Shown here in pieces: positions 1-64,000 of a stretch of DNA of 64,000 nt; within the stretch, counting starts at the first letter, position 1; each line of letters starts with the position of its first letter. A program made the position numbers and the translations under genes. Source of the DNA: Spiribacter roseus. Lineage in GTDB: Bacteria > Pseudomonadota > Gammaproteobacteria > Nitrococcales > Nitrococcaceae. Below the pieces are notes generated by a model. It did no database searches and was not told where the DNA came from. It was given only the letters and a program-made list of their open reading frames with translations. The stretch spans positions 310,001 through 374,000 of the forward strand of contig NZ_CP016382.1 of the NCBI RefSeq assembly GCF_002813635.1, given 5' to 3'.

Positions 1-1581
1 CTGGAGTCGGATCTGGCCGGGCGTTTCTACCGCGATCAGGTGCGCGAGTCATTGCGCGATGGCGCCGAGGCATTGGGCTATTACGAGGCGCGATTCGACA
101 TCACGTTGACCGCTTCGCCGGAGGACTGGCGACTGGACGTGGCCGTCACGCCGGGCCCGCGGGTCCGGGTGCGCAACGTCGAGGTGCGCATCACCGGCGA
201 TGGCGCCGATGACCGCGTCCTCGCGGCCCTGAGTGAGCGGCTGCCACTGCGTGCCGGTGAACCCCTCAATCATGCCGACTACGAGCGCAGTAAACGCGCC
301 CTGATCAACGAGGCGCTGCAGCGGGGCTATTTCGACTACCGCTTCACCACCGCCGAACTGGCGGTGAACGTCGACGGGGGCTGGGCGGAGGCCATACTGG
401 TGATGGACGCCGGGGCCCGTTATGCCCTGGGGGAGGTCATGTTCTCGCCGTCGCCGTTCCGCCAGCGCTTCCTGAGCCGGCTGGTCCCGTTCGAGCCGGG
501 CACCCCCTACACCGCCGAGGCGGTGGCGGATCTCAATCAGCGCCTGCTCGACAGTGGCTACTTCACCGACGCCCAGGTCGAGACCCGGCGCGATGCCGGG
601 CCGCCCGCCCGGATACCGGTGCAGGCCGATGTGGTGACCCGTGAACGCAACACCGTCACCACCGGCGCCGGCTACTCCACCGACGAGGGGCCGCGTCTGC
701 AGCTGGGCTATCAGCGCCATTACGTCAATAACCGCGGCCATCAGCTGAGCAGTCAGCTGCGCGTCTCGACGGTGCGCCAGAGCATCGATGCCCGCTACGA
801 GATTCCGCTGGCCGACCCCATCAACGACCATCTCACCCTGAGCACCGCCTGGGAGAACGCCGACATTGAGGACACCCGCAGCGAGCGCTACAGCGTGCGG
901 CTGGCCCGGCGGCAGACATTCACCTCGGGCTGGACGCGCACGCAGTCGCTGCGCTGGCTTGAGGAGCGCTTCACGGTGGGCGTCGACAGCGGCCGCAGCC
1001 GATTGGTGCTGCCCGGGATCAGTTTCTCGCGCACTCGGTCGCGCGGTGGGCTCGATCCCGACTGGGGTGATCAGCAGCGCTACTCCCTTGAGGGGGCGAG
1101 CGAGGCACTGCTCTCGGATGTGGACATCGCCCGCCTGCGCCTGGACAACACCTGGCTGCGCAGTGTCGGCGAGGCCCACCGCTTCAAGCTCAGTGCCCAT
1201 CTGGGCGGCGTCGCGACCAGCGACTTCGAGCAGACGCCCACCTCGCTGCGGTTTTTCGCCGGCGGTGATCAGAGCGTGCGCGGGTTCGCCTATCGCAGCC
1301 TGGGGCCGAAAGACGACAATGGTGACGTGATCGGCGGCCGTTACCTGACAACCGGCAGTGGTGAGTACAGCTATGGCCTGACCGATGACTGGCGGCTGGC
1401 CACCTTTGTGGACGCCGGCAATGCCTACCGCGACCCCAGCGCCTTCGACCCGGCGGTGGGGACCGGTTTTGGTGTGCGCTGGACGTCGCCGGTGGGGCCG
1501 CTGCGGCTCGACCTGGCCTGGGGCGTGAGTCGCGAGGACGTGCCGTTTCGCCTGCATTTCTCCATCGGGCCGCCGTTCTGA
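1..1581 (+). CDS. tamA: Translocation and assembly module TamA (5' end outside window)
   Basis: Omp85/BamA-superfamily outer-membrane protein that works with TamB in envelope biogenesis. The reading frame is open from the first base, so the N-terminus and signal peptide lie upstream. What remains shows POTRA-like repeats (roughly the first 190 residues, with typical GYY/GYFD and DSGYFTDAQV segments) followed by a 16-strand-type barrel. The barrel carries the Omp85 signature FFAGGDQSVRGFAYRSLGP and ends in a terminal Phe (IGPPF), as barrel proteins do. Its stop codon shares one base with the tamB start (TGATG), so the two are translationally coupled. A GTG at base 40 is internal and is not the true start. 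Confidence 0.93.
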   Translation: MESDLAGRFYRDQVRESLRDGAEALGYYEARFDITLTASPEDWRLDVAVTPGPRVRVRNVEVRITGDGADDRVLAALSERLPLRAGEPLNHADYERSKRALINEALQRGYFDYRFTTAELAVNVDGGWAEAILVMDAGARYALGEVMFSPSPFRQRFLSRLVPFEPGTPYTAEAVADLNQRLLDSGYFTDAQVETRRDAGPPARIPVQADVVTRERNTVTTGAGYSTDEGPRLQLGYQRHYVNNRGHQLSSQLRVSTVRQSIDARYEIPLADPINDHLTLSTAWENADIEDTRSERYSVRLARRQTFTSGWTRTQSLRWLEERFTVGVDSGRSRLVLPGISFSRTRSRGGLDPDWGDQQRYSLEGASEALLSDVDIARLRLDNTWLRSVGEAHRFKLSAHLGGVATSDFEQTPTSLRFFAGGDQSVRGFAYRSLGPKDDNGDVIGGRYLTTGSGEYSYGLTDDWRLATFVDAGNAYRDPSAFDPAVGTGFGVRWTSPVGPLRLDLAWGVSREDVPFRLHFSIGPPF

Positions 1582-4500
1582 TGCCGGGTCTGCGCAGTCT
1601 TCTCATCACTCTGATGCTGGCCGTGCCGCTGGCCGGTGCCTGGCTGATCAGCACCACCGAGGGCGCGCGCTGGCTGGCCGCCCGGGCCCAGGCGTTCGAG
1701 CCGGCACTCGCCCTCGAGATCACGGACGGCAGTCTCTGGCACGGCCTGCAGGCCAGGGATCTGCGCTGGCGCGATGGAGACCGCGGCCTGGCGGCGGAGG
1801 CCGTGGCGATCGACTGGTCGCCGCGCTGCCTGTTGCGCGGGCAGGTCTGCGTCGATGCGCTGCGCGTCACCGGTCTGCGGCTTGATCTGCCGGCCGGCGA
1901 GGCGGCCGCCGCGTCGTCAGCGCCGGCGACCGACCCGCTCGAGGCGTTGCCGCGCCGCCTGTCACTGCCCACCCTGGAATCCCCCGTGCCGGTGCGTCTG
2001 GAGCAGCTGCGCATCGACGGACTGAGTGTGCAGCGCGCCGACCGGGCGCTGGCGGCGGGCATCGACGGGCTGCGACTGAGCGCGCACGTGACGGGCCGGC
2101 AGCTGGACATCACCGCGCTGTCGGTGGCGGGAACGGCCGGCCGCGCCCGGCTGGAGGCCCGGGTCGACATGGGCGGCGACTGGCCGCTCGAGGCCGACTG
2201 GCGTGTTGAGCCGGCCGCCGCGCTGACGGCCGGCGAGTCGCTGACGCTGCAGGGCCGGGGTGAGGGGTCCCTGGCCGATCTGCGTCTCACCGGCTCGGTG
2301 AGGGGGGCACGGACCGTGGAGTTTTCCGTCGGCGTCGCAGCGCTTGAAGCCCCGCGACGGCTGGAGGCCCGCATCGCCGCTGGCGACGGCGTCCTCAATC
2401 TCCGGGGCCGGGCGGATGAGCGGATTGAGCTGGAGGGGGATCTGCGGGCGCCCTCGCTCGCGCCTTTCTGGCCGGGGCTCGAGGGGCAGCTGCAGGGCGA
2501 TTTCCGGGTGACCGGCCGGCTGCTGCAACCGTCCCTGAGTGCGGCGCTGACCGCCACGGACCTTCGCGTGGGCGATCTGGCCCTTGAAAACGCCCGGCTC
2601 AGTGCCGACTGGAACGGCGCAGAGGGCGGGCGCGCCCGCCTCGAGGTCACCGGGCTGCGGCAGGGCACGGCACTGCGCGGCTCAGGTCAGCTCACGCTGA
2701 GCGGGCAACCCGATGATCACCGCATTGACCTGCAGTTCGAGGGCCAGTCCGGGGCGCTGCCGGTGGGGCTGGAGGCCCGACTGATCGGCGGACGCTCGGC
2801 GGGAGCGCGGGAGTGGACCGGTCGGCTGCAGCAGGCTTCGCTGACCGTCGACGGGCGGACCGGTCGCCTGCTGGGCACACCGGGACTGACGGTCGGGCCC
2901 CAGCGACTGCGCCTCGACGGCCACTGCTGGGCGTGGCGGTCGGTCCGCGCCTGCAGTCAGCCATTGCAGGCCACACCCCGCTCGGCGCAGTGGCGGATCA
3001 GCCTGTCCGCCGTGCCGCTGGCGCTGTTGCAGCTGCAGTTGCCGGCAGGGGTCAGCCTGCCCGGCTCGGTCAACGGCACCGCCCGCCTTGAATGGCAGGC
3101 CGATACCGGCGCCTCGGCGCGGCTGACACTGGTCAGCCCCGCAAGCCGGATCGAACTGCCCCAGCCTGATCGCGAGCAGCCGCTGGTGCTCGACTACGAT
3201 CGGATTGTCGTGGACGCCGATCTGACGCCGGCGCGGGCGCAGCTGCGGCTGGGACTGGCCTCGCCTGACATCGGACAGGGCGGTTTTGCCGTGCAGACCG
3301 ATCCGGGTGATGCCAGCCGTCCGCTGACCGGCCGGGTCTGGCTCGACGGGGTGGGGCTCGCCCCCCTCGCCGGGGCGCTGCCGCAGCTGCGGCGCGCCGA
3401 GGGCCGCGTCAGTGCCCGCGGCGAACTGGCGGGCACTCTGGCCGCGCCGCGGTTCCGCGGCACGCTGCGCCTGCGGGACGGGGTGCTGCTGCCCTCGGCC
3501 CTGGTCGAGCCATTGACGGCGGTTGATCTGAGCGCCGAGGTGGCCGGTGAAACCGCGCGCCTCAGTGGCGGGTTCGCGGCTGGCGACGGCGAGGCCAGTC
3601 TGGACGGTCAGCTGGACTGGGCCGGGGGCACCCTTGAAGGCGCGGTCAACCTTGTGGGCGAAGCGCTGGATGTGCAGGTCGGTAATCTGGCGCGGCTCAC
3701 GGTCAGTCCGGATATCCGCCTGGGCGTGGGCGCCGAGACCCTGCAACTGACCGGTCGCATCGATGTGCCCCGCGCCCGGATCGAGCCCACCGGCGGGTCG
3801 GCGGGGGCGATCCGCCCCTCGCCGGATGCGGTGCGCGTCGATGCCCGGGGCCGGCCGCTGGCACCCGCGGATGAGGCGGAGGCCGGGCGCACGCTGGAAA
3901 GCGATCTGCGGCTGCGGTTGGGTGACTCGGTGCGGTTCGCCGCCCGCGGCGCCAGCGGTCGGCTGGCCGGCGGGCTGCGGCTGCGTCAGGTGGGCAGCGA
4001 GGGGGCCGAGGCCGAGGGGGTGCTGACCCTGGAGGAGGCCGGCTACGAGGCGTATGGCCAGTCATTGACGGTCCAGCGCGGCCGCCTGGTGTTCAGCGGT
4101 CCACTGACCCGGCCGCAGCTTGATATCGAGGCGGTGCGCGAGACCCCCGGGATTACCGCGGGACTGCGCATCACCGGCCCGGCCGATCAGCCCCGGGTGC
4201 GGCTGTTCTCGGATCCGGCCATGGCGCAGGCGGACATCCTCGCGGTGCTGCTCACCGGTCGGCCGCCGGGGCAGGCGAGCCCCGGCGAAGAGGCACTGCT
4301 GAGCCGGGCGGCGCTGTCACTGGGCGTGTTCGGTGGCGGGCAGCTGGGCGAGTCGCTGGCCAGCGAGCTGGGGGTGGAGGACTTCCAGATCGCCGCCGAC
4401 GGCCAGGGCGAGGACGCCCAGGTGGCGGTCAGCGGTTATCTCTCCCCCAATCTGATGGTGCGCTATGGCGTCGGGGTGTTCGAACCCACGACCACGCTCA

Positions 4501-4595
4501 GCCTGCGCTACTACCTGACCCGCCAGTTCTACCTCGAGGCGGTCAGCGGTGCGGAAAGCGCCTTCGACGTATTCTATTCGTTCGACTACGACTGA
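1581..4595 (+). CDS. tamB: Translocation and assembly module TamB (AsmA-like inner-membrane protein)
   Basis: A 1004-residue partner of TamA. One N-terminal membrane anchor (about residues 5-22, [17 protein letters not shown]) precedes a very long periplasmic region rich in short beta repeats, as in AsmA/TamB proteins that form a hydrophobic groove for lipid transfer between membranes. The C-terminal DUF490/TamB domain (about the last 330 residues) ends in the conserved [22 protein letters not shown] segment and an acidic FDYD terminus. It is somewhat shorter than the E. coli protein (about 1260 residues). It directly follows tamA, sharing one base. Its 3' end overlaps the convergent rhlB by 10 bases. 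Confidence 0.93.
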
Positions 4596-5863
4596 TCGCC
4601 GCCGCCCGCGGATGACCCGCTCTGGCGGCGGTTGCCGCCGCTGCGCCGGCTGTTGCCACTGCGGCGGTTGTTCATGCGCGCCGCGGGCTTGAGGTCGTCG
4701 ACGATCAGCTCGGCGGGCGCCATTTCCGCCGGGATCTTCTGATCGATGTAGCGCTCGATGTCGGGCAGCGAATAGACGTAGGTCTCGCAGGCGAAGCTGA
4801 TCGCATCACCGGCGGCGCCGGCCCGGGCCGTACGCCCGATGCGGTGCACATAATCCTCGGCATCCTGGGGCAGGTCGTAGTTGATGACGTGACTGACCTC
4901 GGGGATATGCAGCCCGCGCGCGGCCACATCGGTGGCGACGAGGATCGGCAGGTCGCCCCCCTGGAATTTCTCCAGCAGCTGCTCGCGCTTGTTCTGCGGG
5001 ATGTCGCCGGAGATGACGGCGGCCTTGATGTCGTTGCCGATCAGATAGGCGGCCACCCGGTCGGCGTCGCGCTTGGTGTTGACAAACAGCAGGGTGCGCG
5101 TGGGCGCCTGCTGGCGCAGTACACCGATGAGCAGGCCGATCTTCTGGTTGTTCTCGACATGGTAGAGGGTCTGGCGGACGCGGTCGGCGGTGATCGTGTC
5201 CGACTCGATCTGCACCGACTCGGGCTCGTTCATGTGCTCGTAGGCAAGCTCGCGGACGCGCTCGGACAGCGTCGCCGAGAACAGCATGTTGAGGCGCTGG
5301 TCCGGCGCCGGCATGCGCCGCAGCAGATAGCGGATGTCGGCGATGAAGCCCATGTCGAACATGCGGTCGGCCTCGTCGAGCACGCAGACCTCGATATTGT
5401 CGAGGCTGAACACCCCCTGCTTGAAAAAGTCGATGATCCGCCCCGGTGTGCCGATCAGCACGTCGGTGCCGCGCTCCAGGGCCTTGCGCTGGCTTTCGTA
5501 GCCGGTGCCGCCGTAGATGCAGGCAAAGTCCATGCCGGTGAACCAGCCGAGCCGTTCGGCATCCTTGTGAATCTGCAGGGCGAGCTCGCGGGTGGGCGCC
5601 AGGATGATGGCCCAGGGGCCTTTCTTGTCGGCGGCCACCGGGCGCGACATCAGCCAGTGCATGGTGGCCAGCAGAAAGGCCGCCGACTTGCCGGTGCCGG
5701 TCTGGGCCTGGCCGGCCACGTCGCGGCCCTCGAGGGCGATGGGCAGGGCCGCGGCCTGGATCGGCATGCACTGCTCGAAGCCGGCCTCGCGCAGGCCTGT
5801 GTGAAGGGATTCGTGAAGTCCGAGGGACTCGAAAGCGGTGTCAGAGAGATGATTTTGTTCCAT
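4586..5863 (-). CDS. rhlB: DEAD-box ATP-dependent RNA helicase RhlB
   Basis: A 425-residue DEAD-box helicase; in E. coli RhlB (421 residues) feeds structured RNA to PNPase in the degradosome. Visible motifs in order: Q-motif region MPIQAAALP, motif I AQTGTGKS, Ia [14 protein letters not shown] ([14 protein letters not shown]), III SAT, then ARGLHIP and [10 protein letters not shown] of domain 2. It follows E. coli RhlB closely along its length ([26 protein letters not shown]). The basic tail has three NRRSG-like repeats and a Gly/Ser end, a plausible RNA-binding tail. I start at the ATG giving MEQNHLSD, which matches RhlB N-termini; a longer frame upstream runs into the grxD promoter region. 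Confidence 0.93.
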
Positions 5864-5958
5864 GACCGCCGAGGATACCGTATTGATCGCTTTTATGCCC
5901 CTCGTCGATGTCGTCCGCAATCCGTACACTAATGGTACGCATTCAATGAGGAGCCAAA

Positions 5959-6282
5959 ATGAGCGACGTACAGGAAAGCATCCGCGAGCAGGTCGAAGGC
6001 AATCCGGTGATTCTCTACATGAAAGGCTCACCGCAGTTCCCGCAGTGCGGGTTCTCGATGCGCGCCGCCCAGGCCCTGGCGGGCTGCGGTGTGGAGTTCG
6101 CCTATGTCAACGTGCTCGAGGACGAAGGCATCCGTCAGGGCATCAAGGAATACGGCAACTGGCCGACCATCCCGCAGCTGTATGTGAACGGCGAGCTGCT
6201 CGGTGGCTGTGACATCATCATGGAGATGCACGAGTCCGGCGAGCTGCAGGAGGCGGTCAAGGCCGCCACGCCCGACGCTTAG
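5959..6282 (+). CDS. grxD: Monothiol glutaredoxin GrxD
   Basis: A 107-residue CGFS-type monothiol glutaredoxin that carries or transfers [2Fe-2S] clusters with glutathione and often BolA. The active-site motif PQCGFS is present, followed by the [19 protein letters not shown] segment that binds glutathione. Length matches the family (about 110 residues). A good Shine-Dalgarno (GAGGAG) lies seven bases before the ATG. It is divergent from rhlB across 95 bases and its 3' end overlaps convergent rnt by four bases. Confidence 0.95.
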
Positions 6283-6911
6283 GCGCCGGGTGCGTCGAGG
6301 GGATGCCCGTGGGCGGCATCCCAGCGATTGACGATGGTGCAGAACAGCTCGGCGGTCTTCTCGGCATCGTAGATCGCCGAGTGGGCCTCACGGGCGTCCC
6401 AGTGAATCCCCGCCGCCGCAATGCCCCGCGCCAGTACCGTCTGGCCGTAGGCAAGCCCGGACAGCGTGGCGGTGTCAAAGCACGAGAATGGGTGAAACGG
6501 ATTGCGCTTGATGCCGCACCGCTTCACCGCCGCGTTCAGAAACCCCAGATCAAACCAGGCGTTATGTCCCACCAGCACGGCACGGCTGCAGTCGTTGGCG
6601 CGGATCGCCTCACGCACGGGCTGAAAGACATAGCGTAGGGCCTCGTCCTCGGGCACCGCCATGCGCAGCGGGTGGTCGGGGTCGATCCCGTTGAATTCCA
6701 GCGACTTCGGGTCGAGGTGGGCACCTTCGAAGGCCTCGACGTGGGTGGTGAAGGTCTCGCCGTTATAAAGCCGGCCGGCGTCGTCCATTTTCACGATCAC
6801 CGCGGCGATCTGCAGCATGGCGTCTGTGGCGGCATTGACGCCGCCGGTTTCGATGTCGACGACCACGGGCAGAAAGCCGCGGAATCGCTGGTTGATGGGG
6901 CGGGCGTTCAT
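6279..6911 (-). CDS. rnt: Ribonuclease T
   Basis: A 210-residue DEDDh 3'-5' exoribonuclease that trims tRNA and other stable RNA 3' ends. Exo motifs are visible: VVDIETGG (first Asp and Glu), [12 protein letters not shown] (second Asp) and [14 protein letters not shown] (His and last Asp). The RNase T-specific [18 protein letters not shown] segment is also present. It starts with an ATGA overlap at the end of pyrC and is probably co-transcribed with it; grxD converges on its 3' end. The pyrC-rnt-grxD association is common in gammaproteobacteria. Confidence 0.95.
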
Positions 6912-7963
6912 GCGGACTCCGTCTGCGGGTCGCTGGCCAGCGACCAGTCAATGGTGCCACCGGCGCGCAGCGGTACGATGCGTGCGTCGCCATAGGGCAG
7001 GGTATCCGGCAGGCGGCGTGCCTGCCGAGTCAGTGTCAGGGTGTCAGTGGCACGCGGCAGGCCGTAGAAGTCGGCGCCGAAATGGCTGGCAAAGCCCTCC
7101 AGCCGATCCAGCGCACCGGCCTGCTCGAAGGCCTCGGCATAGAGTTCGATGGCGAGCGGGGCGGTGAAGACGCCGGCGCAGCCGCAGGCGTTTTCCTTGG
7201 CCGACTGGGCATGGGGCGCGCTGTCGGTGCCGAGGAAGAATCGCGGATGCCCACTGGTGGCGGCCTCGAGCAGGGCGGCGCGATCCCTCTCGCGCTTGAG
7301 GATCGGCAGGCAGTAGTGGTGGGGACGGATCCCGCCGGCGAGCAGATCATTGCGGTTCATCAGCAGGTGCTGCGGGGTGATGGTGGCGCCGAGCCGTTCG
7401 GGCCCCTGGCGCACGAAATCCACCGCGGTCGCCGTGGTGAGATGCTCGAGCACGACGCGCAGGTGGCGGTGGCGGTCGAGCAGGGGCGCAAGGCGCTCGT
7501 CGAGGAAAACCGCCTCACGATCAAAGATATCCGTTTCGGGATGGGTGACTTCGCCATGCAGGCAGAGCGTGAGGTCGTGCTCGGCGATGGCGGCGAGCGC
7601 CTCGTCGCAGCGGCGCAGATCGGTCACGCCCGAGTCGCTGTTGGTGGTCGCCCCAGCGGGGTAGAGCTTGACCGCGTGGATGAACCCGGTGGCCGCCGCG
7701 CGCTCGATCTCGCGCGCCGGCGTGTTGTCGGTCAGATACAGCGTCATCAGTGGCTCGAACCGGCTTCCCGCGGGGCGGGCCGCAAGGATCCGCTCGCGAT
7801 AGGCGGCGACCGCGTCGGTGGTGGTCAGCGGCGGTGTCAGGTTGGGCATGATGATGGCGCGGCCAAAGCGCGCCGCGCTCCAGTGCACGACATCCGCCAG
7901 CGCAGCGCCGTCGCGCAGGTGCAGGTGCCAGTCGTCGGGTCGGGTGATGGTCAGCGTTTCCAT
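6908..7963 (-). CDS. pyrC: Dihydroorotase (class II PyrC)
   Basis: A 351-residue zinc amidohydrolase that interconverts carbamoyl-aspartate and dihydroorotate in pyrimidine synthesis. Metal ligands are visible: DWHLHLRDG (His-x-His), the carboxylated Lys in [27 protein letters not shown] and the catalytic Asp in [13 protein letters not shown]. Length and sequence fit the E. coli PyrC class rather than the PyrC' / multifunctional class. It is the first gene of pyrC-rnt. There is no Shine-Dalgarno before the ATG, and an extended -10 element lies only six bases upstream, so the transcript may be leaderless. Confidence 0.95.
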
Positions 7964-7969
7964 GGCGGG

Positions 7970-7978
7970 AGTATATCA
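7970..7978 (-). promoter_or_regulatory. Extended -10 element of pyrC
   Basis: On the minus strand the bases read TGATATACT, a TGN extended -10 followed by TATACT (5 of 6 to consensus). Six bases separate it from the pyrC ATG, so initiation is expected at or next to the A of the start codon. No convincing -35 is seen (AAGGCG at 17-base spacing), which fits an extended -10 promoter. Confidence 0.5.
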
Positions 7979-8071
7979 GGGCCACCGGCCGGCGCCTTGA
8001 TTCTCCGCGCCGGCGCGCCGATCATTGCGGCACGAACCCGCTCCCAATCCCGCAATTCGAGAGAGCAATCC

Positions 8072-9286
8072 ATGAGCACAATCAAAAAGGTGGTTCTGGC
8101 CTACTCCGGTGGCCTGGATACCTCGGTCATCCTGCAGTGGCTGCGCGATCACTACCAGTGCGAGGTCGTGACCTTCACCGCCGACCTGGGACAGGGTGAG
8201 GAGCTCGAGCCCGCCCGCGCCAAGGCGAAGGATCTGGGCGTCGAGGAGATCTATATCGATGACCTGCGCGAGGAGTTCGTGCGCGATTTCGTCTTTCCGA
8301 TGTTCCGCGCCAACGCCCTCTACGAGGGTGAATACCTGCTCGGCACCTCCATCGCACGGCCGCTGATCGCCAAGCGCCAGATCGAGATCGCCCGCGAGAC
8401 CGGCGCCGACGCCGTCTGCCATGGCGCCACCGGCAAGGGCAACGATCAGGTGCGCTTCGAGCTCGGCTATTACGGCCTCGAGCCCGGCATTCATGTCATC
8501 GCGCCGTGGCGTGAGTGGGACCTCAACTCCCGCGAGCGTCTGCTCGCCTACGCCGAGGATCGCGGCATCCCCATCGAGGGCAGGACCGAGGGCGGCGGAT
8601 CGCCCTATTCCATGGATGCCAACCTGTTGCATATCTCCTATGAGGGCGGCGTGCTGGAGGACACCTGGACCCCGGCCGAGGAGAATATGTGGCGCTGGAG
8701 CGTCGCGCCCGAGGCGGCGCCGGATACGCCCACCGAGATCGAGCTGACCTTCGAGGGCGGTGATCCGGTGGCCATCAACGGCGAGTCGCTGGCGCCGCAC
8801 GAAATGCTCTCGCGACTCAATCAGCTGGGCAATGACAACGGCATCGGGCGGATCGACATTGTCGAGAACCGCTATGTCGGCATGAAGTCCCGCGGCTGTT
8901 ACGAAACCCCCGGTGGCACCATCCTGCTGCGGGCCCATCGCGCCATCGAATCGATCACCCTCGACCGCGAATCGGCGCATCTCAAAGACGAGCTCATGCC
9001 GCGCTACGCCGAGCTGATTTACAACGGCTACTGGTGGAGTCCTGAGCGCGAGGCGCTGCAGGCGCTGATCAACCAGACCCAGACCCGGGTGAATGGCGTG
9101 GTCCGGCTCAAGCTCTACAAGGGCAATGTCATCGTGCTGGGCCGGCGCTCGGCCACCGACAGCCTGTTCGATGACAGCATCGCCACCTTCGAGGACGATG
9201 CCGGCGCCTACGACCAGAAGGACGCTGAAGGCTTCATCAAGCTCAATGCCCTGCGGCTTCGGGTGGCTGCCCGGCGCGGTGAATAG
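8072..9286 (+). CDS. argG: Argininosuccinate synthase
   Basis: A 404-residue class I ArgG that joins citrulline and aspartate using ATP in arginine synthesis. The N-terminal [11 protein letters not shown] is the PP-loop for [16 protein letters not shown] and [23 protein letters not shown] bind substrates and are nearly invariant. The protein starts at ATG (MSTIKK) after a GAGAGAG stretch; open frame continues far upstream but lies antisense to pyrC and does not resemble any ArgG extension. It stands alone, divergent from pyrC. Confidence 0.96.
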
Positions 9287-9295
9287 GCCGGTACG

Positions 9296-9324
9296 TTGAC
9301 CCACCACGGGTCGCGGTTTAGATT
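9296..9324 (+). promoter_or_regulatory. Sigma-70 promoter of the metal ABC transporter operon
   Basis: TTGACC (-35) and TAGATT (-10) are separated by 17 bases, 37 bases before the substrate-binding protein gene. It sits just after the argG stop and is the only good promoter before the four-gene operon. Confidence 0.55.
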
Positions 9325-9346
9325 GGAATTATTACAATTTCTGATC
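9321..9346 (+). promoter_or_regulatory. AT-rich imperfect palindrome, candidate metalloregulator operator
   Basis: GATTGGAATT and AATTTCTGATC flank ATTAC and form an imperfect inverted repeat overlapping the -10 and the expected start of transcription. It is strikingly AT-rich for this genome. Position and symmetry suit a Zur- or MntR-type repressor of a metal importer, but I cannot assign the regulator. Confidence 0.4.
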
Positions 9347-9360
9347 GACAGGGGGTCCTG

Positions 9361-10353
9361 ATGCAGCGCAGACGCGACGGCTGGATAGCGCGGGCGGCGG
9401 TCATGGCCGTCGGCCTTGCGCTGACTTCGGTCGCCCCGGCGGCCCCCAGCGTGCTGGCCACCACCGGCATGGTCGCGGATCTGGTGGATCGCATCGGCGG
9501 CGAGTGCATCGAGACCGAGGCACTGATGGGCCCGGGCATCGACCCCCATCTCTATCGCGCCGCCGCCTCCGATGTGCAGGCGTTTCAGTCGGCGTCGCTG
9601 ATCGCCTACAACGGCCTGGGGCTGGAAGGTCAGCTCGATAGCGTCCTGCGGCGGTTCGGCGAGCGCCGGCCAACGCTGGCGGTGGCCGAGGCGGCGGCCG
9701 CGGCCGGGCCGGTTGATCTGATTCAGACGGACGGCGACAGCGCACCCGATCCGCATGTCTGGATGGATGCCGCGCTCTGGTCGCAGGCGATCACGCCCAC
9801 GGTGGAGGCGCTTCGTCAGGTGGTGCCGGACTGCACGGCCGGGCTGCGTGAGCGGGCCTCCGCCCTGAGGGAACAGCTCGGCGCGCTGGATGCGTGGATG
9901 CGCGCCAGCATCGCCAGTATTCCGGCGGGTCAGCGCGTGCTGCTGACCGCGCATGATGCCTTTGGCTATTACGGTCGGGCTTACGATATCGAGGTGCGCG
10001 GCATCCAGGGTATCAGCACCACCGCCGAGGCGAGCGTGGCCGATATCCAGGCCAACGCCCGCCTGATCGCCGAGCGGGGACTGCCGGCCCTGTTCGTCGA
10101 GAGTACGATCAACCCGCGCACGGTGGACGCGGTGGTGGCGGCGGCCCGCGAGCGCGGGGCCGAGGTGGTCATTGGCGATACCCTCTATGGCGATGCCCTG
10201 GGCGAGTCCGGGACGCTCGCTGACAGCCTGCCGGGCCTGCTCATTCACAACACCGCGGCCATCACCCGCGAGCTGGGTGGTGAGCGCGCACCGTTGCCGG
10301 CGGCGCTGAGCGACTGGCGGGCGCCGCTGCGCGCGCGCCACGGAGGCGAGTGA
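9361..10353 (+). CDS. TroA-type metal ABC transporter substrate-binding protein
   Basis: A 330-residue periplasmic cluster-9 binding protein for Zn or Mn. An N-terminal signal peptide ends near residue 28. Candidate metal ligands are His63 (DPHLY), His132 (PDPHVW), His198 (AHDAFGYY) and Asp278 (LYGDALG): the His3-Asp set of TroA rather than the His2-Glu-Asp set of the Mn-specific PsaA/MntC proteins. GIQGISTTAEAS is typical of this family. The His-rich loop of ZnuA is absent. It leads an operon with ATPase and two permeases, and a strong Shine-Dalgarno (AGGGGGT) precedes it. Metal identity (Zn, Mn, perhaps Fe) is not certain. Confidence 0.88.
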   Translation: MQRRRDGWIARAAVMAVGLALTSVAPAAPSVLATTGMVADLVDRIGGECIETEALMGPGIDPHLYRAAASDVQAFQSASLIAYNGLGLEGQLDSVLRRFGERRPTLAVAEAAAAAGPVDLIQTDGDSAPDPHVWMDAALWSQAITPTVEALRQVVPDCTAGLRERASALREQLGALDAWMRASIASIPAGQRVLLTAHDAFGYYGRAYDIEVRGIQGISTTAEASVADIQANARLIAERGLPALFVESTINPRTVDAVVAAARERGAEVVIGDTLYGDALGESGTLADSLPGLLIHNTAAITRELGGERAPLPAALSDWRAPLRARHGGE

Positions 10354-11165
10354 TGGCCGCCATGGATCCGCCGGCCGGAGAACGCCCGTCGGCGCGCTGG
10401 GCCCTGCATACCGAGGATCTGACCGTCAGCTACGGTGATCGTCCGGCGCTCTGGGACATCGACCTGAACATCCCGCCGGGTGTGCTCGCCGGCGTCATCG
10501 GCCCCAACGGCGCGGGCAAGAGCACCCTGCTCAAGGCGGTGCTGGGTCTGGTGCCGCTGTCGGCGGGCCATGTCCGTCTGTTCGGCCGCCGCTATCGCGA
10601 GCAGCGCCAGAAGGTGGGCTATGTACCGCAGCGATCGTCGGTGGACTGGGACTTTCCCACCACCGCCGTCGATGTGGTGACCATGGGGTTATACGGCCAG
10701 CTTGGCTGGCTGCGCTGGCCGGGGCGCCGCGAGCGCGACCGGGCCCTGCGGGCGCTGGAGGAGGTGGGCATGGAAATGCTGGCCGACCGCCAGATCAGCG
10801 AGCTCTCGGGCGGTCAGCAGCAGCGCGTGTTCATTGCCCGGGCGCTGGTCCAGCAGCCCGACATCCTGCTGCTCGATGAGCCCATGGCCGGAGTCGATGC
10901 GACCACCGAGCGCAGCATCATCGAGATCCTCGGGCGACTGCGTGACGAGGGGCGCACCATCATCCTCGTGCATCACGACCTGCAGACCGTGGAGCGCTAT
11001 TTCGACTGGCTGGTCTTTCTGAACGTGCGCGTCATTGCGGCGGGCCCCATCGGCTCGGTGTACACGGCGCGCAACCTGCGGCGGGCCTATGGCGGTCAGG
11101 TCGCGCTGCTGGACGAGGGCGGTCAGGCAACCGGGACGCGGGATGATGGCGACGCTGCTGACTGA
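10353..11165 (+). CDS. Metal ABC transporter ATP-binding protein (TroB/MntB type)
   Basis: A 270-residue ATPase with Walker A GPNGAGKST, the VPQRSSVDWDFPTTAVDVV segment characteristic of Mn/Zn/Fe importer ATPases, signature LSGGQQQR, Walker B ILLLDEP and switch His in LVHHD. I start at the ATG that shares bases with the preceding stop (TGATG), with CGGAGG upstream; an in-frame GTG one codon earlier is possible. It energises the two downstream permeases. Confidence 0.9.
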   Translation: MAAMDPPAGERPSARWALHTEDLTVSYGDRPALWDIDLNIPPGVLAGVIGPNGAGKSTLLKAVLGLVPLSAGHVRLFGRRYREQRQKVGYVPQRSSVDWDFPTTAVDVVTMGLYGQLGWLRWPGRRERDRALRALEEVGMEMLADRQISELSGGQQQRVFIARALVQQPDILLLDEPMAGVDATTERSIIEILGRLRDEGRTIILVHHDLQTVERYFDWLVFLNVRVIAAGPIGSVYTARNLRRAYGGQVALLDEGGQATGTRDDGDAAD

Positions 11166-12285
11166 TTACACCCTGCAGAACGTCCTGCTCGGGGCGGTGC
11201 TGATCGGGGTGATCAGCGGTGTGCTCGGCTCGTTCGCGGTGCTGCGGCGCCAGAGCCTGCTGGGCGACACCCTCTCGCACGCGGCGCTGCCCGGGGTGTG
11301 CATCGGCTTCATGCTGGCGGGTGCCCGGGATCTTGGCAGCATCATGGGCGGTGCGCTGGTGACGGCCGTGGCGGCGGCGCTGATGACCGTGGCCATCACC
11401 CGGCATACCCGGCTCAAGATGGACGCGGCACTGGCCGCGACGCTCAGCCTCGGTTTTGCCCTGGGGGTGGTGCTGCTGACCTGGATCCAGTCCCATGGCG
11501 GGGCGGCGCAGGCCGGTCTCGACAGCTTCCTGTTCGGTCAGGCGGCCGCCACCACGCGGGCCGACCTCTACCCGATGATGGCGCTGGTGGGCATCAGTCT
11601 GCTGGGGGTCGTGCTCCTGTGGAAGCCGCTCAAGGTGATGACCTTTGACCCGACCTTCGCGGCGGTGGTGGGCCTGCCGGTGCACCGGCTCGAGGCGCTG
11701 CTCACCGCGATGATCGCCCTTGCGGTGGTCACCGGGCTGCAGATGGTGGGCGTGGTGCTGATGACGGCCATGGTGATCGCCCCGGGTGCCGCGGCGCGTC
11801 AGTGGTGCGGCAGTCTGATGGGCATGGTCCTGCTCTCGGCGCTGCTCGGCGCCCTGGCGGGGGTCGTGGGCGGACTTGGCAGCGCCCTCGCGCCGGGGCT
11901 TTCCACCGGGCCGCTGATTGTCCTGACCGCCACGCTCATCGCCCTGGTCTCGCTCCTGGTGGCACCGCACCGGGGGCTCGTCCCACAGTGGTGGCGGCAG
12001 CGCCGGCGGCGCCGCTCGACGTCCACCGACCGCATTCTGGGAACGCTCTACGAGCTCGCCCGCGAGCACGATGACTGGCGGTATCGGGTTGAACAGGGGG
12101 CCGTGGACGCCTACCACGGCATGGTCACCGAGCCGCAGCTGGTCACGCTGGCCGAGCGTGGGCTGGTCACGCCGGTTCAGCATCTCCCCGACGAAGGGCC
12201 GCACTGGCAGTTGACCGAGGCCGGGGTCGATCACGCCGCGGCCCGCGAAAGGCGTCAGCGCGGCGGCCGCCGGAGGCGATCATGA
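11143..12285 (+). CDS. Metal ABC transporter permease with C-terminal winged-helix extension (TroC type)
   Basis: A 380-residue ABC-3 family permease. About 280 N-terminal residues form the usual membrane domain (SFAVLRRQSLLGDTLSHAALPGVCIGF and GLQMVGVVLMTAMVIAPGAAARQW are family hallmarks). After a basic linker (RQRRRRRST) roughly 85 residues resemble a DtxR-like winged helix (DRILGTLYELAREHDDW ... PEQLVTLAERGLVTP-like, WQLTEAG). Such extensions are known in some TroC proteins; their role is unclear. The gene overlaps the ATPase gene by 23 bases; either of two adjacent ATGs could be used. Confidence 0.87.
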   Translation: MMATLLTDYTLQNVLLGAVLIGVISGVLGSFAVLRRQSLLGDTLSHAALPGVCIGFMLAGARDLGSIMGGALVTAVAAALMTVAITRHTRLKMDAALAATLSLGFALGVVLLTWIQSHGGAAQAGLDSFLFGQAAATTRADLYPMMALVGISLLGVVLLWKPLKVMTFDPTFAAVVGLPVHRLEALLTAMIALAVVTGLQMVGVVLMTAMVIAPGAAARQWCGSLMGMVLLSALLGALAGVVGGLGSALAPGLSTGPLIVLTATLIALVSLLVAPHRGLVPQWWRQRRRRRSTSTDRILGTLYELAREHDDWRYRVEQGAVDAYHGMVTEPQLVTLAERGLVTPVQHLPDEGPHWQLTEAGVDHAAARERRQRGGRRRRS

Positions 12286-13181
12286 CTCTGCTTGCCGAGC
12301 CCCTGGTCGCGATCCTGGTCACCGGGATGCTGGTGGGCACCAGTGCCGCACTGCTGGGCAGTTTCCTGGTGCTGCGCGGCAACAGCATGCTCGCCGATGC
12401 GATCAGCCATTCAATCCTGTTCGGCATTGCCGTGGCCTGGCTGCTGTCGGGGCAGACCAGTGGGCCGGTGCAGATCGCCGGTGCCGCGCTCAGTGGTGTG
12501 CTCGCGGTGTTTCTCATCGAGACGCTGACGCGCACGCGGCGGCTGCGCGATGATGCCGCCACCGGTCTGGTGTTTCCGGCGCTTTTCAGTGCCGGCGTTC
12601 TGCTGATCAATGTGACCGCGCGGGATGTGCATCTCGATGAGCACACCGTGCTGTTGGGGGAAGTGGGTTTTGTCTGGCTGGACACGGTGACCATCGCCGG
12701 TATCGAGCTGCCCCGGGCGATGCTGGCCACCGGCGTGATGCTGCTGCTGGATGCCGCATTCGTGCTGGCCTTCTACAAGGCGCTCAAGCTCGCCACGTTC
12801 GACCCCGATCTGGCGCGGGCGCTGGGCCTGGCCCCGGGGATCATTTTCTACGCCCATCTGGCGCTGGTCAGTGGCACGGCGGTGGCGGCCTTTGATGCCG
12901 TCGGCGTCGTGCTGTTCATTACCTTTGTGGTGGTGCCGCCGGCCACGGCCTATCTGCTGACCCGGCGCCTGCTGCCGATGATCGCCCTGGCCATGCTGAT
13001 CGCCGCGCTGAGCGCGCCGCTCGGCTATGCGCTGGCGATCGCGCTGAATGTCTCGATCGGCGGGTCGATGGCGCTGGCCAACGGGCCGTTTCTGCTGGCC
13101 GCCTATGGCTGGCAGCGCTGGCGTGGCGGACGGCGCGCCGCGCCGGCGTCAGCGGCCTACTCCGATCCGCCGTCGGCGTAG
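12282..13181 (+). CDS. Metal ABC transporter permease (TroD type)
   Basis: A 299-residue ABC-3 permease with about eight hydrophobic segments. Family hallmarks are GSFLVLRGNSMLADAISHSILFGIAVAWLL near the N-terminus and AFDAVGVVLFITFVVVPPATAYLL near the middle. It presumably pairs with the previous permease, as TroC and TroD do, and has no DNA-binding extension. ATGA overlap with the preceding gene indicates coupling. Its last 25 bases overlap the convergent nth. Confidence 0.9.
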   Translation: MTLLAEPLVAILVTGMLVGTSAALLGSFLVLRGNSMLADAISHSILFGIAVAWLLSGQTSGPVQIAGAALSGVLAVFLIETLTRTRRLRDDAATGLVFPALFSAGVLLINVTARDVHLDEHTVLLGEVGFVWLDTVTIAGIELPRAMLATGVMLLLDAAFVLAFYKALKLATFDPDLARALGLAPGIIFYAHLALVSGTAVAAFDAVGVVLFITFVVVPPATAYLLTRRLLPMIALAMLIAALSAPLGYALAIALNVSIGGSMALANGPFLLAAYGWQRWRGGRRAAPASAAYSDPPSA

Positions 13182-13810
13182 TGGTGACGGTCGGGGAACT
13201 CGCAGAGGTCGTAGAGGGGGCAGGCCCCGCAGCGCGGCCGGCGAGCAAGGCAGGTATAGCGGCCGTGCAGGATCAGCCAGTGATGGGCGTCCTGCAGAAA
13301 TTCCTTCGGTACCTGGCGCATTAATCTGTCTTCCACGGCCCGGACGGTTTTGCCTTTCGCAATGCCCGTGCGGTTGGCGACCCGGAAGATGTGGGTGTCG
13401 ACGGCCATGGTGGGTTCGCCGAAGGCCGTGTTGAGCACGACATTCGCCGTCTTGCGGCCGACGCCGGGCAACGCCTCGAGGGCCTTGCGGTCGTGGGGCA
13501 CCACGCCATCGTGAGACGCCACCAGGGCCTCGCAGGTGGCGATGATGTTCTTCGCCTTGCTATTGAAAAGCCCGATGGTGCGGATGTAGTCCCGCAGGCC
13601 GTCTTCGCCCAGGGCGAGGATCGCGCCCGGGGTATTGGCATCGCGGAAGAGCGGCCCGGTGGCCTTGTTGACGCCGCGGTCGGTGGCCTGGGCCGACAGG
13701 ATGACCGCGATGAGCAGCTCGAAGGGCGTCGAGTAGTTGAGCTCGGTGGTGGGCTGCGGGTTGGCCTCGCGCAACCGCTCGAAGATGGCCCGGCGCTTGT
13801 CGCGGTTCAC
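13157..13810 (-). CDS. nth: Endonuclease III
   Basis: A 217-residue base-excision repair glycosylase/AP lyase for oxidised pyrimidines. Helix-hairpin-helix [13 protein letters not shown] contains the catalytic Lys; [13 protein letters not shown] holds the catalytic Asp. The C-terminal Cys set [17 protein letters not shown] carries the 4Fe-4S cluster. Length matches E. coli Nth (211). It follows the RnfB-like gene with an ATGA overlap in the metG-rnfB-nth operon. Confidence 0.96.
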
Positions 13811-14478
13811 GACCCGCGACCCCGTTGACGTCGCTTTGCCCGCACCCGGGCCAGGGCCGCCTTCGCGGTCTCGCGGCGGGCCTCGCGATCGGGCAGCGCC
13901 GGCGCCGTCGGCGTGGTGGGCGTGGCGCGTTGGGTCTCACGTCGCTGGCGGCGCTTTTCCTCACGCCGGGCTTGGCGCTGCAGCAGGCGTTGCTGGCGGG
14001 CGTTAAAGCGCCGCCGGGCACGATCCCGGCGCTGTTGCTGCTGATCGACGGGCTCGGCCTCGCGCTCGGTGGGCAGCATATGAATGCAATCCACCGGGCA
14101 GGGGGCCAGGCACAGATCGCAGCCTGTGCACTCCTCGGGGATGACCGTGTGCATGCGCTGACGGGCGCCGACGATGGCATCCACCGGGCAGGCCTGGATG
14201 CATTTGGTACAGCCAATGCATACCGACTCGTCGATCCAGGCCACCCGCGGCGGCCGGTAGTCGCCATGTTCGGGGTTGAGGGGCGGTGCCGGCCGGTCCA
14301 GCAGCTGCGCCAGCGCATCGATGGTGGCCTGACCGCCGGGCGGGCACTGGTTGATCTCCGCCTCGCCCTGCGCGATGGCCTCGGCGTAGGGTCGGCAACC
14401 GGGATAACCGCACTGCTCGCACTGCGTCTGGGGCAGCAGGGCGTCGATGCGCTCGGTCACGGAGGCCCCGCCGCTCAT
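13807..14478 (-). CDS. RnfB/RsxB-like ferredoxin, no membrane anchor
   Basis: A 223-residue iron-sulfur protein. Residues about 18-45 hold the RnfB-type cluster motif ([16 protein letters not shown] plus a later CPPGG). Residues about 85-145 hold two 4Fe-4S ferredoxin motifs, [12 protein letters not shown] and [12 protein letters not shown]. The rest is a very basic, Gln/Arg-rich coiled tail. The N-terminal hydrophobic helix of complete RnfB is missing and no other rnf/rsx gene is present here, so it is unlikely to work in a normal Rnf complex. Placement beside nth echoes rsxABCDGE-nth of E. coli. It may be a soluble electron carrier, for example for an iron-sulfur enzyme; that is inference. 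Confidence 0.8.
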
Positions 14479-16127
14479 GCCGGTTTCAGGTTATCCCGTG
14501 ATTCTTCGATCATCGCCTCGATGGCGGCCGGATCCACCCGGGTCATCAGCGGCTTGAACGTGTCGATCCGGTGATCCAGCAGCGGCTGGCCGGCATCGGC
14601 CCACTCCATGGGCGGTATCTGCAGGAAGCGCTCCGCCGCGGCGGCGGTATCCGGCAGCACCGGTTTGAGGTAGAGCATCAGCACCCGGAACAGGTTGAGC
14701 CCGGTGGTGTTGATGGCCTGCACCGCCTCGGCCTGGTCGGGATCCTTCGCCAGCACCCAGGGCTTTTTCTCGTCGATGTACTGGTTGGCCTCGTCGGCCA
14801 GGGCCATCACCTCGCGCACCACCCGGGCATAGGCGCGGTCCTCATAATGCCCGCCGATCACCTCGGCCCGGGCGCTCATGCGCCGGAACAGCTCCGGGGC
14901 GTCCAGACGCGGACCCAGCCATCCTTCGGAGCGCTTGTTGATGAAGCCCGCACAGCGGCTGGCGATGTTGACCAGCTTGCCCACCAGATCGGCATTCACC
15001 CGCTGGGTGAAATCCTCCAGGCTCAGATCGATATCATGCACGCCGGCGCCCAGTTTGGCGGCGAAGTAGTAGCGCAGGTACTCGGCATTCAGATGCCGCC
15101 GGTAGGTTTCCGCCATGATGAAGGTGCCGCGTGACTTCGACATCTTCTGCCCGTCCACGGTGAGAAAGCCGTGGGCGCAGACCCGGGTCGGCGTCCGGAA
15201 GCCGGCGCCGTGCAGCATCGCCGGCCAGAACAGGGCGTGGAAGTAGACGATGTCCTTACCGATGAAGTGGTACAGCTCGGTGTCGGAATCGGCGTTCCAC
15301 CATTCGTCAAAATCCAGGCCCTGGCGGTTGCACAGGTCCTGGAAACTGGCCATGTAGCCGATCGGGGCGTCCAGCCAGACGTAGAAATACTTGTCATCGG
15401 TATCCGGGATGCGGAAACCGAAGTAGGGCGCATCGCGGGAGATGTCCCAGGCGCGCAGGCCGGCGTCGAACCACTCCTGGAGTTTGTTCGAGACCTCGTC
15501 CTGCAGACCCTCACTCGAGGCCCATTCGCGCAGCATGGGCTCGAAGTCCTGGAGGCGGAAGAAGTAGTGCTCGGACTCGCGCTGGACCGGGGCCTCGCCC
15601 GAAATCACCGACACCGGGTTGCGCAGCTCGTCGGGGGAATAGCTCGCCCCGCAGGCCTCGCAGTTGTCGCCGTACTGGTCATCGGCGCCGCAGCGCGGGC
15701 AGGTGCCCTTGATGTAGCGGTCCGGCAGGAACATGCCCTCGTGCCCGTCGTAGGCCTGGGTGATGGTCCGGCGGTCGATCCAGCCGCCATCACGCAGCCG
15801 CGTGTAGATGAGCTCGGCGTAGTGGCGATTTTCCTCGGAGTGGGTGGTGTAGTAGTTGTCGAAGGCGATCCCGAAGCTGGCGAAGTCGCGCCGATGCTCG
15901 GCGCCGACCCGCTCGATCAGTGTCTCGGGTGTGATCCCCTGCTCGCGGGCCTTGAGCATGATGGGCGTGCCGTGGGCGTCGTCGGCGCAGACATACCAGC
16001 ACTCGTTACCCTGCAGCTTCTGGAAGCGCACCCAGATGTCGGTCTGGATGTATTCGACGAGATGGCCCAGATGGATCGGCCCATTGGCATAGGGTAGGGC
16101 GCTGGTGACCAGGATCTTGCGCGCCAT
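14475..16127 (-). CDS. metG: Methionyl-tRNA synthetase
   Basis: A 550-residue class I synthetase. Motifs: [21 protein letters not shown] (HIGH), the zinc-knuckle pairs CPRC and CEACG near residues 145-161, and KMSKSRG. It is the E. coli (MetG1) type but ends before the C-terminal EMAP-like tRNA-binding/dimerisation domain that brings E. coli MetG to 677 residues. I start at the ATG giving [13 protein letters not shown]; a GTG two codons upstream is less likely. A -10-like CATAAT (bases 16160-16165, minus strand) lies about 33 bases before it. It heads the metG-rnfB-nth operon. Confidence 0.95.
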
Positions 16128-16160
16128 GCACACTCCGCGTTGGCAGTCAGGAAACCCGCA

Positions 16161-16703
16161 TTATGCCAGAGGCGAAGCCAGTCGCGGAGCCTGCGGCCGG
16201 TTGAGGGCGGCGATGATCGCGCGGGTGGCGGCGGCCGGCGAGTGCCTGCCGACATCAACACTGATTTCGGCATAGTGGCGGTACAGCGCCTCGCGCTCGG
16301 CGTAGAGGTCTTCGAGGCTCTGGTCGGCGGCGCGGGCCAGGCCGCGGGTGTCGACGTCGGTGACCCGCTCGAGCAGCACCGCCAGATCGGCATGCAGGTG
16401 CACGAGGATGCCGTCGGCCTGCAGCGCGGCCATCGCCGCCGGGCTGTAGACGGCGCTGCCGCCGGTGGCGATGACATGGCCGCGGCACTGGAGTGCGGCG
16501 AGGGTATCGGCCTCGAGGGTGCGCAGGGCGCGGTGGCCGCGGGTATCGACGATCGCCTGCAGGGTTTCCCCCTCGCGGGTCTCGATCAGGGCATCGGTGT
16601 CAGTGAACCCGAGCCCGAGGGCGGTGGCCACGGACTGCCCCAGGGTGGACTTGCCGGCCCCCGGCATGCCGATGAGGACCAGGTTGTGGCGGTCGTCGGT
16701 CAT
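16161..16703 (-). CDS. Shikimate kinase-family P-loop kinase
   Basis: A 180-residue nucleoside-monophosphate-kinase-fold protein. Walker A GMPGAGKST and DTD (residues 35-37) match shikimate kinases. The rest is non-canonical: the substrate-binding Gly triplet is GGS (ATGGSAVYS) instead of GGG, the FRxxE motif appears as ALRTLE, and the RPLL segment as TRGLA. Similar proteins are usually labelled shikimate kinase, yet the gene is not next to aroB. Another small-molecule kinase activity is possible. I start at the ATG (MTDDRHN); a TTG six codons upstream is an alternative. Divergent from apbC. Confidence 0.7.
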   Translation of the reverse strand: MTDDRHNLVLIGMPGAGKSTLGQSVATALGLGFTDTDALIETREGETLQAIVDTRGHRALRTLEADTLAALQCRGHVIATGGSAVYSPAAMAALQADGILVHLHADLAVLLERVTDVDTRGLARAADQSLEDLYAEREALYRHYAEISVDVGRHSPAAATRAIIAALNRPQAPRLASPLA

Positions 16704-16751
16704 GCCGTGAATCTGCCGCAACGCGACGCCGGCGGCAACCCGCGTGCCAAC

Positions 16752-16784
16752 CCCGCCCCGGACGTGTTTAATGCCGGGGGCGGG
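16752..16784. repeat. G+C-rich inverted repeat in divergent intergenic region
   Basis: CCCGCCCCGG and CCGGGGGCGGG can pair (one bulged G) around a 12-base loop. It lies between the divergent kinase-like gene and apbC, not after any gene, so it is not an obvious terminator. It could be a leader hairpin or a protein site. Confidence 0.45.
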
Positions 16785-16835
16785 CTGTTTACACTCGCGT
16801 CTGATCTATAAGGGCGTCGTAACGACGGGGGATGA

Positions 16836-17930
16836 ATGACTGAACTCAACCGCGAATCGGTGGAGCAGGCGCTGGGCGCGTGGACCGAGCCGGCGCTGGG
16901 GATGGATCTGATCACTGCCGGGGCGGTGAGCGATATCCGGCTGGATGGTGACGCGGTGGCCATCGATCTGAGCCTGGGGTTTCCCGCCGGGCGGTATCAG
17001 GACACCCTGCGCGGCACGCTGGAAGCCGCCGTGCGCGAGGCGACCGGCGCGCGGTCGGTGAGCGTGAGCGTGGACTGGTCGGTGGGGGCCCGTCAGGTGC
17101 AGGCGAGTCTCAAGCCGATGGAAAACGTCCGCAACATCATTGCCGTGGCCTCGGCCAAGGGCGGTGTCGGCAAGTCCACCTGCGCCGCCAATCTCGCCCT
17201 CGCCCTCGCCGACGAGGGGGCCCGGGTGGGCATCCTGGATGCCGACATCTACGGCCCCAGCCAGCCGCGGATGATGGGCGTAGCCGGGCAGAAGCCCGAC
17301 AGCCCCGAGGGCAAGACCATGTTCCCGCTGGAAAACCACGGCGTGCAGATCATGTCCATCGGGTTTCTGATTGAGGAGGATTCGCCGATGGTCTGGCGCG
17401 GGCCAATGGTGACCCAGGCGCTGACCCAGCTGCTCAACGACACGCGCTGGGATGCGCTCGATTACCTGATCATTGACCTGCCGCCGGGCACCGGTGACAT
17501 CCAGCTGACGCTGTCGCAGAAGGTGCCGGTGGCCGGCGCGGTGGTGGTCACCACGCCGCAGGACATCGCCACCCTGGACGCCCGAAAGGGCGTGCGGATG
17601 TTTGAGAAGGTCAAGGTGCCGGTGCTGGGCATCCTCGAGAACATGAGCCTGCACATCTGCTCGAACTGCGGCCATGAGGAGGCACTGTTCGGCACCGGTG
17701 GTGGCCAGCAGCTGGCCGACGACGAGGGGGTGGCGCTGCTTGGCGCGCTGCCGCTGGAGATCGGCATCCGCGAGCAGTCCGATCAGGGCGCGCCCACCGT
17801 CACGGCGGCACCGGCATCGGCGGCGGCGGAGCGCTTCCGCGAGGCGGCCCGGCGGACCGCGGCACTTCTTTCACGACAGGATCCGGCGGGCGCCAGCCGG
17901 TTCCCGAATATCGTCGTCGACGACGACTAG
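16836..17930 (+). CDS. apbC: Iron-sulfur cluster carrier protein ApbC (Mrp)
   Basis: A 364-residue ParA/MinD-type ATPase that binds and delivers Fe-S clusters. An N-terminal MIP18/DUF59-like domain of about 90 residues precedes the deviant Walker A ([10 protein letters not shown], near residue 108). [27 protein letters not shown] and the conserved CxxC ([13 protein letters not shown]) are all present. Length is close to E. coli Mrp (369). GGGGA before the ATG serves as Shine-Dalgarno. apbC next to metG is the usual gammaproteobacterial neighbourhood. Confidence 0.95.
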
Positions 17931-17949
17931 GGCAGGGGGAACAGACACA

Positions 17950-18516
17950 GTGAGCATCAAATCCGATCGCTGGATACGGTCCATGGCGGAGGACGGCATG
18001 ATCGAGCCGTTCGAACCCGGGCAGGTACGGGGGGAGGCCGACGGCGAGCGGATGATCTCCTACGGCACGTCGAGCTACGGCTACGACGTGCGCTGCGCCG
18101 ATCAGTTCAAGATCTTCACCAACATCAGCTCGGCGGTGGTCGATCCGAAGAACTTCGACGAATCGAGCTTCGTCGATCTGCAGTCGGACGTCTGCATCAT
18201 CCCGCCCAACAGCTTCGCACTGGCAAGCACCGTTGAGTACTTCCGTATTCCGCGCAACATCCTCACGATCTGTCTGGGCAAATCGACCTATGCGCGCTGC
18301 GGCATCATCGTCAATGTCACGCCCCTCGAGCCCGAGTGGGAGGGCCATGTGACCCTGGAGTTTTCCAACACCACGACGCTGCCGGCGAAGATCTACGCCA
18401 ACGAAGGCGTGGCGCAGATGCTGTTCCTGGAATCGGACGAGGTCTGCGAGGCGTCTTACAAGGATCGCTCGGGCAAGTACATGGGCCAGCGTGGGGTGAC
18501 GCTGCCGCGGCCCTAG
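17950..18516 (+). CDS. dcd: dCTP deaminase
   Basis: A 188-residue homotrimeric enzyme converting dCTP to dUTP for thymidylate supply. The family core is clear: [11 protein letters not shown], the catalytic [20 protein letters not shown]-type segment with its Glu, and [10 protein letters not shown] start at GTG (VSIKSDRW), the usual N-terminus of this class, with GGGCAGGGGG upstream. It follows apbC by 19 bases and ends four bases inside the convergent DUF3108 gene. Confidence 0.95.
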
Positions 18517-19262
18517 CGGCGGCCGTCAAGGCCGTCCAGGCGGCTCAGGACCATGCGGAAGTTGCGATCACCGGCCTCGCGCTGCTCCACCTGCACGGCC
18601 AGATAGCGCAGGGCCGGCGCCACCCACAGCGTGGTCACCCGATCGCTGTCCGGGTCCGAGCGGTGGACGGTCAGTGCCTCGAAGCGGCCGGCGGGGGTAT
18701 CCACCTGGGTGGTGTCGCCGATGCGCAGCTCATAGGTCTTGAGCTGGCCGCCGTCGGCGATGCGATAGACCAGGGTGTCATCGCCGTCATCCCGCTCGGC
18801 CAGGTCGTGCATCAGCTGCAGCGGACTGATCACCCGGTCGATGGTGTCCGGCGTAATGGCCATGCGCCAGGGCCGGTCGGCCACATCGTTGACCACCCGC
18901 ATCGCCTCCCAGTCGAAGCGCAGTTCCGCGCGCCGGTCGTCGTCACCGCCGCTGCGGGTGTAGCGATAGACGTCGGGCCGGAAGCCGTCGGCCTGGATGT
19001 GGCCGATGCTCATCTCGCGCACGCTGCTCGAGTAGAAAAGCCCGGCCAGACGATTGGGCTGGACCGACAGCCGGTAGAGGTAGCGGTCCTGCGCCGGCCG
19101 GCGAAAGCGCAGCTCGGCGTGGCCCAGGGTCAATCCAGCCTTGCGGACGTCATAGCGCGCGCTGAACGCCGGTGGCGCCTCGACAGGTGACGCCAGCGTC
19201 GCCGCGTTCGCCGCCAGCAGCAACAGCCCCAGGGCCATGGCGCAGAGCCAGGCGCCGCGCAT
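18513..19262 (-). CDS. DUF3108 domain periplasmic protein
   Basis: A 249-residue secreted protein of unknown function. It has a signal peptide (cleavage near residue 25) followed by a single beta-rich DUF3108 domain: [21 protein letters not shown], then [16 protein letters not shown] and [13 protein letters not shown]. Such genes commonly follow purN in gammaproteobacteria, as here, sharing one base with purN (last gene of purM-purN-DUF3108). No catalytic residues are evident. Confidence 0.85.
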
Positions 19263-19933
19263 CAGCCCGGGGTGGCCGCCGTCGGCGTTAGGCAGGGCGG
19301 ATGCGGCGGGATCCGGCCATCGTGGCGGACGCCGCCGTCACCCAGCTGCACCCGGCCGTCGGCGATCCAGCCCACCACCTGGGGGTAGAGGACATGCTCC
19401 ATGGCCTGCACGCGCCGGGCGAGTCGCGCGGCGTCATCGTCCGGGTGGATGGGGACCGCCGCCTGGGCGATCACCGGGCCGGCGTCCAGCTCGGGGATCA
19501 CGTAGTGCACGCTGCAGCCATGCTGCCGTTCCCCCGCGGCGATGGCCCGCTCGTGGGTATGCAGGCCGCGGTAGGCGGGCAGCAGTGACGGGTGGATATT
19601 GATCAGCCGGCCGGTGAACCGGGCGACGAACGCCGCCCCCAGAATGCGCATGAACCCGGCCAGAACGATCAGATCGGGCCGGGCGGCCTCAAGCCGATCA
19701 GCCAGGGCCTGATCGTAGGCCTCGCGCCGCTCGAAGTCGCGGTGATCGATCACCTCGGTGGCGATCCCGGCCGCGGCGGCGCGCTCAAGCCCCCCGGCGT
19801 CGGGACGGTTGCTGATCACGCGGTCCACATGGGCGGCGATCCGCCCGGTCTGGACGGCATCAATGATGGCCTGCAGGTTGGTCCCGCTGCCGGAGATCAG
19901 CACTGCGATGCGGAAACCGCCGGTATCGCTCAA
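19262..19933 (-). CDS. purN: Phosphoribosylglycinamide formyltransferase
   Basis: A 223-residue folate-dependent GAR transformylase of purine synthesis. Motifs: [16 protein letters not shown] at the N-terminus; [13 protein letters not shown]; the catalytic set [13 protein letters not shown] (Asn, His), [13 protein letters not shown] with the catalytic Asp. It is coupled to purM by an ATGA overlap. The C-terminal 15 or so Pro/Thr-rich residues are an extension. Confidence 0.95.
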
Positions 19934-20988
19934 ACCCCCTCCTGGTAGATGACCGCGTTGGCGGATTCGCGGGCAGGCACCACGTCGCCCAGGCGCCAGG
20001 CCGTCTCGCCGGCTGCCCGCAGCTGATCGAGGGCCAGGTCGGCCTGGTCCGGAGGAACGATCACCACCATACCGACGCCGCCATTGAAGGTCCGGCGCAT
20101 ATCAGCGATGTCCACCCCGCCGGTGGTCTGCAGCCAGTCGAACAGCGCCGGCCACTGCCAGCTGCCGGTGTCGACGCGCGCGCTCAGGCCCTCGGGCATG
20201 ATGCGTGGGAGGTTGTCGGTGAGCCCGCCACCGGTGATGTGGCTGATGCCATGGATGGCCACCTCGCGCTGCAGCTGCTGGACGGTGCGTGCGTAGATCC
20301 GCGTGGGGGCCAGCAGCCACTCATCAATGCGGCGGCCGTCCAGCGATCGACTGAGGGCGTCGGGATCGCGCTCGAGGATGCGCCGGACCAGCGAGTAGCC
20401 ATTGGCGTGCACCCCGCTGCTTGCCAGGGCGATCAGACAGTCGCCGGCGCGGATGCCCGAGCCGTCGATCAGCGCATCGCGCTCGACCACGCCCACGCAG
20501 AAGCCGGCCAGGTCATAGTCGCCATCGCGGTACATTCCGGGCATTTCGGCCGTCTCGCCGCCGATCAGCCCGGCGCCCGCCTCGCGGCAGCCCGTGGCGA
20601 TGCCGCGGATGACCCGCTCGGCGATGGCCGGCTCGAGCCGGCCGGTGGCGTAGTAGTCGAGAAAGAACAGCGGCTCGGCACCGCCGACGATCACATCGTT
20701 GACGCACATCGCCACCAGATCGATGCCGATGCCATCGTGCTGGCCGGTCTCGAGCGCAAGGCGCAGCTTGGTACCGACGCCGTCGGTGCCTGCCACCAGC
20801 AGCGGGTGGCGGTAGCGCTCCACCGGCAGTTCGAACAGTCCGCCGAACCCGCCCAGGCTGCCGACCATGCCCGGGCGCCGGGTGGCGGCGACATCGCCCT
20901 TGATGCGCTCGACAAGATCGGCGCCGGCATCAATGTCGACGCCCGCGTCGCGGTAGGTCAGTCCGGGTCGGGAATCCGGGGAGTCCAA
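19930..20988 (-). CDS. purM: Phosphoribosylformylglycinamidine cyclo-ligase
   Basis: A 352-residue AIR synthetase of purine synthesis. It aligns along its length with E. coli Pur[64 protein letters not shown]. The start is TTG (MDSPDSRPG), supported by AGGAG seven bases upstream; no ATG or GTG fits. It heads the purM-purN-DUF3108 operon and is divergent from the DUF2066 gene, as in many gammaproteobacteria. Confidence 0.95.
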
Positions 20989-21078
20989 GATCTCGCTCCT
21001 GTCTGGGTCTGGTCGTGCCGTTGGATGGCATCATGGTACCTTAAAACCTCTTGGGGTCACGGCTCGCCACTCACTCGG

Positions 21079-22131
21079 ATGTTGAACGTGCTGCGCATCA
21101 GTCTCGCTTTTGCCATGGGGATGACCGTGCTGGTCATGGCCCCGGTGGTGCCGGCTCAGGACAACCTCGGCGCCGTCGAGGTGCCGGTGGCCGACAACAG
21201 CGCCGCGGCCCGCGACGACGCGCTTGTCGAGGCCCTTGACGCGCTTCTGGTGCGCCTCACCGGCCAGCCCGATATTGTCCGGTCGGCGGTGGCCGAGCGC
21301 CTTCGCGGGCGGGTCAGTGACACGGTCAATGGCTTTTCGTATCGCTCGGTCGAGGTGGATGACGGCGATCAGGCGGAGCGCGAGACCCGCCTTCGGGTGC
21401 GTTTCTCGCGGACCGCCATCCGCAACGCCCTGGCCCGTGACGGGGTCGCCGTCTGGCCGCCGTCGCCGCCCACGGTGCTGGTCTGGCTGGGCGCCCAGCG
21501 CGATGGCGAGCGGTTCATTGCCGGCAGCGACCGGGGCGAGGCGCTGCTCGACGCGCTGGAGGCGGCGGCCCGTCCCCTCGGGATCCGCCCCGTCGCACCG
21601 CTGATGGATCTGCAGGATCGTCGTAACCTGGGCTTTGCCGACATCGCCGGCGGCTTTGTCGAGCCGGTGCGCGCCGCCTCCGAGCGATACGGCGCCGACG
21701 CGGTGCTGATGGGGCGTCTGCAGCAGGGTGCGGGCCGGGAGGATGAAGTGCGCTGGACACTGCTGCCCGGCGACGGCGAGCCGGTGCAGCGCTGGCGGAC
21801 CCGTGCCGCAAGCCTCGAGGCGGTGATGGCCGCGGGCGCGCGCGGTTTGGCCGAGCGCCTTCGCCAGAGCCTCGCTTACGTCGCCGATCCCGATTCGCGC
21901 CGCCAGCTCACCGTCAGCGTCGACGGCATCGACTCGCTGGCCGCCCATCAGGCGGTGGCGGCGCGGCTTGGCGAACTGGTGGGTGTCACCCGCGTGATCC
22001 CCGCCGAGGTGGGTGGGGACCGGGTGCGCTGGCGGCTGGCCATCGGCGTCGACGCCGGGCGCGTCGAGCGGGCCCTGGCCGCCGATCCGCGCCTGCAACC
22101 CACGGGTGATGGCTACCGCTGGCGGCAATGA
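21079..22131 (+). CDS. DUF2066 domain protein (secreted)
   Basis: A 350-residue protein of unknown function with a signal peptide (LRISLAFAMGMTVLVMAPVVPAQ, cleavage near residue 28). The DUF2066 core follows: ARDDALVEALDALLVRLTGQP, VSDTVNGFSYRSVEVDD, LRVRFSRTAIRNAL. The protein is usually found between purM and hda, as here, and the next gene starts within its stop (ATGA). In many relatives an AI-2E-type permease (perM) sits between it and hda; that gene is absent here. Confidence 0.85.
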   Translation: MLNVLRISLAFAMGMTVLVMAPVVPAQDNLGAVEVPVADNSAAARDDALVEALDALLVRLTGQPDIVRSAVAERLRGRVSDTVNGFSYRSVEVDDGDQAERETRLRVRFSRTAIRNALARDGVAVWPPSPPTVLVWLGAQRDGERFIAGSDRGEALLDALEAAARPLGIRPVAPLMDLQDRRNLGFADIAGGFVEPVRAASERYGADAVLMGRLQQGAGREDEVRWTLLPGDGEPVQRWRTRAASLEAVMAAGARGLAERLRQSLAYVADPDSRRQLTVSVDGIDSLAAHQAVAARLGELVGVTRVIPAEVGGDRVRWRLAIGVDAGRVERALAADPRLQPTGDGYRWRQ

Positions 22132-22828
22132 TCGATCAGGGCCGCGGCGCGCAGCTGGCGCTGGATTTTCGCTGGAACGACGCCGCCGATCTCGAGGCGT
22201 TCGTGGCCACCGGCAACGAGCAGGCGGTGGCCGCCGTCGAGGGGCTGACCGGCTGGTTCGCCCAGTCGCTCTACCTGACCGGGCCCGCGGGCAGTGGTCG
22301 CAGCCACCTGCTGCAGGCCGCCTGCGGGCGCATGAGTGCCGCCGGCGGGACCGCGGTGTACATCCCCCTCGGCCAGCATATAGACGGCCCCACCGCGCCG
22401 CTGGACGGGCTTGAGTCCCTGTCGCTGGTCACGGTGGATGATCTCGAATTGCTGGCCGGGCGCGGGGACTGGCAGGAGGCCTTTTTCCACCTGTTCAATC
22501 GCCTGCGGGATGCCGGCGGGCTGCTGATGGTGGCCGCCGCGGGCGCGCCGGCCGGTCTGGGGATTGCCCTGCCGGATCTGGTCTCACGGCTTGAGTCGAT
22601 GCTGCGCCTGCGCCTCACGCCCCCCGATGACGCTCGCCGCCGGGAAATACTGACCGGTGCGCTGGCCCGGCGTGGACTTCGCATGCCCGCCGCCGGCGTT
22701 GATTATCTGCTGCGCCACCAGGCCCGGGATCTGAACCATCTGCTGGGAGTGGTGGACCGGCTCGACAGTGCTTCGCTGCAGGCCGGCCGGCGGCTGACCG
22801 TGCCCTTCATCCAGTCGGTGCTACGCGG

Positions 22829-22844
<16 letters not shown>
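22128..22844 (+). CDS. hda: DnaA regulatory inactivator Hda
   Basis: A 238-residue AAA+ DnaA paralogue without the DNA-binding domain IV. With the loaded beta clamp it stimulates hydrolysis of ATP-DnaA and so limits re-initiation. A clamp-binding motif QLALDF is at residues 9-14. The P-loop reads GPAGSGRSHLL with Arg in place of Lys, as in E. coli Hda. Later segments ALPDLVSRL and LTVPFIQSVL match the family. Coupled to the DUF2066 gene by ATGA; its last 16 bases overlap the convergent DUF2069 gene. Confidence 0.93.
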
Positions 22845-23886
<1,042 letters not shown>

Positions 23887-23917
23887 TTACCGACACGCAA
23901 GCAGCCAGGAGGTGACG

Positions 23918-24199
23918 ATGGACGACACACAGGAAGCCTGCCACCAGTTCCGCGTTCGCGGTCATGTGCAGGGGGTGTACTACCGGGCCGCCACCCGCGA
24001 TGAGGCGATCGCGCTGGGACTGCGCGGCTGGGTCGAAAACCGCGCCGACGGCAGTGTCTCGGTGGTGGTCTGCGGCCCCGAGCCAGCGGTCGAGACGCTG
24101 CGCGAGTGGCTCTGGAGCGGCCCGCCCGCGGCACGGGTCGATTCGGTGGAGGCCGAGCCCGTGGCCGATCCGGGCAGCGAGGGCTTTGCCATCGTCTGA
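23918..24199 (+). CDS. acyP: Acylphosphatase
   Basis: A 93-residue small hydrolase of acyl phosphates. The family signature is complete: FRVRGHVQGVYYRAATRDEA (catalytic Arg in the phosphate loop) and GLRGWVENRADGSVSVVVCG (catalytic Asn). It is preceded by a near-perfect Shine-Dalgarno AGGAGGTGA six bases from the ATG. It stands alone, divergent from wrbA. Confidence 0.95.
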   Translation: MDDTQEACHQFRVRGHVQGVYYRAATRDEAIALGLRGWVENRADGSVSVVVCGPEPAVETLREWLWSGPPAARVDSVEAEPVADPGSEGFAIV

Positions 24200-24226
24200 C
24201 CGCATCGTCCGGGCGTCCCGCGCAAA

Positions 24227-24240
24227 TTGACCGATATCAA
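24227..24240 (+). promoter_or_regulatory. FNR/ANR-like box before the cytochrome c pair
   Basis: TTGACCGATATCAA matches the FNR/ANR consensus TTGAT-N4-ATCAA at nine of ten defined bases. If transcription starts near base 24275 the box would be centred at about -41.5, the class II activator position, with a weak -10 (TTATCA, 24264-24269). The same bases could alternatively be read as a -35 TTGACC with GATACT 17 bases on. Confidence 0.5.
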
Positions 24241-24287
24241 CTTTCCCGCGATACTTTGTGCAGTTATCAATGGCGAGACGAGAAACC

Positions 24288-24623
24288 ATGATCTGCGGGC
24301 GATTGATTGGAGGAGTAGCGCTGAGTGCGGCGCTGTTGATGCCTGGGCTCGGCAGTGCCCAGGGCGATATCGAGGCGGGCCGCGCCAAGGCCTACACCTG
24401 TCTGGGCTGCCATGCCGTCGAGGGCTATCGCAACGCGTACCCCTCTTATCGGGTGCCCAAGCTGGGGGGCCAGCACGCCGGCTACCTCGTCTCGTCGCTC
24501 AAGGCCTATCGCAGCGGCGCGCGTCAGCACACGACCATGCAGGCGCTGGCATCGACGCTGAGTGATGAGGACATTCAGGACATCGCCGCGTACTTCGCAT
24601 CGCGCGGACCGGAGGGGCAGTGA
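24288..24623 (+). CDS. Small periplasmic monohaem cytochrome c (c4/c553-like)
   Basis: A 111-residue class I cytochrome c with signal peptide ([21 protein letters not shown]) and one haem motif [23 protein letters not shown] and the distal Met in HTTMQAL, then [11 protein letters not shown], place it with c4/c553 proteins that carry electrons to terminal oxidases. Two in-frame upstream starts exist; I choose the ATG directly before the signal peptide because the others overlap the likely promoter. It is followed at one-base overlap by a sister cytochrome, so the pair resembles a split dihaem c4. Confidence 0.88.
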
Positions 24624-24979
24624 TGATGCATTGCATTCGATGCCTGGGCGCGCTGCTGATCCTGGCCGCGGGAGTCGCCCAGGCCCAGTCCATCGGCGAC
24701 ATTGAGGCCGGCAAGGCCAAGTCCCAGACCTGCGCGGCCTGTCACGGCGCCAACGGCGCGTCGGATAACCCCGCCTTTCCGATGCTCGCCGGCCAGCATG
24801 CCGATTACCTTCTGCATGCGCTCAAGGCCTACAAAAGCGGGGACCGGCAGAACGCCATCATGAACGGCCAGGCGGCCGCGCTCAGCGAAGAGGATATGCG
24901 CGATCTGGCGGCCTACTACGCCGCCCAGGACAGCGCCATTCAGACGTTGGAGCGGCGCTCGGCCAACAGCGACGGATAG
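24623..24979 (+). CDS. Small periplasmic monohaem cytochrome c (c4/c553-like)
   Basis: A 118-residue class I cytochrome c: signal peptide ([16 protein letters not shown]), haem motif CAACH followed by [22 protein letters not shown] and likely distal Met in NAIMNGQ. It is similar in layout to the gene before it, suggesting tandem duplication or a split c4. GGAGGGG precedes the start; adjacent ATGs make the exact start uncertain by one codon. Its 3' end overlaps the convergent SDR gene by 40 bases. Confidence 0.88.
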
Positions 24980-25806
24980 CCGCTGCGATAGTCCGGGTGC
25001 CGGAGTCGATAGCCGGCCGCCTTCAACCGCCGGTTGCTGCAACGCCGGCCCATCGCCTCGCCAGCGGTGCGCGCCGGCGTCGGCTGGCCCAGCTCGGCGG
25101 CCAGCCAGTCCATGATCTCGCACTGCGGACAGGGTCGATCGTCGACGCCGAGGTAAAGCGGCGCCGGATCCGGGTGGCCGCTCAGCCAGTCGAGGATCGC
25201 CACACAGTCGTCCTCGTGGATGCGGTTGGTATAACGCGGCGGCTCGGCCTGGCAGCCGGCACCCGATGCCACCCGCCGCAGCAGGGATTCCCGCCCCGGT
25301 CCGTAGATGCCGGCAAACCGCACCACCACACTGCCGCCCGGATGGCGGGCTGCCACCGCCTCGGCCTCAAGCAGGCGCTGTCCCGAGAATCGTGACGGCA
25401 CCGGCGGTGTCGACTCATCCACCCAGGCGCCGCCGTTCTCGCCGTAGACACCGGTGCTCGAGACGAACACCAGTCGCGCCCCGGCGTTGCCCGAGGCCGC
25501 CAGTGCCGCGCAGAGGTGGCTGAGGGCTTCCACATAGCCGCGTCGATAGCCGGCATCGTCATAGCTCGGCGGCGTCAGGATGACCACCACGCGATCAAGC
25601 CCGCCGGGCAGGCGATCGGCCAGCCCGGCGGGCGCGTTGAGGTCGGCGGCGCAGGGGATGATCGGTGCCGGCAGGCCCTCGGGCCGGCGGCGCAGGCCGA
25701 ATACGGTGTGGCCCTGGTCGGCGAGCCCCTGGCCGAGTCGGGTGCCGATCCGCCCGCAGCCGGCGATCAGCACCCGCGCCGGCTGCTGCGACCTCGCCGC
25801 GTCCAC
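24940..25806 (-). CDS. NAD(P)-dependent epimerase/dehydratase-family protein (YeeZ-like SDR)
   Basis: A 288-residue extended short-chain dehydrogenase/reductase. The N-terminal nucleotide-binding loop reads [33 protein letters not shown] gives the catalytic Ser and Tyr region, and [16 protein letters not shown] a substrate loop. It resembles E. coli YeeZ, whose physiological substrate is unknown. It starts with GTG (MDAARSQQ) three bases after proS and is probably co-transcribed with it. Confidence 0.82.
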
Positions 25807-25809
25807 CGC

Positions 25810-27525
25810 TCAGGCCCCGTCCCGGATTCGGGCCACCAGTCGGTTGGCCGCATCATCCAGCGGCAGGGCCTCGCTGGCCGTCGCGTCGCGCGCCCGGTAT
25901 TCCAGCTCGCCGGCATTGAGACCGCGCTCACCGATCACCACCCGATGGGGGATGCCGATCAGCTCCATGTCGGCGAACTTGACCCCCGGACGGGCGTCGC
26001 GATCATCCCAGAGCGGATCAAGCCCGGCGGCCTGCAGATCGGCATAGAGGCGCTCGGCGGCCTCGGCTACGGCCGCTGAGCGCTCGGCACCGATGCTGAC
26101 GATCGCCACATCAAAGGGCGCCAGCGGGGCAGGCCAGCGGATGCCATGCGCGTCGTGGTTCTGCTCGATGGCCGCGGCGACCACCCGTGAGACACCGATG
26201 CCGTAACAGCCCATGATCAGTGGCCGGGCGTCGCCCGCCTCGTCGAGGACCCGGGCGTCCATGGCCTCGCTGTATTTGGTGCCGAGCTGAAAGATGTGGC
26301 CCACCTCGATGCCGCGGTGGATCTCGAGCCGGCCGTCCGCGCAGCGCGGACAGCCTTCGCCGACCAGCGCGGTACGCAGATCCGCCGTCGGCGGCAGGGG
26401 CATGTCCCGGTCCCAGTTGAGATTGATCCAGTGGCCGTCGGCCTGATTGGCACCGCTCGAGAAGTTGACCCGGGTGGCGGCGCGGTGGTCGACAAGCTGG
26501 GTCAGGCCGGCGGGTAGGTCGCGCGGGCCGATGAACCCGCGCGGGACCCCGGTGGCGGCCAGCGCCTCGGCGGGTTCGGCCAGGCGCACCGTCTCAGCGC
26601 CCAGGGCATGGGCGGCCTTGACCTCGTTGAGTTCGTCATCGCCGGCGACGAACAGCACCGCCGGCGCCTCGTCGGCCATGACCACCACGCTTTTGATGAC
26701 CTGTCCGGGGGTGAGCCCCAGCAGCGTGCATTGTTCCGCCACGCTCTCGATGCCCGGCGTCGAACGCCGCTCGGCGGGCAGTGGATCGGTGGCCGCCGGC
26801 GCTGCCGGGCGACTGCGTGCCAGTTCGGTGTTGGCGGCGTAATCACACTGATCGCAGCTCGCGATCTCGTCCTCGCCGGAGTCGGCGAGCACCATGAACT
26901 CCTCCGAGACGCTGCCACCGATGGCGCCACTGTCGGCGCCGACCGAGCGGAAGCGCAGGCCGAGCCGTGAGAATATGGCGCTGTAGGCGGCGTGCATGTC
27001 CCGATAGGTGGTCTCGAGCGAGTCCTGATCGAGATGGAACGAATAGGCATCCTTCATCACGAACTCGCGGGCGCGCATCACCCCGAAGCGCGGGCGGATC
27101 TCGTCGCGGAACTTGGTCTGGATCTGATAGTAGGTCACCGGCAGCTGGCGATAGCTGCGCAGCTCCTGGCGCAGATAATCGGTGATCACCTCTTCGTGGG
27201 TCGGGCCGATGCAGTAGTCGCGTTCGTGGCGATCCTCGAGGCGCAGCAGTTCCGGGCCGTACAGCGACCAGCGACCCGACTCGCGCCACAGCTCGGCAGG
27301 CTGCACCGCCGGCATCAGCACCTCGAGCCCATTGATGCGGTCCATCTCCTCGCGCACGATGCGCTCGACCCGCCGCATCACACGCAGGCCCAGCGGCTGC
27401 CAGGTATAGAGTCCGGCGCCCAGGCGCTTGATCAGGCCGGCCCGCAGCATCAGCTGGTGGCTGACGATCTCGGCATCGGCCGGTGTCTCCTTGCTGGTGA
27501 AAAGTGGAAAACGGCTGGTGCGCAT
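25810..27525 (-). CDS. proS: Prolyl-tRNA synthetase (bacterial type, with editing domain)
   Basis: A 571-residue class II synthetase, same length as E. coli ProS. Class II motifs: QPAELWRESGRW, motif 2 KFRDEIRPRFGVMRAREFVMKDAYSF region, motif 3 GCYGIGVSRVVAAAIEQN. The inserted editing domain that clears Ala-tRNA(Pro) spans about residues 225-405. Two CxxC pairs (CDQCDYAAN and CPRCADG) flank the insertion; these occur in many bacterial ProRS but not in E. coli. I start at the ATG giving MRTSRFPLF, matching the E. coli N-terminus; earlier in-frame starts are less likely. Confidence 0.96.
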   Translation of the reverse strand: MRTSRFPLFTSKETPADAEIVSHQLMLRAGLIKRLGAGLYTWQPLGLRVMRRVERIVREEMDRINGLEVLMPAVQPAELWRESGRWSLYGPELLRLEDRHERDYCIGPTHEEVITDYLRQELRSYRQLPVTYYQIQTKFRDEIRPRFGVMRAREFVMKDAYSFHLDQDSLETTYRDMHAAYSAIFSRLGLRFRSVGADSGAIGGSVSEEFMVLADSGEDEIASCDQCDYAANTELARSRPAAPAATDPLPAERRSTPGIESVAEQCTLLGLTPGQVIKSVVVMADEAPAVLFVAGDDELNEVKAAHALGAETVRLAEPAEALAATGVPRGFIGPRDLPAGLTQLVDHRAATRVNFSSGANQADGHWINLNWDRDMPLPPTADLRTALVGEGCPRCADGRLEIHRGIEVGHIFQLGTKYSEAMDARVLDEAGDARPLIMGCYGIGVSRVVAAAIEQNHDAHGIRWPAPLAPFDVAIVSIGAERSAAVAEAAERLYADLQAAGLDPLWDDRDARPGVKFADMELIGIPHRVVIGERGLNAGELEYRARDATASEALPLDDAANRLVARIRDGA

Positions 27526-27596
27526 GCTGGCCTGTCCTGTCATCGGTCGAAAACCCACAGGTTAGCCGACCGCCGCCGGGTCGCCCACCCCTGTCC

Positions 27597-27625
27597 TTGA
27601 CGCCCCCATGCGCGCGCCGTAACTT
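27597..27625 (+). promoter_or_regulatory. Sigma-70 promoter of ilvH-ilvC-pssA-leuA
   Basis: TTGACG (5 of 6) and TAACTT (4 of 6) are separated by exactly 17 bases, 52 bases before the ilvH start, between divergent proS and ilvH. No leader peptide or attenuator is evident in the short leader. Confidence 0.55.
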
Positions 27626-27677
27626 GCACGGCTTACATTACGTCAATTGCGGATCACACGGCGCTGGTCGACAGGGT

Positions 27678-29209
<1,532 letters not shown>

Positions 29210-29238
29210 GCGCGGATCCGCGCGATGCCGAGGTCGTT

Positions 29239-30009
29239 ATGACCGACCCCCGGGAGATGCCGCGCCGTTCGGGCCGCGGCATCTATCTGCTGCCCAATCT
29301 GATCACCACGCTGGCGCTGCTGTTCGGCTTCTACGCCGTTGTGGCCGCCCAGTCGGGTGCTTATGAGGCCGCCGCGGTCGCCATTCTGCTGGCGATGGTC
29401 ATGGATGGCCTCGACGGACGGGTGGCGCGCCTGACCAACACCCAGACCGAATTCGGCGTGCAGTACGACAGCATCGCCGACATGGTCTCGTTCGGGATGG
29501 CGCCGGCGCTCGTGGTGTTTGCCTGGGCCCTGGATGACCTGGGGGCGCTGGGTTCGATGTGGGACAAGCTGGGCTGGGTGGGGGCGTTCATCTACACCGC
29601 CTGCGCCGGGCTGCGGCTGGCGCGCTTCAACACCCAGGTGGGCGTCGCCGACAAGCGCTACTTCCAGGGACTGCCCAGCCCTGCCGCCGCCGCCGCGCTG
29701 GCCGGCATGGTCTGGTCGGGCGACCGGCTCGAGTTCGGCGGCTGGCCGGCCGGGATCCCGGCGCTGGTGCTGACCGTGGTGGCGGGCGTGCTCATGGTCA
29801 GCAACGTGCGCTACGACAGCTTCAAGGAAATCGACTTCCGCTACCGCGTCCCCTTCGTCGCCATTGTGCTGGGCGTGATGGGCGTGGCGTTGATGTCGGT
29901 GCACCCGCCGCTGGTGCTGTTCGGGCTTGCATTGACGTATCTCAGCTCGGGGCCGATTCTGACAGTCATCCGGCGACGCCGGCGGCGCAGACGCCGGCAC
30001 GCGGGTTAG
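29239..30009 (+). CDS. pssA: CDP-diacylglycerol--serine O-phosphatidyltransferase
   Basis: A 256-residue integral membrane enzyme making phosphatidylserine, precursor of phosphatidylethanolamine. The CDP-alcohol phosphotransferase motif DGLDGRVARLTNTQTEFGVQYDSIAD carries the required Asp residues (the DGxxAR-G-D-D pattern with Val for Ala). About eight hydrophobic segments follow. This is the Bacillus/Helicobacter-like integral-membrane type rather than E. coli PssA. The C-terminus ends in nine consecutive Arg codons, probably a cytoplasmic tail. It sits between ilvC and leuA, a common order in gamma- and betaproteobacteria. Confidence 0.93.
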   Translation: MTDPREMPRRSGRGIYLLPNLITTLALLFGFYAVVAAQSGAYEAAAVAILLAMVMDGLDGRVARLTNTQTEFGVQYDSIADMVSFGMAPALVVFAWALDDLGALGSMWDKLGWVGAFIYTACAGLRLARFNTQVGVADKRYFQGLPSPAAAAALAGMVWSGDRLEFGGWPAGIPALVLTVVAGVLMVSNVRYDSFKEIDFRYRVPFVAIVLGVMGVALMSVHPPLVLFGLALTYLSSGPILTVIRRRRRRRRRHAG

Positions 30010-30039
30010 ACTGGCAGGACGATCACACGTGAGGAAAGA

Positions 30040-31596
30040 ATGATGAGTGAAGCCGACCGGCTGATCATCTTTGATACGACGCTGCGCGACGGCGAGCAAT
30101 CGCCGGGCGCTTCCATGACCCGCGAAGAGAAGGTGCGCATCGCCCGGGCGCTGCAGCGACTGCGTGTGGACGTGATCGAGGCGGGTTTCCCCGCCGCCAG
30201 CCAGGGCGATTTCGAGTCGGTGCGGGCAGTGGCCGAGACCATCACCGAGGCGCGCGTCTGTGGGCTGGCCCGGGCCAACGAGCAGGACATTGACCGCGCC
30301 GGTGCCGCGGTGGCGCCGGCGCCGGCGGGGCGTATTCACACGTTCATCGCCACCTCGCCGGTGCACATGGAAAAAAAGCTCCAGCTCCAGCCCGACGAGG
30401 TCATTGAGCGGGCGGTGACGGCGGTCGGCCGTGCCCGCAACCTGTGCGACGACGTCGAGTTTTCGCCCGAGGACGCCGGCCGCTCCGACCCGGAGTTCCT
30501 GTGCCGCATCATCGAGCGCGCCATTGCCGCCGGTGCCACGACCATCAATATCCCCGATACCGTGGGTTACAACCTGCCGAGGCAGTTCGCCGGGCTGATC
30601 CGTGACCTGCGCGAGCGCGTCCCCAATTCCGACCGCGCGGTCTGGTCGGTGCACTGCCACAACGATCTGGGTGTGGCGGTAGCCAACTCGCTGGCGGCGG
30701 TCCGTGAGGGCGCCCGGCAGATCGAGTGCACCATCAACGGGCTGGGTGAGCGGGCCGGCAACGCCGCGCTCGAGGAGATCGTCATGGCGGTGCGCACGCG
30801 CCAGGACGATCTGCCCTGCGATACCCGCATCGAGACCCGCGAGATCGTGCCCACCTCCAAGCTGGTGGCCAATATCACCGGCTTTCAGGTCCAGCCCAAC
30901 AAGGCGATCGTGGGCATCAACGCCTTCGCCCACGAGTCGGGGATCCATCAGGACGGCGTGCTCAAGCACCGCGAGACCTACGAGATCATGCGGGCCGAGG
31001 ACGTCGGCTGGGGCACCAACCGGATGGTGCTTGGCAAGCATTCGGGACGTAACGCATTCCGCAGCCGCTGCGATGAGCTGGGCATCCGGTTCGAGACCGC
31101 GGCGCAGCTCAACGAGGCGTTCCAGCGCTTCAAGGACCTGGCGGACAAGAAACACGAGATCTTCGATGAAGACCTTCAGGCCGTGGCCACCGAAGCGGTG
31201 GCGGCCATGGAAGAAGACCAGAGCGTGACACTGGTGGCGTTCCGCTGCTGTTCGGAGACCGGCGAGACACCGGTGGCGGATGTCACCCTCGAGATCGACG
31301 GCGAGGAGCGGCATAACCAGGCCGCCGGCGACGGGCCCGTGGACGCGGCGTTCAAGGCGATCGATGGGCTGCTCGACGTGCGGGCGGAGCTGCTGCTCTA
31401 CTCGGTGAACAACATCACCTCGGGCACGGATGCCCAGGGCGAAGTGACGGTGCGCCTTGAGTGGGGCGGCCGGGTGGTCAATGGCCAGGGCTCGGACACC
31501 GACATTGTCATCGCCTCGGCGAATGCGTATCTGAACGCCCTCAATCGCCTGCGCACCACCGGCGGGCGGACCCACCCCCAGACCGACGGCGTCTGA
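30040..31596 (+). CDS. leuA: 2-isopropylmalate synthase
   Basis: A 518-residue enzyme committing 2-ketoisovalerate and acetyl-CoA to leucine. The catalytic HMGL-like barrel starts with [32 protein letters not shown] holds metal-binding His residues, and [15 protein letters not shown] is typical. The C-terminal LeuA allosteric domain (about the last 130 residues) is the leucine-feedback site. GAGGAAAG precedes adjacent ATGs, either of which could start translation. Confidence 0.96.
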
Positions 31597-31618
31597 GCGC
31601 GGCGGAGCGCGGGGCGGC

Positions 31619-32293
31619 ATGATCGACCAGCGGCGCCGGCGGATGCTCGACGAGATGGGCCTGACGGTGTGGCGGTCACGCGACCGGGCGGGTCAACCGG
31701 TCAGTGAGACGGCGCCGGCCGAGCCGGGCGGTGACTGGTCCAGCCTGATCGCCTCGATCAAGGGGTGCCAGCGCTGCCCGCTGCATTCCACCCGCCAGCG
31801 CGCGGTGCCGGGGGTGGGTGACCCCGCCGCGCGGCTGATGATCATCGGCGAGGCCCCGGGGGCCGAGGAGGACCGCCGTGGCGAGCCGTTCGTCGGCCGT
31901 GCCGGTCAGCTGCTCGACGCCATGCTGGCCGCCATGGGTCTCGATCGGCAGCAGGACGTGTTCATCACCAACGTGGTCAAGTCCCGGCCGCCGGAAAACC
32001 GCGATCCCACCGCCGACGAAATCGCCGCCTGCCGCCCCTGGCTGGACGCCCAGCTGGCGCTGATCCAGCCCGGGGTGATTCTGGCCGTGGGCAAGATCGC
32101 GGCGCAGTCGCTCACCGGTAGTCGGCAGGCCATGGGCCGGCTGCGGGATCAGTGGCACCGGCTTGGTGACACCGGGATTCCGCTGCGGGCGACCTATCAT
32201 CCGGCCTATCTGCTGCGCCGGCCCGATGCCAAGGCCCGGGCCTGGACCGATCTGGTGGCGGTGCGCCGCGCGCTTCGCGGGGCGTCGGCATGA
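31619..32293 (+). CDS. Uracil-DNA glycosylase, family 4 (Fe-S type)
   Basis: A 224-residue family-4 uracil-DNA glycosylase removing uracil from DNA. The family motifs are clear: [24 protein letters not shown] (uracil-binding loop) and YHPAYLLR (C-terminal His motif). Three cluster Cys are present: Cys50 and Cys53 (KGCQRCPL) and Cys138 (AACRPWL). The fourth, expected in NVVKCRPP, is Ser122 here (NVVKSRPP). This makes the 4Fe-4S cluster three-Cys, with Ser as possible ligand. It is coupled to rimI by ATGA. Confidence 0.88.
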
Positions 32294-32781
32294 CCGCCGC
32301 GCCGGTGGACTTCCTGCCGGTGATCCGGCCCATGCGGCGCCGCGATGTGCCCAGCGTGCACGGCGTCGAGGCCAATGCCTATGGCTTTCCCTGGGCGCAG
32401 AACATCTTCCGCGACTGCCTGCGCATGGGCTATGAATGCTGGGTGCAGTTGGCCACCGATCGCATCGTCGGCCATGTGGTGCTGGCGATGGGCCCCGGCG
32501 AGGCGCATGTCCTCAACCTGGCGGTGCATCCCGACTGGCACGGGCAGGGGTTTGGTCGGGCACTGCTCGAACAGGCCCTTGAGCGCGCCGAGCAGCTGGG
32601 CGCGGAGTCGGTGTTCCTGGAGGTGCGACCGAGCAATGCCCCGGCCGTGCGCCTGTACAAAAGCGCCGGCTTTCGCCGGGTCGGCCGGCGCCCAGGCTAC
32701 TACCGGACTGACGACGGCCGGGAGGACGCCCTGGTCATGCGCTATGACCTGCGGGAGGTCGCACCGGTCGGGCGGCGATGA
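32290..32781 (+). CDS. rimI: Ribosomal protein bS18 alanine N-acetyltransferase
   Basis: A 163-residue GNAT acetyltransferase. The acetyl-CoA loop reads HPDWHGQGFGRALL; LEVRPSNAPAVRLYKSAGFRRVGRRPGYY is the RimI-type C-terminal segment with catalytic Glu and Tyr. In many gammaproteobacteria rimI follows tsaB or sits near holD; here it lies between the glycosylase and an MFS gene, overlapping both by four bases. Assignment rests on the close RimI-like C-terminal half. Confidence 0.88.
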   Translation: MTAAPVDFLPVIRPMRRRDVPSVHGVEANAYGFPWAQNIFRDCLRMGYECWVQLATDRIVGHVVLAMGPGEAHVLNLAVHPDWHGQGFGRALLEQALERAEQLGAESVFLEVRPSNAPAVRLYKSAGFRRVGRRPGYYRTDDGREDALVMRYDLREVAPVGRR

Positions 32782-34037
32782 AGCCGGGCGGTGAACGCCG
32801 CCGGGTGGTGGTGGCCTGGGCGCTTTACGACTGGGCCAATTCGGCCTTCGCAACGGTGGTGATGGCGGGGATCTTCCCCATCTTGTTCCAGGACTACTGG
32901 AGTGCCGATGCGAGCCCCGCCCAGGCCAACCTGCGCCTGGGCTGGGCGAATGGCCTGGCGAGCGCGGTGATCGTGCTGATCGCGCCGCTCGCCGGGGCCA
33001 TGGCCGACCGCGCGGGGCGTCGCAAACAGGCACTGCTGGGGTTCGCCCTGCCCGCCGCGGCACTGACTGCGGCGCTCGCCTGGGTGCCCGCCGGCGCCAG
33101 CCTGCCGGCGGCCACGCTGTTCACCCTGGCGGTGATCGGCTTCATGGCGGCCAACCTGTTCTACGATGCATTGCTGGTGGGCATCGCCCCGCCGGCACGC
33201 TGGCACGCCATCTCGGGACTCGGGTTCGGTGTCGGCTACCTGGGCGGCGGACTGGTCTATCTGCTGTGCATTGTCGCCATCATGCAGCCCGCCATGCTGG
33301 GGTTCGGCTCGGCGACGGACGCCGCGCTGGCGGCATTCATCGTCACCGGCGTCTGGTGGGCGCTGTTCTCGCTGCCACTGGCCTTTCTGGTGCCCGAGCC
33401 GGCCCGCGAACGCGCCGGGGCCGCCGGCCTGGCGGGCGGACTGCGTCAGCTGCGCGCCACCTTCGCCCACCTGCGGGCCTATCGCCCGGTGTGGCTGTTC
33501 CTGCTGGCCTACTTCCTCTACATCGACGGGGTGGGCACCACCATCCGCATGGCGGTGGCCTATGGCCGCTCGCTCGGCTTTGCCCAGACCGACCTGATGC
33601 TGGCGCTGCTCATCACCCAGTTTGTCGGCTTTCCCGCCGCCCTGCTGATGGGTGTCGTGGGGGCGCGACTGGGGCCGCGCCGCGGCATCCTCATGGGCCT
33701 CACCCTGTATATCGGGATTGCCCTGTGGGGCGCATTCATCCAGGCGGCGTGGGAGTTCTATGCCATTGCCGCCCTGGTGGGTGTGGCCCAGGGCGGGGTG
33801 CAGGCGCTCAGCCGGTCGTTCTATGCCGGGCTGATTCCCACGGCGCGTGCGGGCGAGTTCTTCGGCTTCTATAATGTGCTGGGCAAGTCCGCTGCGCTCA
33901 TCGGCCCACCGCTTTTTGGTGCGCTGGGCGTATGGCTGGGCGACGCCCGCTACTCGATGCTCGCGCTCATTGCGCTGTTTCTGGCGGGCGCGCTTATACT
34001 CACGCGCATCGACCCCAAGGAGGATCCGACCCGATGA
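32778..34037 (+). CDS. MFS transporter, UMF1 (Atg22-like) family
   Basis: A 419-residue transporter with about twelve membrane segments. The N-terminal WALYDWANSAFATVVMAGIFP and APLAGAMADRAGRRK, plus SRSFYAGLIPTARAGEFFGFYNVLGKSAA in the second half, are strong UMF1-family hallmarks. The substrate is unknown. It overlaps rimI and the following DUF2970 gene, each by four bases. Confidence 0.88.
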   Translation: MKPGGERRRVVVAWALYDWANSAFATVVMAGIFPILFQDYWSADASPAQANLRLGWANGLASAVIVLIAPLAGAMADRAGRRKQALLGFALPAAALTAALAWVPAGASLPAATLFTLAVIGFMAANLFYDALLVGIAPPARWHAISGLGFGVGYLGGGLVYLLCIVAIMQPAMLGFGSATDAALAAFIVTGVWWALFSLPLAFLVPEPARERAGAAGLAGGLRQLRATFAHLRAYRPVWLFLLAYFLYIDGVGTTIRMAVAYGRSLGFAQTDLMLALLITQFVGFPAALLMGVVGARLGPRRGILMGLTLYIGIALWGAFIQAAWEFYAIAALVGVAQGGVQALSRSFYAGLIPTARAGEFFGFYNVLGKSAALIGPPLFGALGVWLGDARYSMLALIALFLAGALILTRIDPKEDPTR

Positions 34038-34261
34038 CCGACCCGCAACCCTCCGGCGACCGGCCCGCCCGCGTCTCGCTGTGGCAGGCCCTTAAGAGCA
34101 CAGCCGCCGCGGCCTTCGGCGTGCAGACCGAAGCCGCCCGGCAGCGCGACTTCAGCCACGGCAACCCGGCGCATTTCATCATCGCCGGGCTGATCTTTAC
34201 CGTGGTCTTTGTCGTCGTGCTGCTGGTGATCGTCAACCTGGTGCTGAGTCAGGCCGGTTAG
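34034..34261 (+). CDS. DUF2970 small membrane protein
   Basis: A 75-residue protein of unknown function with one C-terminal transmembrane segment (FIIAGLIFTVVFVVVLLVIVNLVL). The preceding WQALKSTAAAAFGVQTEAARQRDFSHGNP is the DUF2970 signature. It is translationally coupled to the MFS gene by ATGA. Its last 29 bases overlap the convergent transporter gene. Confidence 0.85.
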   Translation: MTDPQPSGDRPARVSLWQALKSTAAAAFGVQTEAARQRDFSHGNPAHFIIAGLIFTVVFVVVLLVIVNLVLSQAG

Positions 34262-35627
34262 CCCGCCCGCCGCGCAGCGCCAGCGCCGCGACCACCAGGC
34301 CCGAGGCGCTCAGGGCGCCCAGGAACGGCCCCAGCGTGGGGATGCTGTCGGGAAAGCTCGCCACCTGCAGTCCGCCCATCAGACTGCCAGTGGCAAGGGC
34401 ACCGGGCAGCACCGCGCCGACCAGCCCGGCCCCCGCGCCCAGGACCGCGGCACGCGGGGACACCCGGTCCGACAGGCCGCTCAAAAGCGGAATCACGGCG
34501 GTGGCGCAGAGCAGATCGGCGATCAGAAACAATCGCAGGACCGAGATCTGCTGCCAGGCGATCAGCACCACCGGGATCATTAAAAGCGCCGACAGCCAGC
34601 GGGCGCCGCGCCGCTGCAGCCAACCGGTCTCCGTCACCCCCAGCGACACCAGGGCGTTCTGCAGGGTATCGACGGATGAGGCCACCAGGGTGATGCCCAG
34701 CACCAGCGCCGGCAGCGTCAGCCAGGCCGGGGCATCGGTGATGAGCGCGAACAGCGGGATCGGCGGTGTGCCGAGGGGCAGTCCGCGGCTGGCTGCCAGC
34801 AGTCCCGCCGCCCCCAGCATGGCCACCACGACAATGGTGGACAGCCCGCCGATCACCGCGCCGCGCCGCAGCGCGTGGTCATCCCGGGCCGCCCACACCC
34901 GCTGCCAGTAGCCTTGATGAAAGAGGTTCGCGGCGGTGACCGCCATGATCAGCGTCAGCGCCACCCCCAGCGCATCGCCGAGGGCGGGCGTGGGCAGGCT
35001 GCCGCCGGTGCCGGCCGGGCGATCGGGCGCGAGGCCCAGCACCGCCGCCGCCACGATCACGATCAGCGCCGCCAGCAGCCCGGCCTGCCAGCGGTCGGTG
35101 ACAAGGCTTGCGCGCAGACCACCGGCCGCGGTGTAGATCACCGTCGCGACGGCCACCGCGGTGATCGCATAGCGGCCGTCGGCATTCGAGAGCAGGGCAG
35201 TGATGGCGCCCACAGCGGTCAGCTCAGCGGCGAGAAAGCAGAGCATATAAAGCACCGAGAGGATCGCCACCCAGGCGCGGAAGCCGTTGCCGAAACGCCC
35301 GGCGCTGAACTCCGTCAGGCTGCGCCCGCTGGGCAGCCGCCGGCGGATGGCCGGGCCGATCACTCCCAGGATGATGAACGGCAGCGCCGAGCCGATGGCA
35401 TAACCGGCCACCGCCACCGGTCCGACGAACGCGCCGATTTCGGGGGGCGCGAACAGAATCCAGGCCCCCATGCCCGAGGCCAGAAACGACAGCCCCAGGG
35501 TCGTGCCGGTCTGGCTGCGTCGGGCGGTGAGGTAATCGTCGAGGTTGCGGCTGTGCCGGGCCCGAAGCCCGAGCAGGACGAATACGATCAGGGCGGCACT
35601 GACCGCTGCGAGCGGGATGATGGGCAT
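34233..35627 (-). CDS. Sodium:solute symporter family transporter under TPP control (ThiV-like)
   Basis: A 464-residue SSS-family permease with about 13 hydrophobic segments. SFLASGMGAWILFAPPEIGAFVG and LVASSVDTLQNALVSLGVTETGW are typical SSS regions. The leader is a TPP riboswitch whose last bases abut the start codon, so the likely substrate is thiamine or a precursor such as HMP. SSS transporters behind THI elements were predicted earlier as thiamine-related (ThiV, from comparative genomics, cited from memory). The Shine-Dalgarno GGAGGA lies inside the riboswitch, eight bases before the ATG. Confidence 0.85.
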   Translation of the reverse strand: MPIIPLAAVSAALIVFVLLGLRARHSRNLDDYLTARRSQTGTTLGLSFLASGMGAWILFAPPEIGAFVGPVAVAGYAIGSALPFIILGVIGPAIRRRLPSGRSLTEFSAGRFGNGFRAWVAILSVLYMLCFLAAELTAVGAITALLSNADGRYAITAVAVATVIYTAAGGLRASLVTDRWQAGLLAALIVIVAAAVLGLAPDRPAGTGGSLPTPALGDALGVALTLIMAVTAANLFHQGYWQRVWAARDDHALRRGAVIGGLSTIVVVAMLGAAGLLAASRGLPLGTPPIPLFALITDAPAWLTLPALVLGITLVASSVDTLQNALVSLGVTETGWLQRRGARWLSALLMIPVVLIAWQQISVLRLFLIADLLCATAVIPLLSGLSDRVSPRAAVLGAGAGLVGAVLPGALATGSLMGGLQVASFPDSIPTLGPFLGALSASGLVVAALALRGGRANRPDSAPG

Positions 35628-35714
35628 GTCGCGCTTCCTCCGCCGGTGTGATCCGGTTCAGGTTCCAGGGTCTGCGCGATGGCGCACTCTCAGTCCGGAG
35701 ACTCCCCTGGCGAC
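35628..35714 (-). promoter_or_regulatory. TPP riboswitch (THI element)
   Basis: On the minus strand the conserved THI-box pieces occur in order: GGGGAGT, then CTGAGAG (plus bases 35687-35693), then ACCCTGGAACCTGAACCGG (within 35649-35671), ACCGGCGGAGGAAGC. The ends GTCGC and GCGAC can pair as helix P1, the 3' strand directly touching the ATG. The Shine-Dalgarno GGAGGA (35636-35641) lies in the 3' part, so TPP binding should hide it and repress translation of the transporter. Confidence 0.93.
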
Positions 35715-35819
35715 GTGGGTTCAGATTGTTGGAAGGCCTGAGTATGCCGACCGGCCGGTGGCCGTGCAAATGCAAATGGGGCAGGCTGAACGACCATCAA
35801 GGCAGCAGCGGGATGATCC

Positions 35820-36884
35820 ATGGGCAGGCATTGGCGATGGTGGGTCGGGATACCGGCCGTGGCGCTGGCCGCCGTGATGGCGGGCCTGCCGGTGTTCAAT
35901 GGCTGGCAGGCCGAGCAGACCTGGCAGCACCGGGTCGAGCAGTGGCAGCGCGCGCTCAGCGAGACGGTCGGTGCCGGTGCGACGGCGCGGGTCGTCGACT
36001 ACCAGCGCGGTCTCTACCGCGCGTCCGTGCGGACCGAGCTGGTGCTGCCGGCGTCGACGATGCCGCCGGCATGGCGCGCTACCCTTGGACTGAGTGCCCC
36101 GCAGCCGGTGCATTGGGTGCTGGAGCAGACCCTGCGGCACGGCTGGCGGGGTGTGGCCTTTGACGGTCATCTGCAGCCCACCGGCGCGCTGGCGCCGGCG
36201 TTTGAGCGGCTTGGCGGCGACGCGGAGAGCATTTCGGTACGGGGGCATCTAGGCTTTGATACCCAGTCAATCGCAGTCCGCGTCCAGCAGCTGGCGGGGG
36301 CGCCGGAACTGTTCGAACTGGGTGGGCTGCGGGCAAGCACCGATCTGCGCCCGGTGGCGGGTCGGCCCGGGGCGGCGGGCGTCTGGCGTGGTGACGCACG
36401 GCTCGTCATCGACGCGCTCGAGCTGCCCGACGTGGCGCCGCTGCAGGGCCGGGCCGTGGTGGAGTTCGAGCGGATCGACGCCGCGGCGCTGCTGACGCTC
36501 AGCGCGGATCAGTGGCGGCCGTCCCTGGCCGCACTGGCCAGCGAGTCACCCCGTCTGTCGCTCGCCGCGTTACGGCTCGAGACCCCGCAGGGGCAGGGAC
36601 TGAGCGGCGAGGCCAGTCTGCGGATCCGCCCGGCGATGGCCGAACGATTGCACGCCGGTGCCAGCGGAATGGTCCTGTGGGAGGCGCTGCGCCTTGACAC
36701 CGAGCTGGTCATCGACCAGGCGCTGGTCGCCGTGCTGCCCGGCGAGGTCCGGGCGTGGCTGGACCTGGGCCGGGCCTTCGGCTTCCTGCGCCGCCGCGAT
36801 GGCGACTGGCGCCTGGCACTGGCCGTGGATGAGGGCCGTCTGCGTATCCACGGCCAGACACCGGCCTGGGCCCCGGGTGGCTAG
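35820..36884 (+). CDS. DUF945 family protein (YdgA-like)
   Basis: A 354-residue envelope protein of unknown function. One N-terminal membrane segment (WWVGIPAVALAAVMAGLPVFNGWQAE) is followed by a long beta-rich periplasmic region containing the DUF945-type VDYQRGLYRASVRTEL segment. Shorter than E. coli YdgA (about 500). It lies alone between the TPP-controlled transporter (divergent) and valS (convergent), with no clear functional neighbour. The family call rests mainly on the N-terminal 100 residues. Confidence 0.68.
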   Translation: MGRHWRWWVGIPAVALAAVMAGLPVFNGWQAEQTWQHRVEQWQRALSETVGAGATARVVDYQRGLYRASVRTELVLPASTMPPAWRATLGLSAPQPVHWVLEQTLRHGWRGVAFDGHLQPTGALAPAFERLGGDAESISVRGHLGFDTQSIAVRVQQLAGAPELFELGGLRASTDLRPVAGRPGAAGVWRGDARLVIDALELPDVAPLQGRAVVEFERIDAAALLTLSADQWRPSLAALASESPRLSLAALRLETPQGQGLSGEASLRIRPAMAERLHAGASGMVLWEALRLDTELVIDQALVAVLPGEVRAWLDLGRAFGFLRRRDGDWRLALAVDEGRLRIHGQTPAWAPGG

Positions 36885-36917
36885 GGCCCTGGCCGTCAGC
36901 CCGCCGCCGGCCCGCGG

Positions 36918-39719
36918 CTAGAGGCGCTCGACGCGACGGATCTGCTCGTCAATGCGGGCCAGTGCCGACTCGGTCTCGGCCTGCTTGTCGCGCTCGCGCT
37001 GCACAACCTCGGCCGGTGCCTTTTCCACAAACGCGGCATTGTCGAGCTTGCCGCGGGTGCGGGCCAGATCCTCGGCCAGGCGGGCGCGGGCCTTTTCCAG
37101 TCGGGCCCGCTCGGCGTCGCGATCGATCAGACCGGCCATCGGCACGCGGATCTCCAGGTCGTCCACGAGCGCCAGGGCTGATTCCGGGGCCGCTTCATCA
37201 GGGCCCAGCCAATCGATCGAGGCCAGCCGACCGAGAAAGTCCAGCGCGGCGCGATGGTGCTCGACGCGTTGGCGATCGGCGTCGCTGCCGTTCTGCAGGA
37301 TGACTGGCAGGCGCTTGCCTGGAGCGATGTCCATCTCCCCGCGGATGCGCCGTATCCCCAGGATAAAGCGCTGCAGCCAGTCGATTTCGGCCTCGGCGGC
37401 GGTGTCGATGCGCTCCGGATCAGCGATCGGGAACGCCTGGGTCATGATGGTCTCGCCGCTCAGGCCCGCCACCGGGGCCACGCGCTGCCAGATCGCCTCG
37501 GTGATGAACGGCATGATCGGGTGGAGCAGGCGCAGCAGTCCCTCGAGCACCCGCACCAGGGTGTAGCGCGTGCCGCGGGCCTGTGGCGTGTCGGCATCGC
37601 CCTGGAGGGCCGGCTTGCTGAGCTCCAGGTACCAGTCGCAGTACTCGTCCCAGGTGAACTCGTAGATCGCCTGCGCGGCCAGATCCAGCCGATAGCTCTG
37701 GATGGCCTCGTTGACGGTCTGCTCGGTGCGCTGCAGGCGGGTGACGATCCAGCGCTCGGCGGTGCCGTAGCTCATCTCGCCCGCATCGATCCCCTCGAGC
37801 CGGTCTTCGGTGTTCATCAGCACGTAGCGCGCGGCGTTCCAGAGCTTGTTGCAGAAGTTGCGATAGCCATCCACGCGGCCCATGTCAAAGACCACATCGC
37901 GACCGGTGGTGGCAAGGCTCGCGAAGGTGAAGCGCAGCGCATCCGTGCCGTGCTCGGCAATGCCCTCGGGGAAGGCTTCCCGGGTCTGTGCCTCGATGGC
38001 CGGCGCGCGCTGAGGCTGCATGAGCCCGGTGGTGCGCTTTTTGACCAGCGACTCCAGGTCGATGCCGTCGATGATGTCGAGGGGGTCGAGCACATTGCCC
38101 TTGGACTTGGACATTTTCGCGCCACTGCTGTCGCGCACCAGTCCGTGGATGTAGATCTCGCGGAACGGTACCTCGCCGCGGAACTTGAGGCCCATCATGA
38201 TCATCCGGGCCACCCAGAAAAAGATGATGTCGAAGCCGGTGACCAGCACGCTGGTGGGGTAGAAGCGATTGAGCTCGACGGTCTCCTCGGGCCAGCCCAG
38301 TGTCGAGAAAGGCCACAGCGCCGAGGAAAACCAGGTGTCGAGCACATCCTCGTCCTGGCGCAGCGACACCTCGGAGCCCAAGTCGTGCCGGGCGCGGATT
38401 TCCGCCTCGTCGCGGCCGACATAGACCGCGCCCTCGGCGTCGTACCAGGCCGGGATGCGATGGCCCCACCACAGCTGGCGGCTGATGCACCAGTCCTGGA
38501 TGTCCTCAAGCCAGTTGTAGTAGGTCTTGGTCCAGTTCTCGGGCACGAAGCGGATGTCGCCGTTGCGCACGGCGTCCAGCGCCGGTCGGGTGATCTCGCG
38601 CCAGCCGCCCGGCCGCCCGTCCGACTGGGTCTCGCGGGTCAGATCGACAAACCACTGCCGGGTCAGGAATGGCTCGACCACCACGCCGGTGCGATCACAG
38701 CGCGGCACCATCAGGCGGTGCGGGTCGATGCCGTCGAGCAGCCCGGCGGCCTCGAAGTCGGCGACGATGCGCTCGCGGGCCGCGTAGCGGTCGAGCCCCT
38801 GGTAGGCCGCCGGCGCATTGGCGTTGATGCGGGCATCCTCGGTGAGGATGTTGATCGGCGTGCAGCCATGGCGCAGACCGACCTCGTAGTCGTTGAAGTC
38901 GTGCGCGGGGGTGATCTTGAGACAGCCGGTGCCAAACGCCGGGTCGACGTAGTCGTCCCCGACGATGGGGATCTCGCGGTCCACCAGCGGCAGGCGCACC
39001 CGGCGCCCGATCAGTGACTGGTAGCGTTCGTCGTCCGGGTTCACCGCGACCGCGGTGTCGCCCAGCATGGTCTCGGGCCGGGTGGTGGCCACCACCAGCC
39101 ACTCGTCGCTGTCGACGATCGGATAGCGCAGCCGCCAGATCGAGCTCTGCTCCTCGGCCGACTCGACTTCCAGATCGGAGACCGCGGTCTGCAGCACCGG
39201 GTCCCAGTTCACGAGCCGCTCGCCGCGATAGATCAGGCCTTCGCGGTAGAGCTGCACGAACACCGCTTCGACCGCCTCGGACAGGCCCTCGTCCATGGTG
39301 AAGCGCTCGCGGGACCAGTCCACCGACGCACCCAGGCGCCGCATCTGGTTCTGGATGGTGCCGCCGGACTGCGCCTTCCACTCCCAGATCTTCTCGACGA
39401 ATGCCGCGCGTCCCAGGGCGTGCCGATCATGGCCCTCGGCATTGAGCTGGCGCTCGACCACCATCTGCGTGGCAATGCCGGCGTGATCGGTGCCGGGCTG
39501 CCAGAGTGTGTTGTAGCCCGCCATGCGGTGATAGCGCACCAGCACATCCATCAGCGTGTCCTGGAACGCATGGCCCATGTGCAGCGTTCCGGTGACGTTG
39601 GGCGGCGGGATCATGATGCAGTAGGGATCCCCCGACTCGCCGGGCCGGAAATAGCCCGCCTGCTCCCATTGCGCATACCAGTGGGACTCGATGCGGGCGG
39701 GGGTGTAGGTCTTTTCCAT
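36918..39719 (-). CDS. valS: Valyl-tRNA synthetase
   Basis: A 933-residue class I synthetase. [15 protein letters not shown] is the HIGH region, [16 protein letters not shown] the KMSKS loop, and the long insertion between about residues 200 and 340 is the CP1 editing domain that removes Thr-tRNA(Val). The C-terminal Arg/Lys/Glu-rich 70 residues form the ValRS coiled coil. It follows holC on the same strand, the conserved holC-valS pair. Confidence 0.97.
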
Positions 39720-39734
39720 GGGCGGTGAGCGCTC

Positions 39735-40154
39735 CTAGTGGTCGATGCGGTGGGTCTGCAGGGCGGCGCCGGCCTGCTGGTAGTCGCGGTATCGTGCGCG
39801 GCCGGCCTGGCGGGTCGCCTCGTCAGCGGTGATGATTTCGGCAATGCGGTCGCGCTGCTGCCAGTCGGCGGCCAGCGAGTCGCCCAGGTTGATCAGCAGG
39901 GCGCCGGGGCTGTCGGCTTCATTGATCACGATCGGGTTGTCGCCGTCGAGCGCCGTGGTGCCATGGGGGATGAAGCTTGCCTCATCAAAGGTCCACAATG
40001 CCGTGTCGAGTCGCTCGGTCATGGCCGCATCGGCGGTGCGGATCCAGACCCGCAGCCCCTCGCGCCAGGCGCGCGCGGCCAGCCGGCAGCAGAAGTGCGT
40101 GCGCTGGGCCGGGTCGGCCTGATCCAGGATGTAGAAATCGACGCGCGGCATCAT
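39735..40154 (-). CDS. holC: DNA polymerase III chi subunit
   Basis: A 139-residue clamp-loader accessory protein that contacts SSB. RVDFYILDQADPAQRTHFCCRLAARAWREGLRVWI and LWTFDEASFIPHG are the HolC hallmarks, and LLINLGDS near residue 90 fits. It is found in gamma- and betaproteobacteria. It precedes valS as in E. coli, but the pepA gene that usually sits between holC and divergent lptF is missing. Adjacent ATGs make the start uncertain by one codon. Confidence 0.93.
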   Translation of the reverse strand: MMPRVDFYILDQADPAQRTHFCCRLAARAWREGLRVWIRTADAAMTERLDTALWTFDEASFIPHGTTALDGDNPIVINEADSPGALLINLGDSLAADWQQRDRIAEIITADEATRQAGRARYRDYQQAGAALQTHRIDH

Positions 40155-40255
40155 TCGCTCCGGCGCTGTACCATGAGCCGGTCACGGCGATCTGGCATGG
40201 ATACAACCACATTGCATAAACCGCTACAGATTACCGCAGGCACAGGGTCACTGTC

Positions 40256-41341
40256 GTGGTCGTGAGGCGCCTGACCCGCTATGTGGGCCGCGAAGTGCTG
40301 CTGGCCTGGCTGGGCGTCACCGTGGTGCTGGTGGTGGTGCTGCTGACCAACCGGCTGATCCAGTTCATGGCCGATGCGGCCAGTGGCGACATCCCGCCTG
40401 AGGTGATCTTCACCCTGCTGGGGCTCAAGGCCGTCGCCAACCTGGGGGTGGTGCTGCCGGGCAGCTTCTTTCTGGGCTGTGTCATGGCGCTGGGACGGCT
40501 CTACCGCGACTCTGAGATGACCGCCATGGCGGGCTGCGGCATTGGTCCCGGCCGGGTCTATACCGGGATTTTCGCTTTTGCGGTACCGCTCGCCGTGCTG
40601 GTGGGCGGACTGTCGCTGTCGCTGGGGCCGGCCGCCGAACGTCAGGCCGATCAGGTGCTGGCCAATGCCCAGCAACAGGCCCGCTTTGGCGGGGTCCAGC
40701 CGGGGCGGTTTCTGAGCCCCGGCGACAACGTCACGGTCTATGTCGAGCGCATCGATGATGACGGCACCCTGCGCGGCGTGTTCGCCGAGCGCCGGGTCGA
40801 GGGTACCCGCCAGATCTGGGTGGCCGAGCGCGGGCAGCGTCAGATCAACGGCGTGGCACCGGGCGAGTTCCTGGTCCTGGAGGATGGCTGGCGTTACGAC
40901 GGACGGGCCGGTCAGGCCGCCTGGCGGGTCATGGAATACGCCGAGCACGGCGTGCGCATCGCCGAGCCGGAGCCCGTGGCCCCCGGCGTTGGCCGCGATG
41001 CCGAGTCCCTCGCCGCGCTCTGGGCAAGCGAGGTGCCGGGCGCGCGGGCCGAACTCCAGCGCCGCCTGTCATTCCCGGTCATGGTGCTGGTGCTGGCGCT
41101 GGGCAGTCTGCCCCTGGCGCGCAGCGACCCGCGCAGCGGCCGGTACGGCCGGGTCGTGACCGCCGTGCTGCTGTTCATGATCTATTTCAACTTGCTCTAC
41201 ACCGCCAGCGACTGGCTGGCGAGCGGAGTGATGCCGCGCTGGCTGGGCGTGGCCTGGGTCCATGGCCTGGCGCTGTTGATCGTACTGGCCGCACTGCGGG
41301 GGATGCTGGGATGGCAGTGGCGACGGCGGCGGGCGGCATGA
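40256..41341 (+). CDS. lptF: LPS export ABC transporter permease LptF
   Basis: A 361-residue inner-membrane permease of the LptB2FGC complex that extracts lipopolysaccharide. Six membrane segments flank a periplasmic beta-jellyroll (about residues 135-265). LTRYVGREVLLAWLGVTVVL and PGSFFLGCVMALGRLYRDSEMTAMAGCG (coupling-helix region contacting LptB) are typical. The start is GTG, with AGGG eight bases before; a GTG two codons on is possible. It overlaps lptG by ATGA. Confidence 0.94.
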   Translation: MVVRRLTRYVGREVLLAWLGVTVVLVVVLLTNRLIQFMADAASGDIPPEVIFTLLGLKAVANLGVVLPGSFFLGCVMALGRLYRDSEMTAMAGCGIGPGRVYTGIFAFAVPLAVLVGGLSLSLGPAAERQADQVLANAQQQARFGGVQPGRFLSPGDNVTVYVERIDDDGTLRGVFAERRVEGTRQIWVAERGQRQINGVAPGEFLVLEDGWRYDGRAGQAAWRVMEYAEHGVRIAEPEPVAPGVGRDAESLAALWASEVPGARAELQRRLSFPVMVLVLALGSLPLARSDPRSGRYGRVVTAVLLFMIYFNLLYTASDWLASGVMPRWLGVAWVHGLALLIVLAALRGMLGWQWRRRRAA

Positions 41342-42396
41342 ACCGGCTCGACCGTTACATCGCCTCAACCGTGCTTGTGGGCGCGTTGATGGGCCTGGTG
41401 GTCATCGTCAGTCTGAGCTTTGTGTTCGAGTTCATCGACGAGGCCGATGACATCGGCCGCGGCGACTATGACCTGGCGGGCGCCATGGCGGTGGTGTCCC
41501 TCTCGATGGTGCAGCGCGCCTACGAGGCCTTTCCCATGGCCACACTCATTGGTGCGCTGGTCAGCCTGGGGGCGCTGGCCGCCCGCAGCGAACTGATCGT
41601 GATGCGGGCGGTGGGCCGCTCCGTGGGCCAGATCGCCCGCGCCGTGGTGGTGGCCGGCATCGGCCTCGCCGTGCTGGCCGGGCTGTTGGGGGAGTTTGTC
41701 GCGCCGCCGGCCAATCAGCTGGCCCAGACCATTCGCGCGGAGGCCGCGGGCGGTCGCATAGGCACCGTCGGCGGCGGTCTGTGGGCACGGGATGGCGACT
41801 ATCGCCTGCGCGCCGACCGTGTGGTGCGCGCCGACCTGCTCGCCGGGGTGCGCGCCTATGAAATCGACGGCAATCAACTCATGCGCATCGTGACGGCGCC
41901 GCGGGCGCGGTTCGTCAACGGGCAGTGGCAGCTGCGCGACGCCCGGGTGACCGCGCTGGGCGACTTCCCGATCCGCGTCGAGACCCGCGAGCGCATCACC
42001 CTTGGCGGGCAGCTGCGCCCGGCCACCCTCGAGGTGGTGGTGCAGGATGCCCAGGCGCTGCCGGCCCGCGAGCTGTTTCGCTATATCAAGTATCTGCAGG
42101 CCAACGAACTGCGCAGTGATCAATATCAGCTCGCCCTGTGGGTCAAGCTTGCGACACCGCTGGCCACGGTGGTGATGCTGCTGCTGGCGGTGCCGCTGGT
42201 GTTTGGTTCGCAGCGCAGCACCGGGGTGGGGCAGCAGGTGTTCCTGGGGGTACTGATCGGTCTGGCGTTTTTCCTGCTCAATCGGTTTCTCGGCAACGCC
42301 GGGCTGGTCTACGGCCTGCCGCCGGCGGCAAGTGCCCTGGCGCCCACCGGACTGTTCCTGCTGATTGCGCTGGTGTCGCTGCGGCGCGTGCGCTGA
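41338..42396 (+). CDS. lptG: LPS export ABC transporter permease LptG
   Basis: A 352-residue partner of LptF. Six membrane segments and a central periplasmic jellyroll are visible. LDRYIASTVLVGALMGLVVIVSLSF, FPMATLIGALVSLGALAARSELIVMRAVGRS (coupling helix) and NRFLGNAGLVYGLPP near the end match the family. I start at the ATG inside the lptF stop (MNRLDRY). Confidence 0.94.
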   Translation: MNRLDRYIASTVLVGALMGLVVIVSLSFVFEFIDEADDIGRGDYDLAGAMAVVSLSMVQRAYEAFPMATLIGALVSLGALAARSELIVMRAVGRSVGQIARAVVVAGIGLAVLAGLLGEFVAPPANQLAQTIRAEAAGGRIGTVGGGLWARDGDYRLRADRVVRADLLAGVRAYEIDGNQLMRIVTAPRARFVNGQWQLRDARVTALGDFPIRVETRERITLGGQLRPATLEVVVQDAQALPARELFRYIKYLQANELRSDQYQLALWVKLATPLATVVMLLLAVPLVFGSQRSTGVGQQVFLGVLIGLAFFLLNRFLGNAGLVYGLPPAASALAPTGLFLLIALVSLRRVR

Positions 42397-42414
42397 TCAC
42401 CGGTCGGGGCGGGT

Positions 42415-42843
42415 TCAGCGCTTTTTGGGCTCGAGCATCAGATAGGTCTGCGAGAGCCGGTCGTGCCAGGTCAGGCCCTGTCGGTCGATCATCGCCCACA
42501 AAAAACCGAGCCCGGCCGGCAGCCACGAGAGCATTGCCGTAAAGAATCGGTGCGTGGCGGCGCGGGTCGTCACCCTCGCGCCGTCGGCATCCACCAGTCG
42601 CAGCCGCCAGGCCTTCATCCCCAGCGTGTTGCCGCCCCAGACCCAGAAGCCGATGAAAAACGCGTACGCCACCGCCAACAGGTACACGCGGAACAGCGCG
42701 TCGCCGGCGGGTGCCGCTTCACCCCCCTGAAACGCGATCCACAGAGCGCCTGCACCCATCCACAGCGCGATCAGCAGCATACCGTCGTAGAGAACGGCGG
42801 CCAGGCGGCGCAGGAGGCTGGGACGGTTTTCCGGGGAGATCAT
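42415..42843 (-). CDS. RDD family membrane protein
   Basis: A 142-residue protein with two or three membrane segments. The family signature Arg and Asp residues occur as RRLAAVLYDGMLLIAL near the N-terminus and GGNTLGMKAWRLRLVDADG plus TWHDRLSQTYLM at the end. RDD proteins next to lptFG are common in gammaproteobacteria; the role is unknown. I start at the ATG giving MISPENRP; an upstream in-frame start is less likely. Confidence 0.85.
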   Translation of the reverse strand: MISPENRPSLLRRLAAVLYDGMLLIALWMGAGALWIAFQGGEAAPAGDALFRVYLLAVAYAFFIGFWVWGGNTLGMKAWRLRLVDADGARVTTRAATHRFFTAMLSWLPAGLGFLWAMIDRQGLTWHDRLSQTYLMLEPKKR

Positions 42844-42920
42844 GCTTGAAAGGATACGGGTTTTGCGGGGTGTGGGCGACACTGGTGGGGCTATGAAGGA
42901 CCGTCGTCATTCCGCCACTT

Positions 42921-43472
42921 TCAGTCAATTTCCATGCAGCGCGTCCGTAAGCGATAACGCAGCGCCGTTCCCCCCGAAACATGGCGGTAGCGCACCACCG
43001 CACCAATGCGAAATTCAGATGCGGCAAGGCCCTGCGGGCTCTTCGTATCCGGTAGCGTCAACGTGATGGTTGCGTGATCGGCGGGAAAACGGGTTTGCCC
43101 CTCCCGTGTTCTGATAATGAGCTCAACGAGCCGCAGATAATGCTTATCATGATCGGTCCGGGCGGCCACATCGATGGCGAGCGTCACCCGGCTGCCGGGG
43201 ACGCCTGCAACACGGACAACCGCTACGCCACTGGGCCCCTGATGCACCAGACCACTCCCGGTTGCCGCAACGCCATTGCGGGGATGCAGCTCCAGGAACC
43301 CATGCGCGCCGGGCCGTGTGCGCAGCGTGCCGAGGGATAGGTCGGTTTTCTTTTCTACCTCAACGCCCTCGCATCCCGTCGTGTGCCCGGGCGGGCTTGT
43401 GACTGATAGCAAAAGCCCAAGCGCGATGCCCCACAGGAGAGTCCATGGATGAAGACCGCCCCGGATGATCAT
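42921..43472 (-). CDS. Secreted fimbrial-subunit-like protein (DUF4402-like), last gene of chaperone-usher locus
   Basis: A 183-residue exported protein; signal peptide of about 31 residues (WTLLWGIALGLLLSVTSPPGHTTG). The mature part is beta-rich: LSLGTLRTRPGAHGFLELHPRNG, then VRVAGVPGSRVTLAID, LTLPDTKSPQG and SEFRIGAVVRYRHV, a layout seen in DUF4402-type subunits. One Cys near the N-terminus (TGCEGVEVE) and one five residues from the end (RCMEID) could form a disulfide. It begins inside the usher stop region and is probably a minor, tip or anchor subunit. Family placement is by pattern only. Confidence 0.6.
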   Translation of the reverse strand: MIIRGGLHPWTLLWGIALGLLLSVTSPPGHTTGCEGVEVEKKTDLSLGTLRTRPGAHGFLELHPRNGVAATGSGLVHQGPSGVAVVRVAGVPGSRVTLAIDVAARTDHDKHYLRLVELIIRTREGQTRFPADHATITLTLPDTKSPQGLAASEFRIGAVVRYRHVSGGTALRYRLRTRCMEID

Positions 43473-43475
43473 CCG

Positions 43476-46139
43476 TCATGACTCCGGCGGCGTGGCTGTC
43501 ACGGCGACATCAAAGCGTTGTTGCCCCGCGTCAAGCGCCAGATTGACCGGTGGATTCTGCCAGTCGTCAGGAAGTGCGTCCGCACTGATGCGCACCCGCC
43601 AGCGCCCCGGACTGAGGACATCAAACGAAAAATAGCCATCCGAGAGCGAGCGGGTCGCGGTCTGGTCCTGCCCGTCGACCCGCTCGGCGATCACCTCGAC
43701 GCCCTGGATCGCTGAGCCATCGGCACGTCGCGCATAGCCGGTGACGCTGGCCGCATCGGCGAACGGCATGGTGATCTGGTGGGTGTAGCCGCGGCGTGGC
43801 ACCAGTTCCAGTCGTGGACTGGCCGTGGTGAGGAACGGGTCGACCATCGTGTCGCGATCAAGTGTGATACGCGCCTTGCGATGGGCCGGGAGACCGGTGA
43901 TGACGGCACGGCCCGTATCGTCCGTGCGCACCGGGTGGGGTCGGCCATTGACGCGAAAGCCGATCCCCTTCATCGGCCGGTCGCCGGCGCGCGCGGATAC
44001 CGCTACCGCCCCGGTATGGGCCGCTGACGGTGGCATGAGCATCGGCCCCGTCGCCGGCTCCATGCCGAGCCCAATGGTCATACGAAGGCCCACCGACCAG
44101 TCACCCGACTGATCGACGCCTCCTGAGGCTGTGAGGCGTGCCGGGCCAGGTTCATGGCTAAAGTTAAGCCCAGCAGAGGCGTCGCGATCGCCGGTGCCGT
44201 GGCTGATCTTTGCGGCAAGACGTGGGGCTTCCATGAACGCATAATCCAGCGATCCACTGACGTTGGTATTGGAGAGATCGCCTACCGATCCGCCATTAGC
44301 CGTCAATCGGGTTCTCGCCGAGAGCTTGCCGTGCCGATAGGCGGCGAGAAGTCGATAGCGGGTACGACGCCGATCCGATGCCCTTGTTTGTGAGAGTGTA
44401 TGGGAGAGCCGCAGGGCGGCGATCGAGTGGCGCCAGTCGAGCTCGTACTCTTTCAAATCGCCACCGGAGTCGAATCGGCTGAGGGTGTGTTCAAGGCGCA
44501 GCGACCCAAAATCGAGGTCGCCGATCCCAACCAGATTGCCGCCTAGTCGCAGCCGCAGCCGATCATCAATGAGGCGGCTGCGCGACTCACGCCCAGTGGT
44601 CAGGAACCCATCGGTGTAGTGACGGTAGCCCGCGGACACGCCAAAGCCGGCTAACAGCGGAAACCTTAAGTCGAGTTGTTGGGCACTGGCACCGTCGCGC
44701 TGATGGAGACTCACCAGTTCCGTGCGCACCACTCCGAGGTCAGGTTGCAGGGCAAAACCGCCGGTAGCCCGCTCGACATCGCCGGTTGGTTCACCGTCCA
44801 GCGTCACGGGCGCATCGTCGTAGCGTGGGCTGAACCGCGACCGTGGATCCTTGTCGAGGCTCATCAGTGCGCTTGCGGTCAGTCCATTGGTGATACCGAA
44901 GTCGCCGCGCAGGCGGACATGATCACCGGTTACACTGTTCCCATCATTAAGGTCGATGGTCGAGCGCCCGGTCTGCGTGACGCTGCCGCGGAAATGACGC
45001 TCGCCGGCCCTGAGCTGACTGGCAGGGATCGTGCGCTCAACCTGGCGCTCCTCAACTTCACCGGAGGGTCCGTAGAGCACAACACGTAGACGGTTGGCGC
45101 CATACCCGAGCGGCACATCCTCGAATTCATAGCGCCCATCGGCGTCGATTGTCTGGAAGTCGATCAGCGCCGAGCCGCGATAGAGCTCGGCGTCCCAACC
45201 CGGCAGGGCATCCCCTTCAATGCGGATGACATCGAACAGTTCAGGCCGTGAGCGCGGTGCCGTACTAAAGCGCAGGCCGCGGCCCTGCGCTCCACCCCCC
45301 GCGAGCGGCATTCGCAGGCCACTGACATCGCCAAAGTGCAGACGATAAAGCCCGTGGATGCCGAATGCCCTGCCAGACGGCGATTCACGACCAGCCCGCC
45401 AGCGCAGTGTTTGCAGCCCCCCGCGGTCATTACCGCTGTAGAAGATTTGGTTGGAGACGTAGCCTGCCTCGACATTGAATGAACCGCTCGCGCTAAAAGC
45501 CAGTCGCGAGGTGGACTCATCAGCGCTTGTGCGCATCTGCAGCGTGCCGCGGGGCGTGCCCCAAGCGCGGTAGGGGGCATCGAGCTGCCTGTAGCGATCC
45601 GGTGTTGCCACATCCGGGCGGTCAAAATCACGCCAGCGTTGCTCGCGTAGCACGCGTAGATCCACGGGTAGTGGTCGCTGGCTTCGCAGACGGACGAAAA
45701 GGCCGTTTTCGCCCAGACTTGCATCGATGCCAAACCAGCGCTTGAATCGCTGTGACTGAATGTAGAGCCGGCTATCGCGCTCAACGATCACCCCGGCAGG
45801 CCAGGGCTTACCGGCGTCCTCAACCCGCAATTGGCGGGTGTTGACATCGATCTCGACCGACGGTCGGTTCGCTCCCAGCGATAATGCATAGCGCCCCGGG
45901 CGTGTGGAGCCGACCTGCCCTTCACCGGCTCGGACGATCGGCTCAACCGGCAGCCAAAGCGCCCCGGTGGGCGATTCATAGACATCATGAAAGTCGGGGA
46001 TCGACCGCCCATTGAGCGTCATTTCGACCAGCAAAGACGTCCGCGGTGGAACCGCTGACTCAGCCTCCTCACTCGCCTTTGCCGCTATGGCGGTCACCAC
46101 TCCCAGCAATAGCGCTACAGCGGCAGCGCCCCGGCCCAT
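43476..46139 (-). CDS. Divergent outer-membrane usher (chaperone-usher family)
   Basis: An 887-residue exported protein. After a signal peptide (cleavage near residue 22) an N-terminal domain (about 30-160: EMTLNGRSIPDFHDVYESPTG, LWLPVEPI) resembles usher N-domains. A long beta-barrel of alternating strands runs to about residue 690, with a plug-like insert near 310-370 (WDAELYRGSALIDFQTID). The C-terminal domains carry the usher hallmark ARITLDRDTMVDPFL ... LVPRRGYTHQITMPF and then a carboxypeptidase-regulatory-like fold (SVTGYARRADGSAIQGVEV). Overall it is far from FimD/PapC. The position between a PapD-like chaperone and a subunit gene supports an usher. Confidence 0.75.
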   Translation of the reverse strand: MGRGAAAVALLLGVVTAIAAKASEEAESAVPPRTSLLVEMTLNGRSIPDFHDVYESPTGALWLPVEPIVRAGEGQVGSTRPGRYALSLGANRPSVEIDVNTRQLRVEDAGKPWPAGVIVERDSRLYIQSQRFKRWFGIDASLGENGLFVRLRSQRPLPVDLRVLREQRWRDFDRPDVATPDRYRQLDAPYRAWGTPRGTLQMRTSADESTSRLAFSASGSFNVEAGYVSNQIFYSGNDRGGLQTLRWRAGRESPSGRAFGIHGLYRLHFGDVSGLRMPLAGGGAQGRGLRFSTAPRSRPELFDVIRIEGDALPGWDAELYRGSALIDFQTIDADGRYEFEDVPLGYGANRLRVVLYGPSGEVEERQVERTIPASQLRAGERHFRGSVTQTGRSTIDLNDGNSVTGDHVRLRGDFGITNGLTASALMSLDKDPRSRFSPRYDDAPVTLDGEPTGDVERATGGFALQPDLGVVRTELVSLHQRDGASAQQLDLRFPLLAGFGVSAGYRHYTDGFLTTGRESRSRLIDDRLRLRLGGNLVGIGDLDFGSLRLEHTLSRFDSGGDLKEYELDWRHSIAALRLSHTLSQTRASDRRRTRYRLLAAYRHGKLSARTRLTANGGSVGDLSNTNVSGSLDYAFMEAPRLAAKISHGTGDRDASAGLNFSHEPGPARLTASGGVDQSGDWSVGLRMTIGLGMEPATGPMLMPPSAAHTGAVAVSARAGDRPMKGIGFRVNGRPHPVRTDDTGRAVITGLPAHRKARITLDRDTMVDPFLTTASPRLELVPRRGYTHQITMPFADAASVTGYARRADGSAIQGVEVIAERVDGQDQTATRSLSDGYFSFDVLSPGRWRVRISADALPDDWQNPPVNLALDAGQQRFDVAVTATPPES

Positions 46140-46203
46140 GGCGCGGAGACTCCCGATCTTGAGTCGATGCGATCATAACGGCGCACGCCGGACGAGCCTG
46201 CGC

Positions 46204-47052
46204 TCACTGACACACCGTCTGCTCCGGTTCGCCACGGGCGGGGAATTCGGGCCAGAGCTGCAGACAGACCGCCTCCTCAAGCCGGGCATCATTCTCAAGT
46301 CTGGGTACCCGGATACGCTGCTCGTCGACCGTGTTACCCATGCGCAACCGGCCGCTTGTGTAGCGCTCGCCGCTTGATGCGCCCACCAGCGCCACTGTTC
46401 CGATGTAACTGATGGCCTCGGGCGGTTTGCTGACGGTGAAATAGCCGTGAGTATCCGCATCATCCGGCGATGGCGCGAATGCGCCGACACTCAACGTGGG
46501 CGAATTCACGTTGTGCCGAATGTAGACCGTCACCGGCAACACAGGCTGCAGGGCAACACCCACCGAGAGCCCCTGGTCGCCTTCCTCTGACTCGCCGTCA
46601 CCGAAATTCGGTTCATAGTCCACCTCACGCGACTGAACGGCAAGCTGGACAATGTATTCCCCGGCCGGCAAATCCGCCGGCGGCCGGAAGACCATCCGCA
46701 GCGGCCGGGATCGGTTTGCGGGCACGACGGTGCGCTCGGGTGCCCAGCGCAGGTAGTCCCGGCCGTCATTGACCTCGTCGGAGAGATCATCCGGCACTAC
46801 CTCGAACTCCACTGGCGAGGGGGTCATGCTGAGCAGCTCAACTTGACCCGACCGAGAGCGTTCATCGAGAACGACGACGCTGTCGGTAATCGACACCGAA
46901 ATGGCATGCGCCATCATTGGCGCCAAAAGCCCTATGAACGATAGACGCCGAGCTAAAGAGGAAACCCTGGCGGAAATGCTTTTACATTTGGGCTGATAGC
47001 TGTCGATATTAATTCGCGCACTCACTATCTCGTCCGGGATATCAAGCACCAC
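46204..47052 (-). CDS. PapD-like periplasmic pilus chaperone
   Basis: A 282-residue protein. A hydrophobic export signal (RRLSFIGLLAPMMAHA) sits unusually far from the first start; a GTG ten codons in (base 47025, after GGACGAG) is an alternative. The mature protein starts SVSITDSVVVLDERSRSGQVELLSMT, with TVVPANRSRPLRMVFRPPADLPAGEYIVQLAV, the two-part Ig-like layout of fimbrial chaperones with a basic groove. An acidic loop (GDGESEEGDQ) and a Cys pair near the C-terminus (EAVCLQLW ... TVCQ) are additions. It lies between the major subunit and usher genes. Confidence 0.75.
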   Translation of the reverse strand: MVLDIPDEIVSARINIDSYQPKCKSISARVSSLARRLSFIGLLAPMMAHAISVSITDSVVVLDERSRSGQVELLSMTPSPVEFEVVPDDLSDEVNDGRDYLRWAPERTVVPANRSRPLRMVFRPPADLPAGEYIVQLAVQSREVDYEPNFGDGESEEGDQGLSVGVALQPVLPVTVYIRHNVNSPTLSVGAFAPSPDDADTHGYFTVSKPPEAISYIGTVALVGASSGERYTSGRLRMGNTVDEQRIRVPRLENDARLEEAVCLQLWPEFPARGEPEQTVCQ

Positions 47053-47145
47053 TTACTCACTGACGCCGGCCTCTTGTCGAGCTATCGCCGTGGCCCCGAC
47101 GCTTCGCGTTATTCTTAACCTATACCGTAATACCAATTGGACATG

Positions 47146-47703
47146 TCATGGATCGTCGTTCACCTCAACTGTCAGGGACGTCTCATAATCTTGGAAGTCG
47201 CCGGAACTAAGATCATTAGATATCTCTAGTTCCCCACCAATATGCACAGACCCCTCACCGGAACCATCAAGTTCAAACTTTTCTCCCTCCTTGCTATCCT
47301 CTGGTGCAACGGAGAGCGGACTTTCTCCTTCTTTTAACTTGACTTCGTCAGGTAGGGCGATCTTAATCTTTTGTCCGTCGTCACCACCGCTTATTGTGCA
47401 CTTACCCGATTGCGAATCTCCGGCGAGGGATACATTCTCACTACCATCCACCGTCTCGGCTTTCGCATCCTCGCCAGCCTCAATTTGAACGACATCAACG
47501 GACCCACGGTCTCCCACCGGCACAATCAATTCTCCAAAGTTCAGCGCCCTATTGCACTCGATGGTCATTGCAGCCGTGAGCGTCGCTTTCACATCCAAGT
47601 CGGCTCTAGGCGTATCCGCCCATGCATTGGATGAAGCCAGTACGAATGCAGCAGCACTCCCTGCGATGATAAGGCGGCGTTGTTTCATTTTGGTCCATTC
47701 CAT
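47146..47703 (-). CDS. Major fimbrial-like subunit (DUF4402-like, acidic)
   Basis: A 185-residue secreted protein; signal peptide MKQRRLIIAGSAAAFVLASSNAWA within it. The mature part is very acidic and beta-rich: LDVKATLTAAMTIECNRALNFGELIVP, then a second Cys in SGKCTISGG (likely disulfide) and a Gly/Asp-rich C-terminal half ending LTVEVNDDP, which could be a donor strand. This fits DUF4402-type surface subunits. GAGGA precedes a pair of ATGs; I take the second. Its base composition is clearly more AT-rich than the surrounding genes, suggesting transfer. Confidence 0.7.
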   Translation of the reverse strand: MEWTKMKQRRLIIAGSAAAFVLASSNAWADTPRADLDVKATLTAAMTIECNRALNFGELIVPVGDRGSVDVVQIEAGEDAKAETVDGSENVSLAGDSQSGKCTISGGDDGQKIKIALPDEVKLKEGESPLSVAPEDSKEGEKFELDGSGEGSVHIGGELEISNDLSSGDFQDYETSLTVEVNDDP

Positions 47704-47791
47704 CATGATTTCCTCAAACCTTTGGGCAGGCACTCTTTACCCAGCTATTACGCCATTTCGGTTGCAGGATGCAGGGACAATGCCGCTGAAA

Positions 47792-47807
47792 CCTTACAAC
47801 CCCTTAC
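47792..47807. promoter_or_regulatory. Tandem CCTTAC repeats between fimbrial operon and two-component system
   Basis: CCTTAC-AACC-CCTTAC, a ten-base direct repeat of the kind bound by OmpR-family dimers. It lies 89 bases before the subunit start, upstream of a -10-like TAATAG (47745-47750, minus strand) with no good -35, as for an activated promoter. A related CTTTAC (47735-47740) and inverted GTAAAG (47838-47843) occur in the same region. Confidence 0.4.
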
Positions 47808-47904
47808 GGTCGCAGAGGATGTAGGCTGATATGCCGTGTAAAGAGGGACTGGGCGCCTGCGCGCATGGCCAGGGCGCCAGGAGCGGTGGATAGCGTGAAA
47901 CGGC

Positions 47905-49836
47905 ATGACAGCCGAAAGCCGAAAAAACGACGTTAGCGCGGGGGTGATCGCGCCATTCCGTCGCCTCAACGGCGTCCTTATCGAGGTCGCGCTGGTGCTC
48001 GCGATCATGCTGACGCCGGCGGCGGCGCTCGAGGGTAATCCAGCCATCGAGCAGGCGGAATACCTCATCACCGAAGCGCCCTCGACACCCGGGGAGCAGG
48101 CGAGGTGGCGGCCCTACCATATTGGTCAGACACTCGGGTTTGTCGAGGGCTCTGTCTGGATGAAGCTGCGGTTTGCGCCGCCCGAAGCAATGCCGGATAA
48201 CCCCTGGCTGCTCATCCGGCCGGTTTATCTCGATCACATCGAGGTCTATCGCGGCGGGGCCAGTCCTACGCGGCGCTTCGTAGCCGGTGACCGTCAGCCG
48301 ACGGCTGGAGGAATCGTGCCAGACACCTACGCGATGGCGCTGGTGCGTGCGGACATCGAGGAAGGCCTGCTGATCCGTTTCGAATCTCGCAATCTCATGC
48401 AGCCTTACCTTAAAGTGCGTTCGCAGCAGGCGCTACAAGAGGTAGGAGCGGGGTTTTATTCACTCGTCAGCGTTGCGATCGCTGCCACATTGTTCTATCT
48501 CCTCTGGGCTGCTACTTCGATGATCGCCTCGCCTACACCGCTGGTGGCGGCGTTCATTGCACGGCTATCGCTCTATCTGCTGACCCTTTTCATTCATACC
48601 GGGCTCACACGGCCCTTGTTTGGCGAAGGGGCAATCCTCACGCAGGACCTCACCCATAACGCCACCGCGCTTGCTTATATCACGGTGGCCCAGATCTTTG
48701 ATTTCATGCTGCTCCGTGAGATCGGCGGGCGATGGGCGACACGGCTTTTTGCTGGTGTGATCGCAGTGAGTGCGCTCTCGAAACTGCTTGCCTTCGGGCT
48801 TGGCGATGTCTCGCTGGCGCTGCAGATCAATAACAGTTCAGCACTGGCGACGTTGCTGCTCGCGCTGGTGCTGATGCCCTTTTGTCGGCCGTCGGGCACA
48901 GCGGTCTATGTCATCAACCGCGCCACGTTGTCGCTCTATTTCCTACTCCAGGCACTACCCCTGGGGCTGCTGTTCGCCGGCACGCTCATCGGGAGTGCCT
49001 GGTTTGCCCGACTCCTGGAGTTCTCTTTCATTAACTATGCCGTTCTGCCGGGCGCCTACATTGCCTGGATTCTTTTTCGCCGCCAGCAAATGATCATCCG
49101 GCAACGAAATACCCTCGCCGAACGCGCCCGGCTACTGCAGGCGCGTTCAAACGAGCAGAGCCTTCGGCGCAAGGAAATGGGGGAGCTCCTCGAGATGCTC
49201 TCCCATGAGGTCCGCACTCCCTTGGCAACGCTGCGCTTCGCCCACCACATGGATGCCCTCGATAACGCAACCGTGAGACGCGCCACGCAGGCGATCGATC
49301 ATGCGCTGCGCCAGGCGGATCGGGTCGAAGAACTCGAGCGGGGGCGGTTGCAGGTGCGCCCGCAACCGCTTGAGCTTGGTACGCTTATTGATGCGCTCGC
49401 CGAGGAGCGCGGCGTTGATCTCAAGCACCAAGGTGCGCCCGCCGTCGTTCAGGCCGATCCTGAGCTGCTCCGCGTTGTGCTCTCGAACCTCATAAGCAAT
49501 GCCGGAAAGTATGGACTGCCGCCGCATCCAGTAGTCGTGTCGATCGAGCAGAGCGCCGAGGTGGTGACCCTGCGCCTCTCCAATCGCGTTGAACCCGGAA
49601 CGGAACCGGACTCGAGCAGGGTGTTTGAGAAATACTACCGGGCGGAGAATGTAAGCGGGCGATCCGGGACGGGGCTCGGCCTTTATATCGTCCGACAGCT
49701 CAGCGAGCGCATGAGTATTGAAGTAGAGCTCATCTCAGGCAACGGATGTGTCACTGTCATCCTGACCTTGCCATCACCGGCAAGCGAGAGAACCGAGGAA
49801 CCCGAGGCAGGCCATGACCACCATCGCACTGGTTGA
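47905..49836 (+). CDS. Sensor histidine kinase with 7TMR-DISM sensor
   Basis: A 643-residue membrane kinase. An N-terminal membrane segment (residues 24-42) leads to a periplasmic 7TMR-DISMED2-like beta domain (about 45-175: GFVEGSVWMKLRFAPPE, NPWLLIRPVYLDHIEVY). Seven membrane segments follow (about 180-395, 7TMR-DISM). After a short coiled coil comes the H-box LSHEVRTPLATLRF with phospho-acceptor His434, then an ATPase domain (NLISNAGKYG, GRSGTGLGLYIVRQL). It overlaps the response-regulator gene by 23 bases and faces the fimbrial operon, which it probably controls. Confidence 0.88.
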   Translation: MTAESRKNDVSAGVIAPFRRLNGVLIEVALVLAIMLTPAAALEGNPAIEQAEYLITEAPSTPGEQARWRPYHIGQTLGFVEGSVWMKLRFAPPEAMPDNPWLLIRPVYLDHIEVYRGGASPTRRFVAGDRQPTAGGIVPDTYAMALVRADIEEGLLIRFESRNLMQPYLKVRSQQALQEVGAGFYSLVSVAIAATLFYLLWAATSMIASPTPLVAAFIARLSLYLLTLFIHTGLTRPLFGEGAILTQDLTHNATALAYITVAQIFDFMLLREIGGRWATRLFAGVIAVSALSKLLAFGLGDVSLALQINNSSALATLLLALVLMPFCRPSGTAVYVINRATLSLYFLLQALPLGLLFAGTLIGSAWFARLLEFSFINYAVLPGAYIAWILFRRQQMIIRQRNTLAERARLLQARSNEQSLRRKEMGELLEMLSHEVRTPLATLRFAHHMDALDNATVRRATQAIDHALRQADRVEELERGRLQVRPQPLELGTLIDALAEERGVDLKHQGAPAVVQADPELLRVVLSNLISNAGKYGLPPHPVVVSIEQSAEVVTLRLSNRVEPGTEPDSSRVFEKYYRAENVSGRSGTGLGLYIVRQLSERMSIEVELISGNGCVTVILTLPSPASERTEEPEAGHDHHRTG

Positions 49837-50488
49837 AGATAACGCCGAACTTCAGGAAATGACCGTCCGCTTTCTGGGCCACCACGGCTATCAGGTTGCG
49901 GGAGTCGCAACCGCCGAGGAACTCGCCGAACTCTCTGAGACCCCGGATTTCTATTTGATCGATTTGAATCTCCCGACCATCAGCGGCTATGAGCTCATTG
50001 CGCGGATCCGCCAGACGGCGCCAAACGTAGGGATCATCGTGACCTCGGCGCGCGAGCGCACTGAGGACATCACCCGGGGCTACGAGATCGGCGCAGACGT
50101 CTATCTGACCAAACCAATCGACCCCGATCTGCTGCTGGCTGCCGTGAAACGACTCGAAAAACGGACACTGCACTCACCGGAGCGCCCTGATGCCGCCATT
50201 GTCTACCTGTCCACGCGAATCCTCATGCGCAACAGTGAGGAGGTCCGGTTGTCCGAAGCCGAATGCCGTCTCCTGTACCAGCTCAGCCTGGCCGGCACCG
50301 ATGGGCTCGAGCGATGGGAAGTCATGGAACTGCTCGGCATGGACCTGGACCATGATGCCCAGAATACACTTGAGGTCCGCATCACCCGGCTTCGTGGCAA
50401 GCTTCGCGCGGTCGGCCTGCGCGGCGAGGCCCTCGGGGCGGTCCGCAGTCACGGGTATCGGTTAACTGCGAATCTTGAGTTTCTGTAG
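49814..50488 (+). CDS. OmpR-family response regulator
   Basis: A 224-residue regulator. Receiver domain: acidic pair ALVEDNAELQ, phospho-acceptor Asp50 (FYLIDLNLP), Thr/Ser at IIVTSARE and Lys in YLTKPIDPD. A winged-helix output domain occupies the C-terminal 100 residues (VRLSEAECRLLYQLS, LEVRITRLRGKLRAVG, AVRSHGYRLT). It forms a pair with the preceding 7TMR-DISM kinase. The likely target is the divergent chaperone-usher operon; this is inference from position. Confidence 0.88.
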   Translation: MTTIALVEDNAELQEMTVRFLGHHGYQVAGVATAEELAELSETPDFYLIDLNLPTISGYELIARIRQTAPNVGIIVTSARERTEDITRGYEIGADVYLTKPIDPDLLLAAVKRLEKRTLHSPERPDAAIVYLSTRILMRNSEEVRLSEAECRLLYQLSLAGTDGLERWEVMELLGMDLDHDAQNTLEVRITRLRGKLRAVGLRGEALGAVRSHGYRLTANLEFL

Positions 50489-50526
50489 AGAGATTCTGGC
50501 GACGGGGCTACGAGCACTTGATTGAG

Positions 50527-50601
50527 TGGTGCTCCCACGGGGATTTGAACCCCGGTTTCCGCCTTGAGAGGGCGGCGTCCTTACCGCTAGACGATGGGAG
50601 C
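50527..50601 (-). tRNA. tRNA-Glu (anticodon CUC), CCA encoded
   Basis: Read on the minus strand, the 75 bases fold as a tRNA: acceptor GCTCCCA/TGGGAGC, discriminator A and encoded CCA. The D-arm region is CGTCTAGCGGTAAGGACG. The anticodon stem CCGCC/GGCGG carries loop CTCTCAA (anticodon CTC, Glu), and the T-arm is CCGGGGTTCAAATCCCCG. The GTCTAG element and GGACGCCGCC match bacterial tRNA-Glu. Its 3' end points toward the accessory locus. Confidence 0.95.
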
Positions 50602-50657
50602 AATGTCGTTTCAAGCCCATGCTGTGGCCGTGATCGGCGTCCTCAGCACAGCCTGTT

Positions 50658-50686
50658 ATTATACGGCCTCGTTGTTCACGCACAAG
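50658..50686 (-). promoter_or_regulatory. Promoter of tRNA-Glu
   Basis: On the minus strand a perfect -10 TATAAT is preceded at 16-17 bases by TTGTGC/CTTGTG as -35. The expected start lies about 50 bases before the mature tRNA 5' end. The region is shared with the divergent pcnB leader. Confidence 0.6.
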
Positions 50687-50702
50687 AGGCTGAGTTCAGA
50701 CC

Positions 50703-52013
50703 GTGACCGTCACGCAAGCCCAGGGGGTCGACCCCACCATCATCACCCGCGATCAGCATGTGATCTCGCGGGCACAGATCAGTGACAAGGCGCTGAGCGT
50801 GCTCTATCGGCTGAAAAATGCCGGTTATGGCGCCTACCTGGTGGGCGGCGGCGTGCGCGATCTGTCGCTGGGCCGCGAGCCCAAGGACTTTGATGTGGCC
50901 ACTGACGCCACGCCTGACGAGGTGAAGGCGCTGTTCCGCAACTGCCGACTGATCGGCCGACGGTTTCGTCTGGCCCACGTGCACTGGGGGCCCGAGATCA
51001 TCGAGGTGGCGACCTTCCGGGCGATGACCCCGGACGCCGACTCGGGGGATAAGGACCATGTGGTCGAAGACGGGCTCGTCCTCCGCGACAACGTCTACGG
51101 GACCATTGAGGAGGACGCCCTGAGGCGCGACTTCACCATCAATGCCCTTTACTACAATATCGCTGACTTTTCGGTGGTGGACTACGCCGGCGGTATGGCC
51201 GATCTGCAGGCCGGCCGCCTGCGACTGATCGGCGATCCGGCGGTGCGTTATCGCGAAGACCCGGTGCGCATGCTGCGCGCGGTACGGTTCGCCGCCAAGC
51301 TGGGCTTTACCATCGATTCGGCCACCGCCGCGCCGATCCCGCGCATGGCCGATCTGCTCGACGACATTCCGCCGGCGCGGCTGTTCGACGAAGTGCTCAA
51401 GCTGTTCATGGCCGGCCAGGGGGTGGAAACCTTCGAGGCGCTGCGCCACCACGGCCTGTTCCGGTATCTGTTCCCGGCCAGCGATACCGCCCTGGATGAT
51501 GATGATCACGGCCAGCTCATCACCTTTGTGGCCCGGGCGCTGGAGAGCACCGACGCGCGCGTCAACAATGATCGCCCGGTGACGCCCGCATTCCTGTTTG
51601 CCGCGCTGCTGTGGCCGGCCATCCTCGGGCAGCTGCCGGCCGCTCGGCTTGAGCCGGGCATCGACCCGGAGCTGTTCGAGCAGTCAGTCACCGAGGCGCT
51701 GGAGCGACAGCTCCGGCAGGTGGCCATTCCCAAGCGGTTTGCCCTGCCGATGCGCGAAATCTGGGCTCTGCAGCCACGCTTTCACTCGGCATCCGATAAA
51801 AAGGCCCGTCGACTGTTCGCGCACCCGCGCTACCGGGCGGCGTACGACTTTCTGCTGCTGCGCCGGGATGCGGGGCTGGTGGACCCGGAGCTGGCGGATG
51901 CCTGGCAGCGGTATACCGAAAGCAGCGAAGACGCGCCGCCACCCACACCGGCCCGGCGTCGTCGGCGCGGTGGCCGCCGGCGGGGTCCCGCGCCGGATGC
52001 GGGGGACGGATGA
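50703..52013 (+). CDS. pcnB: Poly(A) polymerase I
   Basis: A 436-residue class II nucleotidyltransferase that adds poly(A) tails marking RNA for decay. Catalytic head: YLVGGGVRDLSLGREPKDFDVATDATPDEV with the DxD carboxylates, then RRDFTINALYY. Neck/body motif YREDPVRMLRAVRFAAKLGF and the PcnB-type HPRYRAAYDFLLLRRDAG follow. The tail is Arg-rich ([11 protein letters not shown]), RNA binding in this family. The start is GTG (VTVTQAQG). It is coupled to folK by ATGA, a conserved gammaproteobacterial pair. Confidence 0.95.
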   Translation: MTVTQAQGVDPTIITRDQHVISRAQISDKALSVLYRLKNAGYGAYLVGGGVRDLSLGREPKDFDVATDATPDEVKALFRNCRLIGRRFRLAHVHWGPEIIEVATFRAMTPDADSGDKDHVVEDGLVLRDNVYGTIEEDALRRDFTINALYYNIADFSVVDYAGGMADLQAGRLRLIGDPAVRYREDPVRMLRAVRFAAKLGFTIDSATAAPIPRMADLLDDIPPARLFDEVLKLFMAGQGVETFEALRHHGLFRYLFPASDTALDDDDHGQLITFVARALESTDARVNNDRPVTPAFLFAALLWPAILGQLPAARLEPGIDPELFEQSVTEALERQLRQVAIPKRFALPMREIWALQPRFHSASDKKARRLFAHPRYRAAYDFLLLRRDAGLVDPELADAWQRYTESSEDAPPPTPARRRRRGGRRRGPAPDAGDG

Positions 52014-52495
52014 GCCGGGCGTTCGTCGGCATCGGCAGCAACCTCGATGGTCCCGGGGCGCAGGTGCGGGCCGCCATTGAGGCCCTCGACGGCATTGCCG
52101 GGACGCGCTGTGTGGCGGCGTCACGGCGTCACCGCAATCCCCCCATGGGGCCCGCCGATCAACCCGATTACGTCAATGCGGTGGCAGCGCTGGAGACCGG
52201 GCTCGATCCGCAGGCGCTGCTGACCCGGCTGCAGGCGCTGGAGGCGGCCGCCGGGCGGGACCGCTCGGGGCGGCGCTGGGGGCCGCGGCCGCTCGACCTG
52301 GATCTGTTGGTCTATGATGACCGCCAGATCAGTGCCCCGGCGCTGACGGTGCCGCACCCGGGGATTGCGCAGCGCGCGTTCGTACTGGTGCCCTGGGCGG
52401 AGATCGCGCCGGACTGGCGGATTCCGGGGCTGGGCCGGGTGAGCGAGCTGGCCGCCGCGCTGGATGGCGCCGAACTGACGGTGGAGGAGGACTGA
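52010..52495 (+). CDS. folK: Hydroxymethyldihydropterin pyrophosphokinase
   Basis: A 161-residue HPPK of folate synthesis, transferring pyrophosphate from ATP to 6-hydroxymethyl-dihydropterin. FVGIGSNLDGP begins the protein; GPADQPDYVNAVAALETGL and the signature GRRWGPRPLDLDLLVYDD with the two metal-binding Asp residues are present, then VPHPGIAQRAFVLVPWAEI. It lies in pcnB-folK-panB-panC, the usual order, four bases before panB. Confidence 0.95.
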   Translation: MSRAFVGIGSNLDGPGAQVRAAIEALDGIAGTRCVAASRRHRNPPMGPADQPDYVNAVAALETGLDPQALLTRLQALEAAAGRDRSGRRWGPRPLDLDLLVYDDRQISAPALTVPHPGIAQRAFVLVPWAEIAPDWRIPGLGRVSELAAALDGAELTVEED

Positions 52496-52499
52496 CAGC

Positions 52500-53300
52500 A
52501 TGAGCCGGACCGTCACGCTTGCAACCCTGCGTCGGATGAAAGCCGAGCAGGCGCCCATCGTCGCCCTCACGGCCTATGACTACAGCTTCGCCCGCCAGGT
52601 GGACGCCGCCGGCGTCGATGTGGTGCTGGTGGGCGATTCGCTGGGAATGGTCATGCAGGGCCACGCCAGCACCGTGCCGGTCACCCTGGCCGACATGGTG
52701 TATCACACGCGCTGCGTGGCCCGAGGGCTCGAGCGCGCCTATCTGATGGTGGACCTGCCGTTTCTCAGCGACACCGATGACCGCGCCGCCCTCGAAAGCG
52801 CCGCCCGGCTGATGAAAGAAGGGGGCGCGGACATGGTCAAGGTCGAGGCGCATGCCGCCCAGGCGCCGGTGGTCGAGGCGCTGTCCCGGGCGGGTGTGCC
52901 GGTCTGCGCCCATTTCGGCCTGCGACCGCAGCGGGTCGGTCAGCTCGGGGGTTACCGGGTGCAGGGCCGCGACGAGGCCGGCGCGCAGCAGGTGCTTGAC
53001 GATGCGCGGGCGCTGGAAGCCGCCGGCGCGGATGTGCTGCTGGTTGAATGCCTGTCGGCAGCGGTCGCCGCCCGGGTGCGTGAGCAGACCCACCGACCGC
53101 TGATCGGCATTGGCGCCGGCGCCGATTGCGACGGCCAGATCCTGGTGCTCCAGGACATGCTGGGGATCACCCCCGGGCAGCCGCCGCGCTTCAGTCACGA
53201 TTTTCTGGCCGATACCGGCCGCATCCAGACGGCGCTCGAGGCCTATGTCGAGGCGGTGCGGACGCGGCAGTTTCCCCAGCTCCAGCACACGTTCGAGTAG
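52500..53300 (+). CDS. panB: 3-methyl-2-oxobutanoate hydroxymethyltransferase
   Basis: A 266-residue enzyme making ketopantoate from ketoisovalerate and methylene-THF, first pantothenate-specific step. PIVALTAYDYSFARQVDAAGVD, VGDSLGMVMQG, KVEAHAAQ and HFGLRPQ are characteristic; GIGAGADCDGQILVLQDMLG lies near the end. The product of the nearby ilv pathway is its substrate. panC starts three bases later. Confidence 0.96.
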   Translation: MSRTVTLATLRRMKAEQAPIVALTAYDYSFARQVDAAGVDVVLVGDSLGMVMQGHASTVPVTLADMVYHTRCVARGLERAYLMVDLPFLSDTDDRAALESAARLMKEGGADMVKVEAHAAQAPVVEALSRAGVPVCAHFGLRPQRVGQLGGYRVQGRDEAGAQQVLDDARALEAAGADVLLVECLSAAVAARVREQTHRPLIGIGAGADCDGQILVLQDMLGITPGQPPRFSHDFLADTGRIQTALEAYVEAVRTRQFPQLQHTFE

Positions 53301-53303
53301 CCC

Positions 53304-54164
53304 ATGCAGATCAGTTCCGATGCGGCCGCTTTGCGCGCGCAGGTGGCGGAGTGGCGCCGCAACGCCGAGCGAATCGGTTTTGTGCCCACCATGGGCAATC
53401 TCCATGGCGGCCATCTGACCCTGATCGATGAAGCGCGCCGGCGCAGCGATCGGGTGGTGGCGAGCATTTTCGTCAACCCAACGCAGTTCGCGCCCGGTGA
53501 GGATTACCAGAGCTATCCGCGGACGTGGACGGCGGACTGTGAGACGCTGCGGGCGCACGAGACCGACTGGCTGTTCGCACCCGACGTCGGGACGATCTAC
53601 CCGGACGGGCCGGGCCTTCGCACGCGGGTGGAGGTCCCGGAGCTCAACGACATCCTCTGCGGGGCATCGCGGCCGGGGCACTTCACCGGCGTGGCCACGG
53701 TGGTGACGAAACTGCTCAACATTGTCCAGCCCGATCTGGCCGTGTTCGGCCTCAAGGATTATCAGCAGTATCGGGTCATCTGCCGCCTGGTGGATGACCT
53801 CAGCCTGCCGGTGGAGATCGTCGGCGGTGCGGTGGCGCGTGAGTCGGACGGCCTCGCCATGAGCAGCCGTAATGCCTATCTGCAACCCGCCGAGCGGCAG
53901 CGGGCGCCGGTGCTCTACCGCACCCTCTGCGCCCTGGCTGACCGGCTGCAGGCGGGCGAGACCGACTTCGAGCGACTCCTGGCCGAGGGCCGCGCGCGGA
54001 TTCATGAGGCGGGCCTGACGGTGGATTATCTCGAAATCCGGCGGGCGGAAGACCTGGCGCCGGCCGGGCCGCACGATCGCGAGTGGGTGATTCCGGTGGC
54101 GGCTTACCTGGGTCGTGCGCGGTTGATCGACAATGTGCGGGTGACTCGCCCGTCTTCCGGATAA
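53304..54164 (+). CDS. panC: Pantothenate synthetase
   Basis: A 286-residue ligase joining pantoate and beta-alanine with ATP. FVPTMGNLHGGHLTLIDEAR is the HIGH-like site (ATP), SIFVNPTQFAPGEDYQSYPR binds pantoate, and FGLKDYQQYRVI is the KMSKS-like loop region. SSRNAYLQPAERQRAP completes the family pattern. The beta-alanine-forming panD is not adjacent. Followed by pgi after 11 bases. Confidence 0.96.
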   Translation: MQISSDAAALRAQVAEWRRNAERIGFVPTMGNLHGGHLTLIDEARRRSDRVVASIFVNPTQFAPGEDYQSYPRTWTADCETLRAHETDWLFAPDVGTIYPDGPGLRTRVEVPELNDILCGASRPGHFTGVATVVTKLLNIVQPDLAVFGLKDYQQYRVICRLVDDLSLPVEIVGGAVARESDGLAMSSRNAYLQPAERQRAPVLYRTLCALADRLQAGETDFERLLAEGRARIHEAGLTVDYLEIRRAEDLAPAGPHDREWVIPVAAYLGRARLIDNVRVTRPSSG

Positions 54165-54175
54165 GGGGGCAGAGG

Positions 54176-55762
54176 ATGCAGACATTGGAGGCAATCGATG
54201 CCTGGCAGGCCCTGTGGGCGTCGCGCGACCGGCTTGCCGAGCAGTCCATCAATGGCCTTTTTGACGCGGATGCCGGGCGATTCGAGCATTTCTCGCTGAC
54301 CGCCGCCGGCATCCTGCTTGACTACAGCAAGCAGCCCATCGACCGGCAGACTCGTGAGCGTCTGCTAGAGGTCGCGCGGGCGCGGGATGTGGCCGGTCAG
54401 CGTGACGCCATGCTCGCCGGCGAGCCGATCAACGAGAGCGAGGGACGGGCGGTGTTGCATACCGCGCTGCGGGTCCCGGACGGCGGGACTGGCTGGGCGG
54501 CGCCGGCGATCGCCCGCGAGGTGGCCAGCACGCGCTCGCGCATGGCCGAACTGGCGGCGGCCATCCGTGACGGCCGCCGGACCGGGGCGACGGGCCAGCC
54601 CATCGAGCATGTCATCAATATCGGCATCGGCGGCTCGGATCTGGGGCCGCGGCTGGTGCTGGAGGCGCTGGCGCCGCTGGCGGATGGCCCGACGGTGCAT
54701 TTCGTCGCCAACGTCGATGGCGTCGAGTGGCAGCAGGCCATGGGCCAGTGTGATCCCGAGCGCACCCTGGTGCTGGTGGTCTCGAAGAGTTTCGGCACCG
54801 TCGAGACCATGGCCAACGCCCACGAGGCGATGGCCTGGCTGCGGCGCAGCGTGCCGTCTGAGATCGTCCTTGAGCGCCAGGTCCTGGCGATCACGGCCAA
54901 CCTGGACCGGGTGCGCGAACTGGGTCTGGATCCCGAGCTGGCGCTGCCCATGTGGGACTGGGTCGGCGGGCGTTACTCGCTGTGGTCGGCGGTGGGCTTT
55001 GCGATCATGCTGGGGATTGGTCCGACGGCGTTTGACGAGCTGTTGGCCGGCGCGCATGCCATGGACCGGCATTTCGCTGAAGCGCCGCTTGAGTCGAATA
55101 TGCCGGTGCTGCTCGGCCTGGTTTCGATATTCAATGGCACGCTGCTGGGTCGGCGTAGCCAGGCGGTGGTGCCCTATACCGAGCGCCTCGGGCGATTGTC
55201 CGCCTATCTCCAGCAGCTTGTCATGGAGAGCAATGGCAAGTCGGTGGACCGCGCGGGCCATCCGGTCAGTGTCCCCACGGCGGCGGCCATCTGGGGGCAG
55301 ACCGGGACCCCGGGGCAGCATGCTTTCTTCCAGGCGCTGCATCAGGGGACCGACGTCGTGCCGGTGGATTTTGTGGGTGTGGCCCGTCCGGTGGCCGGCG
55401 AGCGGGGTGATCCCCTTGCCCTCACCGCGAACCTGTTCGCGCAGAGCCAGGCGCTGATGCAGGGCCGCGGCGACGCCGATATGCCCCCGGCGCGGCGGTG
55501 CCCCGGCAACCGGCCGAGCAACACCATCCTGCTCAAGGCACTGACGCCGGCCACCCTCGGCGCGCTCATCGCGCTCTATGAGCATCGTACCTTCGTCGAG
55601 GCGGCCGTCTGGGGGATCAACGCGTTCGATCAGTTCGGTGTTGAGCTGGGGAAGGTGCTGGCCGACGAGCTCAAGCCCCTGATCGCCGGCGGTCAGGCCG
55701 CTGAGGGGGTGGATGGCTCCACCGCGGGGCTCATCGCCCGCTACCGCGACTGGCGGGGTTAG
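54176..55762 (+). CDS. pgi: Glucose-6-phosphate isomerase
   Basis: A 528-residue SIS-fold isomerase interconverting glucose-6- and fructose-6-phosphate. INIGIGGSDLGPRLVLEAL and VSKSFGTVETMANA bind the phosphate; MESNGKSVDR, GQTGTPGQHAFFQALHQG and the C-terminal QFGVELGKVLA are PGI signatures. I start at the ATG giving MQTLEAID, after GGGGGCAGAGG; open frame upstream belongs to panC. It ends four bases into the convergent kinase gene. Confidence 0.96.
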   Translation: MQTLEAIDAWQALWASRDRLAEQSINGLFDADAGRFEHFSLTAAGILLDYSKQPIDRQTRERLLEVARARDVAGQRDAMLAGEPINESEGRAVLHTALRVPDGGTGWAAPAIAREVASTRSRMAELAAAIRDGRRTGATGQPIEHVINIGIGGSDLGPRLVLEALAPLADGPTVHFVANVDGVEWQQAMGQCDPERTLVLVVSKSFGTVETMANAHEAMAWLRRSVPSEIVLERQVLAITANLDRVRELGLDPELALPMWDWVGGRYSLWSAVGFAIMLGIGPTAFDELLAGAHAMDRHFAEAPLESNMPVLLGLVSIFNGTLLGRRSQAVVPYTERLGRLSAYLQQLVMESNGKSVDRAGHPVSVPTAAAIWGQTGTPGQHAFFQALHQGTDVVPVDFVGVARPVAGERGDPLALTANLFAQSQALMQGRGDADMPPARRCPGNRPSNTILLKALTPATLGALIALYEHRTFVEAAVWGINAFDQFGVELGKVLADELKPLIAGGQAAEGVDGSTAGLIARYRDWRG

Positions 55763-57132
55763 GTTCGGCGCCGGGCCTGGCGCGCCGTCGGCAGGGTCAG
55801 GCGTGCACGCAGCCCCGGGTGGGCATTCTCCAGCCTGACACGGCCTCCCGCGCCTTCGACGATCTCGCGGCAGATGGCGAGGCCGAGGCCCGTGTCCCCG
55901 CTGCGCTCGTCAAGCCGCGCCCCTCGATCGAGTAGCTCGGCGAGGGCCGACTCGGGCAGGCCGGGACCATCATCCCGCACGCTGACCTCGATCGACCGGG
56001 TGTCCCTGATCCGGGTGCGGACCACCACACGTCGGCTCGCATGGCGGGCGGCGTTCTCCAGCAGTGCGCCCAGCGCTTCGGCAAGATCCGCCGGATCCAG
56101 TGCCACCGGCATCGACGTGGCGGTCGTCGCCGATGTGTCCCAGTCCAGGCGGGCACCCGCCGGCGTGCGCATAATGACATCGGCTACCGAGGCAATGACC
56201 GCGGGGACATCGCTGCTGGCGCGGCCGGCGCGGGCCGCGACCCGGGTGCGGGTGAGCTCGCGATCGACATGCTCATGCATCCGGCCGACGATCTGCTCGA
56301 TGCTCCCGGCGGTGTGTTCCTGACCTGCCTGGCGTAGCCGCTGGCTTTCTCCGAGCAACGCCTGGAGCGGTGTTTTCAGTCCGTGGGCGAGATCACCGGC
56401 CCGCTGCCGGGCGGCCTGCATTTCCGCCTCACGGGCGGCGAGCAATGCGTCAAAATCCGAGGCGAGCGGGCTCACCTCGTTCGGGAGATCCTCGCCCAGG
56501 CGCTCGGCATCGCCCGTGCGGATCGCCGAGAGGCGCCGGCCAAGCTCGCCGAGCGGGCGCAGGCCGACGCGAAGCTGCAGCCAGCCGGCGGCGATCAGTG
56601 CGAGTGCAAGCAGGCCGAGATAGGGCAGCAGATCCCCGGCAAAGTCGCGGGTCGCCGCGCTCAGCGCCTTCCGGTCCATCGCCAGCAGGAGGGTCACGGT
56701 GTCACCACCCAGTGAGGGAGAGAGCACGACGCTGCGCTCCACGCCAAGGAGGCGGCGGCCATCGGGTGCCCGCAGGTCGCGTAACACTGCGAGTCCATCC
56801 GTGGGCGAGATGGCGGGGAGTGTGAGCTGCCAGTCCCAGAGTGACCGCGAGCGGAGCGTCCCCTCGGCGGAATCGATCTGCCAGTAAAGCCCGCCATAGG
56901 GCTGCCGAAAGCGTGGGTCGGCGGGTTGGCTGCTGAGGGTCAGCGCGCCGTTTGGGGTCTGCTCCAGTGCGCCAAGCACCTGGTTCAGGTGGGTTTCCAG
57001 CTCGCCGACAGCGCGCCGCTCGACATGGGCGGCGAACAGCAGGGTCAGACCCCATCCGGCGAGTGCAAGGCTGAGGCAGATGGCAACCGCACCCGCCAGC
57101 GCCAGGCGCAGGCGCAGCGAGCCGCGGGTCAC
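55759..57132 (-). CDS. PhoQ-like sensor histidine kinase
   Basis: A 457-residue membrane kinase. Two membrane segments (about residues 10-34 and 170-190) bracket a periplasmic sensor of 135 residues containing the GGLYWQIDS segment seen in PhoQ/QseC-like sensors. HAMP-like linker, then H-box LAHGLKTPLQALLGES with His250, and ATPase motifs LLENAARHA, VRDDGPGLP and TGLGLAI. It overlaps its regulator by ATGA in an operon headed by a PepSY gene. The signal is likely a cation or antimicrobial peptide by analogy; unproven. Confidence 0.88.
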   Translation of the reverse strand: MTRGSLRLRLALAGAVAICLSLALAGWGLTLLFAAHVERRAVGELETHLNQVLGALEQTPNGALTLSSQPADPRFRQPYGGLYWQIDSAEGTLRSRSLWDWQLTLPAISPTDGLAVLRDLRAPDGRRLLGVERSVVLSPSLGGDTVTLLLAMDRKALSAATRDFAGDLLPYLGLLALALIAAGWLQLRVGLRPLGELGRRLSAIRTGDAERLGEDLPNEVSPLASDFDALLAAREAEMQAARQRAGDLAHGLKTPLQALLGESQRLRQAGQEHTAGSIEQIVGRMHEHVDRELTRTRVAARAGRASSDVPAVIASVADVIMRTPAGARLDWDTSATTATSMPVALDPADLAEALGALLENAARHASRRVVVRTRIRDTRSIEVSVRDDGPGLPESALAELLDRGARLDERSGDTGLGLAICREIVEGAGGRVRLENAHPGLRARLTLPTARQARRRT

Positions 57133-57794
57133 CCGGCGCTCCCGCGCAGGTAGTAGCCAAAGCCGCGACGGTTGCCGATGACCCCCGCGCCCATCTTCCG
57201 ACGGAGGCGGGTGATGACCGCCTCGATGGCATTGACGTCGCGGGATTCATCATCGCCATAGAGATGTTCGAGCAACTCTGTCACAGGGACGGTTCGATTC
57301 CGGTGGTGGAAAAGGTAGGCCACCAGCCGGTATTCGAGGGCGGTCAGACTCACTGGCGTGCCCCGTTGTGTGACGCGCATCTGATTGGTGTCGAGGCGCA
57401 GGTCGCCGAGCGTCTGGATCGCGCTGCCATGGCCGGCGGCCCGACGCACCAGGGCGCGCGCCCGGGCCACAAGCTCCTCCATGTGGAAGGGTTTGGGCAG
57501 ATAGTCATCGGCGCCGGCCTCGATACCCGCCACCCGCTCGCTCCAGGTGCCGCGCGCGGTCAGTACGAGCACGGGCATGTCACGGCCGTTGTCGCGCCAC
57601 TGGCGCAGGATGCTGAGGCCATCCAGTGATGGCAGGCCGAGATCAAGCACGATCAGGTCATAGCCTTCCGTATCGCCGAGGAATAGGGCCTCGTTCCCAT
57701 CGCCGGAGGATTCGGTGAGAAAGCCAGCGGCGGTCAGGGCGTCGCCGAGATCAGTGCGGATGAGCGGATCGTCTTCGACCACCAGTACGCGCAT
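57129..57794 (-). CDS. OmpR-family response regulator
   Basis: A 221-residue regulator. Receiver: VVEDDPLIRTDLGDAL, phospho-acceptor Asp51 (LIVLDLGLP), VLTARGTW, and Lys in YLPKPFHMEEL. Winged-helix output domain: VSLTALEYRLVAYLFHHRN, DVNAIEAVITRLRRKMG, NRRGFGYYL. It resembles PhoP/QseB-type regulators. It shares one base with the PepSY gene before it and ATGA with the kinase after it. Its probable binding site is the symmetric operator upstream of the PepSY gene. Confidence 0.9.
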   Translation of the reverse strand: MRVLVVEDDPLIRTDLGDALTAAGFLTESSGDGNEALFLGDTEGYDLIVLDLGLPSLDGLSILRQWRDNGRDMPVLVLTARGTWSERVAGIEAGADDYLPKPFHMEELVARARALVRRAAGHGSAIQTLGDLRLDTNQMRVTQRGTPVSLTALEYRLVAYLFHHRNRTVPVTELLEHLYGDDESRDVNAIEAVITRLRRKMGAGVIGNRRGFGYYLRGSAG

Positions 57795-58096
57795 CAGTCG
57801 TCCTCGCGCTCGACTTCGAGGATCTCCCCGGTGGCGGCATCCAGCTCGATCTCCAGCAGATAGCCATCCTCGTCGAGTAGCTCCAGTTCGTAGCGATACC
57901 CGTCGTCCTCCATCTCGAACTCTGTCTCGAGGACATTGCCGGGGTACTGCTCGCGGACGCGCGCCAGGATGGCGGTCAACGGCAGCACTTCGCCGCGCTC
58001 AAGCGCTTTGCGGGCGCGTGTGTGGTCGTCATCGGCATAGACCGCAGTGGCGGCGAGCAGCGCGACCACGAGCAGGGCCGGTATCGCATTTCTCAT
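57794..58096 (-). CDS. PepSY domain periplasmic protein
   Basis: A 100-residue secreted protein: signal peptide (IPALLVVALLAATAVYA) then one PepSY domain (PLTAILARVREQYPGNVLETEFEMEDDGYRYELELL, and DAATGEILEVEREDD). PepSY proteins often accompany PhoPQ/QseBC-like two-component systems and may dampen proteases or sense the envelope. The mature protein is very acidic. First gene of the PepSY-regulator-kinase operon. Confidence 0.88.
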   Translation of the reverse strand: MRNAIPALLVVALLAATAVYADDDHTRARKALERGEVLPLTAILARVREQYPGNVLETEFEMEDDGYRYELELLDEDGYLLEIELDAATGEILEVEREDD

Positions 58097-58120
58097 GCCG
58101 CCAGTGTAGCGCGCCGCCGC

Positions 58121-58159
58121 CTGACAGATCCCTGACAGCCCCCGTCAGGCTGCGGTCAG
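58121..58159. promoter_or_regulatory. Symmetric response-regulator operator between divergent PepSY genes
   Basis: CTGAC occurs at 58121 and 58132 (as CTGACAG, 11-base period), and its complement GTCAG at 58144 and 58155 (again 11-base period). All four boxes are symmetric about base 58140. Direct repeats with 11-base spacing are the classic binding mode of OmpR/PhoP/PmrA-type dimers, so this looks like one dimer site facing each divergent PepSY gene. Confidence 0.65.
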
Positions 58160-58224
58160 TCGCCGGGTGGCAGATTGGGTCCCGCAGCAAGGGGCTGCAT
58201 TCGCAAAATTCATAAGGAGTATCA

Positions 58225-58533
58225 ATGATGAATCGCAATCGAGTGATCCCGGGCCTCGCAGGTGGTCTCGCCGTTGCCGTGCTCGTCAGTGCCGGCATTG
58301 CCATGGCCGATGGCGATGATCGCCATGATCGGGACGACGACATGCCGCGTGATGGCTGGATGAGCCTCCTCGAGGTGGCCGAGCAGCTCGAATCCCAGGG
58401 TTATACCCCCTATGAGATCGAGATCGATGACGGGGCTTACGAGGTCATGATGATCGATGGCCAGGGCATGGTGATCGAGACCGACATCGACCCGACTACG
58501 GGTGAGCCGCTGCAGCGGCGCCGGGACGACTGA
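58225..58533 (+). CDS. PepSY-like periplasmic protein
   Basis: A 102-residue secreted protein with signal peptide (GLAGGLAVAVLVSAGIAMA), an Asp/His/Arg-rich stretch (DGDDRHDRDDDMPRD) that could bind metal, and a PepSY-type domain (LLEVAEQLESQGYTPYEIEIDDGAYEVMMID, DPTTGEPLQRRRDD). AAGGAG lies five to eight bases before two adjacent ATGs. It is divergent from the PepSY-regulator-kinase operon and shares its operator, so it is a probable regulon member. Its end overlaps convergent queG by 38 bases. Confidence 0.85.
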   Translation: MMNRNRVIPGLAGGLAVAVLVSAGIAMADGDDRHDRDDDMPRDGWMSLLEVAEQLESQGYTPYEIEIDDGAYEVMMIDGQGMVIETDIDPTTGEPLQRRRDD

Positions 58534-59581
58534 GCCGCTCCAGCGCCCAGGCGACGTGCTCGCGCACCATGGCCGAGGGATGTTCGAGGCGCTCGCGCAG
58601 CGCCTCGATGGCGTCGGCGTCTGCGGGCCCGTTGCCAAGCGCCACCGCGAGGTTGCGCAGCCAGCGCTCGTGACCCAGTCGGCGGATGGCCGAGCCCTCG
58701 GTGCGCTTCAGGAATGTCGCCTCGTCCCAGCGAAACAGCGCCACCAGCGAGGCATCCTCCAGCCCGTGGCGGGGATGGAAATCCGCCTCATCCGTTGGCT
58801 GGGCGTAACGATTCCAGGGGCAGACCGCCTGGCAGTCGTCGCAGCCGAACACGCGATTGCCGATGGCAGGGCGCAGGTCTTCGGGGATGCTGCCCTCATG
58901 CTCAATGGTCAGGTACGAAATACAGCGCCGGGCGTCGAGCTGCTGCGGGCCGGTGATGGCGCCGGTGGGGCAGACATCGATGCAGGCCCGGCAACTGCCG
59001 CACAGATCATCCACCGGTTCGCTCTCGGGCAGGGGCAGATCCGTGAATATCTCGCCGAGAAAAAAGTACGACCCGGCGTGGCGGTTGAGGACCAGCGTGT
59101 TCTTGCCAATCCAGCCCAGCCCGGCGTTGCGCGCCAGGGCCTTCTCCAGCACGGGGGCGCTGTCGACGAATACCCGATAGCCGAATCCCCCCACCGCGGT
59201 ATCGATCTGGTTGGCCAGTGCCTGCAGGCGCTTGCGCATGAGCTTGTGGTAATCCCGGCCCAGCGCATAGCGGGCGATGAACGCCCGGCGATTGTCGGCA
59301 AGGAGCGCGTCGTCGGCCTCGAGATCCGGCGGTCGGTAATCCATGCGCACGCTCAGGATGCGCACCGTGCCCGGCACAAGCCGTTCGGGGCGGGCCCGCT
59401 TGATGCCGTGGCGGGCCATCCAGGTCATGGTGCCGTGGCGGCCATCCTGCAGCCAGCGCAGCAGATGGCGCTCGTCTTCGGCAAGCGCCGGTCGCGCCAC
59501 GCCCACGTCGTCGAAGCCGAGTTCGCCCGCCCATTGGCGGATCGTCGGCAGGAGTCGGGAGCTGTCAAGCGGCTGCGCCAT
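58496..59581 (-). CDS. queG: Epoxyqueuosine reductase
   Basis: A 361-residue cobalamin- and Fe-S-dependent enzyme for the last step of queuosine tRNA modification. WMARHGIKRARPERLVPGTVRIL and the catalytic Asp region FVDSAPVLEKALARNAGLGWIGKNT are typical. Two 4Fe-4S motifs are present: CGSCRACIDVCPTGAI and CDDCQAVCPWN. The C-terminus has a HEAT-like repeat (PSAMVREHVAWALERL) used for tRNA. Divergent from nnr, as in many gammaproteobacteria. Confidence 0.95.
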   Translation of the reverse strand: MAQPLDSSRLLPTIRQWAGELGFDDVGVARPALAEDERHLLRWLQDGRHGTMTWMARHGIKRARPERLVPGTVRILSVRMDYRPPDLEADDALLADNRRAFIARYALGRDYHKLMRKRLQALANQIDTAVGGFGYRVFVDSAPVLEKALARNAGLGWIGKNTLVLNRHAGSYFFLGEIFTDLPLPESEPVDDLCGSCRACIDVCPTGAITGPQQLDARRCISYLTIEHEGSIPEDLRPAIGNRVFGCDDCQAVCPWNRYAQPTDEADFHPRHGLEDASLVALFRWDEATFLKRTEGSAIRRLGHERWLRNLAVALGNGPADADAIEALRERLEHPSAMVREHVAWALERLSRPGAAAAAHP

Positions 59582-59599
59582 CCATGCAGTTTAACGCCT

Positions 59600-59629
59600 C
59601 GGACGAGGCGGGTGTGAGCACGTTATAAT
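59600..59629 (+). promoter_or_regulatory. Promoter of nnr-tsaE with perfect -10
   Basis: TATAAT (59624-59629) lies seven bases before the nnr ATG, with a weak GAC-containing -35 (CGGACG, 18-base spacing). Transcription would start at about the A of the start codon, giving a leaderless message; no Shine-Dalgarno is present. Confidence 0.55.
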
Positions 59630-59636
59630 CCCTCTC

Positions 59637-61109
59637 ATGCAAACACTGCCCCATGCCCTCTACACCCCGGCACAGGTCCGCGAGCTCGACCGTCGTGCCA
59701 TCGAGCACGAAGGCATTCCCGGTCGCGTGCTGATGGCGCGCGCCGGCCGCTCGGCCTGGCAGGCGCTGCAACAGCGCTGGCCGCAACCGGGCCGTCTGCT
59801 GGTGCTGTGTGGCGGCGGCAACAACGGCGGCGACGGCTATGTGATCGCCCGGCGGGCGGCCGAGGCCGGCTGGTCGGTTGATCTGTGGGCGCTGACCGAT
59901 CCATCCCGGCTGGAGGGCGATGCCCGGCGGGCCGCGGAGGCGGCGCTGGCGATTCTCACGCCGATTGACGACCCGCAGCAGGCCCTGGCGGCCGCGGATG
60001 GGGTGGTCGATGCCCTGCTCGGCACCGGTCTCGACCGGCCGGTGACCGGCCGCCTGGCGGCGTTGATCGATGCCGTCAATGCAGCGGAGTGTCCGGTGCT
60101 GAGTGTGGATGTGCCGTCGGGGCTGCATGCGGCGAGCGGCCGGGTGCTGGGAACGGCGGTGCGGGCGGCGGTCACGGCGACATTCATCGGGCTCAAGCAG
60201 GGCCTTTTTACCGGCGATGCCGCCGACCATGTCGGCGAGATCCTGTTTGACGATCTGGGCGTCCCGGATGCGGTCCATGCTGGGATGACGCCGGCCGCCT
60301 GGCGTCTGCCGGCCGCGGCGCTGGCAGACGCCCTGGGACGGCGGCCGCGGACGGCCCACAAGGGGGCATTCGGTCATGTGCGGGTGCTGGGTGGCGATCA
60401 TGGCATGGGCGGTGCGGTGCGCATGGCCGGCGAAGCCGCCGCGCGCAGCGGGGCGGGCCGCGTGTCGGTGCTGACGCGGTCGGCCCATGTCGGCGCCGTG
60501 CTCGCGGCACGGCCGGAGCTGATGGTCGCGGGCATGGCCGCCGCCGGGTTCGCCGAGGCCGTCATCGCCGAGTCTGACACCGTTGCCCTCGGCCCCGGCC
60601 TGGGCCAGGCGGAATGGGGGCGATGCGCCTTTGACCGCGGCATGCAACACGCCGGGGCGCTGGTGGTCGACGCCGATGCCCTCAACCTGCTGGCGGGACA
60701 GCCCCGTCACCGCGACGACTGGATACTGACGCCGCATCCCGGCGAGGCGGCGCGGTTGCTGGGCATCGACATCCAGGCGGTGCTCGACGATCGCTGGGCA
60801 ACGGCGGACGCACTGGTCGAGCGCTATGGCGGTGTGGTGGTGCTCAAGGGCGCCGGCACGCTGATTGCCGACCGGCACCGCCGGCGCGTGGCGGGCGAGG
60901 GCAATCCGGGGATGGCCAGCGGGGGCATGGGCGATGTGCTGACCGGCGTGATCGCGGGCCTGCGGGCCCAAGGCTGGCCGCCCTTCGAGGCCGCCTGCCT
61001 GGGCGTGCAGGCGCATGCCCGAGCCGGTGACCGGGCGGCCGGTGGCGGCGAGCGGGGGCTGTTGGCCGGTGACGTGCTCGCGCAATTGCGTGGCGTCATC
61101 AACCCATGA
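59637..61109 (+). CDS. nnr: Bifunctional NAD(P)H-hydrate epimerase / ADP-dependent dehydratase (Nnr)
   Basis: A 490-residue metabolite-repair enzyme that restores damaged (hydrated) NADH and NADPH. The N-terminal YjeF_N epimerase domain (about 1-215) has LCGGGNNGGDGYVIAR and VDVPSGLHAASG. The C-terminal ribokinase-like dehydratase domain has GHVRVLGGDHGMGGAVRMAGEAAARSGAG, LTPHPGEAARLLG and the active-site NPGMASGGMGDVLTGVIAG. It is followed by tsaE at ATGA overlap, the standard gammaproteobacterial order. Confidence 0.95.
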   Translation: MQTLPHALYTPAQVRELDRRAIEHEGIPGRVLMARAGRSAWQALQQRWPQPGRLLVLCGGGNNGGDGYVIARRAAEAGWSVDLWALTDPSRLEGDARRAAEAALAILTPIDDPQQALAAADGVVDALLGTGLDRPVTGRLAALIDAVNAAECPVLSVDVPSGLHAASGRVLGTAVRAAVTATFIGLKQGLFTGDAADHVGEILFDDLGVPDAVHAGMTPAAWRLPAAALADALGRRPRTAHKGAFGHVRVLGGDHGMGGAVRMAGEAAARSGAGRVSVLTRSAHVGAVLAARPELMVAGMAAAGFAEAVIAESDTVALGPGLGQAEWGRCAFDRGMQHAGALVVDADALNLLAGQPRHRDDWILTPHPGEAARLLGIDIQAVLDDRWATADALVERYGGVVVLKGAGTLIADRHRRRVAGEGNPGMASGGMGDVLTGVIAGLRAQGWPPFEAACLGVQAHARAGDRAAGGGERGLLAGDVLAQLRGVINP

Positions 61110-61570
61110 CCCGCGCCCGGGGGCACCTTGTCGACGAGGCGGCCACCGAGGCCCTGGGGGCGGCCCTGCACCGTCACCAGCCGGCCAGCGGCTGTGTGCA
61201 CCTGATCGGCGACCTTGGCGCCGGCAAGACCACGCTGGTGCGGGGCTGGCTGCGGGCGGCGGGTCATGCCGGGGCGGTACGCAGTCCCACCTACACCCTG
61301 GTCGAGCCCTATGCCCTGATCGATCCACCGATCTTCCACCTCGATCTCTACCGGCTGGTGGATGCCGAGGAGCTCGAGTTCATCGGCCTGCGTGATTGGG
61401 TGGACGCGGGTCTGCTGCTGGTGGAGTGGCCGGCGCGGGGCGCCGGCGTGCTGCCCCCGCCCGGTCTGAGTGTGTCACTGGCCGCCGCGGGCCCGGGTCG
61501 GGACGTCACCGTCGAGAGTCACTCCCGCGACTGGCCGACGGCGATGCAGCTGATTCAGGCGATTGAATAG
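61106..61570 (+). CDS. tsaE: tRNA t6A biosynthesis ATPase TsaE
   Basis: A 154-residue ATPase of the TsaBCDE complex making threonylcarbamoyl-adenosine at position 37 of ANN-decoding tRNAs. Walker A DLGAGKTTLVRG, SPTYTLVEPY and the Walker B-like HLDLYRL with DAEELEFIGLRDW match the family, as does LLVEWPARG. ATGA overlap with nnr. Confidence 0.95.
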   Translation: MTRARGHLVDEAATEALGAALHRHQPASGCVHLIGDLGAGKTTLVRGWLRAAGHAGAVRSPTYTLVEPYALIDPPIFHLDLYRLVDAEELEFIGLRDWVDAGLLLVEWPARGAGVLPPPGLSVSLAAAGPGRDVTVESHSRDWPTAMQLIQAIE

Positions 61571-61645
61571 GACATGGCGCTATCCTGTTATGAATGCAGG
61601 CATTTCTTGAAATCATCATCGGCCTGTGGCGTACTCTCAAACATC

Positions 61646-62932
61646 ATGCGATTACCTGTCTGGATCATTTCGATCGCCATCGCCCTGGCGATGCTGCCGC
61701 TGGCCGGCGCCGCGCTGGGCGCGACGCTGGTCGAGGATGTCCGCACCTGGGACGGGCCCAGTCATACGCGGGTAGTCTTTGACCTGAGTCGGGCACCGGA
61801 TCACCGCCTTTTTACGCTGACCGATCCGCACCGAGCCGTCATTGACCTGCACGGCGGGCGCATCAGCGCCGACCAGGTCGAGGGCATCCGCGACGAGGGG
61901 CCGATCCGGCGGGTTCGCAGCGGCCGCCGCGACCAGGGCGTGCGCATTGTCCTTGATCTAAACCGGGCCGTCGCCGCGGAGTCGTTTGCGATGACGCCCA
62001 ACGACACCGGCGGGCATCGGCTGGTGGTGGACCTCAGCGATCCTCAGCCCAACACGGCCGTCCGCCGGGCCCCGGACCAGGCCGCTGAGCCCTTCGTGGT
62101 CGCCATTGATGCCGGGCATGGCGGCAAGGACCCGGGCGCGATCGGGGCCGCGGGCACCTACGAGAAAGGCATTGTCCTTTCGGTGGCGCGCAAGCTTGCC
62201 GACCGGATCGACGCCATCCAGGGGCTCGAGTCGGTGTTGATCCGCGACGGTGACTACTACATCGGCCTGCGCGAGCGGACCCGCAAGGCGCAGGCGGCGG
62301 GGGCGGATCTGTTTGTCTCGCTGCATGCCGATGCCTTCCATGACCGGCGGGTGCGCGGCTCGTCGGTGTTCGTGCTCTCGCGCAACGGCGCGACCAGTGA
62401 AATGGCGCGCATGCTGGCCCGGCGCGAGAACCGCGCCGATCGCATCGGCGGCGTGTCGCTGGCCGACAAGGACGAGCAGGTGGCCTCGGTGCTGGTGGAT
62501 CTGTCCCGCGCGCACACGGTTGAAGAAAGCCTGGATGTGGCCGATGTGCTGTTCAATAAGCTCGATACGCTGGGCGATGTTCACGGCACCGGTGTCGAGC
62601 AGGCGGGCTTCGCGGTGCTGAAGTCGCTCGATATGCCTTCCGTGCTGGTGGAGCTGGCGTTCATCTCTAATCCCGAGGAGGAGCGCCGGTTGAAGTCGTC
62701 GAGCTATCAGCATCAGCTGGCGCGCGGCCTGACCGAGGGGGTCCGCGCCTATGTTGAGCAGACGCGTCCGGCGCTGGCGCTGTCGGGCGGCGACGAGGAA
62801 TATCGGGTGCGGCCGGGCGACACGCTATCCGACATCGCCCAGCGCCATGCGGTGAGTGTGAGCGAGCTGCGCCGCGCCAACGAGCTGGCGGGCAGCACCA
62901 TCGTCGCCGGTCATACGCTGCGGATCCCCTGA
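61646..62932 (+). CDS. amiC: N-acetylmuramoyl-L-alanine amidase (AmiC/AmiB type)
   Basis: A 428-residue periplasmic zinc amidase that cleaves peptide stems from glycan for daughter-cell separation. Signal peptide (VWIISIAIALAMLPLAGAALG), AMIN domain (about 28-130: VRTWDGPSHTRVVFDLSRAP), amidase_3 domain with zinc ligands in DAGHGGKDPGA, TYEKGIV and LHADAFH plus catalytic Glu in LVELAFISNPEE. A C-terminal LysM repeat (YRVRPGDTLSDIAQRH). I start at the ATG directly before the signal peptide; an earlier in-frame ATG adds 24 unrelated residues. A weak promoter TTGAAA-N17-CGTACT ends near the start, with no Shine-Dalgarno. Confidence 0.9.
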   Translation: MRLPVWIISIAIALAMLPLAGAALGATLVEDVRTWDGPSHTRVVFDLSRAPDHRLFTLTDPHRAVIDLHGGRISADQVEGIRDEGPIRRVRSGRRDQGVRIVLDLNRAVAAESFAMTPNDTGGHRLVVDLSDPQPNTAVRRAPDQAAEPFVVAIDAGHGGKDPGAIGAAGTYEKGIVLSVARKLADRIDAIQGLESVLIRDGDYYIGLRERTRKAQAAGADLFVSLHADAFHDRRVRGSSVFVLSRNGATSEMARMLARRENRADRIGGVSLADKDEQVASVLVDLSRAHTVEESLDVADVLFNKLDTLGDVHGTGVEQAGFAVLKSLDMPSVLVELAFISNPEEERRLKSSSYQHQLARGLTEGVRAYVEQTRPALALSGGDEEYRVRPGDTLSDIAQRHAVSVSELRRANELAGSTIVAGHTLRIP

Positions 62933-62937
62933 GCGGC

Positions 62938-64000
62938 ATGGCGATCCAGCGTCTCGCCGCCGAGCTTGTCAATCAGATCGCCGCCGGCGAGATCATCGAG
63001 CGGCCGGCCTCGGTGCTCAAGGAACTGCTCGAGAATGCCCTCGACGCCGGGGCGCAGAGCATTCAGGTCGATCTCGAGGGCGGCGGGCTGACCCTGATCC
63101 GCGTCCGCGACGACGGCCGCGGCATGACCGCGGCCGATCTGCCCCTCGCGGTGGAGTCCCACGCCACCAGCAAGATCGGTGCGCTGGATGATCTCGAGCA
63201 TATCGCCACCCTCGGCTTTCGCGGTGAGGCACTGCCCAGCATCGCCTCGGTGGCGGAGCTGGAGATCACCTCGCGGGCGGCCACCGAGGCGCATGGCTAC
63301 TGCCTGACCCCGAATCATTCGGATACGCCCGCACCGGCGCCGCATCCGCCGGGCACCACAGTGTCGGTGCGGGACCTTTTTCATGCCGTCCCGGCCCGGC
63401 GCAAGTTCCTGCGCACCGAGCGCACGGAGCTGCGCCACATCCAGGAGCTGGTCCGTCGGATCGCGCTGGGGCGCCCCGAGGTGGGATTCGCGCTGACGCA
63501 CAACGGCCGGCGGCTGCTGGATCTGCCGGCGCTGGGGCCTGAGGCGGCGGAACGCCGTGTGGGCGAACTGATGGGCGGCAGCTTCGTCGATGCAGCGCTG
63601 CGCATCGATGCCGAGGCCGCGGGGCTGCGCCTACAGGGCTGGCTCGGCCTGCCAACGGCCTCACGGGGTCAGCCGGATCTGCAGTATGTCTACCTCAACG
63701 GGCGCATGATCCGCGACCGACTGGTCATGCAGGCCCTGCGGCGGGCCTACAGCGATGTCCTGTTCAAGGATCGCTATCCGGCGTATCTGCTGCACCTGCA
63801 GATGGATCCCGCCCGGGTCGATGTCAATGTCCATCCGACCAAGCATGAGGTGCGGTTCCGCGACAGCCGGCTGATCTTCGATTTCCTCCACCGTCAGGTG
63901 GAACGCGCCCTCGCCCAAGGCGGTGCGAGTGCCGCGACCGCGCCGTCCGAGTCCGGCGGAGCGTCGCCCGGTCCGCCACCCGCGGCCCCGGCGCCGCAGA
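62938..64000 (+). CDS. mutL: DNA mismatch repair protein MutL (3' end outside window)
   Basis: The first 354 residues of MutL, the GHKL ATPase linking MutS to MutH. ATPase motifs: LVNQIAAGEIIERPASVLKEL, ENALDAGAQ (catalytic Glu), VRDDGRGM and THGFRGEAL-like ATLGFRGEALPSIA. The transducer domain follows (YLNGRMIRDRLVMQALRRAY, DVNVHPTKHEVRF). The window ends in the Pro/Ala-rich linker before the dimerisation domain. The ATG lies six bases after the amidase stop; amiC-mutL-miaA is the conserved order, so miaA probably follows. Confidence 0.95.
   Translation, partial: MAIQRLAAELVNQIAAGEIIERPASVLKELLENALDAGAQSIQVDLEGGGLTLIRVRDDGRGMTAADLPLAVESHATSKIGALDDLEHIATLGFRGEALPSIASVAELEITSRAATEAHGYCLTPNHSDTPAPAPHPPGTTVSVRDLFHAVPARRKFLRTERTELRHIQELVRRIALGRPEVGFALTHNGRRLLDLPALGPEAAERRVGELMGGSFVDAALRIDAEAAGLRLQGWLGLPTASRGQPDLQYVYLNGRMIRDRLVMQALRRAYSDVLFKDRYPAYLLHLQMDPARVDVNVHPTKHEVRFRDSRLIFDFLHRQVERALAQGGASAATAPSESGGASPGPPPAAPAPQ

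Follow-up and report, generated by a model that had tools for sequence, protein, structure and literature searches.

A six-gene locus of Spiribacter roseus probably (we put it at about 0.7) encodes a chaperone-usher fibre system of an unrecognised usher branch, inherited with a local two-component switch as one genomic island. Coordinates are positions in the window, i.e., the 64,000-nt stretch of NZ_CP016382.1 that was analysed (genome label G000). The six ORFs lie where the preliminary description had placed them, with four minus-strand genes opposite a kinase/regulator pair:

42839-50526, no strand: genomic island with the six genes, from alignment to G009 and GC content
42921-43472, minus: su2, second DUF4402-like subunit, putative tip subunit
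43476-46139, minus: usher, with a predicted N-terminal part, 24-strand barrel with plug (approximately 304-371) and two C-terminal beta domains
46204-47052, minus: PapD-type periplasmic chaperone, from AF2 and Foldseek; start codon uncertain
47146-47733, minus: su1, acidic DUF4402 subunit with N-terminal extension, putative rod subunit
47793-47807, plus: CTTAC-N5-CTTAC direct repeat in the divergent intergenic region, candidate regulator box
47905-49836, plus: histidine kinase with 7TMR-DISMED2 sensor, from Pfam
49814-50488, plus: OmpR-type response regulator, from Pfam (Response_reg and Trans_reg_C)
50527-50601, minus: tRNA-Glu (CTC), island border, from ARAGORN

For su1, the ATG at 47706, behind GAGGAAATC, reads better as the start than the listed ORF start. 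The gap between su1 and the kinase gene, previously given as about 200 bases, measures 198 bp with this ATG and 171 bp with the start of the ORF as listed.

Predicted folds of the usher and the chaperone

Two fold checks had been named beforehand, a barrel with plug in the predicted usher and a PapD two-domain fold in the predicted chaperone, and both folds appear in the models. The AF2 model of the usher (pLDDT 87.8) contains 24 barrel strands, 6 before the plug and 18 after it, as counted by hand from the model's strand list with residues 362-371 assigned to the plug by judgement. FimD is the best Foldseek match (E 1.9e-30), and FimD and PapC fill all of the best 18 Foldseek matches and all of the best 15 VIA matches, with VIA Z-scores of 17.5-20.3 to ushers and 14.4 for the next structure. 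The FimD translocation domain superposes on the model over 379 residues (5.2 Å, Z 19.6) and a PapC chain over 473 residues (4.7 Å, Z 19.1; both VIA). Whole-chain superpositions are loose, with rmsd values of 9-27 Å in most matches and TM approximately 0.44, and the N-terminal part (residues 33-155) is structured in the model and hardly covered by the fold matches. The predicted fold is well supported, and by this fold we class the protein as a true usher. This placement comes from the predicted fold only, since sequence searches against the PDB gave nothing usable: direct phmmer searches with usher and chaperone found no match, and a profile of 15 ushers retrieved C-terminal domains of prealbumin-like type plus weakly matching chains of unrelated proteins, which we set aside.

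Pfam gives no match for the chaperone of the window. Its AF2 model (pLDDT 83.8) has two beta domains, and pilus chaperones make up all of the best 50 Foldseek matches (best E 9.1e-10), with loose whole-chain superpositions (TM approximately 0.34-0.42). We regard the protein as a PapD-type chaperone on this predicted and well-supported fold. Among 45 aligned relatives, fn3_5 is matched in 30 and PapD_N in 19. Hydrophobic residues at 162, 164, 166 and 168 form the alternating motif before the G1 strand, and positions 164, 166 and 168 are mostly V, I or L across the 45 rows. Two candidate basic anchor positions of the cleft may correspond to PapD R8 and K112: R179 is kept here and is R in 44 of 45 rows, and the other, first position is R in 42 of 45 but Val in the window and in Pseudohaliea rubra. 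In VIA, the chaperones share their ranks with ciliary PapD-like domains and with CEP192, which even stands above them; these matches cover the first Ig-like domain only, and we do not count them as relatives.

Could the barrel be something other than an usher, namely an unrelated porin or export channel of the outer membrane that carries prealbumin-like domains? Some database names would have it so, and several records call members of the family something else, e.g., "carboxypeptidase regulatory-like". CarboxypepD_reg is the only Pfam match of the window usher above the cut-off, its PF00577 score being 10.5 bits (cut-off 27.1, E 0.26), and sequence libraries give the family mostly CarboxypepD_reg, SdrD_B and SpaA. 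PF00577 is found in 3 of 15 usher relatives at E ≤ 0.1 (best 6.9e-4) and in 1 of 34 at E ≤ 0.01, and NCBIfam usher models match none of the 34 members scanned. However, the model has a predicted plug and 24 strands, ushers score clearly ahead of other barrels, and the CarboxypepD_reg part falls in the region where the C-terminal domains of ushers align in VIA. Moreover, a PapD-type chaperone gene adjoins the usher, directly upstream, in 73 of 80 loci (the chaperone profile behind this count contains 44 of those loci's own chaperones, and an earlier profile made without those 44 already had 59 matches among non-overlapping ORFs). We therefore disfavour a porin or channel and consider it very improbable. 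Since the Pfam usher model rarely reaches this branch, PF00577-based surveys will mostly miss it.

Placement and spread of the usher family

Chaperone-usher pili are divided into three groups and six clades in the available text of PMC9452303. We aligned 59 ushers and 45 chaperones, picked from 71 and 57 listed sequences plus those of the window and of locus L066. A quick usher tree of 41 rows (16 of the 59 members with 9 archaic, 10 alternative and 6 classical ushers) puts the 16 members on one side of a branch with SH-aLRT 100 and a stem of 1.28 changes per column, while archaic ushers (93) join the classical ones. The usher thus lies outside all three groups that were sampled, in keeping with the earlier judgement that it has no close classical, CS1-type or archaic kin; together with the predicted usher and PapD folds, this bears out the description of a divergent chaperone-usher fibre locus.

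Csu and other sigma clusters have the gene order subunit, chaperone, usher, last subunit. This order recurs here, as does a PapD-type chaperone, and the archaic (sigma; Csu, CupE) group is the nearest by profile comparison with the usher family (archaic 185.5, alternative 139.0, classical 97.1), its profile finding 24 of the 59 members at E < 1e-3. The family could accordingly have arisen within the archaic group and evolved fast, in which case it would not be a fourth branch of its own. We think this unlikely, given the separate branch at SH-aLRT 100 and the grouping of archaic with classical ushers in the 41-row quick tree, and given the DUF4402 subunits, as opposed to the SCPU-like subunits that inspection by eye shows in 7 of the 9 archaic loci. 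Further differences from archaic systems are the single-domain last subunit (su2, 183 aa) and the failure of Pfam to call PF00577 in the window usher. Likeness to the alternative group (alpha, class 5; CFA/I, EcpA-E) is limited to the first two PDB sequence matches of the chaperone profile, which are CfaA-type but not significant (E 0.037 and 0.041), and to PF16967 in 1 of 15 usher relatives (E 0.086). By contrast, the ushers form separate clades, and two genomes (G062 and G324) each hold a PF16967 usher plus one of this family. With FimD/PapC-type systems the locus shares the predicted usher and chaperone folds, whereas a profile of six E. coli ushers finds 0 of the 59 members at E ≤ 10.

In one genome collection, tblastn confirmed 427 stretches of the family. 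Of 80 loci, 73 have a DUF4402-like gene on the strand of the usher and within 5 kb of it; in 7 of the 80, the usher is missing from the non-overlapping ORFs and was recovered using all ORFs. In gammaproteobacterial samples, the family occurs in 10 of 369 genomes (matches covering more than half of the profile with E below 1e-60, own genome excluded), PF00577 in 8 of 143 and PF16967 over its cut-off in 10 of 274; the three frequencies are of the same order, albeit from samples and search methods that differ. PF00577 has no match in G000, where the same model also misses the window usher, and PF16967 was found neither in that usher nor in G000. Relatives were found in 7 plasmid records, at 24-34% identity, and none in phage sources.

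As for the subunits, su1 exceeds the Pfam cut-off for DUF4402 (39.3 versus 25.2 bits) and su2 stays below it (22.5 bits, E 1.9e-4), with homologues of su2 in G015 and P. rubra. The preliminary description of an acidic DUF4402-like subunit holds for su1 (20% D+E versus 9% K+R) but not for su2, which is slightly basic (8% versus 12%). According to a crude script, the distance from signal to motif in su1 is 34; among 71 subunit ORFs, it is 25-39 in 41, 10-19 in 12 and elsewhere in 18. The mature part of su2 seems to begin at the first core strand, as read from the sequence (the script gave no value). As su1 has an N-terminal extension and su2 seems to have none, we infer that they are the rod and tip subunits, respectively. 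This split is not general, since both subunits measure as extended in the loci of G017 and G019 (32-33, same script). Of 14 genomes of the genus, 3 hold DUF4402 matches (E ≤ 0.001), 6 altogether, and all 6 flank an usher of this family.

The genomic island and its kinase/regulator pair

The six genes are the content of a 7.7-kb island of low GC at the 3' end of tRNA-Glu(CTC), with GC fractions of 0.51-0.635 in the genes and 0.68-0.69 in the flanks. G009 represents the empty site: it aligns to the window up to 42838 and again from 50527, with 22 unaligned bases between. Gaps at this site are 0.63-0.71 kb in G009, G010, G014 and G021. The large ORFs of the interval are the six genes, with no integrase inside the island. 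Stretches of 10-30 bases from the tRNA end do not recur exactly anywhere else in the window; an element at the same tRNA-Glu site in G012 has a 44-bp copy of the tRNA end.

In Pfam, the kinase matches 7TMR-DISMED2 (28.5 bits), HisKA (27.1 bits) and HATPase_c (57.2 bits), all above cut-off, while the 7TM domain PF07695 is not reported for it. The sister genome G020 encodes orthologues (76% identity for the kinase, 89% for the regulator), and this pair is kept beside a 112-bp remnant of su2, the last fibre gene. Pair and fibre are thus adjacent in two genomes, in one of them as a scar. The scar implies that they were neighbours as early as the common ancestor and that the fibre was later lost in G020; on this sequence evidence, fibre and sensor were probably inherited together.

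The CTTAC-N5-CTTAC repeat sits in a conserved block and occurs as a single exact copy in each of G000 and G020, both upstream of the kinase gene. Counts of the repeat are not above control or chance, and no sigma-70-like promoter was found in 47600-48000.

The linkage survey, which queried ORFs of at least 80 aa for the kinase and the regulator, recovered its positive controls. None of the 80 + 19 related loci has a DISM kinase within the contigs examined, several of which are short, and one of which (G015) is in both sets. The gene neighbourhoods therefore show a conserved quartet, whereas six-gene linkage is not conserved elsewhere, and we rejected it as a general rule. Locus L008 has an unrelated kinase/regulator pair several genes from the quartet, P. 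rubra one partial hybrid kinase-regulator several kb away, and L049 and L051 have LuxR-type regulators.

The pair might be an unrelated neighbour in a tRNA hotspot, regulating something other than a fibre that is itself real. The lack of a DISM kinase beside the other quartets examined fits this, as does G020, which keeps the pair but no fibre genes, so that other targets of the pair are conceivable. In G018 and G019, further DISM pairs stand beside lptG and adjoin two-partner-secretion genes instead. Set against these points are the low GC of both halves within one insertion at the tRNA end, the scar that puts pair and fibre side by side in the common ancestor, and the divergence of the two operons across approximately 200 bp. 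On balance, we find an unrelated pair somewhat unlikely and favour joint inheritance of fibre and sensor. The earlier claim that the fibre has "its own" two-component system stands in a weaker sense, for this one island and the scarred G020 site, but does not extend to the 80 + 19 loci.

A proposed mechanism and relation to known systems

From the genes and predicted folds, we propose that subunits would enter the periplasm, where the PapD-type chaperone would complete their Ig-like fold by a donor strand. The usher would then take up chaperone-subunit pairs, open its plug and polymerise them by donor-strand exchange, with su2 as the terminal (tip) subunit and su1 as the rod. The 7TMR-DISM kinase may respond to an extracellular signal, conceivably the carbohydrate or small ligand suggested earlier, and the OmpR-type regulator paired with it may act on the shared divergent promoter.

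A precedent is the cupD cluster of P. aeruginosa: according to PMC3842833, this chaperone-usher cluster lies on a mobile island, and its two-component genes probably arrived together with it. The likeness lies in a chaperone-usher cluster on an island with two-component genes (PvrSR/RcsCB for cupD). Control of cupD involves a network of two sensors (RcsC and PvrS) plus regulators, whereas one DISM kinase and one OmpR-type regulator are present here.

A broader reading, which we offer tentatively and with slightly more doubt than belief, is that the family may be a fourth major chaperone-usher branch with DUF4402 subunits, widespread in Gammaproteobacteria and Sphingomonadales and hidden under "carboxypeptidase regulatory-like" names. 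Within the genus, the fibre may belong to a set of surface cargoes, along with two-partner secretion, an autotransporter and other surface proteins, that lie beside 7TMR-DISM pairs, with two kinds of them adjoining lptG at the hotspot of tRNA-Glu, i.e., a plug-in module of sensor and surface structure able to lose or change its cargo. The branch would mean an additional, DUF4402-based type of fibre in many halophilic and marine bacteria. The island, taken together with the deletion scar in a sister genome, offers a small natural test of whether sensor and surface fibre travel as a unit.

Open-access literature yielded no paper on DUF4402, on chaperone-usher systems in Spiribacter or with 7TMR-DISM, or on ushers and fimbriae together with carboxypeptidase regulatory-like proteins and a chaperone. 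The accessible portion of the Spiribacter genome paper (PMC3832224) reports only two two-component systems and does not contain "fimbri", "pili" or "usher". A match for 7TMR-DISM with fimbriae in the same literature concerns, in the text available, c-di-GMP in Leptospira.

Predicted fold of the usher and its partners

The six genes at window 42921-50488, in a host genome of 1.93 Mb on one contig, are bounded by an RDD-family gene (identified by eye) and tRNA-Glu(CTC):

su2, usher, chaperone, su1; minus strand; fibre operon, su1 and su2 being putative subunits
kinase, regulator; plus strand; 7TMR-DISM histidine kinase and response regulator

Sequence alone reveals only DUF4402 (clear in su1, weak in su2), a CarboxypepD_reg domain at the C-terminus of the usher and the domains of the kinase/regulator pair. 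The AlphaFold model of the usher (mean pLDDT 87.8; input alignment of 59 sequences) contains 24 barrel strands and a plug-like domain:

Usher regions from the model strand list, barrel strands counted by hand
Residues 197-292: barrel strands 1-6
Residues approximately 304-371: plug-like domain, after the sixth barrel strand
Residues 381-694: further eighteen barrel strands
After the barrel: C-terminal part, two beta domains

Foldseek comparison with this model gave FimD and PapC chains at all of ranks 1-18 (best E 1.9e-30), and VIA returned fifteen usher entries at Z 17.5-20.3, the next entry, a porin, scoring 14.4. The whole-chain superposition is loose (rmsd 9-27 Å in most rows, TM approximately 0.44); for the translocation domain of FimD by itself, 379 residues align at 5.2 Å. 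The preliminary description of a chaperone-usher-like fibre locus is borne out and can be sharpened: as judged by its predicted fold, the window protein is a true usher, of a separate and widely distributed branch that is often named after its C-terminal domain. That domain, called CarboxypepD_reg by the libraries, falls where usher C-terminal domains align, which explains the carboxypeptidase regulatory-like names in public records (4 of 7 plasmid records with relatives; the others read SdrD B-like, hypothetical and, in one case, nothing). Some ushers of the family also carry a SPOR domain (2/15 and 4/34 in the two alignments scanned, A2 and A6), which is C-terminal where inspected by eye (loci L059, L061, L067 and L088), so that a peptidoglycan-binding usher may exist.

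The window chaperone has no match to any Pfam family; among 45 relatives, PapD_N is found in 19 and fn3_5 in 30. Two beta domains are present in its model (pLDDT 83.8), as expected of the PapD-like protein proposed initially, and every one of the 50 Foldseek rows listed is a pilus chaperone or a complex of one (TM approximately 0.34-0.42). Alternating hydrophobic residues (162, 164, 166 and 168) precede strand G1, and Arg 179 is conserved in 44 of the 45 sequences. A second near-invariant arginine (42/45) is replaced by valine in the window protein and in that of Pseudohaliea rubra; on the aligned sequences, this replacement is a trait of the subfamily to which these two chaperones belong.

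Read by eye, the likely signal cleavage site of su1 lies some 17 residues ahead of the DUF4402 core, whereas the mature part of su2 begins almost at the core. We infer that the two window subunits would have rod and tip roles. A crude script measuring the signal-to-motif distance in 71 ORFs near ushers gave 25-39 in 41, 10-19 in 12 and other values in 18, the last including unrelated ORFs or misread motifs (e.g., P. rubra su2 at 62). By this script, one extended and one short subunit are adjacent in several Pseudoalteromonas loci and in a Vibrio locus. Counting against a rod/tip split, both subunits measure 32-33 in the related genomes G017 and G019, and the script returned no value for window su2; overall confidence is slightly reduced on this account.

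A widespread and probably separate usher branch

The three-group usher scheme used here is that of PMC9452303; class 5 chaperones are covered in PMC4133393. In profile-profile comparison, the window usher family scores 185.5 with archaic, 139.0 with alternative and 97.1 with classical ushers; among the known groups, the scores are 431.6 (classical-archaic), 226.4 (archaic-alternative) and 152.5 (classical-alternative). In a quickly built tree (41 ushers, 722 columns), every one of the four groups forms one side of a branch, with SH-aLRT values of 100 for the window family (stem 1.28), 100 for classical, 99 for alternative and 93 for archaic ushers, in keeping with the original judgement that this usher is divergent from the classical and archaic groups. 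The sampling comprised 16 window-family ushers, 6 classical ushers from E. coli only, 10 alternative ushers (PF16967 matches and EcpC) and 9 archaic ushers taken as PF00577 matches, 7 of which had SCPU-like neighbours on inspection by eye. The exact position of the family in the tree is unsure because of long branches and uneven letter make-up.

In the order, the usher family profile matches 11 of 54 genomes (E <= 0.001, own genome and partial matches counted) and, at the same threshold, 24 of 369 genomes in a class sample. Ten of the latter, besides the own genome, have matches at E below 1e-60 that span more than half of the profile; the remaining matches cover C-terminal domains or short stretches. 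In one genome collection (genome_contigs), the single pattern used hit 446 stretches, of which tblastn confirmed 427. Among the best 80 of these 427, mostly from Sphingomonadales and Pseudoalteromonas, 73 have a chaperone directly upstream of the usher, and 73 have a DUF4402-like gene on the same strand within 5 kb. The loci that lack a directly upstream chaperone comprise contig ends (L066, L069, L106), chaperones encoded on the opposite strand (L068, L079), one chaperone lying downstream (L070) and one usher ORF that is split (L094). Within 14 genomes of the genus, DUF4402 has 6 matches in 3 genomes, all flanking an usher of the window family. Lipoprotein-like genes of approximately 200-230 aa directly follow the usher in L067 and other Pseudoalteromonas loci. 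The usher gene is split into several frames in genome G109 (L062 6866-10040) and open in its close relative G245 (L054).

An integration hotspot with a co-inherited sensor pair

Aligned to the empty site of the related genome G009, the window matches as far as 42838 and resumes at 50527, the base at which the tRNA 3' end begins; between these flanks lie 7688 bases in the window vs 22 in G009. The fibre genes have a GC content of 0.51-0.635 and the two-component genes one of 0.60-0.61, with flanks at 0.69 and 0.68. Across the genus, the lptG-pcnB interval at tRNA-Glu(CTC) (window 42839-50526, L152) acts as a hotspot for integration. Both flanking genes match on the same contig in 10 of 14 genus genomes (own counted), four being split over contigs. 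The gap is 0.63-0.71 kb in four genomes (G009, G010, G014, G021), 1.2-1.3 kb in two, 2.4 kb in one, 6.3 kb in G020, 8.3 kb in the own genome (G000) and 8.7 kb in G012, where the insert holds phage-like genes (integrase- and terminase-like, by eye) and repeats 44 bp of the tRNA 3' end. Unrelated accessory genes occupy the interval in G011. The E. coli yad/htrE fimbrial cluster (L250, K-12 150000-159000) also adjoins folK-pcnB, probably by coincidence, since the ushers belong to different groups. A chaperone-usher cluster that sits on an island together with two-component genes of its own is already known for comparison: cupD with PvrSR/RcsCB on PAPI-1, as described in PMC3842833.

The proposal that the fibre has its own two-component system stands in part: the sensor pair is a real co-inherited neighbour in one lineage and is not a general fibre partner. 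The kinase's first 410 residues match in 4 of 54 order genomes (own counted), at 79% in the sister genome G020 and 25-27% in G016 and G019. In G020, the orthologous pair occupies the same site in inverted orientation, adjoining a DUF3015 gene and a Lnb_N/DUF7840 gene. Upstream of its kinase, a 112-bp stretch with 74% identity to su2 (E 3e-15) is fused to the sensor pair's promoter block. The simplest reading of these sequences is that the common ancestor of both genomes had the fibre beside the sensor, and that G020 would have lost the fibre by deletion. Identities between the two are 125/180, 194/225 and 169/235 in the sensor, 7TM and kinase parts of the kinase, 199/224 in the regulator, 123/143 in RDD and 333/358 in LptG.

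Five-base direct repeats at ten-base spacing fit OmpR-type regulators. The 15-bp repeat CTTACAACCCCTTAC (47793-47807), within a 46-bp block conserved between both genomes (40/46 identical), is the sole exact CTTAC-N5-CTTAC in G000 and likewise, at the same place, in G020. The reversed pattern, used as a control, turns up 2 and 1 times, so this candidate regulator box is a lead only.

DISM pairs and surface genes in relatives

PF07696 occurs at 26 places in 23 family genomes; the surroundings were inspected for part of these. That DISM pairs of the genus tend to adjoin surface genes is weakly supported. Such a pair lies next to the fibre in the window and next to the fibre remnant in G020. In G019 (L151 8227-15383) and G018 (L158), whose contigs end before the tRNA, kinase and regulator lie next to lptG beside TpsB-type genes (by Pfam and by resemblance, respectively), with haemagglutinin-type genes too in G019. 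Pairs adjoin an autotransporter beta-domain in G016 and, in G012, the cut end of a protein of LEPR-XLL-like type. G013 has a fibre-like set with a weak 7TMR-DISM_7TM match in the kinase (E 0.058) and a LuxR-like regulator:

L009 6416-14100: four genes encoding 186 aa, 275 aa, a barrel-like protein of 907 aa with an Ig-like N-terminus, and a glycine-rich protein of 310 aa

With the window usher, this set has mainly the C-terminal CarboxypepD_reg region in common.

Against this pattern, one G016 pair adjoins a permease, and in G009, G010, G012 and G015 a different kind of kinase is found among housekeeping genes (e.g., Dps), the one in G012 being two genes from TpsB and haemagglutinin-type genes. 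The genes adjacent to the second DISM kinase of the own genome, near a parC-like gene, include no surface gene. DISM kinases occur in most genomes of the genus (PF07696 match in 12 of 14), in contrast to the count of only two two-component systems in the Spiribacter genome paper (PMC3832224).
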